Assembly (NCBI RefSeq): GCF_900177485.1
Contig: NZ_LT840186.1
Location: forward strand, 1,240,001 to 1,304,000
Source of the DNA: Candidatus Pelagibacter sp. HIMB1321
GTDB lineage: Bacteria > Pseudomonadota > Alphaproteobacteria > Pelagibacterales > Pelagibacteraceae
Reading direction: 5' to 3'
DNA length: 64,000 nt
Shown: positions 1 through 64,000 of the stretch, piece after piece
Numbering within the stretch: position 1 is the first letter of the stretch
Layout: each line of letters starts with the position of its first letter
Position numbers and translations under genes: made by a program
Notes under the pieces: generated by a model
What the model was told of the DNA's origin: nothing
The model's database searches: none
What the model saw: the letters and a program-made list of their open reading frames with translations, nothing else

Positions 1-918
1 TTTCATTGTAATGGATGGTGTTATCCTTGGACAGTACCAATGTTAAATGGCAGAACAATTTGTCTTAGAAATATAGACGTAAAAAAAATTTTTGAGTTAA
101 TTGATAAATATAAAGTTACTCATTTTGGAGGAGCTCCAATAGTTTTAAATATGATAACTGGAGCACCAGAAGCTGATAGAAAAAAACTTAATCACAAAGT
201 TCATGTTTTAACTGCAGGTGCTCCGCCACCTAGTATAATTTTTAAAAAAATGAAAGATTTAGGTTTTGAAGTAATGCATGTTTATGGATTAACAGAAACC
301 TATGGACATGTAACTCAATGTGCATGGAATGATGAATGGAATGATTTTGATGAAGACAAGCAGAACGAAATTAAAGCAAGACAAGGTGTAAGATATCCAA
401 ATCTTGAAGGAGCAACTATTATGGATCCTGAAACCATGAAAGAAGTACCTAAAGATGGAAAAACTATTGGTGAAATTATGCTTAGAGGTAATGTGGTAAT
501 GAAAGGATATTTTAAAGATAAAGAGGCAACAGAAAAAGCTATGGCAGGAGGGTGGTTTCACTCTGGAGATCTAGCAGTGATGCATCCTGATGGATACATT
601 AAGATACAAGATAGATCAAAAGATATCATCATTTCAGGTGGAGAAAATATTTCTTCTATTGAAATTGAAAATACTTTGTCAAAACATCCTTCAGTTTCAA
701 TAGCAGCAGTTGTTGCAAAACCTGATGAAAAATGGGGTGAAGTACCTTGTGCATTTATTGAAATGGTTAAAGACAAACCTGTCACAGAAAAAGAATTGAT
801 AGATTTTTGTAGAGAAACTTTAGCAGGCTTTAAAGTTCCAAAAGAAGTGGTTTTTTGTGAATTACCTAAAACGTCTACTGGCAAAATTCAAAAATTTGAA
901 TTGAGAAAAAAATTTTAG
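1..918 (+). CDS. dmdB: Acyl-CoA ligase, C-terminal part (probable methylmercaptopropionate-CoA ligase DmdB)
   Basis: The reading frame is open from base 1, so the N-terminal part (about 235 residues of a usual ~540) lies outside the window; 305 residues are visible. It is an ANL-superfamily AMP-forming ligase: the YGLTETYGH motif is near residue 95, GWFHSGDLAVMHPDGYIKIQ and the hinge DRSKDIIISGGENISS lie in the middle, and the C-terminal PKTSTGKIQKF carries the catalytic lysine. DmdB activates 3-methylmercaptopropionate, the product of DMSP demethylation, to its CoA thioester in the cytoplasm. The substrate is inferred from dmdA, which lies two genes downstream in the same operon; the sequence alone shows only a medium/short-chain acyl-CoA ligase. 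Confidence 0.8.
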   Translation, partial: FHCNGWCYPWTVPMLNGRTICLRNIDVKKIFELIDKYKVTHFGGAPIVLNMITGAPEADRKKLNHKVHVLTAGAPPPSIIFKKMKDLGFEVMHVYGLTETYGHVTQCAWNDEWNDFDEDKQNEIKARQGVRYPNLEGATIMDPETMKEVPKDGKTIGEIMLRGNVVMKGYFKDKEATEKAMAGGWFHSGDLAVMHPDGYIKIQDRSKDIIISGGENISSIEIENTLSKHPSVSIAAVVAKPDEKWGEVPCAFIEMVKDKPVTEKELIDFCRETLAGFKVPKEVVFCELPKTSTGKIQKFELRKKF

Positions 919-925
919 GTGAAAA

Positions 926-1696
926 TTGATAATCAAAATAGACAATAAAACAGTTTATGCATCTGATGCTGGTCAGGGAGTTGATTTAGATAAAAAGACA
1001 ATAGTTTTTTTACACGGAAGTGGGTTATCCCATATAGTTTGGTCTCTTGTAGAGCAATACTTTTCAAATAAAAATTTTAATGTACTTTCAATTGATTTGC
1101 CAGGACATGGAAACTCGGAAGGACCATGTCTTAAAAGTATCGAATTAATTGCTGATTGGTTAGAAAAAGTTTTTGATCAATTAAATTTGGGTCAAATAAT
1201 ACTAATTGGACATTCTCAAGGATGCTTAGAGGCACTAGAATACTCACACAGATATAAAAAAAGATTAGAAAAAATAATTTTTATTGGAGGCTCTTATAAA
1301 ATGCCAGTCCATCAAGATTTAATTAGCTTAGCTGAAAGTGGAGATTCTGATGCGGTAAAATTAATGATGAAATGGGGTTATGAAGGTTCAAAAAAGTTTA
1401 TTGGAGGAAATCCAATTGAAAGAATTATTCAATCTCCAAGAGATATAAAAGAAATGTTAGCAGTAGATTTAATTGCATGTAATAACTATCAGAATGGTAA
1501 GGTTGCAGCAGAAGATATTAGCTGTCCTAGTTTATTCATATTTGGTCAATTAGATAAAATGGTAAACATAGAAAAGGGAAAAAAATTTTCTCATATGGTA
1601 AAAAATTCAACACAACACATCATAAATTGTGGTCATATGATTATGATTGAAAATGCTTTTGAAATGAGAGACAAGATTTCTGAATTTTTAAAATGA
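926..1696 (+). CDS. Alpha/beta hydrolase in the DMSP cluster
   Basis: This 256-residue alpha/beta-hydrolase fold protein has an oxyanion-hole HGSG at residues 30-33, a nucleophile elbow GHSQG at 95-99 (Ser97), an FGQLDKMV segment that probably supplies the acid, and GHM with the likely catalytic His237. It starts at TTG 926 just after AGGTGA (917-922), 7 bp behind dmdB, and ends with a 4-base ATGA overlap with dmdA. No signal peptide is visible, so it is probably cytoplasmic. The position between dmdB and dmdA suggests a part in DMSP or methylmercaptopropionyl-CoA turnover, for example as an esterase or thioesterase. The sequence does not give the substrate. Confidence 0.75.
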
Positions 1697-2805
1697 CAAA
1701 AAATTATTCAATCGCAAAATCAAGACGTTTAAGAAGCACTCCATATACTTCAAGAATTGAAAAGCAAGGTGTTACTGCCTACACAGTTTATAACCACATG
1801 TTATTACCAGCTGCTTTTGGTTCTGTTGAGGACTCTTATCATCATCTAAAAAAAGATGTTCAAGTTTGGGATGTTGCAGCAGAAAGACAAGTTGAAATAT
1901 CAGGAAAAGACTCAGCCAAACTTGTTCAACTAATGACCTGTAGAGATTTATCAAAATCTAAAGTTGGCAGGTGTTATTATTGCCCAATTATTGATGAAAA
2001 TGGAAATCTAGTTAATGATCCAGTAATTTTGAAATTAAATGATGATCGTTGGTGGATATCTATTGCAGATTCTGATGTAATATTTTTTGCCAAAGGTTTG
2101 GCCTCAGGGAATAATTTTGATGTTAAAATTACAGAGCCTAATGTTGATATTATTGCAATCCAAGGTCCAAAGTCATTTAGTTTGATGGAAAAAGTTTTTG
2201 GAAAAAAGATTTTAGATTTAAAATTTTTTGGTTTTGAGTACTTTGATTTTAAAGGCATAAGACATCTTATTGCAAGATCTGGTTGGTCAAAACAAGGTGG
2301 ATTCGAAGTTTATGTTGAAAACACTCAGTCAGGTTTAAATTTGTATGATCACCTATTTGAAGTTGGTGAAGAGTTTAATGTTAAACCAGGATGTCCAAAT
2401 TTAATTGAAAGAATTGAAAGTGGGTTGCTCTCTTATGGAAATGATTTTGATAATAATGATAATCCATTTGAGTGTGGATTTGAAAAATATGTAAATTTAG
2501 AATCTGACATAACTTTTTTAGGTAAAGATAAATTAAAAATGATAAAGTCTAATGGAATTTCAAAAAGATTAATGGGTGTGCAGATAGATAAAGAAAATAT
2601 TAGCCTTTCTTCATCTGTTGAAATTAAGAATCATAATAATGATATAATTGGAGATCTTAGATCTGCTTGTTATTCTCCGCACTTTAAAAAGGTTATAGGC
2701 ATCGCAATGATTAATGAACCAAATTGTAAGACTTCTACTAAAGGTACAATCAAAATTGATGATAAATCTTACAGTGTAAGCGTTTGCGAATTACCCTTCA
2801 TTTAG
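1693..2805 (+). CDS. dmdA: DMSP demethylase DmdA
   Basis: DmdA transfers a methyl group from dimethylsulfoniopropionate to tetrahydrofolate, giving methylmercaptopropionate and 5-methyl-THF. The 370-residue protein has the GcvT-like aminomethyltransferase fold, with segments I recognise from SAR11 Dmd[21 protein letters not shown] near the start, [44 protein letters not shown], and [20 protein letters not shown]. This match separates it from glycine-cleavage GcvT and from sarcosine or dimethylglycine dehydrogenases. Its start overlaps the preceding hydrolase by 4 bp, indicating translational coupling. It supplies reduced sulfur and C1 units, a key trait of marine alphaproteobacteria. Confidence 0.93.
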
Positions 2806-2817
2806 TATAAGACTAGA

Positions 2818-3825
2818 ATGAATATAGCTATAGTAGGTGCAACCGGTAATGTAGGAAGAAAAATTCTAGAAGTTTTAGAGAAAAAAAATCTTTCTTTTGA
2901 TGATTTATATCTAGTTGCATCATCTAAAAGTGCTGGAAGTAAAATTAAATTTAAAGATAAAGAATTAGAAGTTTATGATCTTGAAAAATTCGATTTTTCT
3001 AAAGCTAAAATAACTTTTTTTGCTGCAGGTGGAAAAATATCACAAAATTTTGCAACTAAAGCAGCTCAAAATTCAATTGTAATTGATAATTCAAGTTTTT
3101 ACAGGATGGATCCCGATGTTCCATTAATTGTTCCTCAAGTTAATGCAGAAGATTTAAAGGACATAAAAAAAAATATAATCGCTAATCCAAATTGTTCAAC
3201 AGCGCAATTGGTTATAGCATTAAAACCTCTACACGATGCTTTTGTTATAAAAAGAGTAGTAACTTCAACTTATCAATCCGTTTCAGGGGGTGGAAAAGCA
3301 CCAATGGACGAATTAATTGAACAAACAAAATTGTTTTTAAATAATCAAGAAATAAGATCTAAAAATTTTACAAAACAAATAGCATTTAATGCTATCCCAC
3401 ATATCGATGTATTTGCAGATGATGGTTACACAAAAGAAGAGCTTAAAATGACAAATGAAACAAAAAAAATTTTAGATAAGAATATTGAATTAACTGCAAC
3501 TTGTGTTCGTCTTCCTGTTTTAGTTTCTCATTCAGAGTCGGTTAATATAGAATTTGAAAAGGCTTTTACACTGGATAAGGTTAGACAGCTATTAGATAAT
3601 GCAGATGGCTGTAAAGTTATTGATGAGAGAAAAGATGGAGGTTATTCAACTCCATTAGAAGCAGCTGGCAAAAATGAGACTTTTATTTCAAGAATTCGAG
3701 AGGACAAAACAATTAATAATGGTCTAAATTTGTGGATTGTTTCAGATAATTTATTGAGAGGCGCGGCTTTGAATGCAGTAGAAATAGCTGAGACTTTAAT
3801 TAAAAACAATTTCTATGGAAAATAA
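2818..3825 (+). CDS. asd: Aspartate-semialdehyde dehydrogenase
   Basis: The enzyme reduces aspartyl phosphate to aspartate semialdehyde with NADPH, the branch point to lysine/diaminopimelate, threonine and methionine. At 335 residues it is full length. The N-terminal nucleotide-binding loop is GATGNVG (residues 7-13), the catalytic cysteine is Cys126 in ANPNCSTAQ, and the SVSGGGKAPMDEL and IPHIDVF segments are typical. It begins 12 bp after dmdA and its last 11 bp overlap sdhC, so it links the DMSP genes and the succinate dehydrogenase operon in one continuous same-strand run with no visible terminator. Confidence 0.95.
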   Translation: MNIAIVGATGNVGRKILEVLEKKNLSFDDLYLVASSKSAGSKIKFKDKELEVYDLEKFDFSKAKITFFAAGGKISQNFATKAAQNSIVIDNSSFYRMDPDVPLIVPQVNAEDLKDIKKNIIANPNCSTAQLVIALKPLHDAFVIKRVVTSTYQSVSGGGKAPMDELIEQTKLFLNNQEIRSKNFTKQIAFNAIPHIDVFADDGYTKEELKMTNETKKILDKNIELTATCVRLPVLVSHSESVNIEFEKAFTLDKVRQLLDNADGCKVIDERKDGGYSTPLEAAGKNETFISRIREDKTINNGLNLWIVSDNLLRGAALNAVEIAETLIKNNFYGK

Positions 3826-4198
3826 TAATCCACTATCTCCTCATCTTCAGATCTATAGATGGCATATTTCATCATTAGTTTCTATTTCACATAGAATAAC
3901 TGGAATAATAAATTTTGTAGCTTTTGTATTAATATGTTTGTGGGCATCTATGCTTTTATTGGGTGAGGCCAATTATGATTCAATAGAGTTTTTACTAAAT
4001 TCAATAATTGGAAAATTTATTATTCTGGGATTAACTTGGTCTTTTAGTTTTCAAATTTTAAGTGAGATAAGACATTTGATTATGGATATGGGTTACGGAT
4101 TTGAACTTAAAACCACAAGAATAACAGGACTGCTTGTTATTTTTGGTTCAATTTTTTTAACAATTATAATTTTTGTTTTAGGAAAAAATTTTATTTAA
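3815..4198 (+). CDS. sdhC: Succinate dehydrogenase cytochrome b556 subunit
   Basis: SdhC is one of two membrane anchors of complex II, which passes electrons from succinate to ubiquinone in the inner membrane. The 127-residue protein opens with the family signature LSPHLQIYRWHISSLVSISH and has three hydrophobic segments (about residues 30-50, 66-85 and 106-125). His87 in SEIRHLIMDMG corresponds to the heme-ligand histidine (His84 in E. coli SdhC). Its start overlaps the end of asd by 11 bp, and its stop shares one base with the sdhD start (TAATG), which suggests coupled translation. Confidence 0.95.
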   Translation: MENNNPLSPHLQIYRWHISSLVSISHRITGIINFVAFVLICLWASMLLLGEANYDSIEFLLNSIIGKFIILGLTWSFSFQILSEIRHLIMDMGYGFELKTTRITGLLVIFGSIFLTIIIFVLGKNFI

Positions 4199-4524
4199 TG
4201 AATACTTCTACTAAAAAATGGTTATTCATCAAAATTAGCTCTCTAATTTTAATTCCATTAATGATTTGGTTTATTTTAAATTTTGTATCAATTTACGATA
4301 AAAGTTTTAATGAAATCGTTGAATTTTTTTCGAATTCTACTTCAAAATTTTTATTCAGTTTATTTATAGTTTTTGGCTTCTTTTTTTCAGCTTTAACTAT
4401 TAGCGAAGTTTTTGAAGATTATATTAGTCAAAAAAATCTCAAAAATGTCGCAAATAGACTGTTATATTTATCTGCTATAATAATCCCTTTAATAACAATA
4501 ATATTATTATTTAACTTAAACTGA
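4198..4524 (+). CDS. sdhD: Succinate dehydrogenase membrane anchor SdhD, without the heme histidine
   Basis: This 108-residue protein has three predicted membrane helices (about residues 14-32, 52-72 and 87-106) and lies between sdhC and sdhA, which identifies it as SdhD. The EDY of the quinone-site motif is kept (Tyr75, matching E. coli Tyr83). The position 12 residues earlier, where E. coli has the second heme ligand His71, is Phe63. There is no histidine anywhere in the protein. Either the second axial ligand comes from elsewhere or the heme is bound differently. One-base overlaps join it to sdhC and sdhA. Confidence 0.88.
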
Positions 4525-6299
4525 TGAGTTCATACAAAATTATAGAACATGAATATGATGTAGTTGTGCTTGGTGCAGGTGGATCAGGACTTAGAGCGGC
4601 TGTTGGTTTGAGTGAAGCTGGTTTAAAAACAGCCTGTATATCAAAAGTATTTCCAACAAGAAGTCACACATCAGCTGCACAAGGTGGAATTTCAGCTGCG
4701 CTTGGTAACATGGGGGAAGATGATTGGCGTTGGCATATGTATGACACTGTTAAAGGAGCTGACTGGCTTGGGGATCAGGACAGCATTGAATATTTATGTA
4801 AAGAAGCGCCAAAAGCTGTAATTGAATTAGAAAAGTATGGTGTTCCATTTAGTAGAACTGATGATGGAAAAATTTATCAAAGACCATTTGGTGGAATGAC
4901 TAAAAATTATGGTAATGGAATTGTTCAAAGAACTTGTGCTGCTGCGGATAGAACAGGTCATGCAATTTTACATACGCTTTATGGTCAAGCGCTTAAACAT
5001 AATACAGAATTTTTCATTGAGTATTTTGCCTTAGATTTATTAATGAAGAATGGAGAATGCAAAGGATTGATAGCGTGGAATTTAAATGACGGAACTATTC
5101 ATAGATTTAGAGCACACACCGTAATTATTGCTACCGGAGGATATGGAAAAGTTTATTATTCAGCAACGTCTGCTCACACATGTACAGGAGATGGAAATGC
5201 AATGGTGCTCAGAGCTGGTCTACCATTACAAGATATGGAATTTGTTCAATTTCATCCAACAGGAATATATGGGCATGGCACATTAATTACAGAGGGTGCT
5301 AGAGGTGAAGGTGGTTATTTAACAAATTCTAAAGGCGAAAGATTTATGGAAAGATATGCTCCAAAAGCAAAAGATCTTGCCTCTAGAGATGTAGTAAGTA
5401 GATCAATGTCGATTGAAATCAATGAAGGTAGAGGTGTAGGTAAAGATGCAGATCATGTTCATTTAAATTTAAGTCATTTAGATAAAGATATTATAGAAAG
5501 TAGATTGCCAGGAATTACAGATGCAGCAAGATTATTTGCAGATGTAGATGTAACTAAAGAACCAATTCCAGTTGTACCTACAGTTCATTATAATATGGGA
5601 GGTATACCTACAAATTATAAAGCAGAAGTATTAACTGTTAATGGATCGGAAAAAACTGTTCCAGGTCTAATGGCAATTGGTGAAGCCGCATGTGTATCAG
5701 TACACGGAGCTAATAGGTTAGGCTCAAATTCATTAATTGATTTAGTTGTTTTTGGAAGAGCAGCTGCAAAAAGAGCTAGTGAATTAGTCAAACCAGGAGC
5801 TCCTCATGAGGAAATAGGAGAGTCTGAAACTCAAAAATGTTTAGATAGATTTGATAAATTAAGAAATGCAAATGGAGAAAATAGTACTGCTGATTTAAGA
5901 TTATCAATGCAAAAAACTATGCAATCAAAATGTGCAGTTTTTAGAACAGAAAAAACTTTAAAAGAAGGTGTTGAAGAAATTAAAAAAACCTATGATGGTA
6001 TGGACTCTATTTCTGTTAAGGATAAATCTTTAATCTTCAATACTGATTTAGTAGAGACTTTAGAATTTGATAATTTGATTAGACAAGCTGTTGCAACAGT
6101 AGACTCTGCTTACAATAGAAAAGAGAGCAGAGGAGCTCATGCGAGAGAGGATTTTCCTAAAAGAGATGATGAGAAGTTTATGCAACATACACTTTCATGG
6201 TGTGATGGAAAAAATACTAAGATTACCTATAGACCAGTTCACAAATCTACTCTTACAAACGAAGTTCAGTATTTTCCACCTCAGGAAAGAGTTTACTAA
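4524..6299 (+). CDS. sdhA: Succinate dehydrogenase flavoprotein subunit
   Basis: SdhA oxidises succinate to fumarate with covalently bound FAD on the cytoplasmic face of complex II. The protein is 591 residues, normal for the family. The dinucleotide-binding motif is [14 protein letters not shown] (residues 13-26), the flavinylated histidine is His48 in [10 protein letters not shown], and the substrate-site segments [20 protein letters not shown] and [14 protein letters not shown] are present, followed by [10 protein letters not shown]. It starts in a TGATG overlap with sdhD and ends in a TAATG overlap with sdhB. Confidence 0.98.
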
Positions 6300-7078
6300 T
6301 GGTTCAATTAAATTTACCTGAAAATTCAAAAATAAAAAAAGGTAAATATTTCAAAGACAAGACTGGTTCAAAAAACATAAAAAAAGTAAATGTTTATAGA
6401 TGGGATCCTTCAACTGGAGAAAATCCAAGAGTAGATACTTATGAGGTTGATATAGATAATTGTCCCTCAAAAGTTTTAGATGTTTTAAATAAGATTAAAA
6501 ACGAAATAGATCCAACTTTAGCATACAGGCGATCATGTGCCCATGGTGTTTGTGGATCTTGTGCAATGAATATGGGTGGAAAAAATGGTTTAGCTTGCAC
6601 TACACCTCATGCCGAAATAAATGGAGATCTGGATATTTATCCTCTGCCGCATTTAAAAGTTAAAAGAGATTTAATCGGTGATTTAGACGGGCTTTACAAA
6701 CAATATGAGTCAATCGAACCATGGCTAAAATCTAATTCAAAATCTGAAACAACAGAAATTTATCAATCTAAAGAAGATAGAGCTAAATTAGATGGTGCTT
6801 ACGAATGTATAATGTGTGCATGCTGTTCAACATCATGCCCAAGTTATTGGTGGAATGGAGATAAATATTTAGGGCCAGCAGTTTTGCTTCAAGCATATAG
6901 ATGGATTGTAGACAGCAGAGATGAAGAAAGAAAAGCAAGATTAAAAAAAGTTGCAGATGAGCTGAAGCTTTATAGATGTCATACTATATTGAACTGCACT
7001 AACGCTTGTCCAAAAGGTTTAAATCCAGCAAAAGCCATCGCTGAAATAAAAAAAATGTTAGCAACTGCTAATTTTTAA
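6299..7078 (+). CDS. sdhB: Succinate dehydrogenase iron-sulfur subunit
   Basis: SdhB carries electrons from the flavin to quinone through three Fe-S clusters. The 259-residue protein has a [2Fe-2S] site ([20 protein letters not shown] followed by Cys), the [16 protein letters not shown] cluster ligands, and a second set in [17 protein letters not shown]. It is the last gene of the asd-sdhCDAB run. Its final 11 bp overlap the 3' end of the convergent iclR gene, leaving no room for a separate terminator. Confidence 0.97.
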
Positions 7079-7829
7079 CCAAAGCTTTTTTTAAATTTTT
7101 AGCTACGGAATTCATAATAGGATAAATTTTTTTTAAATCATCAATATTCTTTCTACTTTTAGCAGTATGAGTGGATAGACAAAAACAAAGCTCCCCTTTA
7201 GAATTTGTTATGGGCAAAGATATGCCTACCATACCATTAAACCACTCTTCATCATCAAAAGCATACCCTTGTTTTTTAATTTTTAATAACTCTTTTGTAA
7301 ATTTTTTAATATCAGTAATTGTATTTTTGGCATTTTTTATTGGCTTGATGTTCTTAAAAATTTCTATTGCTTTATTTTTGTCTAAAAAAGATAAGTAAAG
7401 TTTTCCAGATGCAGATGCATGAAGAGGTAAATGATCACCAGCTTCAAAATTTAATTGCATTGGCCAATGGAACTCTATTCTATCAAAATATATTAACTTC
7501 GTACCTATTGGAACAGAAAGGCTAACTGTTTCTTTAATTTCGTTTGTCAGTTTTCTTAGATAAGACCTCCTGAGAGTAAAGTTGGGCTCATAAGGCAAAC
7601 TATTAAGAATTATATCTCTGATTTTTGGTCCCGGAATATAATTTTTATTGTTTCTTGCAACTAAAAATCGTTCTTTACATAATGTTTCTAAATGCCTGTA
7701 TACAGTTGGAAGTGGTATATCTAATTTGTGTGAAACTTTTTTAGCAGTAAAATTATCTGGATCTAAAATAACTTCCTCTAAAATATTTAATATTCTTTTA
7801 GATGAAGTCCTAGTATTTATGTCTTTCAT
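7068..7829 (-). CDS. IclR-family transcriptional regulator
   Basis: This 253-residue protein has an N-terminal winged helix-turn-helix (about residues 5-65, with [17 protein letters not shown] as recognition region) and a C-terminal IclR effector-binding domain ([18 protein letters not shown]-like segment, [18 protein letters not shown]). IclR proteins usually control small catabolic operons and sense a pathway metabolite. It sits 34 bp upstream of nothing else on this strand: it follows mmsA in the same direction, so the two are probably co-transcribed. The most likely targets are mmsA and the divergent dehydrogenase/TRAP genes. The effector is unknown. Confidence 0.88.
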
Positions 7830-7863
7830 AAATATTCAACATAAGTTAAAACTTAAAACTTAT

Positions 7864-9357
7864 TTAAGACAGAACAGGAATAGTAAACTCTGGACCACTA
7901 TTATCTTCCGACCAAGTAACTGTTGCAGTTTTAAGTTTTGTGTAAAACCTAACACCTTCTGGACCATGCATAGAGTGATCTCCAAATAGAGATCGTTTCC
8001 ATCCACCAAAGCTATGATAAGCAACTGGCACAGGAATAGGAACATTTACTCCAATCATCCCAATTTTAGCATTTTCGGTAAAATGTTTTGCAATCATTCC
8101 ACTTTTTGTAAATACAGCTGCTCCATTACCAAGCTCATGATCATTAACAAGCTTTAAAGCGTCTTCATATGTATCAGTGGTTATCATGCTGAGTACTGGA
8201 CCAAAAATTTCTTCTTTGTAGATCTTCATATCTGGTTTTACATCTTCAAATATAGTTGGGCCTACAAAATATCCATTTTCATATCCTTGTAATTTCATGT
8301 TCCTACCATCGGCAATAAGTTTAGCTCCTTCTTTTTCACCAATATCTATGTAACTCAGAACCTTTTCATAATGAGCTTTATTATTAAGAGGACCAAAGTC
8401 ACTTTCTTTATCTGTGTATGGGCCAACTTTAAGTTTTGAAGTTTCTTCTAATAATTTTGTTTTTAAATTTTCGGCTGTTTTTTTTCCAACACATACTGCT
8501 ACAGAGATAGCCATACATCTTTCACCAGCTGATCCAAATGCTGAACCGATTAATGCATCTGTTGTTTTATCAACATCAGCATCTGGCATGACTACCATAT
8601 GATTTTTTGCTCCTCCAAGTGCCTGAACTCTTTTGTTATTTTTTGTACCAGTGTGATACACATATTCTGCTATTGGAGTTGATCCAACAAAGCTAATTGC
8701 TTGAACATCTTTACTCTCCAATAAAGTATCAACAGCCTCTTTATCTCCATTTACAACATTTAACACACCTGGAGGCAATCCAGCTTCAATAGCTAACTCT
8801 GCAAGTCTTATAGGACAACTTGGATCTTTTTCAGATGGTTTAAGTACAAAAGTATTTCCACATGCAATTGCAACAGGATACATCCACATAGGCACCATTG
8901 CAGGAAAGTTGAAAGGTGTAATTCCTGCACAAACACCCAAAGGCTGTCTCATTGAATATGAGTCAACATTAGTACCAACGCTTGAAGAATGATCTCCCTT
9001 TAATGAGTCTGTAATACCAGTTGCATATTCAACAACCTCTATTCCTCTTTGAACAGAACCTTTTGCATCAGGGATTGTTTTTCCATGCTCTTCAGAAACT
9101 ATTGCAGCCAATTCTTCCATATTTTTCATTAATAAATCTTTGTATTTGGATAAGATCCTTGACCTATTAATAGGTGTCGTCTTAGACCATTTTATAAAAG
9201 CATTTTTTGAGCTTTGTATTGCCAACTCAACTGTAGATTTGCTACCTAGTTCAACTTCACCAATTTTTTCTCCAATAGCTGGATTAAAAATTGGTCCAGT
9301 TCTTGCTGTTTTGTCTGAATATAGTTTTCCATTGATAAAATGACTTATTTTTTTCAT
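7864..9357 (-). CDS. mmsA: Methylmalonate-semialdehyde dehydrogenase (CoA-acylating)
   Basis: MmsA converts methylmalonate semialdehyde to propionyl-CoA, or malonate semialdehyde to acetyl-CoA, with NAD and CoA. At 497 residues it is normal length. Its ALDH segments include ITPFNFPAMVPMWMYPVAIA (residues 146-165), FVLKPSEKDPSCP, FVGSTPIAEYVY and the catalytic Cys281 in GSAGERCMAISVAV. The MWMYP and GGAKNHMVVMPDAD segments distinguish MmsA from other aldehyde dehydrogenases. It is divergent from the iron alcohol dehydrogenase gene across a 198 bp gap and is followed by iclR. The pairing suggests alcohol to aldehyde to acyl-CoA oxidation of an imported compound. Confidence 0.93.
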   Translation of the reverse strand: MKKISHFINGKLYSDKTARTGPIFNPAIGEKIGEVELGSKSTVELAIQSSKNAFIKWSKTTPINRSRILSKYKDLLMKNMEELAAIVSEEHGKTIPDAKGSVQRGIEVVEYATGITDSLKGDHSSSVGTNVDSYSMRQPLGVCAGITPFNFPAMVPMWMYPVAIACGNTFVLKPSEKDPSCPIRLAELAIEAGLPPGVLNVVNGDKEAVDTLLESKDVQAISFVGSTPIAEYVYHTGTKNNKRVQALGGAKNHMVVMPDADVDKTTDALIGSAFGSAGERCMAISVAVCVGKKTAENLKTKLLEETSKLKVGPYTDKESDFGPLNNKAHYEKVLSYIDIGEKEGAKLIADGRNMKLQGYENGYFVGPTIFEDVKPDMKIYKEEIFGPVLSMITTDTYEDALKLVNDHELGNGAAVFTKSGMIAKHFTENAKIGMIGVNVPIPVPVAYHSFGGWKRSLFGDHSMHGPEGVRFYTKLKTATVTWSEDNSGPEFTIPVLS

Positions 9358-9555
9358 GCTTGATCCTTAATTAAAAAAAATAAATTAATACTACAAGAAA
9401 TTTACTTATGCAATTATTAAATAATTTAAATTATAGGTCAAAAAACTAACCTTCTTAAATGAGAAAAAAATTATCAATTTAATACTATATCGTTATTGAC
9501 TCTTAATTACACTTAAGCTTAGATTGAGTTAAAATAATATTAAAAAGGACATTGT
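9358..9555. other. Divergent intergenic region between mmsA and the iron alcohol dehydrogenase
   Basis: This 198 bp region is strongly AT-rich and has no supported ORF or tRNA-like structure. It must hold both divergent promoters and the likely IclR operator. A candidate rightward promoter is listed separately. CTTAAGCTTAG (about 9513-9523) is a short imperfect palindrome near that promoter's -10 and is a possible operator. I cannot assign a leftward promoter with confidence. Confidence 0.6.
9496..9525 (+). promoter_or_regulatory. Candidate sigma-70 promoter for the iron alcohol dehydrogenase
   Basis: TTGACT (9496-9501) is followed after 18 bp by TAGATT (9520-9525). This places the transcription start roughly 20-25 bases before the TTG start codon at 9556, with AAGGA at 9545-9549 as ribosome binding site. 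The -35 is good and the -10 is moderate. Confidence 0.4.
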
Positions 9556-10737
9556 TTGAAAAAAAGAGAAAATGTTCGTGTTTGTGTGCCAAGATATTTG
9601 CAAATTGGCAGAGGTAGTTTAAGTGAACTACCAGAGATAATTAAAATCTTAGGATCTATTAAATCAGTATTAATTGTTACTGATAAACAGATGGTATCAT
9701 TTGGTTATGTAAAAAAACTTCAAGAAGTTTTGAATAAATCAGGTTTTAAATCAGATGTGTTTGATGAAACAGTGCCTGATCCAACAGACACAGTAGTTTT
9801 AAAAGGTATCAAGTTTTTAGAGAACTGTAAAAGTGATGCTGTAATAGGTTTTGGAGGAGGTAGTCCGATCGATACAGCTAAAGCAATTGCCGCTATGTCA
9901 ATGCACAGTAAAAACATCCAGGATTACAAGCCACCTACAATGTTTGATAAAAAGGGTTTGCCTATCATTGCAATTCCAACAACAGCTGGAACAGGTTCTG
10001 AAGTAACTCATCATGCAGTAATTATTGATACAAATAATAATGAAAAAATTTCTTGCAGAGGTGAGGGTTTTGTACCTTCAGTTGCTATAGTGGACTATGA
10101 TTTAACATTATCCAAACCAAGAAGACTAACAATTGACAGTGCTATAGATACATTAACCCATGGAATAGAAGCTTATGTAAGTAAAAAAGCAACACTTTTT
10201 TCTGATAGGATGGCACTTGATACAATAAGATTAGTAAGTGAAAATATTTACCAAGTAGATAAAAATCCAAAAGATCTTAAAGCAAGAGAAGGATTGATGT
10301 TGGCAGCAACATTAGGTGGGCTAGCTTTTTCTAATGCATCAATTTGTTTAGTTCATGGGATGAGTAGACCACTAGGAAGTAATTTTAAAGTTCCACATGG
10401 ATTGAGTAATGCAATGTTGCTACCAACTATTACCGAGTTTTCAATTAATGATGCAACATCAAGATATGCTGATTGTAGTCGAGCTGGTAATTTTGCACTT
10501 TCATCTGATAGCGATGAAGAGGCTTGCAAAAAATTAATTAAAGGTTTGTATAAAATTAACAAAGATTTTGAGGTACCATCAATATCAAGTTTTGGAATAG
10601 ATAAAAAAAATTTTGAGGAAGAGTTGGAGAATATGGCTTCTGATGCAGAAAATTCAGGCGCACCAAGCCTCAATCCAAAAGTGCCTTCTGTAAGTGAAAT
10701 GATAGATCTTTACGGAAAAGCATGGAGTGCATTTTAA
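9556..10737 (+). CDS. Iron-containing alcohol dehydrogenase
   Basis: This is a 393-residue group III (Fe2+/Zn2+) alcohol dehydrogenase that oxidises an alcohol or hydroxy acid with NAD. GFGGGSPIDTAKA binds the cofactor, IPTTAGTGSEVTH is the family signature, and the metal-binding region is GIEAYVS followed by VHGMSRPLGSNFKVPHGLSN, which carries the histidine ligands. It starts at TTG 9556, supported by AAGGA six bases upstream and by lack of a better in-frame start. Divergent from mmsA and 64 bp before a TRAP transporter, it probably oxidises the imported substrate or its first product. Hydroxypropionate-, hydroxyisobutyrate- or hydroxybutyrate-type substrates would suit MmsA, but this is inference. 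Confidence 0.88.
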   Translation: MKKRENVRVCVPRYLQIGRGSLSELPEIIKILGSIKSVLIVTDKQMVSFGYVKKLQEVLNKSGFKSDVFDETVPDPTDTVVLKGIKFLENCKSDAVIGFGGGSPIDTAKAIAAMSMHSKNIQDYKPPTMFDKKGLPIIAIPTTAGTGSEVTHHAVIIDTNNNEKISCRGEGFVPSVAIVDYDLTLSKPRRLTIDSAIDTLTHGIEAYVSKKATLFSDRMALDTIRLVSENIYQVDKNPKDLKAREGLMLAATLGGLAFSNASICLVHGMSRPLGSNFKVPHGLSNAMLLPTITEFSINDATSRYADCSRAGNFALSSDSDEEACKKLIKGLYKINKDFEVPSISSFGIDKKNFEEELENMASDAENSGAPSLNPKVPSVSEMIDLYGKAWSAF

Positions 10738-10801
10738 TGAGCTGTAAAATGTACTTTTATAATCGCATCAGCTTAAACTTAAATCAAAAAGAGAGGGTAT
10801 A

Positions 10802-11866
10802 ATGAAACAACTAATAAAAAAATCTATTAGTATTTTTGCTGTATTTTCATTGATGTTAACTTTCTCAGTACATCAAGTAAATGCTGCAGATAAAATTAGA
10901 TGGAAAGTTCAATCTACTTTCAATACTGGATGGCCTGCGTTAGGAGATCCTGTTGCTAGATTGTCTGATACATTAAATAGAGCTACCGATGGAAGGATTC
11001 AGCTTAAAGTTTATGAGCCTGGAAAGATACTTCCACCTTTAGAAATTTCACCATCAATTAGCAAAGGTGATTTACCTGCTGCCTATAATTATATGGCTTA
11101 TGACCAAGGTAGAATTCCAGCAGCTGTATTGTTTGCTGCTGTACCATTTGGAATGGAACCCTGGGAATATGCAGCTTGGTGGTTTGAAGGAGAAGGTTCA
11201 AAATTAGCTAACGAAATTTATAATAAACAAAATATTCAAGTTTTATTATGTAGCACAATTGGACCAGAAACTGCTGGTTGGTATAGAAACCCTATTACAA
11301 GCTTAGATGACCTTAAGGGTTTAAAAATACGTTTCTCAGGTTTGGGAGGCATGGTTTTAAATGAAATTGGTGCATCTGCTACGTTAATGGCTGGTGGAGA
11401 AATTTTTGCAGCTCTTGAGAAAGGTACTCTTGATGCAACAGAATATTCTATGCCTGCTATTGATGAAGTACTAGGATTTCATAAAATTACTAAATATAAC
11501 TTGTTTCCTGGATGGCACCAAGTTTCAACATCAACTCATTTTATGATTAATTTAGATTTATGGAAAAAAATGGGAGCAGCTGATCAGGCTCTATTCGAAA
11601 TGGCTTGTACAGCAGCAGCTATGAGAGCAATTACTACTGGAGAATATTTGCAAGGTAAACAAATTGAAAGTTTCCCTTCAAAAGGAGTAACAGCAGCAAG
11701 ATTGCCTGATAGTGTGTTAAGAGAACTTCAAAAAGTTAGTGCGAGAGTTATGGACGAACAATCTGCAAAAGATGCTGACTTTAAAAAAGTATGGGAGTCA
11801 CAACAAGCTTTCATGAAAGAATATGATGTTTGGCAAAAATGGGGATATTTACCCAGAAACTTTTAG
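10802..11866 (+). CDS. TRAP transporter substrate-binding protein (DctP family)
   Basis: This periplasmic solute-binding protein of 354 residues starts with a clear signal peptide (residues 1-28, cleaved near VNA/AD). The mature protein has the fold of the DctP/TakP-type TRAP P subunits, with LKVYEPGKILPPLEISPSIS, PFGMEPWEYAAWW, LDDLKGLKIRFSG and the TLDATEYSMPAID substrate-site segment. Relatives bind alpha-keto acids or other carboxylates. A strong ribosome binding site, GAGAGGG (10791-10797), lies four bases before the ATG, and a TATAAT at 10758-10763 may mark its own promoter. A stable hairpin follows the gene, so it is probably made in excess over the membrane subunits. Confidence 0.92.
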   Translation: MKQLIKKSISIFAVFSLMLTFSVHQVNAADKIRWKVQSTFNTGWPALGDPVARLSDTLNRATDGRIQLKVYEPGKILPPLEISPSISKGDLPAAYNYMAYDQGRIPAAVLFAAVPFGMEPWEYAAWWFEGEGSKLANEIYNKQNIQVLLCSTIGPETAGWYRNPITSLDDLKGLKIRFSGLGGMVLNEIGASATLMAGGEIFAALEKGTLDATEYSMPAIDEVLGFHKITKYNLFPGWHQVSTSTHFMINLDLWKKMGAADQALFEMACTAAAMRAITTGEYLQGKQIESFPSKGVTAARLPDSVLRELQKVSARVMDEQSAKDADFKKVWESQQAFMKEYDVWQKWGYLPRNF

Positions 11867-11892
11867 TATTTAATACTTAAAAAGTTGATTAT

Positions 11893-11927
11893 AATAAAAG
11901 CGGTCGGTTATGCCGGCTGCTTTTATT
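11893..11927 (+). terminator. Strong hairpin between TRAP P and Q genes (attenuator or leaky terminator)
   Basis: AATAAAAGC (11893-11901) pairs with GCTTTTATT (11919-11927). The inner GGTCGG (11902-11907) pairs with CCGGCT (11913-11918), including two G-T pairs, giving a 15-bp stem closed by the five-base loop TTATG (11908-11912). The 3' arm is T-rich and runs into TTTTATTCTTT. This is the only strong GC-containing hairpin I noticed between genes. It probably stabilises the binding-protein mRNA or reduces read-through into the membrane subunits. Confidence 0.75.
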
Positions 11928-11942
11928 CTTTAAAAAATACTT

Positions 11943-12512
11943 ATGTCCAAAAATTTTATTTCATCCGAAAGCTCTCTAAATAAAAAATTACAGCTTAGGC
12001 ACACTCCAATTACAAAAAAAATTGATAATATAGTTTTACAGATAGGAGAAATCTTTAATTGGTTGTGGGTTATATTAATTGCAGTCATCATTCTTAATGT
12101 AGTGTTAAGATATGTGTTTAAAAATGGCATGATTGAACTTGAAGAGCTTCAATGGCATCTTTATTGTATTGGATGGTTGGTTGGCTTGTCTTCAACATAT
12201 ATAGTAGACTCTCATGTAAGAGTTGATGTTTTAAGTGATAAATTAAATTATAGAAAAAAATTATGGTTTGAATTGTTTGGTATTTTGTTTTTATTTTTGC
12301 CTTTTGTAATACTTGTTCTTTATTATGCTGTTCCTTTTTTTGAATTGTCGTGGGTATCAAGTGAAAGATCAACATCTGCAAATGGTTTGCCTGCAAGATG
12401 GTTTGTAAAAGGTTTTTTGGTAATCAGTTTCTTCTTATTATTAATTTCTGGTTTTTCTAGAATCATAAGAATAATAGAAACACTTCGGTTTGGATTAGGA
12501 GACAGAAGATGA
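11943..12512 (+). CDS. TRAP transporter small permease (DctQ family)
   Basis: This 189-residue inner membrane protein has four hydrophobic helices (about residues 35-58, 72-92, 108-130 and 150-172), as expected for the Q subunit. The region with VVLRYVFKNGMIELEELQWH is typical of the family. It lies 76 bp after the binding protein, beyond a hairpin, and its last 4 bp overlap the large permease gene (ATGA), indicating translational coupling. No clear Shine-Dalgarno sequence precedes the ATG at 11943. Its partner subunits are the adjacent P and M proteins. Confidence 0.9.
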   Translation: MSKNFISSESSLNKKLQLRHTPITKKIDNIVLQIGEIFNWLWVILIAVIILNVVLRYVFKNGMIELEELQWHLYCIGWLVGLSSTYIVDSHVRVDVLSDKLNYRKKLWFELFGILFLFLPFVILVLYYAVPFFELSWVSSERSTSANGLPARWFVKGFLVISFFLLLISGFSRIIRIIETLRFGLGDRR

Positions 12513-13873
12513 TTTCATTAGTTTCAGAATACTTTTTAGCAATTGCCTTATTTTTTAGTTTTATAACGTTAATATTTTATGGATTTCCTGTTGCCTGGAC
12601 TATGGGTGGATTAGGAGTTTTATTTATTTTTGTCTCAATGATTTCTGACAATCTTTTTGACACTTTTTATGGTGTCGATTTTGGATTTGCATCGATGGTT
12701 GTTTATAGACTTTACGGTGTTATGGCTAACTGGGTTTTGGTAGCCTTGCCAATGTTTATTTTTATGGGGATAATGATGGATAAATCTGGAATAGCAGAAG
12801 ACTTGATGACTGATCTTTCCAAGTTATTTGGTAAAACAAGAGGTGGACTTGCAATCTCAATTGTATTTATTGGAGTTTTACTGGCTGCCTCTACAGGGAT
12901 TATTGGTGCAGCTGTAGTATTACTAACAATTTTAGGTGTCCCTTTGATGTTAAAAAATAATTACAATCCAAATTTAGCTTGTGGAGTAGTTTGTGCTACA
13001 GGAACACTTGGGATTCTTATCCCTCCCAGCATTATGTTAGTGATTATGGGGGATCAAGTAAGAATATCAGTTGGTGATTTATTTATGGGGGCTGTATTTC
13101 CAGGGTTGTTATTAGGATTATTATATACAATCTTTATTTTTGCTTATGCTTATGTAAATCCAAAAGCTGCTCCATTACCTAAAGATGCCGAACCAGTAGA
13201 TTTAAAAATAATTTTAAGAGTTTTAAAATCTATTATACCGCCAGCTTTATTAATTTTTGCTGTTTTAGGAAGTATATTTATGGGAATTGCTACACCAACA
13301 GAGGCCTCAGGCGTTGGAGCTTTGGGCGCATCCTTATTAGCAATAATTAGAGGCAGATTATCATTTTCAGATTTAAAAATTGTAATTAGAAAAACAACCC
13401 ATACAACCGCTTATATTTTTGCACTTTTTGTTGGAGCTACAATGTTTGCATTGATCTTAAGAGGTTTAGGTGGCGATGAGTTAATAGAGGGAGCTCTAAA
13501 AGCATTACCTTTTGGAACAAGTGGAGTAGTAATTGTAGTTTTGTTTGTTGCGTTTTTGCTAGGTTTTTTTTTAGATTGGATTGAGATTACATTAATAATC
13601 TTGCCATTTTTAGCACCTGTGATGGTGGATCTAGGAGTAGATATGGTTTGGTTTATTGTAATGTTTGCAGTGGTTTTGCAAACATCATTTATAACGCCAC
13701 CTGTAGGATTTGCATTATTTTATATGAAAGGGGTTGCACCTCAAGGAATTACAATTTCAAATATTTATAAAGGAATAATTCCATTTGTTATTCTACAAGT
13801 GATAGCTGTTGCAATCGTATTTAATTTTCCAGAAATAGTTACTTGGTTACCAAAAGTTGCATATGGACCGTAA
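12509..13873 (+). CDS. TRAP transporter large permease (DctM family)
   Basis: This is the ion-coupled transport subunit of the TRAP system. The 454 residues contain about 12 hydrophobic segments and family sequences such as LVALPMFIFMGIMMDKSGIA, STGIIGAAVVLLTILGVPLM, CATGTLGILIPPSIMLVIMG and ITPPVGFALFYMKGV. It starts within the dctQ-like gene (ATGA overlap). With the P and Q subunits it would take up a carboxylate using the sodium gradient, which suits seawater. The substrate should match the neighbouring alcohol and semialdehyde dehydrogenases. Confidence 0.94.
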   Translation: MISLVSEYFLAIALFFSFITLIFYGFPVAWTMGGLGVLFIFVSMISDNLFDTFYGVDFGFASMVVYRLYGVMANWVLVALPMFIFMGIMMDKSGIAEDLMTDLSKLFGKTRGGLAISIVFIGVLLAASTGIIGAAVVLLTILGVPLMLKNNYNPNLACGVVCATGTLGILIPPSIMLVIMGDQVRISVGDLFMGAVFPGLLLGLLYTIFIFAYAYVNPKAAPLPKDAEPVDLKIILRVLKSIIPPALLIFAVLGSIFMGIATPTEASGVGALGASLLAIIRGRLSFSDLKIVIRKTTHTTAYIFALFVGATMFALILRGLGGDELIEGALKALPFGTSGVVIVVLFVAFLLGFFLDWIEITLIILPFLAPVMVDLGVDMVWFIVMFAVVLQTSFITPPVGFALFYMKGVAPQGITISNIYKGIIPFVILQVIAVAIVFNFPEIVTWLPKVAYGP

Positions 13874-13878
13874 AAGAC

Positions 13879-14325
13879 ATGAAGGCTTTTAATTATTTCT
13901 TATCAATACTCTTTACTTTTTTAGCAATAAAGAATTTTGCATATGCAAGTAATGAAATTTCATTAAAAGAATTTTTAGATGAAAAAAATATTGAAAGTGA
14001 AAAAACCCAAATTTACTTATTACAAAGATGCAGTTCTATATATGCTTTTGCGTCTGGCGTTTTAATGAAATCAGACTCATTACAATCTAAAAAATTAATT
14101 GAAATTTCAAACAATCTATTATTCAAATCTGTTGAACTAATGGTTATTGAGGAACAAAAAAGTCTTGAAGTAAGTCAAAAATACTCAGAAGATATTAGAA
14201 AGAGACTGTTTAACAATTATATTGCTGATGGTAAGCAAAACTGGGAAAGAAACAAATCATATTTTAAAGGATCTTATATAGAAAATGATATGATTATATG
14301 TTCAAAATTAACAGAAGATAAGTAA
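13879..14325 (+). CDS. Small secreted protein of unknown function
   Basis: I place the start at ATG 13879, not at the earlier in-frame ATG 13843 that lies inside the permease gene, because 13879 begins a clean signal peptide (MKAFNYFLSILFTFLAIKNF, cleaved near AYA/SN). The mature protein is about 125 residues, mostly helical and charged, with two cysteines (QRCSSIYAF and MIICSKL) near opposite ends that could form a disulfide in the periplasm. It starts 5 bp after the TRAP permease gene and is probably co-transcribed with it. I do not recognise the family. An accessory role in transport is only a positional guess. Confidence 0.7.
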   Translation: MKAFNYFLSILFTFLAIKNFAYASNEISLKEFLDEKNIESEKTQIYLLQRCSSIYAFASGVLMKSDSLQSKKLIEISNNLLFKSVELMVIEEQKSLEVSQKYSEDIRKRLFNNYIADGKQNWERNKSYFKGSYIENDMIICSKLTEDK

Positions 14326-14367
14326 AGAACTCACTTTTTTAATTGAATAATTTTAAAGTATCAATAA

Positions 14368-15347
<980 letters not shown>

Positions 15348-15348
<1 letters not shown>

Positions 15349-16508
15349 TGAATATTCATGAACATCAGGCAAAAGATATATTAAAACAATTTGGAGCTTC
15401 AGTTCCTCAAGGCGTTTACGCATTGACTGTTGAAGATTTGTTAGAAAAAGTCAAAACTTTAAATACAAGTAAGTATGTCTTAAAAGCACAAATTCATGCT
15501 GGTGGTAGAGGTAAGGCTGGTGGCGTAAAGATTTTAGATAACCTAGAAGATCTTGAAAAAGCAGCTAAAGAATTGTTAGGAAAGACACTGGTTACACATC
15601 AAACTGGCCTTGAAGGAAGAGAAGTTAAGAGACTTTATGTTGAGGAGCCCTCAAATATAGATAAAGAGTTCTATCTTTCATGTTTAGTAGATCGAGCTAG
15701 TTCAAAAATAGCTTTTATATCAAGTGATCAAGGTGGAATGGATATCGAAGAGGTGGCTGCCAAAACTCCTGAAAAAATTATAACTACAAAGGTAGATCTA
15801 AAAGATGAAATTTCAAATGAAGACTGTGAAAGTATAATTAAGATCTTTAATCTAAACGATGACGCTCAAAAAGATGCAATTAGCTTGATAAAATCTATTT
15901 ATAAGATGTTTATAAGCACTGACGCTAACATGGTTGAGGTAAACCCACTGATTTTAACTAAAGAAAATAAAATTATGTGTTTAGATGCTAAAGTTAATTT
16001 TGATGGCAATGCATTATTCAGACATCCAGAGATAACTGAGCTAAGAGATTTAAATGAAGAGGATCCATCAGAAATAGAAGCAAGTAAACATGATTTAGCA
16101 TATATAAAATTAGATGGAAGTATTGGTTGCATGGTTAATGGTGCTGGTTTGGCGATGGCAACAATGGATATCATAAAATTATATGGTTCAGAACCTGCTA
16201 ATTTTTTAGATGTTGGTGGTGGTGCATCAAAGGAAAAAGTTTCAGCAGCATTTAAAATTATTTTGTCAGATAAAAATGTTAAGGGAATTTTAATTAATAT
16301 CTTTGGCGGCATAATGAGATGTGATGTCCTTGCACAAGGAGTAGTTGATGCAGCTAAAGAAATGAAAATTAGTGTACCTTTGGTTGTTAGACTTGCAGGA
16401 ACTAACTTTAAAGAAGGAAAAGAAATTTTAGATAATTCAGGATTAAAATTGATTTCAGCAGAGAATTTAGATGATGCAGCAAAAAAAATAGTTGAGGCAA
16501 TTAAATAA
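15348..16508 (+). CDS. sucC: Succinyl-CoA synthetase beta subunit
   Basis: The ADP-forming beta subunit works with SucD to convert succinyl-CoA to succinate with ATP synthesis. The 386-residue protein begins [20 protein letters not shown], has an ATP-grasp domain ([34 protein letters not shown]) and the C-terminal domain with [17 protein letters not shown] and [15 protein letters not shown], which contacts the phosphohistidine loop of SucD. One-base overlaps with mdh and sucD indicate coupled translation and roughly equal synthesis of the two subunits. Confidence 0.97.
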
Positions 16509-17383
16509 TGTCTGTTTTAGTAAATAAAAATACAAAAGTCATTTGCCAAGGGTTTACAGGAGCTCATGGAACTTTTCATTCTGAACAAGCCATAAAATAT
16601 GGAACTAATTTAGTTGGCGGTGTAACGCCAAAAAAAGGTGGTCAAGAACATTTAGGGAAGCCTGTTTTCAATACTGTAAAAGAAGCTAAAGATAAAGTTG
16701 GTGCAGACGCAACAATGATTTATGTTCCTGCTAAATTTGCAGCTGCTGCAATTATAGAAGCTATTGATGCTGATTTAGAACTAATCGTTTGTATTACTGA
16801 AGGAATACCAGTTCAAGATATGTTGAAGGTTAAACAAAAATTACTTAAATCAAAAAGTAGATTGATTGGCCCTAACTGTCCTGGGATTATTACACCAGAT
16901 GAATGTAAGATAGGTATCATGCCAGGCAGTATTCATAAAAAAGGTTCTGTGGGAATTGTTTCAAGATCAGGAACTTTGACTTATGAGGCTGTTGCTCAAA
17001 CGACTGAAAATGGATTAGGACAATCTACATGTATAGGAATAGGCGGTGATCCTATTAATGGTACAAATTTTATAGATTGTTTAGATCTTTTTTTAAATGA
17101 TGAAGAAACTAAATCTATTTTAATGATAGGTGAAATAGGAGGAACAGCAGAAGAAGAGGCTGCAGAATTTGTAAAAAATCATCAAATTAAAAAACCAATG
17201 GTTGGCTTCATTGCTGGTATTACTGCACCCCCAGGCAGAAGAATGGGTCATGCAGGTGCAATTATATCAGGCGGTAAAGGTGGAGCAGAAGATAAGATAA
17301 AAAAGATGGAAGACTGCGGTATAACAATGGCTAATTCACCATCTAAAATTGGTAAGACACTTTTTGATAAATTGTCTAATTGA
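16508..17383 (+). CDS. sucD: Succinyl-CoA synthetase alpha subunit
   Basis: SucD binds CoA and carries the phosphorylated histidine of succinyl-CoA synthetase. The protein is 291 residues. [15 protein letters not shown] binds Co[11 protein letters not shown] is the family signature, and [19 protein letters not shown] holds the active-site histidine. It begins one base inside the sucC stop (TAATG). A 35 bp gap without an obvious promoter separates it from sucA. Confidence 0.97.
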
Positions 17384-17418
17384 AAATTAGCTTTTCAGTA
17401 ATATACTAATCCAAATAA

Positions 17419-20313
17419 ATGTCTCTGACAAAAAATCTTGAATTTGAAAAAACTTCTTTTTTAACAAAAACTAATAGTGCATTTCTTGAGCAGATGTACT
17501 TAAAGTATATCAATCAAGATTCAGATTTACCCTCCAGTTGGAAAATATATTTTGATGAGTTAGGCGATGAGCTAGATTTAGTTGCTAATGAAATCAAAGG
17601 ACCATCTTGGGCACCAATTAAAAAAAATATTAATATTATTGAAAAGAAACCAAAGAATGGTTCTTCATCAAGTGAAGTTTTAAAAAAAACTAGTTCTAAA
17701 GATCAAATTCAGAACAATATAGACTCTATTAAAGCAGTAGAGTTGATTAGAGCTTATAGACTTAGAGGACATTTGTTAGCTAAGTTAGATCCTTTAGGAC
17801 TTAAAGAAACTGAGTATTTGGAAGAGCTACATCCTGAATTTTATGGTTTTAAAAAAAGTGATTATAAAAGAGAAATATTTTTAAACGGAGTTACAAATAA
17901 AAAATACTCAAATATATCTGAAATCTTAAACTTTTTAGATAAAACCTACTGTGGTTCAATCGGATATGAGTATATGCATATTTCAAATCATGAAGAGAGG
18001 GTTTGGCTTAGAAAAAGAATTGAAGAGAATGAAAATGAAATTCAATTTACAAAAAATGGAAAAGAAGCGATTTTAAATAAATTAATACAAGCTGAAGGAT
18101 TTGAAAAATTTTTAGCTACAAAATACGTTGGAACTAAAAGATTTGGTTTAGATGGAGCTGAAAGTTTAATCCCAGCCTTAGAGCAAATCATTAAAATTGG
18201 TGGCCAATCTCAAATTAAAGAAGTTAAGATTGGTATGTCTCACAGAGGAAGATTGAATGTATTGGCAAATGTTCTTCAAAAATCTTATAAAAGAATCTTC
18301 AATGAATTTGCAGGTGAGTTTCATTCAAGTTCTAATGAAGGAGCAGGTGATGTAAAATATCACTTAGGAGCTTCATCAAATAGAGAGTTTGATGGCAACC
18401 CTGTTCATGTTAGTTTGACTGACAATCCATCTCACTTGGAGGCAGTTAACCCAGTTGTTTTAGGTCAAACAAGAGCAAAACAGTTTTTCCATAAAGATAT
18501 AGAGAGAAATAAAGTTATACCAATTTTAATCCATGGAGATGCAGCTTTTGCTGGCCAAGGAATTGTTGCAGAATGTTTTGCAATGTCAGGATTGCCCGGA
18601 CATAATACAGGTGGAACCATTCATATAATAGTGAATAATCAAATTGGTTTTACAACAAGCCCAAGATTTGCAAGATCTTCACCATATCCTTCGGATGCTG
18701 CCAAAATGGTAGAAGCACCAATATTACATGTAAATGGTGATGATCCAGAAGCAGTTGTGTATGCAACAAGGATTGCTACAGAATTTAGACTAAAATTTAA
18801 TAGAGATGTTGTCGTAGATTTGATTTGTTACAGAAGATTTGGACATAATGAGGGAGATGAACCATCTTTTACTCAACCATTAATGTATAAAAAAATTAGA
18901 TCCCATCCAACAACTGCAAAACTATATGGAGAAAAACTTACACAAGAACAAATATTTAGCGAAGAGACTTTAAAAGAAAAAATAAAATCTTTTAAAGATT
19001 TACTTGATGATCAATTCAAAAATGCAAAAGATTATAAACCTAAAATTGAATGGTTTGAAGGCACATGGTCAAGATATAAACCCGAGAAAGGTAAAGATAA
19101 AAGAGGTGTAACCGGTGTTGATAAGGTTGTGATCAAAAATATTTCAGATAAAATTAATATAATACCATCTGAAATAAATCCTCATAAAACAATTTTAAAA
19201 GTTTTCGATCAAAGAAAAAAATCAATAGATGCCGAGAAAAATATTGATTGGGCTACAGCAGAATCCCTTGCTTTTGGTACGTTGCTGGAAGAAGGCTACC
19301 CAGTAAGATTGGTTGGACAAGATTCAGGAAGAGGTACATTTAGTCAAAGACACTCGGTATTAAGAAATCAATTAGATAACAGTAGATACATTCCATTAAA
19401 TAATATTTCAGAAAATCAAAAAAATTATGAAATTGTAGATAGTTTTTTATCTGAATTAGCAGTTCTTGGATTTGAGTATGGTTATAGTTTAGTTGAACCT
19501 AATACCTTAACTTTATGGGAAGCACAGTTCGGAGATTTTGCTAATGGTGCTCAGGTGATTATTGATCAATTTATATCATCAGGTGAAAGAAAATGGTCTA
19601 GAGCATCAGGGATAGTTATGCTTTTACCTCATGGTTATGAAGGTCAAGGTCCCGAACATTCATCAGCAAGATTAGAGAGGTTTTTACAATTATGCTCAAA
19701 TGATAACATGCAAGTTATGAACTGCACTACACCTGCAAACTATTTTCATGCTCTAAGAAGACAGATGAAAAGAGATTTCAGAAAACCATTAATAATGATG
19801 ACACCAAAATCATTATTAAGAAATAAATATTGTGTTTCTAATCTTGATGACTTTAGTAAAGATAATTCTTTTCATAGAGTGCTTTGGGACCATGCAATGG
19901 ATCCTAAAGCTGATGGTTTTATTAAATTACAAAATAGTTCAAAAATAAGAAAAGTTATTTTATGCTCAGGTAAAGTTTATTTTGATTTATTAGAGGCTCG
20001 AGAAAAATTAAAAGTTGATGATGTAATTTTGTATAGAATTGAACAATTATATCCATTTCCTGCAAAAACATTAGTAAGTGAACTAAAGCCATACGCTCAA
20101 TCAGCAACATTTCATTGGTGTCAAGAAGAACCAAAAAATATGGGTGCATGGTTCTCTGTTCGGGATTATATACAATGGACATTGGATAATATTAAGGCTA
20201 ATAATAACCAAATTTCTTATATAGGAAGAAGTCCAGACGCATCACCAGCAACTGGTTATGCAAAGAGACATATTTCTCAACAACAAGAAATTATTAAAAA
20301 AGTATTTGAATAA
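17419..20313 (+). CDS. sucA: 2-oxoglutarate dehydrogenase E1 component
   Basis: SucA is the thiamine-diphosphate-dependent decarboxylase of the 2-oxoglutarate dehydrogenase complex. At 964 residues it is full length. The N-terminal helix with FLEQMYLKYINQDSDLPSSW resembles the E2-binding region; GMSHRGRLNVLANV, HGDAAFAGQGIVAECF and HIIVNNQIGFTTSPR belong to the ThDP fold; the C-terminal half has LPHGYEGQGPEHSSARLERF and the EEPKNMGAW segment. It lies between sucD and sucB, so the whole complex and the next TCA step are encoded together. Confidence 0.97.
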   Translation: MSLTKNLEFEKTSFLTKTNSAFLEQMYLKYINQDSDLPSSWKIYFDELGDELDLVANEIKGPSWAPIKKNINIIEKKPKNGSSSSEVLKKTSSKDQIQNNIDSIKAVELIRAYRLRGHLLAKLDPLGLKETEYLEELHPEFYGFKKSDYKREIFLNGVTNKKYSNISEILNFLDKTYCGSIGYEYMHISNHEERVWLRKRIEENENEIQFTKNGKEAILNKLIQAEGFEKFLATKYVGTKRFGLDGAESLIPALEQIIKIGGQSQIKEVKIGMSHRGRLNVLANVLQKSYKRIFNEFAGEFHSSSNEGAGDVKYHLGASSNREFDGNPVHVSLTDNPSHLEAVNPVVLGQTRAKQFFHKDIERNKVIPILIHGDAAFAGQGIVAECFAMSGLPGHNTGGTIHIIVNNQIGFTTSPRFARSSPYPSDAAKMVEAPILHVNGDDPEAVVYATRIATEFRLKFNRDVVVDLICYRRFGHNEGDEPSFTQPLMYKKIRSHPTTAKLYGEKLTQEQIFSEETLKEKIKSFKDLLDDQFKNAKDYKPKIEWFEGTWSRYKPEKGKDKRGVTGVDKVVIKNISDKINIIPSEINPHKTILKVFDQRKKSIDAEKNIDWATAESLAFGTLLEEGYPVRLVGQDSGRGTFSQRHSVLRNQLDNSRYIPLNNISENQKNYEIVDSFLSELAVLGFEYGYSLVEPNTLTLWEAQFGDFANGAQVIIDQFISSGERKWSRASGIVMLLPHGYEGQGPEHSSARLERFLQLCSNDNMQVMNCTTPANYFHALRRQMKRDFRKPLIMMTPKSLLRNKYCVSNLDDFSKDNSFHRVLWDHAMDPKADGFIKLQNSSKIRKVILCSGKVYFDLLEAREKLKVDDVILYRIEQLYPFPAKTLVSELKPYAQSATFHWCQEEPKNMGAWFSVRDYIQWTLDNIKANNNQISYIGRSPDASPATGYAKRHISQQQEIIKKVFE

Positions 20314-20319
20314 AAAATA

Positions 20320-21621
20320 ATGAGTGAAAAAATTGTAGTTCCTGTCTTAGGTGAAAGTATTACAGAAGCAACAGTCTCTAAATGGTTAAAAAGTGAAGGT
20401 GAAACAGTTGAAGCCGATGAACCAATTGTTGAATTAGAGACTGATAAGGTAAATTTAGAAGTTCCATCACCAATTAGTGGTGTCTTGTCAGAAATAAATT
20501 CTAAAGATGGGACAGTTGTTGAAGTTGGAGCGTTACTTGGATCAGTATCTGAAAATGGATCTGGAACAGTGAAAAAAGAAGTAATTAAAAAAATAGAACC
20601 AACAGCAACACCAGAAAATAATGTTGTAAATTTAGAAGTTCCAAAAAAAGAACCAGAAATTTTTGAGGAAAAAAAAGATCAAGAGAGTTCTGATGAAGCA
20701 CCATTAATTTTAACAAAAGAAGTAAAAGAAAAAGAAGAAGTAAAGCTTGAATCTGACTCAGAAAATCAAACTTTATCTCCAGCAGTAAGAAAAATTGTTG
20801 CTGAAAAGAAAATCGACATTAATTCAGTTAAAGGTACAGGTAAAGATGGAAGAATTTTAAAAGGCGATTTAATTAGTCTTATGGGAGCACAACCACAACC
20901 TTCTGAAAGAAAAGCTCAATACGGTCCTGAGGAAAAAATTAGGATGACTAGATTGAGACAAACGATTGCTAAAAGACTAAAACAAGCTCAAGAAAATGCA
21001 GCCTTGTTAACAACGTTTAATGAAGTTGACATGTCAAGCATTATGGAAATGAGAAAAGAAAACCAAGAGGATTTTCAAAGTAGATATGGAATAAAATTAG
21101 GCTTTATGTCTTTCTTTGTAAAAGCTTGCATAGTTGCACTTAAATCTTTTCCAGCTGTAAATGCGGAAATTGATGGAGAGGACATAATTTATAAAAATTA
21201 TTATAATATTAGTTTTGCAGTTGGTACTGAAAAAGGTTTAGTTGTCCCAGTATTAAAAAATGCTGATGAACTATCATTTGCAGATATTGAAAAAAATATT
21301 AAAGAAATTTCAGAGAAAGCTAGAGACGGAAAATTAACAATCGAGGATCTTCAGGGTGGAACTTTTACAATCAGTAACGGCGGTGTTTATGGATCGATGT
21401 TATCGACACCAATTTTAAATCTTCCTCAATCTGGAGTTCTTGGGATGCATAATATTGTTGAAAGACCAGTGGTGGTTGATGGAGAAATTAAGATAAGACC
21501 AATTATGTATTTAGCTTTATCCTATGATCATAGAATAATAGATGGAAAAGAGTCTGTTTCATTTTTAAAAATGATTAAGGAAAATCTAGAAGACCCAAGA
21601 AGATTATTTTTAGATATTTAA
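20320..21621 (+). CDS. sucB: 2-oxoglutarate dehydrogenase E2 (dihydrolipoyl succinyltransferase)
   Basis: SucB transfers the succinyl group from the lipoyl arm to CoA and forms the core of the complex. The 433 residues contain one lipoyl domain (1-75, lipoylated Lys43 in [14 protein letters not shown]), a long acidic/lysine-rich linker (about 85-145), a peripheral subunit-binding domain ([14 protein letters not shown] to about 190), and the catalytic domain ending in [16 protein letters not shown] with the active-site histidine. It starts 6 bp after sucA. Its TAA is followed immediately by the ATG of lpd. Confidence 0.97.
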
Positions 21622-23022
21622 ATGTCAGAAAAATTTCAAGCAGTTGTAATTGGTGGTGGTCCGGGTGGTTATGTTTGTGCAATTAGATTGGCTCAATTAG
21701 GATTGAAAACTGCATGTATTGAATCGAGAGGTTCATTAGGTGGTACTTGCCTGAATGTTGGATGTATACCCTCAAAGAGTTTATTAAACTTATCTGAAGA
21801 ATTCCATAAAGTTAAAAATCTATCAAATAAAGGAATAGAAGTTGGTGAAGTAAAGCTAAATCTTAATAAAATGATGAAAAGTAAGGATAAAGCAGTAACT
21901 GTTTTGACAAAGGGAGTTGAGTTTTTATTAAAGAAAAACAAAGTTACATATTTCAAAGGTCATGGAAGCTTTAAATCAAAGAATGAAATCAATATAAAAG
22001 ATGCAGATAACAAAGAGACAGTAATTGGTGCAGATAACATTATAATTGCTACAGGATCAGTACCTGTATCACTCCCAGGAATAGATTTTGACGAGAAAAC
22101 AATTTTATCTTCTACCGGAGCTTTAAAGATAGAGCAGGTGCCAAAAAAAATGGTTGTAGTAGGTGGAGGATACATTGGGTTAGAAATGGGATCAGTTTGG
22201 TCAAGATTAGGAGCTGAAGTTCATGTAGTAGAATTCTTAGAACACATCACGCCTGGCATGGATAGAGAGATTTCCCAAGAATTTATGAAAATTTTAAAAA
22301 AACAGGGAATAAAATTTCATATGCAGCATAAAGTTGAAGAGATTAAAAAAGATAGTGAGGGAGCAATTGTTTCAACTAGTGATAAAGATGGAAATAAAAA
22401 AGATTTTGATTGTGATGTAGTTTTAATTTCAGTTGGAAGAAAACCTAATACGGAAGGATTAAACATTGAAGCAGCTGGAGTTGAACTTGATGAAAAACAT
22501 AGAGTTAAGACAGACAAAAATTTTAAGACTAATCAAAATAATATTTATGCTATTGGAGACGTAATCACTGGTCCTATGCTTGCACATAAAGCTGAGGATG
22601 AAGGAATAGCAGTTGCTGAAAATATTGCAGGACAATCAGGCCATGTTAATTATGATACTATTCCTGGTGTTGTCTATACAACCCCAGAAGTTGCTTCAAT
22701 TGGAAAAACAGAAGAACAGTTAAAAGAAAAAAATGTTGATTATAAAATTGGAAAATTTTCATTTATGGCAAACTCAAGAGCAAAAGCAATTGATGATGCA
22801 GAAGGATTTGTTAAAATTCTAGCTGATGCTAAAACAGATAAAGTTTTAGGGGCTCATTTAATAGGGCCTCACGCAGGAGAATTAATAGCTGAAATTGGAG
22901 TAGCTATGGAATTTGGAGCAAGTTCTGAAGATATTGCAAGAACATGTCATGCACATCCTACATTTTCTGAAGCAGTTAAAGAAGCAGCTCTTTCAGTTGA
23001 TAAAAGGGCAATACACTCTTAA
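21622..23022 (+). CDS. lpd: Dihydrolipoyl dehydrogenase (E3)
   Basis: This flavoprotein reoxidises dihydrolipoamide with NAD for the 2-oxoacid dehydrogenase complexes and possibly the glycine cleavage system. The 466 residues include the FAD loop GGGPGGYVCAIR (residues 11-22), the redox-active disulfide Cys43/Cys48 in GGTCLNVGCIPSKS, the NAD-binding GGGYIGLEMGSVWSRLGAEV, and the C-terminal HAHPTFSEA with the catalytic His/Glu pair. It directly abuts sucB and ends the TCA run. Confidence 0.97.
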   Translation: MSEKFQAVVIGGGPGGYVCAIRLAQLGLKTACIESRGSLGGTCLNVGCIPSKSLLNLSEEFHKVKNLSNKGIEVGEVKLNLNKMMKSKDKAVTVLTKGVEFLLKKNKVTYFKGHGSFKSKNEINIKDADNKETVIGADNIIIATGSVPVSLPGIDFDEKTILSSTGALKIEQVPKKMVVVGGGYIGLEMGSVWSRLGAEVHVVEFLEHITPGMDREISQEFMKILKKQGIKFHMQHKVEEIKKDSEGAIVSTSDKDGNKKDFDCDVVLISVGRKPNTEGLNIEAAGVELDEKHRVKTDKNFKTNQNNIYAIGDVITGPMLAHKAEDEGIAVAENIAGQSGHVNYDTIPGVVYTTPEVASIGKTEEQLKEKNVDYKIGKFSFMANSRAKAIDDAEGFVKILADAKTDKVLGAHLIGPHAGELIAEIGVAMEFGASSEDIARTCHAHPTFSEAVKEAALSVDKRAIHS

Positions 23023-23053
23023 AATTTTTAGCATCTTATATTAAAGTTAACTG

Positions 23054-24985
23054 ATGCCCCAAGAAGATAAATTGATATTAGAAAAACTTTTTATACAAGC
23101 TCTGGAAAATCATAAAAAGAAAAATTTTCATAATGCAAAAAATATTTACAAAGAGGTTTTAAAAAAAGATCCATTTCATTTAAAGGCATGTTTTAATCTT
23201 GCAATTTTATATAACAATTTAGGTAATTTTCAAAAATCAATTATTTATTATGAAAAGGTTTTAGAGATTAAACCCCATGAATTTAATGCCTGCTACAATC
23301 TAGGTAATATCTATAAAAAATTAAAAAAAAATGATAAAGCAAAAAAACTTTATAAAAAAGTAATCGAGTTACAACCTAAAAACATTGCAGCATTAAATAA
23401 TCTTGGAAATTTATCTAGAGAACTAGGAGAGTATCAAAATGCAATTAGATATTTTAAAGAATTAATAAAAATTAAACCTAATTTTGCTATCGGTTATTAT
23501 AATCTTGGGCATCTACTCAAAGAAATAGGTGAATATCATGAGGCAATAGAATATTTTGATAAAGCCGTTAAGATAGAGCCAAAAAATCTTATATTTCAAT
23601 GGCAGTCTATGATTACATTTCCAGTAATTTATAAAAATTTTGAAGAAATTGAACTCTCAAGAACTAAATTTAAAAAAAAAATTAAAGTTATAGATCAGTT
23701 ATTAAATAGTGAGAATAAATATACCAAGTATGATCTAGAAAACACTATTAATTCAGGTACAAATTTTTTTTTACATTATCAGGGAAAGGATGATTTAAGT
23801 TTACAAAAGCAGTTTGCAAATTTAATAGAACAGATAACACAAAAAGTTTACCCTCAATTTAATATTAAAATAAAAAAAAAAAAATTAGATAAGAAAATAT
23901 CAGTTGGTTTTATTTCATCTTTTTTCAGGGATCATACGGTATCAAAATTATTTAAAAATTGGATACTAAAATTGGATGATAAAAAGTTTGATAAATTTAC
24001 ATACTATGTTTCTAACAATATTGATCATGTTACTCAAAAAATTAAGAATAATTCTAAACTTTTTTTTAGTGAGAATGTTGAAGAATTAATTTCTCAGATA
24101 TCTGCAGATAGTATAGATGTAATCATATATTTGGATATTGGGATGGAACCAAAAATACAGATTTTAAGTTCTTTAAGATTAGCATCATTGCAATTTAATA
24201 CTTGGGGCCATCCTGTGACCTCAGGTTTTAAGAATATTGATTTTTTTCTCTCAAGTGAATTGATGGAAGCTAATGATTCAAAAAAATATTTTTCTGAAAA
24301 ATTAATTAAAATGCCTCAATTAGGAATAGATTATGATTTTCCAGATTTATCTAATACAAAAGAGCCTGAATTATCTAAAAGTACAAAATCAACAATATTT
24401 TTAAACCTTCAAAGTTTGTTTAAACTTTTACCTCAAGATGATCATATTTATTTAGATATAATAAAGAAAAATCCAAACTGTTATTTTTGGTTTATTGAGG
24501 GCATAAAAGATCCAATGAATTTAGTATTTAAAGATAGAATTTCAAAACGATTTCAGGATGAGGGGTATGACTTTAAAAAATATTTTTACTTTCATCCAAG
24601 ATGTAGCAATAATGAATTTTTAGGTCTAATTAAAAAATCGGATATAATTTTAGATAGTTTGAATTGGTCTGGTGGAAATACTTCTTTAGAAGCTATTAGT
24701 TTGAATAAGCCAATTATTACTCTTCCATCTAATTTTATGAGAGGAAGACACACTTATGGTATTTTAAAAATTCTAGGTATAGAAGAAACAATCGCAAACT
24801 CTAAAAAAAACTATATTGAAATAGCTTTAAAATTGGCTAGCGATATCAATTTTAGAAATGAAGTAATTAAAAAAATTAAGATAAATAAAAAAAAATTATT
24901 TAATAATGAAAAATCAGTAACATTTTTGGAAAAAGTGATTACCAGTGAATATTACAAAAAAAATAATATTAAAGTAAAAGGTTAA
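23054..24985 (+). CDS. TPR protein with GT41 (OGT/SPINDLY-type) glycosyltransferase domain
   Basis: The first ~190 of 643 residues are tandem TPR repeats (ACFNLAILYNNLGNFQKSII, CYNLGNIYKKLKKNDKAKKL, ALNNLGNLSRELGEYQNAIR, GYYNLGHLLKEIGEYHEAIE). The C-terminal half resembles the O-linked GlcNAc transferase/SPINDLY family: KISVGFISSFFRDHTVSKLF, LQFNTWGHPVTSGFKNIDFF, FLNLQSLFKLLPQDDHIY, LDSLNWSGGNTSLEAI and PSNFMRGRHTYGIL. It probably moves a sugar from a nucleotide donor to a protein or surface acceptor in the cytoplasm. No signal peptide is seen. It stands between lpd and priA with no pathway partner, so donor and target remain open. Confidence 0.82.
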   Translation: MPQEDKLILEKLFIQALENHKKKNFHNAKNIYKEVLKKDPFHLKACFNLAILYNNLGNFQKSIIYYEKVLEIKPHEFNACYNLGNIYKKLKKNDKAKKLYKKVIELQPKNIAALNNLGNLSRELGEYQNAIRYFKELIKIKPNFAIGYYNLGHLLKEIGEYHEAIEYFDKAVKIEPKNLIFQWQSMITFPVIYKNFEEIELSRTKFKKKIKVIDQLLNSENKYTKYDLENTINSGTNFFLHYQGKDDLSLQKQFANLIEQITQKVYPQFNIKIKKKKLDKKISVGFISSFFRDHTVSKLFKNWILKLDDKKFDKFTYYVSNNIDHVTQKIKNNSKLFFSENVEELISQISADSIDVIIYLDIGMEPKIQILSSLRLASLQFNTWGHPVTSGFKNIDFFLSSELMEANDSKKYFSEKLIKMPQLGIDYDFPDLSNTKEPELSKSTKSTIFLNLQSLFKLLPQDDHIYLDIIKKNPNCYFWFIEGIKDPMNLVFKDRISKRFQDEGYDFKKYFYFHPRCSNNEFLGLIKKSDIILDSLNWSGGNTSLEAISLNKPIITLPSNFMRGRHTYGILKILGIEETIANSKKNYIEIALKLASDINFRNEVIKKIKINKKKLFNNEKSVTFLEKVITSEYYKKNNIKVKG

Positions 24986-25030
24986 GTTTAATCTCTTAGC
25001 AACTATTATGTTTATATTTTATAGCTAAAT

Positions 25031-26986
25031 ATGAAATATCCAATTCTATTACCTAATATATTTGATTATCCTTTTACTTATGAAAGTGACATCAAATTAA
25101 AGATAGGTGATTTTGTAATTGTACCGTTTGGAAAATCAAAAATTACTGGTGTGGTTTGGGATGAATTTGAAAAAAATGATAAAAAAACTTTTAAAATAAA
25201 AAAAGTTTTAAAAAAACTAGAAATATTAGCTTTAAAAAAAAATACAATTAATTTTTTAAATTGGTTTTCAAAATACAATCTAATTCCAAAAGGTATGGCA
25301 TTAAAGTTATCATTGTTAAGTAGTAACGCTGTAGAGAAACTATCTGATGAAAAATATAATGAATATTCTACTAATATAAAAAATAACTCTTTTGAGCTAT
25401 CAAAAGATCAAAAAACATCCCTTAAATTAATGACTAAATTTTCTGATAAATTTAGGGTTCATGTTTTGCAAGGTACAACAGGCTCAGGAAAAACTATTGT
25501 ATATTTTGAAGCTTTAAAAGATTTTATAAATAGAGGTTTTCAAGGCTTAATTTTATTACCTGAAATTGGTTTAACTGGACAATTTGAACAAAAATTCTGC
25601 GAATTTTTTGGTTTTAAACCTGCTGTATGGCATTCAGGAATTTCAAAGAAAAAAAAAGAAATCATATGGAGCGGTGTTAATGAGGGTAAGATCAATGTTA
25701 TCATTGGAGCGAGATCATCACTATTTTTACCTTTTAAGAAATTAGGCCTAATCATTGTTGATGAAGAGCATGACCAATCTTACAAACAAGATGAAGGAAT
25801 CATTTATAATGCAAGAGATATGGCAATCGCTAGAGCATCATTTGAAAATATTCCTATAAATTTAATTACGGCTGTGCCTTCAATTGAAACTTATGAAAAT
25901 ATTAAGAAAGGCAAATATTCAGTATCAAAACTTAATCAAAGGTATCAAGATGCTGCATTACCCAATTATGAAATAATAAATTTGAATAACACCAAACTTG
26001 AAAAACAAACGTGGTTGTCAAAAGAGACTATAGAAAAAGCAAATGAACATTTAAAAAAAAATGATCAAGTTTTATTTTTTTTGAATAGGAGAGGTTTTTC
26101 ACCACATGTGTTGTGTAAAAAATGTTTCAGTGCTTACAACTGTCCAAATTGTTCTATTAATCTAGTTTATCATAAAAAAAAAGAAACTCTGCTTTGTCAT
26201 TATTGTGGTTTTAAATCATCTTTGAATAGAGATTGCTCAAAAGAAGGACAGTGTGATTTTATTTTTAGTGGCCCAGGAGTTGAGAGAATATCAGAGGAAG
26301 TTAAAAAAAATTTTCCTAATAAGAAAGTAGAAATTTTTTCAAGTGACACAATGAATAAAAAAAACTCTTCTGATACATTAAATAAGATTATAAATAATGA
26401 GATTGAAATTCTGGTAGGAACACAACTCATATCCAAAGGTTTTCATTTTCCAAATTTAAACTGTATTATCGTAGTTGATATTGATTTAACAACACAAGGT
26501 CACGATTTAAGAGCAACTGAAAAAAGTTTGCAACTATATCATCAGTTATCCGGTAGAGCTGGTAGGACTGGTAAACCAGCAACTGTATATTTTCAAACTT
26601 ATAGTAAAAACACAAAAATGATCAGTGAAATTACTAATAGAAATCCAGATATATTTCTAGATAGAGAATTAGAAATTAGAAAAAAAAACAAATTACCTCC
26701 TTATGAAAGATTTATTTCGTTAATACTTACGGGAGAGAATGAGCAGAAATTAGAAAAGGATGCTTTTTATTTCAAAACTTTTTTGGAAGATAAAATTAAT
26801 GCTAGAGTTCTTGGCCCTGTTAGTGCTCCAATTTTTAGACTTAAAAGGAAATTTAGGATTAGGCTGCTGATCCGAGGCTCTAAATCTTTGAAATTGCAAA
26901 GTTCTGTAAGCGAATTAATTGCAAAGTATAAATTTTCGAATGGAATAAAACTGACAGTTGATGTTGACCCTCTAAACTTCAATTAA
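25031..26986 (+). CDS. priA: Primosomal replication restart helicase PriA
   Basis: PriA recognises stalled forks and reloads the replisome. The 651-residue protein is shorter than the ~730 of E. coli, mainly from a compact N-terminal DNA-binding region. The helicase has Walker A GTTGSGKT near residue 152, the DEEH box in IIVDEEHDQSYKQ, a zinc-binding region with paired cysteines (CKKCFSAYNCPNC, LLCHYCGF), and motifs V/VI in GTQLISKGFHFPNL and QLSGRAGRTGKPA. It is followed by a 110 bp gap before atpH. Confidence 0.95.
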   Translation: MKYPILLPNIFDYPFTYESDIKLKIGDFVIVPFGKSKITGVVWDEFEKNDKKTFKIKKVLKKLEILALKKNTINFLNWFSKYNLIPKGMALKLSLLSSNAVEKLSDEKYNEYSTNIKNNSFELSKDQKTSLKLMTKFSDKFRVHVLQGTTGSGKTIVYFEALKDFINRGFQGLILLPEIGLTGQFEQKFCEFFGFKPAVWHSGISKKKKEIIWSGVNEGKINVIIGARSSLFLPFKKLGLIIVDEEHDQSYKQDEGIIYNARDMAIARASFENIPINLITAVPSIETYENIKKGKYSVSKLNQRYQDAALPNYEIINLNNTKLEKQTWLSKETIEKANEHLKKNDQVLFFLNRRGFSPHVLCKKCFSAYNCPNCSINLVYHKKKETLLCHYCGFKSSLNRDCSKEGQCDFIFSGPGVERISEEVKKNFPNKKVEIFSSDTMNKKNSSDTLNKIINNEIEILVGTQLISKGFHFPNLNCIIVVDIDLTTQGHDLRATEKSLQLYHQLSGRAGRTGKPATVYFQTYSKNTKMISEITNRNPDIFLDRELEIRKKNKLPPYERFISLILTGENEQKLEKDAFYFKTFLEDKINARVLGPVSAPIFRLKRKFRIRLLIRGSKSLKLQSSVSELIAKYKFSNGIKLTVDVDPLNFN

Positions 26987-27096
26987 ATGGCAAAAAAAAG
27001 GTCTTTTTGCAACATTGTGTTACTTGAAGAGGTAAATTCTATATGCTAATTAAAGCCAGTTTTTAAAGAACAATCAACACTAACTAAAAGATAAAA
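26987..27096 (+). promoter_or_regulatory. Intergenic leader before the F1-ATPase operon
   Basis: This 110 bp region separates priA from atpH. It has a small hairpin, GCAAAAA (26990-26996) pairing with TTTTTGC (27004-27010), and a weak promoter-like pair TTACTT then TATGCT 16 bp later (about 27020-27047). A 20-codon ORF (ATG 26987 to TAA 27049) immediately follows the priA stop, but nothing supports its being expressed. The atp operon promoter most probably lies here. Confidence 0.4.
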
Positions 27097-27654
27097 TTGA
27101 GTAAGAACAAAGGATTTTCAAATACTTCTGCACAAAGATATTCTCTAGCTTTGTATGAACTTTCTAATGAAGCTAATTCTATAGTTGATATTGAAAAACA
27201 TACTTTAGCAATTTTAAATTTAATCGAAAAAAATAAAGATTTTAATAACTTGATTAAAGATCCAACTGAAAATCAAGAAAATTTGATTTCTGTAATAAAT
27301 AAAATTTCCGAAACTTTTAAAGTTAATGATTTATTAAAAAATTTTATGACATTTTTAATAAAAAAAAGAAGATTTTTTTACCTAGAAAAAATTTTAAAAA
27401 GTTTTATTGAAATCTGCTCGGAAAAAAGAGGTGAGATTAAAGCTGAGATTCAATCTGCGAAAGAATTATCTAATGAAGAAATAAGTAAAATAACTGAAGA
27501 ACTCTCACAAAACTTCAGCTCTAAAATGAAATTAAACTACAAAAATGACAAAAGTTTAATTGGAGGATTAATCGTCAAAATAGGTAGCACTATGGTTGAT
27601 ACTTCCATCAAAAATAAATTACAACAAATCGAAAATAGAATGATAGAGGCATAA
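27097..27654 (+). CDS. atpH: F1-ATPase delta subunit
   Basis: The delta subunit links the F1 head to the F0 stator. The 185-residue protein begins near the typical alphaproteobacterial pattern ([19 protein letters not shown]) and ends with [20 protein letters not shown], the family's C-terminal signature. The start is a TTG at 27097, since no ATG or GTG gives a full N-terminus. It is the first gene of atpHAGDC; the F0 genes are not in this window, as is usual for alphaproteobacteria. Confidence 0.95.
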
Positions 27655-27655
27655 T

Positions 27656-29188
27656 ATGGAAATAAATCCTTCAGAAGTAACAAAAATATTAAAAGAACAA
27701 ATTAAAAATTTTGGAGATAAAGCAGAAATTTCTGAAGTTGGACAAGTTTTGTCAGTTGGTGATGGTATCGCTAGGATCTATGGATTAGATAATGTTCAAG
27801 CTGGAGAAATGGTTGAATTTGCTGATGGCTCTAAAGGTATGGCTTTAAACCTTGAAAGCGAAAATGTAGGTGTTGTAATTTTTGGTGACGATAGAAATGT
27901 TAAAGAAGGAGACGTAGTTAAAAGAACTGGAAATATTGTTGATACACCAGTTGGAAAAGAATTGCTTGGAAGAGTAGTTGATGGATTAGGTAACCCTATT
28001 GATGGAAAGGGTGCATTCGATAAAGGAATTAAAAAAAGTAGGGTAGAGGTAAAAGCTCCTGGAATAATTCCAAGACAATCAGTCAGTGAACCAATGCAGA
28101 CAGGTTTAAAATCAATCGACAGTCTTGTACCAATTGGGAGAGGTCAAAGGGAATTGATTATTGGTGATAGACAAACAGGTAAAACTGCAGTTGCTATTGA
28201 TGCAATAATTAACCAAAAAAAAATTAATGAGTCTGGTGATGAAAAACAAAAACTTTATTGTATTTATGTTGCTGTAGGTCAAAAAAGATCAACGGTAAGA
28301 CAAATACAAAAAACTTTAGAAGAAGCTGGGGCTATGGAATATACAACTATAGTTGCTGCAACAGCATCTGACTCAGCTCCACTTCAATTTTTAGCTCCTT
28401 ATACAGGATGTGCTATGGGAGAATTTTTCAGAGATAATGGCATGCATGCTTTAATAATCTATGATGATTTATCTAAGCAGGCTGTTGCATACAGACAGAT
28501 GTCGCTATTATTAAGAAGACCTCCAGGAAGGGAAGCATACCCAGGAGATGTATTTTATCTTCATAGTAGACTATTAGAAAGAGCAGCTAAATTGAGTGAC
28601 GAGCATGGTGGTGGTTCTCTTACTGCTTTACCTATTATTGAAACTCAAGGTGGAGACGTTTCTGCCTTTATACCCACAAACGTAATTTCTATTACGGATG
28701 GTCAAATTTTCTTAGAAACAGAGTTATTTAACCAAGGAATTAGACCAGCGATTAACGTGGGTTTATCTGTTTCAAGGGTTGGTTCAGCAGCACAAACAAA
28801 AGCTATGAAAAAGGTTTCTGGTTCAATGAAACTTGAATTAGCTCAATATAGAGAGATGGCAGCATTTGCTCAATTCGGATCAGATTTAGATGCTTCAACA
28901 CAACAGCTTTTAAATCGAGGTTCAAAATTAACTGAACTTTTAAAACAAAAACAATATTCACCAATGACTGTTGCTGAGCAAGTAATTTCAGTTTTCTGTG
29001 GTGTAAAAGGATATCTTGATGATGTTGAATTAAAAGACATTGCAGATTTTGAACACAAGATCATTGAGAAATGTAAATCTGATAAACCAGAGATTATTAA
29101 TTCTATTTTAAGTTCAGGTAAACTTGAAGAGGATACTGAAAAAGAATTAGTAGAATTGATTAATCAATTAAAACAAAGCTTAAAATAA
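27656..29188 (+). CDS. atpA: F1-ATPase alpha subunit
   Basis: The alpha subunit forms the regulatory nucleotide sites of the F1 hexamer. It is 510 residues, the normal length. The P-loop is [31 protein letters not shown] is a strongly conserved region, and the signature [17 protein letters not shown] is intact. It begins 1 bp after atpH and is followed by atpG 8 bp later. Confidence 0.98.
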
Positions 29189-29196
29189 AAAAATAA

Positions 29197-31492
<2,296 letters not shown>

Positions 31493-31493
<1 letters not shown>

Positions 31494-31885
31494 TGAGTGA
31501 AGAATTTAAAGTAGAAATAGTTAATCCAGAAAAATCTTTTTTTTCAAAAGAGGATGTAACAGAAGTTATTGTTCCAGCTTTTGAAGGTGAGATGGGAATT
31601 CTAAAAGACCATATTTCAATTATATCTTTTTTAAAACCTGGTATTATTACAATCTATTCAAAATCTGGTGAAGAAAAATTCTTTGTTGAGGATGGGATAG
31701 TTGAATTTAAAAATAATAATCTATCAGTTTTAACTAGCTCTATTTTTAGCTTGAAAGATATTGATAAAAATAAAATTCAGGATTTAATAAAAGTTACTGA
31801 GCAAGAAGCAAATAAATCAGAGATAAGTGATCAAGCAAAGTTCTTAGCAGACCAAAAAATTGATGTGCTAAGATCTATTAATTAA
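31493..31885 (+). CDS. atpC: F1-ATPase epsilon subunit
   Basis: The epsilon subunit joins gamma to the c-ring and inhibits ATP hydrolysis. The 130-residue protein has the N-terminal beta-sandwich (FKVEIVNPEKSFFSKEDVTE, PAFEGEMGILKDHISIISFL) and a short helical C-terminus. It ends the atp operon, and its final 18 bp overlap the convergent rppH gene. Confidence 0.96.
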
Positions 31886-32353
31886 TATTTTTTCAACTTT
31901 TTCTTGGACTTCTTTGTAGACATGAAGTTTGAAATCTACAACTAATTGAGTAATTTCTTTTAAATCCACCCATTTCCAATCTAAAAATTCAGGTTTTTTG
32001 GTTTGAATATTTATCTCACTGTCATTTCCAATATGTCTCATTAAAAACCATTTTTGAATTTGACCTTTATATTTTCCCTTCCAAATAATTCCTAATAAGC
32101 GATCAGGAAGATTGTAGGTTATAAAACCATCTAGCTCGCTAATAAGCTCTACATTTTTTATACTAGTTTCTTCCTCTAATTCTCGATAAGCAGCAGTTAA
32201 ATAATCCTCTCCATCATCAACGCCACCTTGAGGCATTTGCCAAAAATTTTTTGGATTATCAATTCTTTTTGCGACAAAAACTTTATCATCTTTATTAAGC
32301 ACAACTATTCCAACACCACTTCTTAGTGGTAAATCTTTAAACTTTTCCTGCAT
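31868..32353 (-). CDS. rppH: RNA pyrophosphohydrolase (Nudix)
   Basis: RppH removes pyrophosphate from mRNA 5' ends and so starts 5'-end-dependent decay; some members act on dinucleoside polyphosphates. The 161-residue protein has GVGIVVLNKDDKVFVAKRID, the typical WQMPQGGVDDGED and the Nudix box RELEEETS, with Thr at the usual Gly position. FLDWKWVDLKEI near the C-terminus is also typical. It is the last gene of the rplU-to-rppH run, one base after ctpA. The 3' end overlaps atpC. Confidence 0.92.
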   Translation of the reverse strand: MQEKFKDLPLRSGVGIVVLNKDDKVFVAKRIDNPKNFWQMPQGGVDDGEDYLTAAYRELEEETSIKNVELISELDGFITYNLPDRLLGIIWKGKYKGQIQKWFLMRHIGNDSEINIQTKKPEFLDWKWVDLKEITQLVVDFKLHVYKEVQEKVEKILINRS

Positions 32354-32354
32354 T

Positions 32355-33491
32355 TTATCCTTTTAAAAGTTTAATAGCGTAGTTTAATTGATTGTCAGTT
32401 TCGGTTTTAATTTTAAATTCTTCACCTTTTTCATTAACTTCAATATCAGGGCTTACACCCACTTCAGAAATAGATTTTCCAGAGGGCAAATAATATTTGG
32501 CTACTGTTAGCCTAATAGCCCCTTTGTTTTTTAAAGGAATAATTGATTGAACAGAACCTTTTCCAAAACTGTTTTCACCTAAAATAATTGCTCTTTTGTG
32601 GTCCTTTAATGCTCCAGCAACTATCTCTGAAGCAGATGCTGAACCATAATTAATCAAAACTAATAATGTTTTTCCTTTTGTTAAATCACCTTTTTTTGCA
32701 AACCATTTTCTATTTTCAGACGGTTGTCTACTTTTTGTTGATACAATTTCACCATTATCTAAAAAGAAATCCGAAATTTTAATTGCTTGAGATAATAATC
32801 CTCCAGGATTATTTCTTAAATCTAATATGTAAGCACTGATATCTTGATCTTTCTCTAATTCTTCAATTTTATCTTCTATTTGTTTACTGCTATTTTCATT
32901 GAATGATGTAAGTCTAATGTAGCCAATATCTTTTTCAAGTAGATCAGCTTTTACAGATTGTATTTTTATAATTTCTCTAGTTATATTAAACGTTAAAGCC
33001 TTTTTTTCTCCTCTTCGTCTTACGGTTAATTCAATATTAGATCCAACAGGTCCTCGCATTAAATCTACAGCTTCACTTAAAGTTTTACCTTGTACTTGAG
33101 TGTCTTCAATTTTTACAATGTAATCTCCAGCTTTAATACCAGCTCTTGATGCAGGGGTGTCATCTATAGGAGAAATCACTTTTACAACACCAGCTTCCAT
33201 ACTTACTTCAATTCCAAGACCTCCAAATTCACCACTGGTCTCCGTTTGCATCTCATTAAATACTTCAGGAGGCATATAAGCCGAGTATGGGTCTAGTGAC
33301 TGAAGCAGACCATTAATTGCAGAATCCATACTGTCTGATTGATTTATTTCATCAACATATTCTTCATTAATTTTTTCAAGTACTTCACCAAATAAATCAA
33401 TTTTTTTGTAAATATCATTTTCATTTGCAGAGACGAAGTTTGATAAAAATAAACTATTTAAAAAAAAAAATAAAATTAGAAGATATTTCAT
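32355..33491 (-). CDS. ctpA: Carboxy-terminal processing protease (S41, PDZ)
   Basis: CtpA-type proteases trim or degrade periplasmic proteins from the C-terminus. I choose ATG 33491 over the upstream in-frame start at 33527, because it forms an ATGA overlap with the rsfS stop and begins a good signal peptide (MKYLLILFFFLNSLFLSNFV, then SAN/E). The mature protein has a PDZ domain (about residues 85-165) and an S41 protease domain whose Ser/Lys pair is in GSASASEIVAG and ENSFGKGSVQS. Length from this start is 378 residues. Neighbours rsfS and rppH match the alphaproteobacterial order, although rlmH is missing. Confidence 0.94.
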   Translation of the reverse strand: MKYLLILFFFLNSLFLSNFVSANENDIYKKIDLFGEVLEKINEEYVDEINQSDSMDSAINGLLQSLDPYSAYMPPEVFNEMQTETSGEFGGLGIEVSMEAGVVKVISPIDDTPASRAGIKAGDYIVKIEDTQVQGKTLSEAVDLMRGPVGSNIELTVRRRGEKKALTFNITREIIKIQSVKADLLEKDIGYIRLTSFNENSSKQIEDKIEELEKDQDISAYILDLRNNPGGLLSQAIKISDFFLDNGEIVSTKSRQPSENRKWFAKKGDLTKGKTLLVLINYGSASASEIVAGALKDHKRAIILGENSFGKGSVQSIIPLKNKGAIRLTVAKYYLPSGKSISEVGVSPDIEVNEKGEEFKIKTETDNQLNYAIKLLKG

Positions 33492-33838
33492 ATCATCACT
33501 TTTTCTTTTGGTATTAATTCTGACCAAATTTTTTCAAGCTCATAAAACTTTCTTTTTTCTGGGTGAAAAATATGGACTATTAGATCAATACCATCAACTA
33601 ATTTCCATTCATTACTTTCTTTACCCTCAATTTTAGAATTTTTTAAACCATTATCTTTAAATTTTTCTAAAACTTGTTCTGATAAAGATTGAATATGTCT
33701 TGAAGAGGTTCCACTTGCAATAATCATGTAATCAGCCATTGAACTTTTGTCTTTTAGGTCAATGCTTACAATGTCATGAGCTTTATTAATATCAAGGGTT
33801 TTAATAATAATATCTTTAAGATCTGAATTTTTATCCAT
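33488..33838 (-). CDS. rsfS: Ribosomal silencing factor RsfS
   Basis: RsfS (Iojap family) binds ribosomal protein L14 and prevents subunit joining under starvation. The 116-residue protein has the family core DIVSIDLKDKSSMADYMIIA, SGTSSRHIQSLSEQV and the segment EWKLVDGIDLIVHIFHPEKR with YELEKIW. It lies between nadD and ctpA, its usual position, with an ATGA overlap onto ctpA. It could be important in an oligotroph that lives mostly under nutrient limitation. Confidence 0.95.
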   Translation of the reverse strand: MDKNSDLKDIIIKTLDINKAHDIVSIDLKDKSSMADYMIIASGTSSRHIQSLSEQVLEKFKDNGLKNSKIEGKESNEWKLVDGIDLIVHIFHPEKRKFYELEKIWSELIPKEKVMI

Positions 33839-33855
33839 TAATTAATTTGAGACTA

Positions 33856-34398
33856 TCAAATTTTTCTTAATTGAGAAGATGAAATGTTGACCTTATCAAA
33901 TTCAACAAATGTAACAGATTTATTAGATAAATTTTTATAAGTTTTTGAATTTAGAGAACTTTTTTTATAACCATGTCGATCAAAAACTATAAGTTTTGAC
34001 TTTCTAAGAATATTTCTCCATTTGTGCCATTTATGAAAATTGATAAGATTATCAGCACCAATTAAAAAAAAAATTTCATATTTTCCAGTTTTATAAAAAT
34101 AATCAATTAAGTCTGAAGTTTTATTGGATTTAATTATATCTTCAAAATATTTAATCTTTATAAACTTACTTTTACTAATTATTTTTTTACAAAAGCTCAT
34201 TCTTTTCTTAAGGTCATTTGAAGCTTTTTTCTTAAAAGGGTTTTGATTTGTTATTGCCCAAACGACAGACTTTAATTTAAATTTTTTTTTTGCCTCTTTT
34301 GAGATTGCTAAATGGCCTTTGTGTGCAGGATCAAATGAACCACCTAAAATTCCTATTTTGTTATTATTTATTTTCAATTTATTTTCTAATTCTTCCAT
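33856..34398 (-). CDS. nadD: Nicotinate-nucleotide adenylyltransferase
   Basis: NadD adenylates nicotinate mononucleotide to deamido-NAD. The 180-residue protein has GILGGSFDPAHKGHLAISKE with the HxGH motif at His26-His29, FFLIGADNLINFHKWHKW in the middle, and the C-terminal ISSSQLRK, corresponding to the family's ISST motif. It begins inside the 3' end of proA (20 bp overlap), so its translation is probably coupled. It is slightly short compared with the usual 190-215 residues. Confidence 0.93.
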   Translation of the reverse strand: MEELENKLKINNNKIGILGGSFDPAHKGHLAISKEAKKKFKLKSVVWAITNQNPFKKKASNDLKKRMSFCKKIISKSKFIKIKYFEDIIKSNKTSDLIDYFYKTGKYEIFFLIGADNLINFHKWHKWRNILRKSKLIVFDRHGYKKSSLNSKTYKNLSNKSVTFVEFDKVNISSSQLRKI

Positions 34399-35628
34399 TA
34401 CTAGTGACTTGGTACTTGTAAGAAACTAACTGATCTAATCCTACTGGCCCCCTTGGTGGAAGTGTATTTGTGGAAATTCCAACTTCACCACCAAACCCAA
34501 ATTCTCCACCATCTGCAAATTGTGTAGATGTATTGTGCATCGATATAGAACTTTTTACCTGTTTTAAAAATTTTTTAGCTGATTTATTATTTTTTGTAAT
34601 AATAGCATCGGTATGCATTGTGCCATATTTATTTATATGATTGATCGCTTCGTCAATATTTTTTACAGATTTTACTGATACAGTAGGTCCTAAGTATTCT
34701 GTTGACCAATCGCTTTCTTTAGCAATTTTAATTTTACCGTTATAGAATTTATTAATATTTTTATCTCCAATTATTTTACAACCATTTTTTTCTAGATTAG
34801 ATAAAATTGGATCACAAAATTTTTTGAGAATTTTTTTATGAATTAAGATTGTTTCTGTAGCACCACAGATAGCTGTATTTCTTAATTTTGCATTTAAAGT
34901 AATTTTTTTTGACATTGTTAAATCAGCCTGATCATCAATATATGTATGACATATGCCCTCTAAATGACCAATTACAGGTATCCTCGATAGTTCTTGAACT
35001 TTTTTTACTAAACCTCTACCACCTCTTGGAATAACAACATCAATATAATTGATCATCTTAGTTAATAAAAAATCAACAGTTTTTCGATTTTTAGATTCTA
35101 TGAACTGAACATAATTGCTGTTAATTTTATTTTTTTGGAGTGCTTTTTTAAATAAATTGGTTAGTATTTTATTTGAGTAATATGCTTCAGATCCACCTTT
35201 TAAAATAACTGGATTACCTGATTTGAAACAGAGGGCAGCAACGTCAGAAGTTACATTGGGTCTACTTTCATAAATTACAGAAATTACCCCAATTGGAACG
35301 GTTTTTTTTTCAATTTTTAGGCCATTAGGTCTTTTCCATTTCTTTAAAGTTTGATCTACAGGGTCTTTAAAACTAATTATTGTTTTTATAGAATTTGTAA
35401 TTTGTAAAAGTTTTTTATTGTCTAATAAAAGTCTTTTTATAAGATTATTCTTTAACTTGTTTTTATTAGCATTTTTTAAATCTTTTTTATTTTCTAGAAT
35501 TATTTTTGAATGATTGTCTTTAATCAAAAAAATATAATCTTTTAAAACTTGATTTTTTTTAACTGAGCTTACATTTTCAATTGAAGCTTTTTTTGCATTT
35601 TTTCCAAGACTAAATAAATAATTTCTCA

Positions 35629-35629
<1 letters not shown>
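34379..35629 (-). CDS. proA: Gamma-glutamyl phosphate reductase
   Basis: ProA reduces glutamyl-5-phosphate to glutamate semialdehyde, the second proline step. At 416 residues it is full length. GVISVIYESRPNVTSDVAAL, CFKSGNPVILKGGSEAYYSN, VIPRGGRGLVKKVQE and the catalytic cysteine in LRNTAICGATETILIHK are present, and the C-terminus has GEVGISTNTLPPRGPVGLDQ. Its start overlaps the proB stop by one base. Confidence 0.96.
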
Positions 35630-37717
<2,088 letters not shown>

Positions 37718-37735
37718 TCAATTTTAGTTGTACTA

Positions 37736-37990
37736 TTAATTGGGTTTTACTGAAACGAAAGTTCTATCTGCTTTAGATTTTTTGAAAACTACTTTCCCTT
37801 TAATGACTGAAAAAATTGAATGATCTTTACCCATTCCAACATTCTCGCCGGGGAAAATTTTTGTTCCTCTTTGTCGGACTATTATATTTCCAGGTATAAC
37901 AGTTTCACCACCGTATTTTTTTACACCAAGTCTTCTACCGGCACTATCTCGTCCGTTTCTCGATGATCCACCTGCTTTTTTTGTTGCCAT
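37736..37990 (-). CDS. rpmA: 50S ribosomal protein L27
   Basis: L27 reaches into the peptidyl transferase centre. The 84-residue protein begins [20 protein letters not shown], so it has the standard proteobacterial N-terminus with no Firmicutes-type cleaved extension, and continues with [20 protein letters not shown]. It lies 11 bp after rplU in the same transcript. Confidence 0.98.
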
Positions 37991-38001
37991 AATTTACCTA
38001 A

Positions 38002-38403
38002 TTATTTTTTTTCTTCTTTAACAGCTGTTTCTACTTTTTTTTCAGTTACAACTTTCTTTCCAGCTTCAGATAGTACTTTACCATCTTTTGAAAAAATTTT
38101 GTTTATTCTTATCATAGAATATTCTTGTCTATGACCATTTTTTCTTCTTGAGTTATGTCTTCTTCTTTTTTTAAAAATTAAAACTGTTCTATTTTTTCCA
38201 TTTTTAACTAATTCAGCTTCAACTTTTGCTCCTGTAACCGTTGGTGCACCAACCTCAATCACTTTATCGTCTCCGTAAGCAAGTATTTCTTTAAATTCGA
38301 TTTTTGTTTCAGGTTTAGAATCTGGCAATTTTTCTATTTTTAGAATTTCTCCAGATTTGACTTTATACTGTTTACCACCTGTTTGTATAACTGCGTATGA
38401 CAT
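38002..38403 (-). CDS. rplU: 50S ribosomal protein L21
   Basis: L21 binds 23S rRNA together with L20. The 133-residue protein has MSYAVIQTGGKQYKVKSGEI at the N-terminus and KRRRHNSRRKNGHRQEYSMI in the C-terminal half. It is longer than the ~103-residue E. coli protein because of a charged, lysine-rich C-terminal tail (about 30 residues), which is common in alphaproteobacteria. A good sigma-70 promoter lies just upstream. Confidence 0.97.
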   Translation of the reverse strand: MSYAVIQTGGKQYKVKSGEILKIEKLPDSKPETKIEFKEILAYGDDKVIEVGAPTVTGAKVEAELVKNGKNRTVLIFKKRRRHNSRRKNGHRQEYSMIRINKIFSKDGKVLSEAGKKVVTEKKVETAVKEEKK

Positions 38404-38431
38404 AGTATTTATTGTTAAATTTTGTTAGCGC

Positions 38432-38459
38432 AATATAGACCGAGCCTCTTATTAGTCAA
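38432..38459 (-). promoter_or_regulatory. Sigma-70 promoter for rplU-rpmA-obgE-proBA-nadD-rsfS-ctpA-rppH
   Basis: Reading the minus strand, TTGACT (38459-38454) is followed after 16 bp by TATATT (38437-38432). The start site would lie near 38425, giving a leader of about 20 bases before the rplU ATG at 38403. The gene order downstream has only small gaps or overlaps, so this may drive all nine genes. Confidence 0.7.
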
Positions 38460-38469
38460 GCTCAATAAG

Positions 38470-39189
38470 CTAAAAATTATCCTTTAAATCTCTTAGTTTT
38501 GAGAAACTTTTAACATCATTGGCTCTTAAAAATATATTACAATCAAGCTCATCTTTTATAGTGCTTGGCAAAGTTGGATTACCTTGGCTTAGGTTTTTTT
38601 TAATTTCTAAAATTTTATTTATTAACATTTTATTCTGAGGATCATATTGCAAACAAAACTTTGAGTTTTGAAGAGTATATTCATGACCACAATATATTTT
38701 GGTATCCAAAGGGAACTTTTTGAATAGACTAAGCGACATAAACATCTGAGAGTATGTTCCTTCAAAAATTTTTCCACAACCTAGCGAAAATAGAGTGTCA
38801 CCAGTAAATAATATTTTTTCATTAAAAAAGTGATAACAAATATGCCCCGTTGTATGACCGGGTATGTGAAAAATTTTTGTTTCAAAATTATCTTTTTTCC
38901 AAACTTCTTGATCTTTTAACAAAATGTCAATTTCAGGAATTCTATCTTTATCATTCTCAAAGCCTAAAATTTTTGAATTATAAAACTTTTTTATTTCTAT
39001 ATTTCCACCAACATGATCATAATGGTGATGAGTATTTAAAATATATTTTATTTTAATTTTATTCTTTTCACAAAAATTAATTACAGGATCTGCCTCACTA
39101 GGATCAACTACACATGCTTCATTAGTTTTTTGGTCAATAATTAAATAACTATAATTATCTTGTAGACATCTTACAATTTCAATCTTCAT
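38470..39189 (-). CDS. gloB: Hydroxyacylglutathione hydrolase (glyoxalase II)
   Basis: Glyoxalase II cleaves S-lactoylglutathione in methylglyoxal detoxification. The 239-residue metallo-beta-lactamase-fold protein has the binuclear metal motif NTHHHYDHVGGN (near residue 53), HIPGHTTGHICY, LFTGDTLFSLGCGKIFEGT and the C-terminal YCGHEYTLQNSKF region. It follows metW by 4 bp and so lies in the metX-metW transcript behind the SAM-II-like riboswitch. Distinguishing it from other MBL-fold thioesterases rests on the GCGKIFEGT and GHEYT segments, which are good glyoxalase II markers. Confidence 0.92.
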   Translation of the reverse strand: MKIEIVRCLQDNYSYLIIDQKTNEACVVDPSEADPVINFCEKNKIKIKYILNTHHHYDHVGGNIEIKKFYNSKILGFENDKDRIPEIDILLKDQEVWKKDNFETKIFHIPGHTTGHICYHFFNEKILFTGDTLFSLGCGKIFEGTYSQMFMSLSLFKKFPLDTKIYCGHEYTLQNSKFCLQYDPQNKMLINKILEIKKNLSQGNPTLPSTIKDELDCNIFLRANDVKSFSKLRDLKDNF

Positions 39190-39193
39190 AGAT

Positions 39194-39790
39194 TTATTTT
39201 TCTATCAAAAATATTCCTAACTCTGAAAATAGATTTTTAAAAAATAGATTAGATCTATCTATTTTTGTCATATTTTTATCATTTAAGGCAATTGATTTAA
39301 AAATTTTAAAATTCATTATATTTGAAAATCTTACAAAATCTTTAATAGTGCACATATGTAAATTCGGTGTGTTGTACCATTCATCTGGAAGTGCTTTTGT
39401 AACAGGCATAGTCCCTTTTAATAAAAGATGTAATCTCACTTTCCAAAATCCAAAATTAGGAATTGTGACTATTGCCCTTTTTCCAACTCTTAAAAGTTCG
39501 TTTATTACTTTCTCAGGATTTACAAATGCTTGTAATGTTTGACTTAAAACAACATAATCGAAAGAGTTGTTAGGAAATTGTTTTAAATCTATTTCAGCAT
39601 TTCCTTCGATTACTGTTAATCCTTTTGAAATACATATTTGAACTTTATCTTTTGAAATCTCTAACCCTCTAACATCAACATTTTTTTCTTTTTTTAAGTA
39701 TTCAATTAAAACACCATCCCCACAACCAACATCAAGCACTCTTGTATTATTTTCAATATTGTCAGCAATGATTTTAAATTCTTGTTTCAT
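39194..39790 (-). CDS. metW: Methionine biosynthesis protein MetW
   Basis: MetW is a methyltransferase-fold protein that accompanies MetX and is needed for full homoserine acylation activity in many proteobacteria. The 198-residue protein has the SAM-fold motif VLDVGCGDGVLIEYL (residues 19-33), the family segment NSFDYVVLSQTLQAFVNPEK and the MPVTKALPDEWYNTPNLHMC region. It starts one base after metX. Confidence 0.95.
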   Translation of the reverse strand: MKQEFKIIADNIENNTRVLDVGCGDGVLIEYLKKEKNVDVRGLEISKDKVQICISKGLTVIEGNAEIDLKQFPNNSFDYVVLSQTLQAFVNPEKVINELLRVGKRAIVTIPNFGFWKVRLHLLLKGTMPVTKALPDEWYNTPNLHMCTIKDFVRFSNIMNFKIFKSIALNDKNMTKIDRSNLFFKNLFSELGIFLIEK

Positions 39791-39791
39791 T

Positions 39792-40895
39792 CTATTTATA
39801 AGATTTATCTAAAAAGTTTTTAAGAGCACTTAAAAAATCAGGCACATCAAGCAAAAATGAGTCGTGTCCTTTATCAGAGTCTATCTCAACAAATCCAACA
39901 TCAGCCCCTATAGCATTTAGCGCTATAACAATTTCTTTATTTTCTTGAGTTGGATAAAGCCAATCTGAAGTAAAAGAAATTATAAAAAATTTAGTCTTTG
40001 TGTTGGCAAAGGCTTCAGATAAATTTCCATTAAATTTTTTTGCTAGATCAAAATAATCCATTGCTCTAGTAATATAAAGATAACTATTAGCATCAAATCT
40101 ATCTACAAAAACCGATCCTTGATATCTCAAATAACTCTCAATTTGGAAATCAGCATCAAAACCAAATTTTAAATCATCTCTTTCCTGAAGCTTTCTACCA
40201 AATTTTTCTTGTAATCCTTTTTTAGATAAATAAGTAATATGAGCTGCCATTCTAGCAACAGATAACCCTTTGCTAGGATTTATATTTTGATTTGAGTAAT
40301 CACCATTTTTCCAATTTAAGTCTGCGGTGATTGCCTGTCTGCCTAACTCGTTAAAAGCAATATTTTGAGCTGAGTGACTAGATGTACAAGCAATTGGTAT
40401 TGCAGTTAATGCCTTTTCTGGAAAATTACTTACAAACTGCAAAACTTGCATTCCACCCATTGATCCACCAACAACAGAAAAAAGTTTCTTTATATTAAAA
40501 TAATCAAGTAAATTTATTTGTGCGTTTACCATGTCATTAATTGTAATAACTGGAAAATCAGTACCTATAATCTTATCAGTTGAAGGATCTTTAAAACTGG
40601 GTCCGTAGGAACCCATACATCCACCAATAACATTTGCACATATTACAAAAAACTTATTAGTGTCCAATGCTTTATTAGGTCCAACAGCATAAGACCACCA
40701 ACCTTCTTTATTGGTTATAGGATTAATCTCAGTTACAAATTGATCACCTGTTAATGCGTGGAATACCAATATGGCATTATCTTTTTTTTCATTTAATTCA
40801 CCGTAGGTTTCATATGCAATTGGAAAATTCTCAATAGTTCTACCGCAGTCTAATTTTAATGGTTCTTTTACTAATAATGTCTTTAAATTTTTCAT
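39792..40895 (-). CDS. metX: Homoserine O-acyltransferase MetX
   Basis: MetX acylates homoserine from acetyl- or succinyl-CoA, the entry to methionine synthesis by direct sulfhydrylation. The 367-residue alpha/beta-hydrolase-fold enzyme has PIAYETYGELNEKKDNAILV, the nucleophile elbow GGSMGGMQVL, SDWLYPTQENKEIV with the catalytic Asp and DKGHDSFLLD with the catalytic His. Whether it uses acetyl- or succinyl-CoA cannot be told by eye. The 5' leader holds a SAM-II-like riboswitch, so methionine sufficiency should switch it off. MeSH from DMSP can feed the same pathway. Confidence 0.95.
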   Translation of the reverse strand: MKNLKTLLVKEPLKLDCGRTIENFPIAYETYGELNEKKDNAILVFHALTGDQFVTEINPITNKEGWWSYAVGPNKALDTNKFFVICANVIGGCMGSYGPSFKDPSTDKIIGTDFPVITINDMVNAQINLLDYFNIKKLFSVVGGSMGGMQVLQFVSNFPEKALTAIPIACTSSHSAQNIAFNELGRQAITADLNWKNGDYSNQNINPSKGLSVARMAAHITYLSKKGLQEKFGRKLQERDDLKFGFDADFQIESYLRYQGSVFVDRFDANSYLYITRAMDYFDLAKKFNGNLSEAFANTKTKFFIISFTSDWLYPTQENKEIVIALNAIGADVGFVEIDSDKGHDSFLLDVPDFLSALKNFLDKSYK

Positions 40896-40932
40896 AATTT
40901 TGTTACTGACGGGGTGAATTGTGAGAAAAAAA

Positions 40933-40985
40933 CTTGTTTAGCGGTTTTTTTAAAGCGCTCGCAATTCAGTTAAATCAGCGCAAAA
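40933..40985 (-). ncRNA. SAM-II-type riboswitch in the metX leader
   Basis: On the minus strand the core GCGCTGATTTAACTGAATTG is followed by CGAGCGC: stem P1 is GCGCT (40981-40977) with AGCGC (40959-40955), enclosing the conserved GATTTAAC loop and ATTGC. A3-rich linker then leads to CCGCTAAAC (about 40944-40936), the 3' pseudoknot strand with the family's GCTAAA. This closely follows the SAM-II (metA motif) consensus as I remember it, and metX is the classic target. SAM-V, a related marine class with a similar core, is the alternative. SAM binding should sequester or terminate upstream of the metX start at 40895. Confidence 0.85.
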
Positions 40986-40987
40986 AA

Positions 40988-41016
40988 TTTGTACTAGAAG
41001 AGACAGATATTGTCAA
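40988..41016 (-). promoter_or_regulatory. Sigma-70 promoter for metX-metW-gloB
   Basis: On the minus strand TTGACA (41016-41011), a perfect -35, is followed after 17 bp by TACAAA (40993-40988). The predicted start, about 7 bases on, coincides with the first base of riboswitch stem P1 (40981). The aptamer would therefore form at the extreme 5' end of the transcript, which supports both calls. Confidence 0.7.
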
Positions 41017-41089
41017 TTTTATAAAAAAATAAACTAATTCAGTATAAATATTTAACTATTTTAATTATAAGGAATTAAATATTAGAAAC

Positions 41090-42175
41090 ATGACAATACC
41101 TGCTTTTAAAAAAATAGATATTCAGGCATATCAGCCAGGAAAGTCAAATGTCAGAAAATTAAAAAAAATCATAAAGCTTTCAGCAAACGAGTCTGCACTT
41201 GGTGTAAGTAGCAAAGTTAAAAAGGTTTTGTCTGATAAAAATTTAAACATTTTCAGATATCCTGACAGTAAATCCAATAATTTAAGACAAGAATTAGCGA
41301 GAAAATTTAATTGCAATATTGATAAAATAATTTGTGGCGCAGGCTCTGATGAGGTAATCCAAATGCTTTGTCAGCTATATTTAAGACCTAATGATGAAGT
41401 AGTTGTACCAAAGTATAGCTTTTTGATGTACAGGATTTATTCAAAAATTGTGGGTGCTAAAGTTAGGTTTGCAAAAGAAGATAATTTTAAAATTTCAACC
41501 AAAGAAATTTTAAAAAATATTACTAGTAAAACCAAAATTGTATTTCTGGCAAATCCAAATAATCCAACAGGTACATACTTAACTAAAAAAGAACTCTTAA
41601 ATTTAAGAAAAAAATTAAATAAGAATATTTTGCTAGTTGTTGATGATGCATATTGTGAATACATGGTTAATAAAGATTATTCTTCCGGATTAAAGCTTTT
41701 TAAAAATTTAGACAATGTCTTTATTTTAAGAACTTTCTCTAAAATATATGGTCTTTCAGCTTTAAGAATTGGTTGGGGATATGGAGCAAAAAAAATTGTT
41801 GATGAGCTTAATAAAATTAAGCCTCCATTTAATGTTAACAAAATAGCTCAATTAGCTGCTGTAGAAGCTTTAAAAGATACAAGCTTTATTAAGAGATCAA
41901 TTAAACACAATTTATTTTATGCGAAAAAGATAAAACTTTTTTTAGAAAAGTATAAAATATATTCTAACGCAGTGACTGCAAATTTTCTGTTTTTAGATTT
42001 TTCTAAGGCAAAAATAAAAGCTAAACAATTTTATAACAAGTTAAAAAATAAAGGTATTATTTTACGATCGACTGATGAAGGATATGATATTGAAAATAAA
42101 TTACGTTTAACTATTGGATCGAAATTAGATAATTTAAAATTTTTAAGTATTGCAAAAAGAATTTTAGACAAATGA
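41090..42175 (+). CDS. hisC: Histidinol-phosphate / aromatic aminotransferase
   Basis: This 361-residue fold-type I PLP aminotransferase has KLSANESALGVSSKV near the N-terminus, FLANPNNPTGTYL, DDAYCEYM and the PLP lysine in LRTFSKIYGLSALRIGWGYG, followed by RLTIGSKLDNLKFL. This is the HisC subfamily. It overlaps tyrA by 4 bp (ATGA), which suggests it also transaminates prephenate or 4-hydroxyphenylpyruvate for tyrosine and phenylalanine synthesis. It is divergent from metX across 194 bp. AAGGA (41069-41073) lies rather far (16 bases) from the ATG. Confidence 0.9.
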   Translation: MTIPAFKKIDIQAYQPGKSNVRKLKKIIKLSANESALGVSSKVKKVLSDKNLNIFRYPDSKSNNLRQELARKFNCNIDKIICGAGSDEVIQMLCQLYLRPNDEVVVPKYSFLMYRIYSKIVGAKVRFAKEDNFKISTKEILKNITSKTKIVFLANPNNPTGTYLTKKELLNLRKKLNKNILLVVDDAYCEYMVNKDYSSGLKLFKNLDNVFILRTFSKIYGLSALRIGWGYGAKKIVDELNKIKPPFNVNKIAQLAAVEALKDTSFIKRSIKHNLFYAKKIKLFLEKYKIYSNAVTANFLFLDFSKAKIKAKQFYNKLKNKGIILRSTDEGYDIENKLRLTIGSKLDNLKFLSIAKRILDK

Positions 42176-43068
42176 AAAATATTCTATTAATTGGATGTGG
42201 TTTGCTTGGGTCCTCTCTTTTGAGAAAAATTAATCGAAAAAAAATTGCAAAAAAAGTTTTTATTTTTGAAAAATCTAAAAAACATATATCTCAAATAAAA
42301 AAATTAAGTGTTGGTGGAACTGTAATTTCAAACTTTGCAGAGGGAATAAAAAAATCTGATTTGATAATTTTATGCACACCAATGAGTTCTTATAAAGATC
42401 TAATATTGAAAATGAATAAGCATTTGACATCCAAACATATTATTACAGATGTGGGATCTTCTAAAAAAGAGTCATTCAAAATTATAAATAAACATCTTAA
42501 AAAGAATATTTTCTGGACTTCAAGTCACCCCATAGCAGGGTCAGAAGTAAGCGGACCTAAACATGGTAAAGAAAATTTATTTGAAAATAAATGGTGTGTA
42601 CTAATAAAAGAAAAAGATACTAATCTTAAGCATCTTTCTGAGCTTAAAAAATTTTGGAAAAAAATTGGCTCTAAATTAGTTGAGATGAGTATTGATAAGC
42701 ATGACAGAATTTTTTCTATCACGAGCCATTTACCGCATTTAATAGCATACAATCTGGTTAAATCTGCTCAAGATTTTGAAAAACAAGAAAAGTATGATCT
42801 TATAAAATATAGTGCAGGAGGTTTAAGAGATTTTTCAAGAATTGCCGCTTCTAATGAAATTATGTGGCGAGATATTTTTTTTAATAATAAAAAAAACATC
42901 TCTAAAGCAATTGATCTTTTTATAAAAAATCTAAATTCTTTTAAAAAAGATATTAATACTAAAAATAATAGATCAATTCTCAACAAATTAATAAATACCA
43001 AAAAAGTAAGAACAAAAATTATAAAATTGAAACAGGATATTGATAAACCAGATTTTGGAAGAAATTAA
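42172..43068 (+). CDS. tyrA: Prephenate/arogenate dehydrogenase
   Basis: TyrA oxidatively decarboxylates prephenate (or arogenate) toward tyrosine. The 298-residue protein has the NAD-binding loop LIGCGLLGSSLLRKI at the N-terminus, TDVGSSKKES, the substrate-binding HPIAGSEVSGPKHG and SHLPHLIAYNL, and a helical C-terminal domain. The C-terminal ~40 residues are very lysine/asparagine-rich. It is coupled to hisC and its last 4 bp overlap the convergent NlpC/P60 gene. Confidence 0.94.
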   Translation: MKNILLIGCGLLGSSLLRKINRKKIAKKVFIFEKSKKHISQIKKLSVGGTVISNFAEGIKKSDLIILCTPMSSYKDLILKMNKHLTSKHIITDVGSSKKESFKIINKHLKKNIFWTSSHPIAGSEVSGPKHGKENLFENKWCVLIKEKDTNLKHLSELKKFWKKIGSKLVEMSIDKHDRIFSITSHLPHLIAYNLVKSAQDFEKQEKYDLIKYSAGGLRDFSRIAASNEIMWRDIFFNNKKNISKAIDLFIKNLNSFKKDINTKNNRSILNKLINTKKVRTKIIKLKQDIDKPDFGRN

Positions 43069-43814
43069 TAATTTTTAATATTACTTATTTTTTTAATTTT
43101 AAGATTTGCAGTTCTATGAATAAGGTCAATGGTTTCTTTGATACCCATAATTAATACTTTTTTTCTAGGTCCATATGCGTGAATAAATTTTGATTTATTT
43201 ATACACAAGCCAACATGGCCTTTCCAAAAAATAATATCACCAGCTTGAAATTCTTTAATTGTTTTTTTCTTACAATATCTAATTTGATCTTTTGTATCTC
43301 GAGGAAAAAAAACTCCATTAAATTTAAAAAAAATTTGAATTAAAGCTGAACAGTCAATACCACTTACACTTTTTCCACCCCAAAGATATTTTGTATTTAA
43401 AAAAATTTTAAAAATTTTTTTATAATTCTTATCTGTATATTTAATTGATTTTAAATTTTTCTGATTGACCCATTTGTTATTCCCAAACCTAATATAATTT
43501 TTTTCATTTTCAAAATTAGTAATTGTACTAGAAAAATATAAATGATTGTTTGTTTTAATAAATTTATTATTAATTTTTTTGAACACAGGACTCTTTGAAG
43601 AAAAAACTTTAAAATCAGGATTGTGTATTTTTATAAATTTACTTTTTTTTATAAAACCAATGTAATTATCAAAGCTAGTTTTAATTTTTACCCAATTTTT
43701 ATTTTTAGAAAGTATTTTAAATTTTTCTCCAAATAAAATCTGAGAAGTAACTTCAGATTTTGTTGAAGTTTTAGAATAAATATTTCCAATTGATTTATTA
43801 TAAAAATTATTCAT
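43065..43814 (-). CDS. NlpC/P60 cysteine peptidase with SH3-like domain
   Basis: This 249-residue protein probably cleaves gamma-D-glutamyl-diaminopimelate bonds in murein peptides. SH3-like regions occupy about residues 5-125; the NlpC/P60 domain follows with Cys155 in GIDCSALIQ, His200 in WKGHVGLCI and His212 in FIHAYGPR as the catalytic triad. No signal peptide is seen, so it may act in the cytoplasm on recycled peptides. That fits the ampG-like permease gene, with which it overlaps by 8 bp. It is the third gene of the trkH-ampG run on this strand. Confidence 0.88.
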   Translation of the reverse strand: MNNFYNKSIGNIYSKTSTKSEVTSQILFGEKFKILSKNKNWVKIKTSFDNYIGFIKKSKFIKIHNPDFKVFSSKSPVFKKINNKFIKTNNHLYFSSTITNFENEKNYIRFGNNKWVNQKNLKSIKYTDKNYKKIFKIFLNTKYLWGGKSVSGIDCSALIQIFFKFNGVFFPRDTKDQIRYCKKKTIKEFQAGDIIFWKGHVGLCINKSKFIHAYGPRKKVLIMGIKETIDLIHRTANLKIKKISNIKNY

Positions 43815-45183
43815 TAACTATTTTTAACTTTTTTCTCATTGACCAAAGTATTAGTAGTGAAGGGACAACCATTAAAGCTGTTAAGATAAAAAATAGACCC
43901 CAGTTTCCATTTAACCAATCAACAAGTGCTCCAGAAGAAGAAGCTAATGTCGTTCTTCCAGCGGTACCAATAGAAGCAAGTAAGGCATATTGAGTAGCTG
44001 TATAAGCTCTATCAACCAATAAAGATATAAAAGCAACAAAAGCAACTGTTGCAAATGCTGCAGCTATATCATCAAATATTACTGCTATTGCAAAAAGTAA
44101 TTCAGACTTATCACTCCATGCTAAAACGCTAAAAAGTATGTTGGTAGTAGCCATAATAATACCAGCTAAAAACATAGCTTTTAAAACTCCCGATCTAATA
44201 ACAAAAAGTCCACCAAGCAAAGTAAACACTACTGTTGTAATCCAACCTAATGTTTTTGAGTAAATTGCAATATCCGATTTACTAAACCCAATTTCTTTAT
44301 AAAAAATAATAGACATCCTACCAAGAAATGCCTCTCCAACTTTAAAGAGAAAAACAAAGCCAAGTATTCCTAAAGCTATTGAAAAACCATTTTTTTTGAA
44401 GAAACTTATTATTGGGCCACTAATAGTACCACTAATCCACACAGCGAATTTAGAAAAAAAATTATTATCACCCAGTTTATCTGAGATAAGTTTATCGTTT
44501 AAAGCTTGTTTTTTTATTCTCTCCTCTGAGTTTGTTTCAGTTACGAACATTAGTCCGATATTCATTAAGATAATTAATACTCCAAGTATTAAGAATGTAA
44601 GTTGCCAATAGTTTTCAATTCCTAAACTTTGAAGATAGTCTGCAGAAAATAAAGCAATTACCCCTCCAAGTTTATAACCACTCCACCAACCAACAACCGC
44701 CATTGCAGCTCCAGCGGCCATAGATTTTCCCTCATTTTCACCTATTTGTTCGATCCGTAAAGCGTCCACAGTTATATCTTGTGTCGCTGATGCTATTGCA
44801 ATTAATAGACCAACACTTATCACTAGTGCTAAATTTTCAGTAGGGTCTATTAAACTCCATAAGCCAAGTGAGCTTAAAATAAACAATTGCATCAAAACAA
44901 TCCATCCACGTCTATGACCAATTTTTTTTGTTAAATAAGGAATTTGAATTCGATCAATTAGAGGTGCCCATAAATAATTAAAAGCATAAACAGCAAAAAT
45001 TAATCCAGCCCAACCCACTGTAGATCTGCTTAAACCATCTTCTTTTAACCATAGGCTAAGGCTACTTCCTATAAGAACCCATGGAAAACCTGATATTGAG
45101 CCCAGTAAAAGAATTTTGAACATTCTCTGATCAAAATAAATTGAAAATGTTTCTGACAATGATTGTTTTTTAATCTCAATCAT
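43807..45183 (-). CDS. ampG: AmpG-like muropeptide permease (MFS)
   Basis: AmpG-family MFS proteins import anhydromuropeptides released from the cell wall. The 458-residue protein has about 12 membrane segments, with MLLGSISGFPWVLIGSSLS-like start, WAPLIDRIQIPYLTKKIGHR, ATQDITVDALRIEQIGENE (a strong AmpG marker) and AATFATV-type helices near the C-terminus. It is followed by the NlpC/P60 peptidase and preceded by trkH (2 bp). Together with the AmgK/MurU-like pair near 62 kb it points to peptidoglycan recycling. Confidence 0.88.
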   Translation of the reverse strand: MIEIKKQSLSETFSIYFDQRMFKILLLGSISGFPWVLIGSSLSLWLKEDGLSRSTVGWAGLIFAVYAFNYLWAPLIDRIQIPYLTKKIGHRRGWIVLMQLFILSSLGLWSLIDPTENLALVISVGLLIAIASATQDITVDALRIEQIGENEGKSMAAGAAMAVVGWWSGYKLGGVIALFSADYLQSLGIENYWQLTFLILGVLIILMNIGLMFVTETNSEERIKKQALNDKLISDKLGDNNFFSKFAVWISGTISGPIISFFKKNGFSIALGILGFVFLFKVGEAFLGRMSIIFYKEIGFSKSDIAIYSKTLGWITTVVFTLLGGLFVIRSGVLKAMFLAGIIMATTNILFSVLAWSDKSELLFAIAVIFDDIAAAFATVAFVAFISLLVDRAYTATQYALLASIGTAGRTTLASSSGALVDWLNGNWGLFFILTALMVVPSLLILWSMRKKLKIVNE

Positions 45184-45185
45184 AA

Positions 45186-46625
45186 TTAGTTACGCCAAAA
45201 TGAAGGAAGAAATAATACCAATATTGCAAACAGCTCAAGTCTACCAAGTATCATCCCTAATGTTAAAATCCATTTAGAAATATCAGGCAGAGTTGAGAAG
45301 TCTCCATTTGGACCAATTATTGATCCAAGTCCTGGACCTACATTGGATATTGATGTTGCAGCTCCTGATATTGAGGTAATGAAATCTAATCCAGTTAAAG
45401 ACAATAAAGCAGTTAAAATGAAAAAAATAACCAAGTACATATAAATAAAAGAGATAATTGATGATATGAACTTGTTATCGATAGGATTTTGATCATATTT
45501 TAGGACAAAAACACCTTTTGGATAAATTATTTTCTTAAGTTGATTTACTACAAATAGATATAGTATTTGAATTCTAAATATTTTAACACCACAAGTTGTT
45601 GATCCAGCACATCCACCAATAAACATTAAGCCTAAAAAAAGTATTAGCGTGAAGCTTCCCCATGTATCAAACTCAGCATTTACATAACCTGTGCCCGTTA
45701 GTATTGAAATTATATTAAAAAATATAGATCTAAGATTTAGATCTGCAGATCCAGTTATAAGAAGATATATTGATAGTATTATTATACTTACAATAATTAT
45801 CTTAAAAAAAGTTTTAACTTGAACATCATTAAATATTATTTTTCTATCTCCACTGATGAATTTAATATAAGCAATAAATGGTAAGCTGCCTAAGATAATG
45901 AAAATCATTGCAGAAATTTCAATTGAAACACTATCAAAAAATCCAATAGATTCATTATAATTAGAGAAACCTCCAGTTGCTATTGTTGTCATTGAATGTG
46001 TTAAGCTATCAAAAAAACTCATGCCAAAAATTTTATAAGTTAATCCACATAACAAAGTTAATGATGTGTAAATATAAATTAGTCTAAGAGCTATTTCTTT
46101 AGACTTTGGTAATATCTTTTCCGATGAGTCGTTATTAGATATTTTAAAAAGTTGCATTCCACCAACATTCATTATTGGCATTAAGGTGATTGCCATAATA
46201 ATTATTCCAATTCCACCTAACCATTGAAGAATTGCTCTCCATAATAATATACCTTTAGGCATTTTATCCAGATTTGAAATAATTGTAGATCCTGTTGTTG
46301 TAATTCCAGACATGCTCTCAAAAAAAGCATTTACGAATGAAAAATTTAAATCAGAAAAGATAAATGGTAATGAACCAAATATTGCAATACTCAACCAAGA
46401 TAGAGCTGTAAGAAGAAAAGCTTGTTGTAGAGTTAGTTTTTTATCATGATCTAAATTTGACAAAAAAAATAATGTACCAAAAATTATTGTAACAAGAGAA
46501 GCTCCAAAAAAAGATGAGTCTATTTCAGAATAAATAAACTGAAAAACTATTGGAATAAACATGAATACACCTAAAATTATTTGTAAAATACCAAGTGTAA
46601 AAAAAACTGTTTTATAATTAGACAT
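45186..46625 (-). CDS. trkH: Potassium uptake protein TrkH
   Basis: TrkH is the membrane channel subunit of the Trk potassium system. The 479-residue protein has the repeated membrane-loop-membrane units with selectivity-filter segments: ESMSGITTTGSTI, MTTIATGGFSN, SILTGTGYVNAE and AATSISNVGPGLGS. About eight to ten hydrophobic helices are visible. No trkA lies nearby. It starts 81 bp from the divergent lysK gene. Confidence 0.95.
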   Translation of the reverse strand: MSNYKTVFFTLGILQIILGVFMFIPIVFQFIYSEIDSSFFGASLVTIIFGTLFFLSNLDHDKKLTLQQAFLLTALSWLSIAIFGSLPFIFSDLNFSFVNAFFESMSGITTTGSTIISNLDKMPKGILLWRAILQWLGGIGIIIMAITLMPIMNVGGMQLFKISNNDSSEKILPKSKEIALRLIYIYTSLTLLCGLTYKIFGMSFFDSLTHSMTTIATGGFSNYNESIGFFDSVSIEISAMIFIILGSLPFIAYIKFISGDRKIIFNDVQVKTFFKIIIVSIIILSIYLLITGSADLNLRSIFFNIISILTGTGYVNAEFDTWGSFTLILFLGLMFIGGCAGSTTCGVKIFRIQILYLFVVNQLKKIIYPKGVFVLKYDQNPIDNKFISSIISFIYMYLVIFFILTALLSLTGLDFITSISGAATSISNVGPGLGSIIGPNGDFSTLPDISKWILTLGMILGRLELFAILVLFLPSFWRN

Positions 46626-46706
46626 TTTGAGAGAACATTATTTTATGGTAAATAAATTTCAACACTATAAGAATTGGCAAATTCATTATAATAAAAAGTG
46701 TAATTC

Positions 46707-48269
46707 ATGATAAAAAAAGAAAACTTAGATAAAACTAATGCTTGGCCATTCGTTGAAGCTAAAAAAATGCTTCGTGAAAGAAAATCATTAATTGAAAAAA
46801 AAGGTAAAATTACACTTCAAACAGGTTATGGCCCAAGTGGATTGCCACATATCGGAACGTTTGGAGAAGTTGCCAGAACTTCTATGATGGTTAATGCTTT
46901 AAAGCAATTAACTGACTTACCAACAGAAATAATAACTTTTTCTGATGATATGGATGGTCTTAGAAAGGTTCCAGACAACGTTCCAAATCAAAAGCTATTA
47001 GAAGATAATTTGCACAAACCATTAACAGAAGTTCCAGATCCTTTTGAAAAGTTTAATAGTTTTGGTGAGCATAATAATGAAATGTTAAAAAAATTTTTAG
47101 ATAGTTTTCAATTTCAATATAATTTTAAAAGCTCAACAAAATTATACAAATCAGGTTTTTTTAATTCAACACTACAGCTAATATTAGAAAATTATGATGG
47201 TATCATGAATATAATTTTGCCTACATTAGGAAAGGAAAGACAAAAAACTTACTGTCCATTTCTACCTATTTGCCCAGATACGGGTCATGTTTTAGAGATA
47301 CCCGTTTTAGAAATTGATAAGAATAATTCTAAAATCATTTTTGATAATGAAGGAAAAAAATTAGAAAAAAGTATTTTAGATGGCAATTGTAAGCTTCAAT
47401 GGAAAGTAGATTGGGCAATGAGATGGTATGCGCTTGATGTTGATTTTGAGATGTATGGAAAAGATCTTATAGAAAGTGCAATTTTATCTACAAAAATTAT
47501 TAAATTAATTGGAAAAAATAACCCCTCTGGATTTGCTTATGAATTATTTTTGGATGAGAAAGGAGAGAAAATTTCTAAATCAAAAGGTAACGGGATTACA
47601 ATTGATCAATGGTTAGAATATGCATCACCAGAAAGTTTGTCTTTGTACATGTATCAAAATCCAAAAAGAGCAAAAAAACTTTACAAGGAAATCGTACCTA
47701 AAGCAGTAGACGAATATTTAGATTTTATTGAAAAAGCAAAAAATCAAGATGAACTAAAAATGCTTATGAATCCTGTTTGGCATGTTCATAATGGAAAAAT
47801 CCCAAAAGAAAATTCAATTATGTCATTTTCAATGTTGTTAAATTTAGTTGAAACAAGCAATGCAAATTCAAAAGATCTTCTTTGGAAATTTGTTAAAAAA
47901 TACAAACCAGATATAAATGAAGAGAACTTTCCAATTTTTGATAGCCTAGTAAGCTACGCGATTAAATATTTTAATGATGTAATTAAATCTCAAAAAAACT
48001 ATAAAAAACCAAATCAAGAGGAGAAAATTGCTTTAGAAGCGCTTGTTAAGAATCTTGAGAAATGTAATGATCAAATGTCTCCTGAGGACATTCAAACATT
48101 AATTTATTCTACCGGCAAAGAAAATGGATATGCTGAAAATCTGAGAGACTGGTTTAAGTTAATTTATCAAGTAGTGTTTGGTGATGAGAATGGACCACGT
48201 ATGGGTTTTTTTATAAGTTTTTTTGGTGTTAATGAAACTAAAGAGCTTATAATGAGCAAAATTAAATAA
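46707..48269 (+). CDS. lysK: Lysyl-tRNA synthetase, class I
   Basis: This is the class I LysRS found in archaea and most alphaproteobacteria, unrelated to class II LysS. The 520-residue protein has the HIGH-type motif in GPSGLPHIGTFGEVAR (His/Gly at PHIG), ITFSDDMDGLRKVPDN, WKVDWAMRWYALDVDFEM and the KMSKS-type KISKSKGNG, followed by the helical anticodon-binding domain. A TATAAT at 46687-46692 lies only about 15 bases before the ATG, which would give a very short leader. Its stop overlaps pyrD by one base. Confidence 0.97.
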   Translation: MIKKENLDKTNAWPFVEAKKMLRERKSLIEKKGKITLQTGYGPSGLPHIGTFGEVARTSMMVNALKQLTDLPTEIITFSDDMDGLRKVPDNVPNQKLLEDNLHKPLTEVPDPFEKFNSFGEHNNEMLKKFLDSFQFQYNFKSSTKLYKSGFFNSTLQLILENYDGIMNIILPTLGKERQKTYCPFLPICPDTGHVLEIPVLEIDKNNSKIIFDNEGKKLEKSILDGNCKLQWKVDWAMRWYALDVDFEMYGKDLIESAILSTKIIKLIGKNNPSGFAYELFLDEKGEKISKSKGNGITIDQWLEYASPESLSLYMYQNPKRAKKLYKEIVPKAVDEYLDFIEKAKNQDELKMLMNPVWHVHNGKIPKENSIMSFSMLLNLVETSNANSKDLLWKFVKKYKPDINEENFPIFDSLVSYAIKYFNDVIKSQKNYKKPNQEEKIALEALVKNLEKCNDQMSPEDIQTLIYSTGKENGYAENLRDWFKLIYQVVFGDENGPRMGFFISFFGVNETKELIMSKIK

Positions 48270-49312
48270 TGTTTTCAAATTTAAGATCATTAATATTTAA
48301 GTTAGATCCAGAAACAGCTCATAAGCTAGCAATCAAATCTTTAAAACTAAATTTTGTACCAAACATTTTTGATAAAAATGATAATGATGAATTATTCAAA
48401 ACTAAAATCTTCAATAAATCAATTAGCAATCCTATTGGTATGGCTGCTGGTTTTGATAAAAATGCAGAAGTATATAACCAATTATTTAAGTTAGGTTTTG
48501 GGTTTGTTGAAGTTGGAACCGTCACCCCTTTAAGTCAATATGGAAACCCTAAACCACGAGTATTTAGATTAGTCGAAGATGAAGCTTTGATAAATAGATT
48601 AGGTTTTAATAATCGTGGAGCCCAAGATGTGGAATTAAGAATTAAAAAAAACCCTAAAATAGGATTGCTTGGAATTAACGTAGGGCCGAATAAGGATGCT
48701 AAAAATAGGTTAGAGGATTATTTGATTGGAATAAGAACATTTAACAAGTTAGCAGACTATATAACCATTAATATTTCTTCACCTAATACGGAAAATTTAA
48801 GAAATTTCCATGATGAAACAAAATTAGATGAATTGTTAACAGAAATTGAAAACGAAAAAAAAAATTTAAAGTCTGATATTCCTATAGTAGTAAAAATTGC
48901 ACCAGATATTAAAGACAATGAAATAGAAAAAATCTCAGATGTTTTATTGTCCAAAAATATTGAAGCTGTAATTATTTCAAATACCTCAAATGCTACTAGA
49001 GAAAAATTAAGGGATATTCAAAAACACCAAAAAGGAGGTCTATCGGGAAAACCTATAGAAGATAAATCTAATTTATTGATTAATAAATTTTATAAATACC
49101 TAAATGGGAAAATAAAAATCATTGGTGTTGGAGGTATAGATTCAGGTTTTAGTGCTTATAATAAATTTTTATCAGGTGCCAATTTAGTGCAGCTATATAC
49201 TGGTATGGTTTATAAAGGACCAAATATTGTAAACTTGATAAAAAATGATCTAGCTGAGCTACTAGAAAAAGATGGAGTTAAAAATTTTAGTGAAATAATA
49301 GGAAATAGATAA
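48269..49312 (+). CDS. pyrD: Dihydroorotate dehydrogenase (quinone)
   Basis: This class 2, membrane-associated PyrD oxidises dihydroorotate with ubiquinone in pyrimidine synthesis. The 347-residue protein begins with the amphipathic helix MFSNLRSLIFKLDPETAHKL typical of class 2. SNPIGMAAGFDKNAEVY, GFVEVGTVTPLSQYGNPKPR, NRLGFNNRGA and NISSPNTENLR, with GVGGIDSG near the C-terminus, bind FMN and substrate. It is coupled to lysK by a one-base overlap. Confidence 0.97.
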   Translation: MFSNLRSLIFKLDPETAHKLAIKSLKLNFVPNIFDKNDNDELFKTKIFNKSISNPIGMAAGFDKNAEVYNQLFKLGFGFVEVGTVTPLSQYGNPKPRVFRLVEDEALINRLGFNNRGAQDVELRIKKNPKIGLLGINVGPNKDAKNRLEDYLIGIRTFNKLADYITINISSPNTENLRNFHDETKLDELLTEIENEKKNLKSDIPIVVKIAPDIKDNEIEKISDVLLSKNIEAVIISNTSNATREKLRDIQKHQKGGLSGKPIEDKSNLLINKFYKYLNGKIKIIGVGGIDSGFSAYNKFLSGANLVQLYTGMVYKGPNIVNLIKNDLAELLEKDGVKNFSEIIGNR

Positions 49313-49332
49313 TAAAATTTAATTCTATTAAC

Positions 49333-49361
49333 TTGACGCTAACCTCATCACCCCTTATATA
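49333..49361 (+). promoter_or_regulatory. Sigma-70 promoter for rpmB
   Basis: TTGACG (49333-49338) is followed after exactly 17 bp by TATATA (49356-49361). The start of transcription would lie near 49368, only about four bases before the rpmB ATG at 49372, with no Shine-Dalgarno sequence. The mRNA may be leaderless or nearly so. Confidence 0.75.
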
Positions 49362-49371
49362 GTCGGCTACA

Positions 49372-49677
49372 ATGTCTAAAAAATGTGAATTAACTGGTAA
49401 AATTCCAATGAAGGGTCATAACGTTAGTCACGCTAACAATAAGACAAAGAGAAGATTTTTACCAAATCTAAAAAAAGTAAAATTTACAAGTGAACTTTTA
49501 AAAAGAAGTCTTAAATTAACTGTTAGTAATGCTGGAGTAAGATCAGTTGATAAAAAAGGTAGTTTTGATGAGTTTTTAAAAGTTGTTAAAAATAAAAATT
49601 TATCACCAAGACTTAAAAAATTAAAAAAAAGTATTTTAATTAAATCTCCATTTCAAAAAAAAAGCGACAGCATCTAA
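49372..49677 (+). CDS. rpmB: 50S ribosomal protein L28
   Basis: L28 is a small late-assembling protein of the large subunit. The 101-residue protein begins [20 protein letters not shown] and continues with [10 protein letters not shown] and [16 protein letters not shown], the alphaproteobacterial long form. It has its own promoter directly upstream. A gene for a queuosine-precursor transporter follows after 9 bp. Confidence 0.97.
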
Positions 49678-49686
49678 GTCAGCTTA

Positions 49687-50238
49687 ATGAATAAAACATT
49701 TATATTCCTATCATTTTTGATGGGTGTGATTGTTTTATCTTCTAATTATCTTGTTCAGTTTCCAATTAATAATTATGGTTTAAGTGAAATTTTGACATAT
49801 GGAGCATTTACATATCCAATTGCATTTCTAATCACTGATCTAGCGAATAGATCTTACGGAAAGTTAATTGCACAAAAAATTGTATATATAGGCTTTTTTA
49901 TTGGTGTAGGTTCCACTGTTTTATTTTCTACAAATTTTCAAGATTTGATCTCAATTAGAATTGCTTTTGGTTCTGGAATAGCCTTTTTTGTAGCTCAATT
50001 ACTAGATGTTCAAATTTTTGATCGATTAAGAGAGAAAAAATGGTTTATAGCGCCATTAACCTCTTCAATCGTAGGTTCAGTAGTTGATACTTTCTTATTT
50101 TTTTCAATTTCATTTTATGCAACGGGAGTACCATGGGTAACATTATCTTTTGGAGATTTATCAGTTAAGTTAATTGTAGCTTTAGCTATGTTAATTCCTT
50201 TTAGAGTGCTTTTAAATACTTTTAAGCCAGTTTCTTAG
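49687..50238 (+). CDS. yhhQ: VUT-family queuosine precursor transporter
   Basis: This family (DUF165/COG1738) imports queuosine precursors such as preQ0 or preQ1 for tRNA modification. The 183-residue membrane protein has about five or six hydrophobic helices, with the family segment ITDLANRSYGKLIAQKIVYI and IAFFVAQLLDVQIFDRLREK followed by SSIVGSVVDTFLFF. It follows rpmB by 9 bp. The 3' end overlaps the convergent agmatinase-family gene by 17 bp. Substrate identity is from family knowledge. Confidence 0.88.
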   Translation: MNKTFIFLSFLMGVIVLSSNYLVQFPINNYGLSEILTYGAFTYPIAFLITDLANRSYGKLIAQKIVYIGFFIGVGSTVLFSTNFQDLISIRIAFGSGIAFFVAQLLDVQIFDRLREKKWFIAPLTSSIVGSVVDTFLFFSISFYATGVPWVTLSFGDLSVKLIVALAMLIPFRVLLNTFKPVS

Positions 50239-51109
50239 ATAAAAACTTATAGCTTAATATTTTATAAGCCAATTTTGCTACTAAAAAATTATAAGAATTA
50301 AAATTTTTGATAGGCGCAAGTTCATTAATATCTGCACCAATAATATTTGAATTTTTTGAGGCAATTCTAATAATTTTTAAAGTTTCATCCCAAAGCAAAC
50401 CTCCTGGCTCAGGGGTACCAGTGGCTGGCATTATGCTCGAGTCTAGTCCATCTACATCAAAAGTTAGATAGACAGTTTTATTTTTTATCATTTTTTTGAA
50501 TTTATCTAAATTCCACTTGGGTTTATCCTTTGCCCAAAAAATATTAATTCTTGATGAATTTTTTTTTAAAAAAGGAATTTCGCTTTGTGAAATGTTTCTT
50601 ATTCCAAATGAAATAACAGATACATTTGGATAATCTAAACATCTTCTAATTGCAGAAGCGTGTGAAAATTTTTCACCATCATAGCTATCTCTTAAATCAG
50701 CATGAGCATCAAAATGAAGAAGGCAGATTTTTTTATTTTTTTTTACAAATGGTTTTAAACAACCAGGTGTTATTGAATGTTCACCTCCAAAAGTCATTGG
50801 AAAAAGCTTTTTATTTAATATTTTATCATTAATTGAAGCCATCTTATCTAGTGCCTTATTAATATTTTTATCAATTTTGAAAGGTTTAAGTGTTTTAATT
50901 CCAATTTCTTTATAAGGTTCACAATTAAGTTCTTCATCATATAACTCAACTTGATGAGATGCTTTAATTATTTCTTTTGGACCATTTTTTGTACCACCTC
51001 CATAACTAACTGTTTTTTCTAAACCAAATGGAACAATTACAACTTTTTCCTTAAAATTAAATTTATTATCTATTCCTAGAAATCCATTTTTATTAGAAAG
51101 GTAATTCAA
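50222..51109 (-). CDS. speB: Agmatinase-family ureohydrolase
   Basis: This 295-residue arginase/agmatinase-superfamily protein hydrolyses a guanidino group to urea with two Mn ions. The ligands lie in FGGEHSITPG, LLHFDAHADLRDSYDG and LTFDVDGLDSSIMPATGTPE. The PGGLLWDE segment is typical of agmatinases. It lies 3 bp after the deoxyhypusine-synthase-like gene and downstream of a fold III decarboxylase, so its substrate could be agmatine or a bis-guanidino polyamine. Guanidinobutyrase or related activity cannot be excluded from sequence alone. Confidence 0.88.
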   Translation of the reverse strand: MNYLSNKNGFLGIDNKFNFKEKVVIVPFGLEKTVSYGGGTKNGPKEIIKASHQVELYDEELNCEPYKEIGIKTLKPFKIDKNINKALDKMASINDKILNKKLFPMTFGGEHSITPGCLKPFVKKNKKICLLHFDAHADLRDSYDGEKFSHASAIRRCLDYPNVSVISFGIRNISQSEIPFLKKNSSRINIFWAKDKPKWNLDKFKKMIKNKTVYLTFDVDGLDSSIMPATGTPEPGGLLWDETLKIIRIASKNSNIIGADINELAPIKNFNSYNFLVAKLAYKILSYKFLSKKLA

Positions 51110-51112
51110 TTT

Positions 51113-52156
51113 TTATCCAAAAATCTTTGTAAAGTTTTTTCTATCTCTTTTTTTCCACTCACCTTTATGATAAGCATCACTTGCAATTAATGGTAAAACG
51201 CTAGTTGCTTCTGCAAAAACCATTTGTTCTTTAGTTACATCTACTTTCCCCCATGAGCTTGCTTCTTTCAAGGTTGAGCTGCTACATGCACCATCTCTAG
51301 AGTCAGCCACAGTTATTTGAACAGCATATTTATGCATTTCAACTTCTTTACCTAATAGTTCAGCACAGATCACTGTATCTTGAATGAAGTTTTTAGGCAC
51401 TCCACCTCCGATCATAAATAATCCTGATCCTTTAGATCTTATTTTGATTTCTGTTAGTTCTCTAAATTCCCTAATAGAGTCTATAGTCATATGTTTTTTT
51501 GGATTTCTCTCTTGATGCATTACAAGACCAAATCCAGCACTTGAGTCAGTGAATGCAGGACAAAATATTGGAACATTGTTGTCATAAGCATTTTCAATTA
51601 ATGAATCTTTCTTTTTTGAATTTTTCTTAAGATATTTACCTATTTCATAGATAAATTCTCTCGAAGTGTAACTTCTAGGCTCTAAAGTATCTGCAATATC
51701 ACCGATGATTTTATCACACATTTGTAATTCATCTTCATCAATGTAGGTGTCATAAATTCTATCTATATAGTTTTTTCTTAATTCAGTATCGTCTTGGAAT
51801 TGTGAACCTTGATAGTGTTTGAAGCCAAGTGCTTCAAAAAAATCCATATCAATTATAGATGCACCTGTCGCAACAATAGCGTCAACCATATTATATTTAA
51901 CTAAATCTTTATAGACACTCATACAGCCAGCTGCTGAAGTAGAACCAGCCAAAGTTAAAAAAATTGTACATTCTTTGTCTTTAATCATATCGTTAAATAT
52001 ATTTGCTGCATTGGCCGTTTCTCTTGAGACAAAAGACATTTTTTCCATTGAGGAGATAATTGGTCTTGAATCAAAAGAAGTAATGTCGATGTGCTCTACA
52101 GGATTTTTAAGGAAATATTTTTTACTGTTATGTTTAAGATTTTTATCTTTTGACAT
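51113..52156 (-). CDS. Deoxyhypusine-synthase-like protein (probable polyamine synthase)
   Basis: This is a bacterial homologue of eukaryotic/archaeal deoxyhypusine synthase, 347 residues. The NAD-binding and catalytic features are visible: FLTLAGSTSAAGCMSVYKDL, ATGASIIDMDF, GGGVPKNFIQDT, and the catalytic lysine in SSWGKVDVTKEQ (Lys304, matching human Lys329). Bacteria lack eIF5A, so the aminobutyl acceptor must be a small amine. Homologues make homospermidine from putrescine or, as I recall from recent work, a bis-guanidino analogue from agmatine. It overlaps the decarboxylase gene by one base and is followed by the agmatinase-family gene. Confidence 0.9.
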   Translation of the reverse strand: MSKDKNLKHNSKKYFLKNPVEHIDITSFDSRPIISSMEKMSFVSRETANAANIFNDMIKDKECTIFLTLAGSTSAAGCMSVYKDLVKYNMVDAIVATGASIIDMDFFEALGFKHYQGSQFQDDTELRKNYIDRIYDTYIDEDELQMCDKIIGDIADTLEPRSYTSREFIYEIGKYLKKNSKKKDSLIENAYDNNVPIFCPAFTDSSAGFGLVMHQERNPKKHMTIDSIREFRELTEIKIRSKGSGLFMIGGGVPKNFIQDTVICAELLGKEVEMHKYAVQITVADSRDGACSSSTLKEASSWGKVDVTKEQMVFAEATSVLPLIASDAYHKGEWKKRDRKNFTKIFG

Positions 52157-53340
52157 TAAGCAACTAGTGTAGTTTTACTAATGTCCTTATTATAAAGGCT
52201 CATAATTGGATCATCTTCAACTTCGTATATTTCATCAGAGTAAAATCCATTGAATTGAGTTCTAAAAGTTAGTCCATAAGCTCCTAGTTGGCCAAGTTCT
52301 ATATAATCATTTTCTTTAATATTATTTGGGAGAACAAATGGACCTTTCATATAATCCATACTATCACATGTAGGACCATAGAAATTAAAAGCAGTCATTT
52401 TTTTTGAAATAATTTTACTTGAATTTTCTTTTATCATTTTTGAAGGGTAAACAATATTTGGTGTACCAGCATCGAACAGTGTCCCGTAAGTTCCATCATT
52501 AATATAAAGTTTTTGTTTTTTTCTTAAATTTACTCTAACAATTGTTGATCCACTTTCAGCAACTAAAGCTCTACCAGGTTCACAAATAATTTTTGGCATT
52601 TTTTCAAACTTTAGATTTTCTAAGCCTTTTTTAATTTCACTAAAATATTCCATTAAATTATGAGGGATTAAATCAGGATATATTGTAGGGAATCCACCTC
52701 CAACATTAATATAATCTGGTGTTATTTTAGTTTTTTTAATTATATTTCCAATTTCAGTAATTCCTTTGGCATATGAAATAGGGTGCATACATTGAGATCC
52801 AACGTGAAAACTTAATCCTACTTTTTCTCCATATTGTTTCGCTAATCTAAGAAGCCCTAAAGCTTCAGAATTTAAAGCCCCAAATTTTTTGGATAGATCA
52901 ATTTCCGCATGTTCATTTGAAACTGCAACTCTAACAAATAATTCTAAGTCTTTTGCATTATCAGTATTTTTTATAATCTTAATCAGCTCCTCTTTTGTAT
53001 CTAAAGAAAAAGTTTTTACTCCAAATTTAAAATAAGCTTTCCTTATACTTTCAGGGCTTTTAATCGTATGCATGTAAGAGCATTTAGCTATACTTGAGTA
53101 TTTTCTTACTTGTTCAATTTCTTCAACTGAAGCAACATCAAATTGTTTTATACCACTTTCTAGCAAGGTTTTAATGACCAAAGGATGAGGGTTTGTTTTT
53201 ACTGCATATAATATATCACCAGGAAAGTTTTTTTGAAAAAAAGATGATGCTGAAAATACTGATTTTTTTCTGATACAGTAAACAGGTTTTTCAGGTTTCA
53301 ATTGATTTACTAAATCTTCAACTGATTTAAATTTTTGCAT
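52156..53340 (-). CDS. Fold III ornithine/arginine/lysine-type decarboxylase
   Basis: This PLP-dependent alanine-racemase-fold decarboxylase of 394 residues belongs to the eukaryotic-type ODC family. Lys48 in ILYAVKTNPH binds PLP, INVGGGFPTIYPD and CEPGRALVAESG bind the phosphate, and Cys325 in YGPTCDSMD is the substrate-specificity cysteine. This motif favours ornithine, but the family includes arginine and lysine decarboxylases. A good ribosome binding site, GGAG (53352-53349), precedes the ATG. It is the first gene of the polyamine run and should supply putrescine or agmatine to the DHS-like enzyme. Confidence 0.9.
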   Translation of the reverse strand: MQKFKSVEDLVNQLKPEKPVYCIRKKSVFSASSFFQKNFPGDILYAVKTNPHPLVIKTLLESGIKQFDVASVEEIEQVRKYSSIAKCSYMHTIKSPESIRKAYFKFGVKTFSLDTKEELIKIIKNTDNAKDLELFVRVAVSNEHAEIDLSKKFGALNSEALGLLRLAKQYGEKVGLSFHVGSQCMHPISYAKGITEIGNIIKKTKITPDYINVGGGFPTIYPDLIPHNLMEYFSEIKKGLENLKFEKMPKIICEPGRALVAESGSTIVRVNLRKKQKLYINDGTYGTLFDAGTPNIVYPSKMIKENSSKIISKKMTAFNFYGPTCDSMDYMKGPFVLPNNIKENDYIELGQLGAYGLTFRTQFNGFYSDEIYEVEDDPIMSLYNKDISKTTLVA

Positions 53341-53491
53341 TTATTTGTCTCCAAAAAAAAATTTAATAAAAAAAAAGCTTATTAATTTCTTAAAAAACTT
53401 TTTATAAATCGTGCAATTAAGCCAATAATAAAGGCATGTAAAGCAAATAATTTTCTATTGCATTCCCTGAAATAATCTCCATATAAGCCAT
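53341..53491. other. Divergent gap between the decarboxylase and regA
   Basis: This 151 bp AT-rich region has no ORF or RNA structure that I can support. It must hold leftward and rightward promoters. TTGCAT (53458-53463) and TATAAG (53482-53487) are promoter-like but lie so close to the regA ATG that they would start transcription at or inside the gene. Confidence 0.5.
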
Positions 53492-54055
53492 ATGAAAAAC
53501 GAAGCCACTCTCCAAAATTTAAGCGATTTTGATAATAAATCCTTGCTTATAGTTGATGATGATAACCCTTTCAGGGAGAGATTATCTAGAGCGATGGAAA
53601 AGAAAGGCTTTGAAGTTTTACAAGCTGAAAGTGTAAAAAAAGGAATCGATACTGTTAAAGTTAAAAAACCAGGATTCGCAGTTGTAGATCTAAGATTAGC
53701 AGATGGAAATGGTCTTGAAGTAGTGAAAGAAATTCAGACATCCAATTCATCAAGTAGAATTATAATGTTAACTGGATACGGAAATATACCAACTGCTGTT
53801 GCAGCTATAAAAGAGGGCGCAATTGATTATTTAGCAAAGCCCGCAGATGCTGATGATGTAGAAAAAGCATTGTTAGCTGATCCCTCAAAAAAAGCAGCTC
53901 CACCTGAAAATCCAATGTCAGCTGATAGAGTTAAGTGGGAACATATTCATAGAGTATTTGAATTATGTAATAGAAACGTTTCAGAAACTGCAAGAAGACT
54001 TAAAATGCACAGAAGGACGTTACAGAGAATATTGTCTAAAAGATCTCCTAGATAA
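53492..54055 (+). CDS. regA: RegA/ActR/PrrA-family response regulator
   Basis: This 187-residue regulator has a receiver domain (Asp22-24 acidic pocket in IVDDDN, phosphoacceptor Asp66 in VVDLRLADG) and a Fis-type helix-turn-helix C-terminus (NVSETARRLKMHRRTLQRIL), the hallmark of RegA/ActR/PrrA. Homologues respond to redox or respiratory state and control energy metabolism. No RegB/ActS kinase gene lies nearby. Its last 8 bp overlap the convergent bioY gene. Confidence 0.94.
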   Translation: MKNEATLQNLSDFDNKSLLIVDDDNPFRERLSRAMEKKGFEVLQAESVKKGIDTVKVKKPGFAVVDLRLADGNGLEVVKEIQTSNSSSRIIMLTGYGNIPTAVAAIKEGAIDYLAKPADADDVEKALLADPSKKAAPPENPMSADRVKWEHIHRVFELCNRNVSETARRLKMHRRTLQRILSKRSPR

Positions 54056-54599
54056 AGCTTTTCAATTTAATTAGCTTTTTTACTAATAAACTTAATAACA
54101 ATACTTTAAAAGCTTCAGCTAACAAAAACGGAGCAACACCCAAATTTAAAATTGGTTTGTCCCAGCCTATTAAAGTACCAAGCCATATAACTCCGAATAT
54201 ATAAATAGTTGATACTGCCAAAGTAAGTTTAGAAAATATTATGAAAAAATTATCATTTAATTTTACAAAACTTGCAAGATAACAAGCTGATAAAAACCCG
54301 ATCAAGTATCCCATTGTGGGGCCAGTAAAGTAAACTAATCCAATTCCTCTTTCTGGTGAATTTGAAAAAACAGGCAAACCAACTATACCTTCCAATAAAT
54401 ATAGTCCTACAGCAGATAAACCAATTTTATAACCAAAACTTAAACCCAAAAGCAATACCACAAAAGTTTGCATCGTCATTGGCACTGGGTAGAAAGGAAT
54501 TTTTATTTTAGCAGAAATTGTTAAAACAATTGAACCTAGTACAACTGCTAATATTGATTTAATTAATTTAGTTTGAAAGTTTTGTTTTATAAGTTCCAT
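54048..54599 (-). CDS. bioY: Biotin transporter BioY
   Basis: BioY is the substrate-binding S component of energy-coupling-factor biotin uptake and can also work alone. The 183-residue membrane protein has about six hydrophobic helices with the family segments IKIPFYPVPMTMQTFVVLLL, LLEGIVGLPVF, GPTMGYLIGFLSACYLAS and LGVAPFLLAEAFKVLL. No bioM/bioN genes are adjacent. Its presence suggests dependence on external biotin, common in SAR11. Confidence 0.93.
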   Translation of the reverse strand: MELIKQNFQTKLIKSILAVVLGSIVLTISAKIKIPFYPVPMTMQTFVVLLLGLSFGYKIGLSAVGLYLLEGIVGLPVFSNSPERGIGLVYFTGPTMGYLIGFLSACYLASFVKLNDNFFIIFSKLTLAVSTIYIFGVIWLGTLIGWDKPILNLGVAPFLLAEAFKVLLLSLLVKKLIKLKSFI

Positions 54600-54622
54600 A
54601 GTTAATACTAACCTTTATTCAT

Positions 54623-54651
54623 TTGATATTCTAGTGGTAAATTTTAGACAA
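54623..54651 (-). promoter_or_regulatory. Candidate promoter for bioY
   Basis: On the minus strand TTGTCT (54651-54646) is followed after 17 bp by TATCAA (54628-54623), about 23 bases before the bioY ATG. It lies in the 109 bp divergent gap with polA, whose own promoter I cannot place securely. Confidence 0.4.
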
Positions 54652-54708
54652 TTGAAAATGTATTTTTGTATTAATAGATGATAATACGATTTATAAAATT
54701 TACATTTA

Positions 54709-57483
54709 ATGAGCAAAATTCAAAAAACAGATCATTTTTATTTAATTGATGGATCAGGGTATATTTTTAGAGCTTATTATGCTTTACCTCCTTTAACAAG
54801 AAAAAGTGATGGACTACCGACAGGTGCTGTAAGCGGGTTTTGCAGCATGTTGTTTAAGTTACTAGAGGATTCTAAATCAAACGAAAATCTTCAAAAACCA
54901 ACACACTTTGCGGTAATTTTTGACTCCGCTCGAAAAACTTTTAGAAACGAAATTTACAGTGATTACAAAGCTAATAGATCAGAGGCACCAGATGATTTAG
55001 CTCCCCAATTTGAATATATAAGAAAGTCAGTATTAGCTTTTAATTTACCATCTGTGGACCTTTTAAATTATGAAGCAGATGATCTTATAGCAACATATGT
55101 TGATCAAATTTTAAAATCAGGAGCAAAAGTAACCATTGTTTCTTCAGATAAAGATTTGATGCAATTGTATAAAAAAGGTGTTCGTATTTTTGATCCTATG
55201 AAAAATAAATTTATTAACGAAGATGATGTATTTAAAAAGTTTGGTGTTGATGCCAGCAAGGTAATCGATGTTCAAGCTTTAGCTGGAGACAGTAGTGATA
55301 ATGTTCCAGGTGTACCAGGTATAGGAGTTAAAACAGCTGCAGAGTTAATAAACAAATATGGAACTTTAGAGAAACTCTTAAAATCTACCCATGAGATTAA
55401 ACAGAATAAAAGAAGAGAAACTTTAATTGAAAACCAAGATAAGGCATTAATTAGTAAGGAGCTTGTTACTTTAAAGTATGATGCACCTGTGGATAGAGAA
55501 CTTACTGAATTTAAATTAAAAGAGATAGATAAAGATAAACTTTATGAATTTCTAAGAGAAATGGAATTTAATCGTTTATTGAGCTCAGTAATTTCTGCAT
55601 ATGGAGAACCAAATTTAATTTCTAAGAGTGAAAAAAAAGACACAACTGAATCTCCAAAACCATTCAATAATAAAAATTATTATTTAATAAATAAAGTAGA
55701 TGAAATTGATGAATGGATTAACGAGGCAGAAGAAATTGGAGAAGTAGCAGTAGACACTGAAACAGACTCTTTAGATCCAAATCAAGCAAATTTAGTTGGA
55801 ATTTCTCTAAGTTCAAAAATTGGTAAAGCTTGTTATATACCCGTAGGACATAAATCTAAAAAAAGTTTAAATATCAAAGAGGTTTTAAAAAAAATAAAAC
55901 CTCTCTTAGAAGATCCAAGTATTAAAAAAATTGGTCAAAATATAAAATTTGATTTTATTATTTTTTACAAAAATGGAATTACCCTTAATTCTATGGAAGA
56001 CACTATGTTGATGTCCTATGTGTTGGATGCTGGGAAAAATAGACATAACATGGATACTCTTTCAGAAATTCATTTAAATCACACACCTATTAAATTTAAA
56101 GACCTTGTTGGAACAGGAAAAAAAGAAATTAATTTTAGTGAGGTAGAGGTAGATAAGGCAAAGGATTATGCAGCAGAGGATACAGATGTTACTTACAGAC
56201 TTTATAAAAAATTTTATAAAAGCCTTAAATCTGAAAAATTATTTAATATTTATGAAATTTTTGAGAAGCCTTTGATTAAAATTTTAGCTTTTATGGAAAT
56301 CGAAGGTATTAAAATTGATAATAAATTTTTAAATTTGTTGTCTTCAAAGTTTGAAAAAAAAATTGAAAAAATTCAAAAAGAAATTTTTAAAATTTCAAAG
56401 AAAGATTTTAATATTGCGTCTCCTAAGCAGTTGGGTGAAGTTATTTATAATGATTTAAAGATAACTGGATTGAAAAAAACGAAAAAAGGAAGTTTTGCAA
56501 CTAGTGCTTCAGTATTAGAAGATTTAGCGTTCAAAGGTCATCAATTTGCAAAATTAGTCTTAGATTGGAGACAATTATCAAAATTAAAGAATACTTATTC
56601 TGACTCTCTTCCTGAACATTTAAACCCTAATACAAAAAGAGTTCACACTTCATTTCTCCTTGCCGCGACCACAACAGGAAGATTAGCATCAAGTGATCCA
56701 AATTTGCAAAATATACCAATTAAAACTGAAGATGGTAGAGATATTAGAAAAGCTTTCATTGCTGAAAAAGATAATGTTCTAATTTCTGCAGATTATAATC
56801 AAATAGAAATGCGAATATTAGCTGATTTGGCAGATGTTAAAGAATTAAAAAAAGCATTTAAAAATAATGAGGATATTCATTCATTAACTGCAAGCCAAAT
56901 ATTTAATGTTGATATTAAAAAAGTAGATAAGGACCAAAGAAGAAAAGCAAAAGCTATAAATTTTGGTATTATCTACGGAATTTCACAGTATGGGCTGGCA
57001 AAGCAAATTAATGTTTCAAATCATGAAGCAGAGGAGTTCTTAAATGCTTATTTTGCAAAATTTCCAGAAATTAAAATCTACATGGATAATACAATTAAGT
57101 TTTGTAGAAAAAGTGGGTATGTAAACAATATTTTTGGAAGAAGATCTCATTTTAATTCAATAAATGATAAAAATTTTAATGTAAGAAATTTTCAGGAAAG
57201 AGCTGCTATTAATGCTCCAATTCAAGGATCAGCGTCTGAAATTATGCGTCTTGCAATGATTAGAATTGATAAAAAATTAAAAGATGAAAAATCAATTAAA
57301 TCTAAAATGTTACTTCAAATTCATGATGAATTAATTTTTGAAGTAAAAAAAAGTGAGATTAAAAAGATGATGAAGATCATAAAAGATGAAATGGTAAGTG
57401 TTGCAGATAGTGATTATCATTCATTCTCAATCCCACTTACTGTTGATATTAATAGTGGTAATAATTGGGGTGAATTACATTAA
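54709..57483 (+). CDS. polA: DNA polymerase I
   Basis: PolA fills gaps and removes RNA primers. The 924-residue protein has all three domains: 5'-3' exonuclease (residues 1-290, YLIDGSGYIFRAYYAL, LAGDSSDNVPGVPGIG), an intact 3'-5' proofreading domain (DTETDSLDP, QNIKFDF, YAAEDTDVTY) and the polymerase domain (motif A SADYNQIEMRILADL, motif B RRKAKAINFGIIYG, motif C QIHDELIFEV). The proofreading residues are kept, unlike in several other lineages. It follows the divergent bioY gene. Confidence 0.97.
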   Translation: MSKIQKTDHFYLIDGSGYIFRAYYALPPLTRKSDGLPTGAVSGFCSMLFKLLEDSKSNENLQKPTHFAVIFDSARKTFRNEIYSDYKANRSEAPDDLAPQFEYIRKSVLAFNLPSVDLLNYEADDLIATYVDQILKSGAKVTIVSSDKDLMQLYKKGVRIFDPMKNKFINEDDVFKKFGVDASKVIDVQALAGDSSDNVPGVPGIGVKTAAELINKYGTLEKLLKSTHEIKQNKRRETLIENQDKALISKELVTLKYDAPVDRELTEFKLKEIDKDKLYEFLREMEFNRLLSSVISAYGEPNLISKSEKKDTTESPKPFNNKNYYLINKVDEIDEWINEAEEIGEVAVDTETDSLDPNQANLVGISLSSKIGKACYIPVGHKSKKSLNIKEVLKKIKPLLEDPSIKKIGQNIKFDFIIFYKNGITLNSMEDTMLMSYVLDAGKNRHNMDTLSEIHLNHTPIKFKDLVGTGKKEINFSEVEVDKAKDYAAEDTDVTYRLYKKFYKSLKSEKLFNIYEIFEKPLIKILAFMEIEGIKIDNKFLNLLSSKFEKKIEKIQKEIFKISKKDFNIASPKQLGEVIYNDLKITGLKKTKKGSFATSASVLEDLAFKGHQFAKLVLDWRQLSKLKNTYSDSLPEHLNPNTKRVHTSFLLAATTTGRLASSDPNLQNIPIKTEDGRDIRKAFIAEKDNVLISADYNQIEMRILADLADVKELKKAFKNNEDIHSLTASQIFNVDIKKVDKDQRRKAKAINFGIIYGISQYGLAKQINVSNHEAEEFLNAYFAKFPEIKIYMDNTIKFCRKSGYVNNIFGRRSHFNSINDKNFNVRNFQERAAINAPIQGSASEIMRLAMIRIDKKLKDEKSIKSKMLLQIHDELIFEVKKSEIKKMMKIIKDEMVSVADSDYHSFSIPLTVDINSGNNWGELH

Positions 57484-57532
57484 TTTAATTAATTGCCCAA
57501 ATTAGAACAATTTAGTATTTTTAAACTAACCC

Positions 57533-58240
57533 ATGCACAAACAAACTATAGCACTTGTTGATGATGATCGAAATATTTTAACAAGTTTAAGTATAGCTTT
57601 AGAAAAAGAGGGTTTTAAAGTTCAGACATATATTGATGGTGAAAGTGCTTTAATTGGATTAACGAGAACTCCACCAGACCTTGCGGTAGTAGATATTAAA
57701 ATGCCTAAAATGGATGGCGAAGAATTATTAAAAAAATTAAGAAAAAAAACTTCACTGCCTGTGATTTTCTTAACGTCCAAAGATGATGAAGTAGATGAAC
57801 TTTTAGGTCTTAAACTTGGTGCTGATGATTTTATAAAAAAGTCAGGTGGTTTTTCTATAAAAGTTTTGATTGAAAGAATAAGAGTTCAACTCAGAAAAAA
57901 AGATATAGATACTAATATTGAAGAAAATAAAAATATTATTGCTCATGGAAAACTGAAACTAGATCCATCTCAATTAGAGTGTGAATGGAATGGTCATCAA
58001 TTACCTGATAAACTGACTACAACAGAATTTTTAATAGTTAAGGAATTAGCTAAAAGACCTGGAATTATAAAAGAAAGAGCACAACTGATGGATATAGCTT
58101 ATAGAGAAGATACAGATATTGAGGATAGAACAATTGACAGTCATGTTAAGAGAATTAGAAAAAAGTTCAAAAAAGTTGATCCTGATTTTTCAGCTATAGA
58201 AACTAGATATGGAAGTGGATATAGATGGAATGTTAGTTAA
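57533..58240 (+). CDS. chvI: Response regulator ChvI
   Basis: This OmpR-family regulator of 235 residues has a receiver domain (phosphoacceptor Asp54 in AVVDIKMPKMDGEE, FLTSKDDEVDELLGLKLGAD) and a winged-helix DNA-binding domain (LTTTEFLIVKELAKRPG, DRTIDSHVKRIRKKFK, YGSGYRWN). With ChvG it forms an alphaproteobacterial envelope/acid stress system. It starts 49 bp after polA and overlaps chvG by one base. Confidence 0.93.
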   Translation: MHKQTIALVDDDRNILTSLSIALEKEGFKVQTYIDGESALIGLTRTPPDLAVVDIKMPKMDGEELLKKLRKKTSLPVIFLTSKDDEVDELLGLKLGADDFIKKSGGFSIKVLIERIRVQLRKKDIDTNIEENKNIIAHGKLKLDPSQLECEWNGHQLPDKLTTTEFLIVKELAKRPGIIKERAQLMDIAYREDTDIEDRTIDSHVKRIRKKFKKVDPDFSAIETRYGSGYRWNVS

Positions 58241-59781
58241 TGTTTAATTATCTCCTAAAAAATCTATCAATTTTAAAAAAATTTTTATTTATAAATTTAA
58301 TTTTTTTTTCAATTTTAGGTCTATTCACATTTTTATATTTAAAAATTGTACAACCAAATTTGATAAAAAATAAATCGTCTAATCATATTAAGATAATTAA
58401 TAATACTATTGATAATTTAGAAAGGTTAGAAATCCAATTTAATGAAGAAGACATTAGAAAGTTTTTATTTTCAACAAGATTTATCTTTCAAAGTCTTGAT
58501 CGTGTAATTTTTTTCGATAATCAGTTAGATCTAGTTGGTGATACAGATACACTTGATCTTGATCCAAGATCATTTTCTTCCAGATTAGATATAGTTGAAT
58601 TAGAAGTTTTAAATGAGGAGAAAAGTAAAGAAATTACTGAAAAAAAAAATATAAATATTGGAAATGATAATCTTGTTTCTCTTCAAGATATTCTCTTTAA
58701 TTATGCAGGATCAAAAAATTTTGGCATACCTTTTACATTTACCCAGGAAGAATTTAACAATTTTAAATTAACAACAATAAAAAATGTTTTTAGAAATGAT
58801 GTTAATATTGGCTATGTAGCAATCACTGAAAATGCTAATGATATAAGGGCTGCAATTGATGAGAGAAAAACTTTTGTTATCAGAACTGCATTTGCTGTTG
58901 GTATCGTAATTTTAATATTTTCATTTGTTCTTAATAGATATTTTTTAAAACCTATCCAAAATTTAGTCGCCTACACAAATAAGATAAAAAATAAAGAGCA
59001 CAAAAAAATTAACATTGATAATTTAAAAGTAAGAAATGATGAACTAGGTTTATTGTCAAAATCATTAGATGATATGACCTTAGAGCTTCAGAAAAGAATA
59101 TCACATGCTGAAAATTTTTCTACAGATCTTGTTCATGAAATTAGAAATCCTTTGGCTTCTTTAAAAAGTGCTTCTGAAATTTTAAGCGAAACAAAAGAAA
59201 CAGATGAAAGATTAAAATTAATTAATATTCTAAGTCATGACGTTCAAAGAATTGAGAGATTAATTACAGATTATTCACAAATATTAAAAGATGAGGTTGC
59301 TTTAAGTAAAGAGAAATTTAGAAAAATTGATTTAATACCAATTATTAAATCAGTAGTTGATGATTATAATAATATTTATCAATCCAAACGAGGTATTACT
59401 ATTTCATTTTCAAATGATGGAAATAAAAATTATCAAATTAATGGAATAGAAAATAGAATAGAGCAAATTATTGCAAATCTTTTAGATAATGCGATTTCAT
59501 TTAGTGAAGATAATAAGACTATTGATATAAAGATTTCACAAAATTCAAAAAAACAAATAATTATCAATATTTTTGATGAAGGTCCTGGATTCAAAGAGAA
59601 GGATACATCGAAAATATTTAAAAGATTCTACAGTAATAGACCTGATAAATTTGGCCAACATTCTGGTTTGGGTTTGAATATTGTAAAAAACTTAACTGAT
59701 CTTCATAATGCCTCTATAAACGCTTTAAATAGAACAGATAAAAGAGGAGCTAATTTAGAAATAATTTTTTCTAGAGCATAA
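58240..59781 (+). CDS. chvG: Sensor histidine kinase ChvG
   Basis: This 513-residue kinase has an N-terminal helix (about residues 15-32), a periplasmic sensor of about 180 residues, a second helix (about 211-230), HAMP, the phosphorylated histidine in DLVHEIRNPLASLKSASEIL, and an ATPase domain with NLLDNAISFS, DEGPGFKEKD and GQHSGLGLNIVKNL. It is adjacent to its cognate regulator chvI, as in rhizobia and Caulobacter relatives. In that group the alphaproteobacterial hprK-manX genes often follow, but here ahcY comes next. Confidence 0.92.
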   Translation: MFNYLLKNLSILKKFLFINLIFFSILGLFTFLYLKIVQPNLIKNKSSNHIKIINNTIDNLERLEIQFNEEDIRKFLFSTRFIFQSLDRVIFFDNQLDLVGDTDTLDLDPRSFSSRLDIVELEVLNEEKSKEITEKKNINIGNDNLVSLQDILFNYAGSKNFGIPFTFTQEEFNNFKLTTIKNVFRNDVNIGYVAITENANDIRAAIDERKTFVIRTAFAVGIVILIFSFVLNRYFLKPIQNLVAYTNKIKNKEHKKINIDNLKVRNDELGLLSKSLDDMTLELQKRISHAENFSTDLVHEIRNPLASLKSASEILSETKETDERLKLINILSHDVQRIERLITDYSQILKDEVALSKEKFRKIDLIPIIKSVVDDYNNIYQSKRGITISFSNDGNKNYQINGIENRIEQIIANLLDNAISFSEDNKTIDIKISQNSKKQIIINIFDEGPGFKEKDTSKIFKRFYSNRPDKFGQHSGLGLNIVKNLTDLHNASINALNRTDKRGANLEIIFSRA

Positions 59782-59825
59782 AGTTTAGTTGATAATCCAA
59801 AATAATATTGTTAGAAGCCACACTC

Positions 59826-61112
59826 ATGGATGATTTTAAAGTAAAAGATATTTCTCAAGCAGAATTTGGAAGAAAAGAAATTTCAATAGCAGAAAGTGAA
59901 ATGCCTGGATTGATGGCATTAAGAGAAGAATATGGCGATCAAAAACCATTAAAAGGTGCAAGAATTATTGGTTGTCTTCACATGACAATTCAAACTGCTG
60001 TATTGATAGAAACCTTAGTTTATCTTGGAGCTGATGTTAGATGGTCATCTTGTAATATTTTTTCAACTCAAGACCATGCTGCAGCAGCAATAGCTAAAGC
60101 AGGAATACCTGTTTATGCATGGAAAGGGGAAACGGAAGAAGAGTACATTTGGTGTATCAAACAAACAATTGAAGGAAAAAAAGATTGGAAACCAAATATG
60201 TTACTAGATGATGGTGGTGACTTAACAGCCATGATGCATAATGATTACAAAGAATTACTTAAAGAAGTCAAAGGTGTTTCAGAGGAAACAACCACAGGAA
60301 TAAAAGCTTTAAATAAGATGGAACAAAATAAAACTTTAATGGTTCCAGCAATTAATGTGAACGATTCTGTTACTAAATCAAAATTTGATAATTTATATGG
60401 TTGTAGAGAAAGTCTTGTAGATGGGATTAGAAGAGCAACTGATGTGATGATGTCAGGTAAAGTTGCAATAGTAGCTGGTTTTGGTGATGTTGGAAAAGGT
60501 AGTGCAGCATCTTTAAGACAGAGTGGTGCAAGAGTGCTAGTGACTGAAGCTGACCCAATATGTGCCTTACAAGCCTCTATGGAAGGCTATGAAGTCGTTT
60601 TGATGGATGAAGCTATTGATAAAGCAGATATCGTGGTTACTGCAACAGGTAATAAAGATATTGTTACAGCTGATCATATGAGAAATATGAAGGACAGAGC
60701 AATCTTATGTAATATTGGACATTTTGATAATGAAATCCAGGTTGAAGCTTTAAGAAACTATAAATGGTCTGAAGTAAAACCACAAGTACATGAAATAGAA
60801 TTACCAAGTGGAAAAAGAATAATTTTATTAGCAGAGGGAAGATTAGTAAATTTAGGATGTGCTACTGGGCATCCAAGTTTTGTTATGAGCGCTTCCTTTA
60901 CCAATCAAGTTATCGCACAAATAGAACTTTGGAACAATCACCAAAAATACGAAAACAAAGTTTATGTGCTTCCTAAACATTTAGATGAAAAAGTAGCAAT
61001 GCTTCACTTGAAAAAAGTTGGTGCAAAACTTACTAAGCTTTCTAAAGATCAAGCAGATTATATAAGTGTTGGGACAGAAGGTCCTTTTAAACCCGATGCA
61101 TACCGCTACTAA
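59826..61112 (+). CDS. ahcY: S-adenosylhomocysteine hydrolase
   Basis: AhcY splits S-adenosylhomocysteine into adenosine and homocysteine, completing the methyl cycle. I use ATG 59826 (beginning [19 protein letters not shown], the usual family N-terminus) rather than TTG 59808, which would add six unconserved residues. The 428-residue protein has [57 protein letters not shown] for NAD binding and the C-terminal [10 protein letters not shown]. It follows chvG closely. Its 3' end overlaps the start of tsaE by 17 bp. Confidence 0.96.
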
Positions 61113-61545
61113 TAAAAGTAGTAACATAGACATTTCAACTGAAAAAAAATTAGAAGAGTTCGCAAAAGGTCTTAATAAAAAAATTGAAAAGGGAACTGTA
61201 TTTTTTTTATTTGGTGAAATGGGAGTTGGCAAAACAACTTTTGTAAAATACCTCATAAACAATTTACAGCTTAAATTTAATCAAAATATTACTGAAGTTA
61301 CAAGTCCTACATTTAATATAATGAATGAATATCAAATAGGAGACATATTGATAAAACATTATGATCTTTATAGGTTAAAAACTTCTGAGGAATTAAATGA
61401 CCTCAATTTATTTGAAAATAATGAAAAAGAAATAGTATTAATAGAATGGCCTCAAATTATAAAAGAAGTGCCTAAAAATTTAACTAAATTGTATTTTGAG
61501 TATAAAAATGATTTTAAAGATAGGTGTATTAAAATTATTCGATAA
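61096..61545 (+). CDS. tsaE: tRNA threonylcarbamoyladenosine ATPase TsaE
   Basis: TsaE is the ATPase that works with TsaB/TsaD in making t6A37 in tRNAs reading ANN codons. I choose ATG 61096 over the GTG at 61066, which lies deeper inside ahcY; the protein is then 149 residues. Walker A is [23 protein letters not shown] and HYDLYRL follow, and VLIEWPQ is the family signature. Its TAA (61543-61545) is directly followed, in the same frame, by the ATG of the kinase gene. Confidence 0.92.
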
Positions 61546-62487
61546 ATGAATTTTTCAAAAGAATTTAAAAAATTAAAGGGAGATGCCTCATCGAGAAATT
61601 TTTATAGAAAAAAAAATAATAAAAACTCCTCTATCATTGTTTACTCAAAAAAAGATAAGAAATCTAATTTGTTGGATTATGATTCTATAAATAAAATTTT
61701 GATTAAAAATAAAATCACCGCACCTCAGTTGTTGTCTCAAAATTATTCAAAAAATTTTATAGAAATTCAAGATTTTGGAAACGAAACTATATTTAATCTT
61801 TTTAAGAATAAAAGAATTAACAAAATTAATATTTACAAAAAGATAGTTAATTTACTTAATAGAATTCAATCAATATCTCAAAAAAAAGTAATTAATTTTA
61901 AAAATCAAATATATAAAGTTCCAAAATATACTCCTAAAATTTTAGAGCAAGAAGCTAAACTTTTCACAGATTGGTATATCAAAAATAAAATAAAAAAATC
62001 TAAACAAAAAAAATTCAAAAATTCATTCAATAAAATTATAAAAATTTTGATCAAAAAAATTCATTTCAAAAATGATACATTTGTTCATAGAGACTTTCAT
62101 ATATCTAATTTAATGGTAGTTAAAAATGATATTGGTGTAATTGACAGTCAAGATGCCTTGATAGGAAATAAAGCTTATGATTTAGCATCCTTGATTGATG
62201 ATGTTCGATTTCAAACTCCAGTTGCTTTGAAAAATAAAATCTACAACTCTTATTTAAAAACACAAAAAAAATTAAATAAGAAATATTTTAAAAATGATTT
62301 TGAAATTATATCTGTTTTAAGGAACTTAAAAATTATTGGAATTTTTACAAGATTAGCAGTTAGAGATAATAAAAAAAAATACCTTCAATTAATTCCTTAT
62401 ACCTGGAGATTAATAAAACTTCGCTCTCAAAGTGATAATTTTAGAGATTTGAATTATTTACTCAAAGTTTTAAAAAAAAATAAATGA
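61546..62487 (+). CDS. amgK: AmgK-like phosphotransferase (N-acetylmuramate/GlcNAc kinase family)
   Basis: This 313-residue aminoglycoside-phosphotransferase-fold kinase (COG3178) has the catalytic loop FVHRDFHISNLMVV and the metal-binding IGVIDSQDALIGNKAYDLAS. In the recycling pathway AmgK phosphorylates N-acetylmuramic acid at C1. It is read in the same frame as tsaE with only a TAA between them, and overlaps the MurU-like gene by 4 bp. In other alphaproteobacteria tsaE and this kinase can be fused. The sequence is lysine/asparagine-rich and quite diverged, so the exact sugar is inferred from the murU neighbour. Confidence 0.8.
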   Translation: MNFSKEFKKLKGDASSRNFYRKKNNKNSSIIVYSKKDKKSNLLDYDSINKILIKNKITAPQLLSQNYSKNFIEIQDFGNETIFNLFKNKRINKINIYKKIVNLLNRIQSISQKKVINFKNQIYKVPKYTPKILEQEAKLFTDWYIKNKIKKSKQKKFKNSFNKIIKILIKKIHFKNDTFVHRDFHISNLMVVKNDIGVIDSQDALIGNKAYDLASLIDDVRFQTPVALKNKIYNSYLKTQKKLNKKYFKNDFEIISVLRNLKIIGIFTRLAVRDNKKKYLQLIPYTWRLIKLRSQSDNFRDLNYLLKVLKKNK

Positions 62488-63170
62488 AAATAAACACTGC
62501 TTTAATATTATGTGCTGGTTATGGTAAAAGGTTAAATCCAATTACTTTAAAGACACCAAAACCACTTTTAAAAATTAAAAATATAGCATTATTGGAACAT
62601 TGTATAAATCTTATCAAGCAAGTTGGTATTAAAAAAATTTTTATCAATTCTTTTTATCTAAAAGAACAAATAAACAAATTTATTGAAGAAAATAATTTTG
62701 AGATAGAAATCAAGGTGATTGAAGATGGGAATGTTATTTTAAATACAGGAGGAGGAGTTCTTAACTTAGTTAGTAAAATTAATGAAAATGATTTTTTAGT
62801 ATTTAATCCCGATACAATTTGGAACAAAAATTATTCATTAGAAATTGAGAGTATGATTAATTTATATTACAAAAAAAAACTAAAAAATTTACTTTTATTA
62901 GTAGATAGAAAATTAAGTTTTGACAAAAGTCTAAAGGGAGACTTTAATTTAGATAATAATTTAATCACTAAAGATCATAAAAATTTTATATACACAGGTT
63001 GTCAAATTTTAAATAAATCAATTTTTAAAGATAGATCTATAGAAAATTTTTCAATTTCTGAAATTTGGTCAGATTTGATTAAGAATAATTTGCTAAGTGG
63101 TTTTGAAAGTAAGTTGGAATTTTATCATGCAACTGACCTTGAAACATTTAATAAACTACTAGATCTTTAG
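62484..63170 (+). CDS. murU: MurU-like sugar-1-phosphate nucleotidyltransferase
   Basis: This 228-residue nucleotidyltransferase has the signature ILCAGYGKRLNPITLKTPKP (residues 9-28, G-x-G-x-R and P-K-P), the metal/substrate segments ILNTGGGVLNLV and FNPDTIWN, and YTGCQILNKSIF. MurU makes UDP-N-acetylmuramate from the C1 phosphate formed by AmgK, bypassing de novo synthesis and fosfomycin-sensitive MurA. Overlap with the kinase gene supports this pair. A general glucose-1-phosphate thymidylyl/uridylyltransferase role is less likely given the short length. Its last 23 bp overlap the convergent gpmA. Confidence 0.82.
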   Translation: MKINTALILCAGYGKRLNPITLKTPKPLLKIKNIALLEHCINLIKQVGIKKIFINSFYLKEQINKFIEENNFEIEIKVIEDGNVILNTGGGVLNLVSKINENDFLVFNPDTIWNKNYSLEIESMINLYYKKKLKNLLLLVDRKLSFDKSLKGDFNLDNNLITKDHKNFIYTGCQILNKSIFKDRSIENFSISEIWSDLIKNNLLSGFESKLEFYHATDLETFNKLLDL

Positions 63171-63861
63171 CCCTTTCTTTATCCAAATATTCACAATCTA
63201 AAATTTCTAAATTTTCATTAATATTTATTGATAAAGGATTGCCCGTAGGAATTTCTAATTTAGCTATTTGATTTTCATCAAGTTTAAATAAATATTTACA
63301 TAAAGCTCTAATAGAATTTCCATGTGCAGAAATTAAAAAATTGTTATCTTTTATTCTATTTTCAATTTGTGATTTAAAATAGTTTGTAACTCTTTCATAT
63401 GTATCTTTTAAAGACTCTGTGTCAGGAATATTTTCTACCGCTATATCTTTATATACTTTAATATTTAATGGATGGTATGGACTTTTTTTATTAAGAGGAT
63501 CAGGTCTTAGATCCCAAGATCTTCTAAATTGATAAACTTTTTCTTCACCAAGTCTTTGACTCATCTCAATTTTATTAAGTCCAGTTAGCGCTCCATAATG
63601 TCTTTCATTAAGTTCCCAGGCTCTTACAAAATCTCTTTCATCATTGAGTATTTTTTGAATAATCTTTAGTGTATTATTTGCTCTGAGTTGGAGGGACGAG
63701 AAATATTCATTAATTTTAATATCTGAATTTTTTATTAATTCTCCAGCTTTTTTAGCCTCCCGTTTGCCATTTTCGGTTAGATCAACATCTACCCAACCAG
63801 TAAATCTTTTTTCAAGATTCCAAGTACTTTGCCCATGTCTAACTAAAATTAAAATACTCAT
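63148..63861 (-). CDS. gpmA: 2,3-bisphosphoglycerate-dependent phosphoglycerate mutase
   Basis: GpmA interconverts 3- and 2-phosphoglycerate in glycolysis and gluconeogenesis. The 237-residue protein has the phosphohistidine motif LVRHGQSTWNLEKRFTGWVD near the N-terminus, ALTGLNKIEMSQRLGEEKV and a second histidine in SAHGNSIRALCKYL. It is convergent with murU and divergent, over 42 bp, from the truncated ORF at the window end. Confidence 0.95.
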   Translation of the reverse strand: MSILILVRHGQSTWNLEKRFTGWVDVDLTENGKREAKKAGELIKNSDIKINEYFSSLQLRANNTLKIIQKILNDERDFVRAWELNERHYGALTGLNKIEMSQRLGEEKVYQFRRSWDLRPDPLNKKSPYHPLNIKVYKDIAVENIPDTESLKDTYERVTNYFKSQIENRIKDNNFLISAHGNSIRALCKYLFKLDENQIAKLEIPTGNPLSININENLEILDCEYLDKERAKDLVVY

Positions 63862-63903
63862 TTGATTATCTTTTTTTAATTTTTATAAACTATTTAACAT
63901 TTA

Positions 63904-64000
63904 ATGATAAATTTTTTTTCTAAATATAAAATTTTTTTTTACATTGCTAATTTTGTATTAATTTTTTTATATTTATTTCCTGGAAGTCTAATTGGTTGTT
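63904..64000 (+). CDS. Start of a small membrane protein (truncated by the window end)
   Basis: From ATG 63904 the frame stays open to the end of the window for 32 codons. It encodes a charged start (MINFFSKYK) and a hydrophobic segment with YLFPGSLIGC. The LFPGS pattern recalls VanZ-like membrane proteins, but too little is visible for a firm call. It is divergent from gpmA, 42 bp away. Confidence 0.5.
   Translation, partial: MINFFSKYKIFFYIANFVLIFLYLFPGSLIGC

Follow-up and report, generated by a model that had tools for sequence, protein, structure and literature searches.

In Candidatus Pelagibacter ubique HTCC1062, a SAM-II riboswitch was placed before metX (SAR11_0217), in an intergenic region of 191 nt, by Meyer et al. 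2009 (PMC2704228), and SAM-II elements before bhmT and metX were repeated by Smith et al. 2016 (PMC5069961). The bhmT element is a tandem of SAM-II and SAM-V (PMC2704228, PMC11508383). The S. meliloti metA and metZ SAM-II riboswitches have terminators, and in metA a Shine-Dalgarno sequence lies inside the riboswitch (PMC9373788). The crystal structure 2QWY is that of a metX SAM-II riboswitch, an H-type pseudoknot with the ribosome-binding site (RBS) in P2 (PMC10907184, PMC5352136), and a metX SAM-II of Sargasso Sea origin has been described (PMC11508383).

The window, i.e. the 64,000-nt stretch of the Candidatus Pelagibacter sp. HIMB1321 genome analysed here, carries the same class of element before the same gene. 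Its metX aptamer is the published element in another member of the genus, and the aptamer is already known. The intergenic region of 194 nt (191 nt in HTCC1062) runs between hisC (41090, plus strand; above its NCBIfam cut-off) and metX (40895, minus strand). The expression platform of the HTCC1062 element is undescribed in the accessible part of PMC2704228; here, we describe an anti-aptamer. The first-pass annotation mentioned neither this downstream segment nor the earlier publication. A genus-wide platform that erases its own aptamer was not found in the open-licence literature, a coverage outside which the original SAM-V description falls, making absence from print insecure. We propose, with a probability of about 0.6, that this SAM-II riboswitch is transcribed from the first base of its aptamer, that SAM holds the aptamer, and that the SAM-free leader refolds into a hairpin.

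The genes concerned, and a DMSP gene in the same window, are as follows.

40895-39792, minus strand: metX, homoserine O-acetyltransferase (NF001209, 507.8 bits, cut-off 331)
39790-39194, minus strand: metW (TIGR02081, 239 bits, cut-off 189.5)
39189-38470, minus strand: gloB, hydroxyacylglutathione hydrolase (glyoxalase II; TIGR03413, 270 bits, cut-off 200.8)
1693-2805, plus strand: dmdA, DMSP demethylase (NF009133, 577.7 bits)

The first-pass annotation had set the aptamer at the start of a metX-metW-gloB transcript, and this holds, with all three genes above their NCBIfam cut-offs and +1 as a prediction. The distance between metX and gloB was compared in four genomes, using the labels g1-g6 for genera and f1/f2 for families: gloB starts ∼610 nt beyond the end of metX in two genomes of the window's genus (G159 and G253) and in one of g5 (G256), and ∼630 nt after it in one of f2 (G188), with room the size of metW between. 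Co-transcription of metX and gloB is therefore plausible. In the two g3 genomes, whose metX leaders have no core, gloB is far off on the same contig (G157) or on another contig (G198). In several lineages gloB thus accompanies metX and could be regulated with it, in which case SAM level may also bear on methylglyoxal detoxification, as the first-pass annotation suggested. The dmdA gene is ∼37 kb from metX on the opposite strand, and therefore outside the metX-metW-gloB transcript; that MeSH from the DMSP genes feeds the metX pathway is a weak suggestion.

The genus was represented by 87 metX leaders from distinct genomes, which are no single random sample: 27 from among the best RF00521 matches, 39 leaders reached through metX protein matches, 20 further RF00521 matches (mostly lower-scoring) and the window. 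L007 and L015 were dropped from the best RF00521 matches as non-metX. By the protein route, 40 of the 47 matching genus genomes were taken (four full-length and three partial matches were left out), and one of the 40 was dropped as a duplicate genome, giving 39. Uncounted were G065, where the contig ends inside the metX leader (the partial leader, L138, holds CTCTCAATTC), and G134 (L160), a contig-end sequence without the core. Minimum free energy (MFE) folds were made for 68 leaders (57 unique; L140-L159 left out), of which 38 of the 57 were aligned. Outside the genus, we read all 15 matching genomes of the family and 25 of 44 from f2; two of these 40, both g3, lack the core. Rfam was run on 15 non-genus metX leaders (seven f2, three g5, three g4, one g2 and one g6).

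The promoter and aptamer comprise the following features.

41016-41011, minus strand: -35 element TTGACA, read from the sequence
40993-40988, minus strand: -10 element TACAAA after a 17-nt spacer, a 4/6 match to TATAAT, read from the sequence
40981, minus strand: predicted transcription start, coinciding with the first P1 base and placed by the position of the -10 element
40981-40933, minus strand: SAM-II aptamer, 49 nt, from the RF00521 and RF01726 matches
40981-40977 with 40959-40955, minus strand: aptamer stem P1, GCGCT/AGCGC
40976-40960, minus strand: aptamer loop L1
40943-40933, minus strand: 3′ strand of the pseudoknot, CGCTAAACAAG

On the minus strand, TACAAA is followed directly by six T and then by GCGCT from 40981, and the predicted start would lie 86 nt upstream of metX. 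The promoter named by the first-pass annotation (TTGACA, 17 bp and a -10) is thus present, and its start on the first P1 base is borne out as a prediction from the -10 position. The distance from TTGACA to CTGATTT is 37-39 nt in all 87 genus leaders (37 nt in 1, 38 nt in 82 and 39 nt in 4). Among the 41 metX-anchored genus leaders (40 fetched plus the window), TTGACA and YGATTT are spaced by 38 nt in 40 and by 39 nt in one. Across the order, TTGACA stands 37-42 nt before YGATTT in 74/79 core-bearing metX leaders; within 60 nt, it was not found in 5/25 f2 leaders. Since this spacing is fixed across leaders, the predicted start on the first P1 base is a conserved trait. TACAAA is the commonest -10 hexamer of the genus leaders (39/87). 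A generic promoter scan of the window did not list the metX promoter, because its rule for the -10 element insists on T as the sixth base.

The aptamer, which lies before the methionine genes metX-metW, reads GCGCTGATTTAACTGAATTGCGAGCGC...CCGCTAAACAAG across 40981-40933 of the minus strand. Two SAM-II covariance models matched it over their full length, in sequence and in P1 structure: SAM_alpha (RF00521) at 40991-40917 with 30.8 bits and E 1.9e-5 (model positions 1-79 of 79; gathering cut-off 36), and SAM-II (RF01726) with 28.9 bits and E 8.6e-4 (positions 1-60 of 60; gathering cut-off 44). The RF00521 E-value was computed for 251 nt and 4227 Rfam families. Both scores are significant though below the gathering cut-offs, which are reporting thresholds and no biological feature, and a scan of the whole window at gathering thresholds gave zero Rfam matches. 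A search of the complete genome, a single contig of 1.32 Mb, gave it as the sole strong SAM_alpha match (E 2.4e-5; the next has E 0.9). The SAM-II-type core named by the first-pass annotation is confirmed at metX.

By its sequence, the pseudoknot P2 could form between GCG (40962-40960) and CGC (40943-40941). Within the 38 aligned genus leaders, P1, most of L1 and GCTAAA are invariant, and the first base of the pseudoknot CGC varies (C, T or A). No covariation of P1 or P2 was found within the genus, and the pseudoknot is identified from sequence. SAM_alpha matches at E ≤ 0.05 occur in 130/151 genus genomes, with 0/151 reaching the RF00521 cut-off; the same search gave sub-cut-off matches in 2/14 control genomes. 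One genus leader, L065 from G159, agrees with the window leader in aptamer core, promoter spacing and anti-aptamer, and its Rfam scores are 26.7 and 31.8. The core (YGATTT...TTGC...GCTAAA) is present in 41/41 metX-anchored genus leaders and, outside the genus, in 2/2 g2, 3/3 g4, 7/7 g5, 1/1 g6 and 25/25 f2 leaders; it is absent from both g3 leaders (0/2). Six of seven f2 orthologues exceed the RF00521 cut-off (L091, L095, L100, L101, L103 and L113; L092 is below it), which ties the metX-leader RNA to its Rfam family. Three g5 leaders match RF00521 below the cut-off (25.5-28.7 bits), and the five leaders from g4 (three), g2 and g6 (one each) gave no Rfam match at E ≤ 0.1. The putative g2, g4 and g6 aptamers are assigned by core pattern and position.

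Downstream of the aptamer, the leader carries sequences that can pair back into it.

40925-40915, minus strand: anti-aptamer segment CTCACAATTCA, pairing with 40968-40962 and 40960-40958 in the aptamer
40910-40905, minus strand: outer arm GTCAGT, pairing with 40979-40974 and closing the alternative hairpin in the MFE fold
40933-40926, minus strand: GTTTTTTT, which the MFE fold pairs with AAAAAAAC (40951-40944), an A-rich linker, in the alternative hairpin

All 87 genus leaders have CTC-(0-4 nt)-AATTC downstream of the aptamer, complementary to TGAATTG and GAG in its L1/P1 region. Of 380 cells across the 38 aligned leaders, 98.9% hold standard pairs; with the register shifted by 1-3 columns, the share is 24.5-47.7%. 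No pair shows two-sided covariation (0 pairs), because the aptamer half is invariant in these leaders; conservation of the sequence by itself might be explained otherwise. The anti-aptamer helix is part of the MFE fold in 56/57 unique genus leaders, in a long hairpin that excludes the aptamer, and the outer arm, variable in sequence, forms at least 3 bp in 53/57 and is missing in a few (e.g. L010). Shuffling the segment from aptamer to start codon gave a mean of -12.29 kcal/mol compared with the observed -17.50 kcal/mol, with 0/100 sets as low, and pair counts were likewise unmatched by shuffled post-aptamer segments (0/100 sets). When only the outer arm was shuffled, 3.49 outer pairs formed compared with 5.54 observed (0/100 sets), a moderate excess: 64% of these shuffles still reached 3 outer pairs. 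The window leader alone folds with a z-score of -2.77, and 0/200 shuffles fold equally well. The variant leaders L031 and L044 carry CTCGCATAATTC instead, which is still paired in the MFE fold of L044. Beside the helix, one position is imperfect across the 57 leaders: most have A or T opposite C there, whereas L031, L044 and L072 show a bulge or lack a base; this may tune the alternative fold.

The order of transcription suggests how the two folds would compete. SAM-II aptamers can bind SAM while emerging from the polymerase. The 49-nt aptamer would be transcribed first, leaving a short interval in which SAM could bind the finished aptamer before the competing strand is made. Some 20-28 nt later, CTCACAATTCA and then GTCAG would follow, able to pair with aptamer L1 and with the 3′ and 5′ sides of P1. 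Without SAM, the leader would refold into one long hairpin and the aptamer would be destroyed; with SAM, the pseudoknot would hold and CTCACAATTCA would stay unpaired. When the growing window leader was folded every 4 nt, the model predicted local hairpins at 45-53 nt, P1 with an A/U hairpin at 57-65 nt, the alternative hairpin from 69 nt and its outer arm by 77 nt. The alternative fold of the window leader is computed at -18.0 kcal/mol and a P1-forced, loop-masked fold at -7.6 kcal/mol, energies in which ViennaRNA ignores the pseudoknot and SAM and which are no measure of the true fold balance.

Since metX is a methionine gene, the SAM-bound state is presumably OFF. We infer that refolding acts on metX expression through translation initiation on the metX-metW-gloB message or through its decay, and not through intrinsic termination or Shine-Dalgarno masking. 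The mean unpaired probability of the start codon is 0.56 in the free leader and 0.38 with the aptamer masked, with a wide spread between leaders and no shuffle control, and in the window leader the anti-aptamer has no part in the predicted change; a translational effect thus finds scant support in the predicted accessibility of the start codon. Once released and unstructured, the leader might even promote translation in the SAM-bound state.

Of the usual SAM-II platforms, an intrinsic terminator was not found in the genus metX leaders, nor a Shine-Dalgarno sequence inside P2 of the window leader. A terminator-like site was defined as a perfect stem of at least 5 bp with 3 G-C pairs, a loop of 3-22 nt and a T-rich tail, no more than 60 nt after the core; shuffled 60-mers satisfied this rule in 2/200 cases. 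Such a site occurs in 0/87 genus leaders and in 33/38 core-bearing metX leaders outside the genus (25/25 f2, 7/7 g5, 1/1 g6, 0/3 g4 and 0/2 g2). With a shorter-loop rule the counts were 0/25 in f2 and 0/41 in the genus, and with a pattern derived from the f2 sequences themselves 25/25 f2 leaders matched. The CTC..AATTC segment is found in 0/38 core-bearing metX leaders outside the genus (g2 0/2, g4 0/3, g5 0/7, g6 0/1, f2 0/25). The aptamer of the g6 leader, L085, also contains GAATTGCGAGCGC, yet CTC..AATTC is missing from this leader; the segment is therefore no automatic companion of GAATTGCGAGCGC. In g2 and g4, AAGG or GAGG follows GCTAAA, and a short hairpin before the start was seen by eye. 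Shine-Dalgarno masking was rejected on the motifs: AGGA, GGAG and GAGG are absent from the pseudoknot strand CGCTAAACAAG, and an SD-like 4-mer lies near the start in 3/87 genus leaders (none in the window leader) and 4-16 nt upstream in just 9/53 window ORFs.

The metX leaders share with S. meliloti a SAM-II element upstream of methionine genes, where in metA translation starts away from the aptamer (PMC9373788), and differ from it in the terminator and Shine-Dalgarno counts above. They share with 2QWY an H-type pseudoknot before metX, and differ in that the RBS lies in P2 there. The bhmT tandem in the same genus shares the SAM-II aptamer. Four tandem-type genus leaders (L007, L015, L133 and L134) have a hairpin and T-run (4/4) and, unlike the metX leaders, no CTC..AATTC (0/4); Rfam confirmed SAM-V in the two scanned, L007 and L133.

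In six of the seven g5 leaders (L076, L077 and L079-L082), an in-frame ATG lies 6-7 nt past the core and closely follows AAGGG; a terminator-like hairpin separates this ATG from the following in-frame one. The sequence of 2QWY presumably resembles these g5 leaders rather than the window leader. The g5 layout resembles the AUG1/terminator/AUG2 arrangement described for S. meliloti metA. In the g3 leaders L083 and L086, which have no core before metX, another reading frame reaches metX (by eye).

Four other explanations were weighed. That the resemblance to SAM-II is due to chance and no riboswitch exists is very improbable: both scores miss their gathering cut-offs and the permissive search also gave matches in control genomes, but the E-value of 1.9e-5, the conservation of promoter and aptamer in 87/87 leaders, the f2 orthologues above the cut-off and a SAM-II published at the same gene (PMC2704228) led us to reject it. 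The first-pass annotation had looked to covariance models of both SAM-II and SAM-V; the SAM-II side stood, with significant matches short of gathering scores, and the SAM-V side fell. SAR11 does have SAM-V riboswitches (PMC2704228), and the window genome has one before a MetY-like gene, but at the metX leader the SAM-V model (RF01826) scored 14.5 bits with E 7.2 against a cut-off of 41, and we give a SAM-V riboswitch before metX almost no credence.

The remaining two concern the platform. The SAM-stabilised pseudoknot and the adjoining GTTTTTTT could together be an intrinsic terminator, with the anti-aptamer merely locking read-through transcripts open. In the genus leaders listed, a U-run of 5-9 does directly follow the pseudoknot strand, and f2, g5 and g6 leaders bear terminator-like hairpins. 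However, only weak pairs adjoin the U-run, which is down to 5 in L031 and L044; no hairpin terminator was found in 87/87 genus leaders by a scan that is blind to pseudoknots; and the anti-aptamer is transcribed after the U-run and so cannot be its antiterminator. We regard this embedded terminator as quite improbable. It is less doubtful, though still unlikely, that the downstream segment serves as an entry site for RNase E or Rho, or as a protein or sRNA site, and that the predicted hairpin is incidental. The lack of two-sided covariation fits such a role, as does the segment being single-stranded once the aptamer has folded; against it, complementarity continues into the sequence-variable outer arm in 53/57 unique leaders, and aligned variants mostly keep pairing. 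We therefore favour the SAM-II riboswitch whose leader refolds into a hairpin when SAM is absent.

Related elements were seen elsewhere. The SAM-V riboswitch of the window genome (78.2 bits, above cut-off) precedes an ORF called MetY-like from a reading of its translation. A protein of ∼57 aa (best Pfam E 0.03) is encoded in 30/151 genus genomes, though not in the window genome, in varied neighbourhoods; it had no match in phages or viral contigs. In 12/12 loci read (L161-L172), a SAM-II-like leader of conserved sequence stands before its gene, GTCY-TGATTTA...CTTGCT-RRGAC...ACGCTAAAGGAG and then ATG; the Shine-Dalgarno sequence falls within the putative pseudoknot strand. Most of these leaders have GTCC/GGAC as P1, and L166 has GTCT/AGAC. 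Further loci of this gene are L116-L128, L131 and L132, and the L116 leader scores 27.5 bits with RF00521, under the cut-off. A second small ORF (MQQLE..., 106-112 aa) adjoins the gene in opposite orientation at 6/12 loci (L162-L165, L167 and L168). A lone SAM-II-like element in G012 (L130), which scores 26.2 bits with RF00521 and so stays under the cut-off, lacks the tandem-type hairpin and T-run and stands before a gene whose translation reads as bhmT-like.

Taken across the lineages, the platforms form a series: a terminator in f2, g5 and g6, AAGG or GAGG in g2 and g4, an anti-aptamer in the genus, and no core in g3. We hold tentatively, at a little under even odds, that the genus has replaced the terminator of several related SAR11 lineages, that a leader of 71-88 nt which is either the SAM-bound pseudoknot or an almost end-to-end, aptamer-erasing hairpin sets the translation or decay of metX-metW-gloB, and that these leaders, having no terminator and nearly always no Shine-Dalgarno sequence, would represent a third kind of platform. 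With its constant core and changing platform, the series allows a direct test of how platforms turn over in a very small riboswitch, and the leader, short and self-contained, is a test case for switching that uses neither a terminator nor a Shine-Dalgarno sequence.
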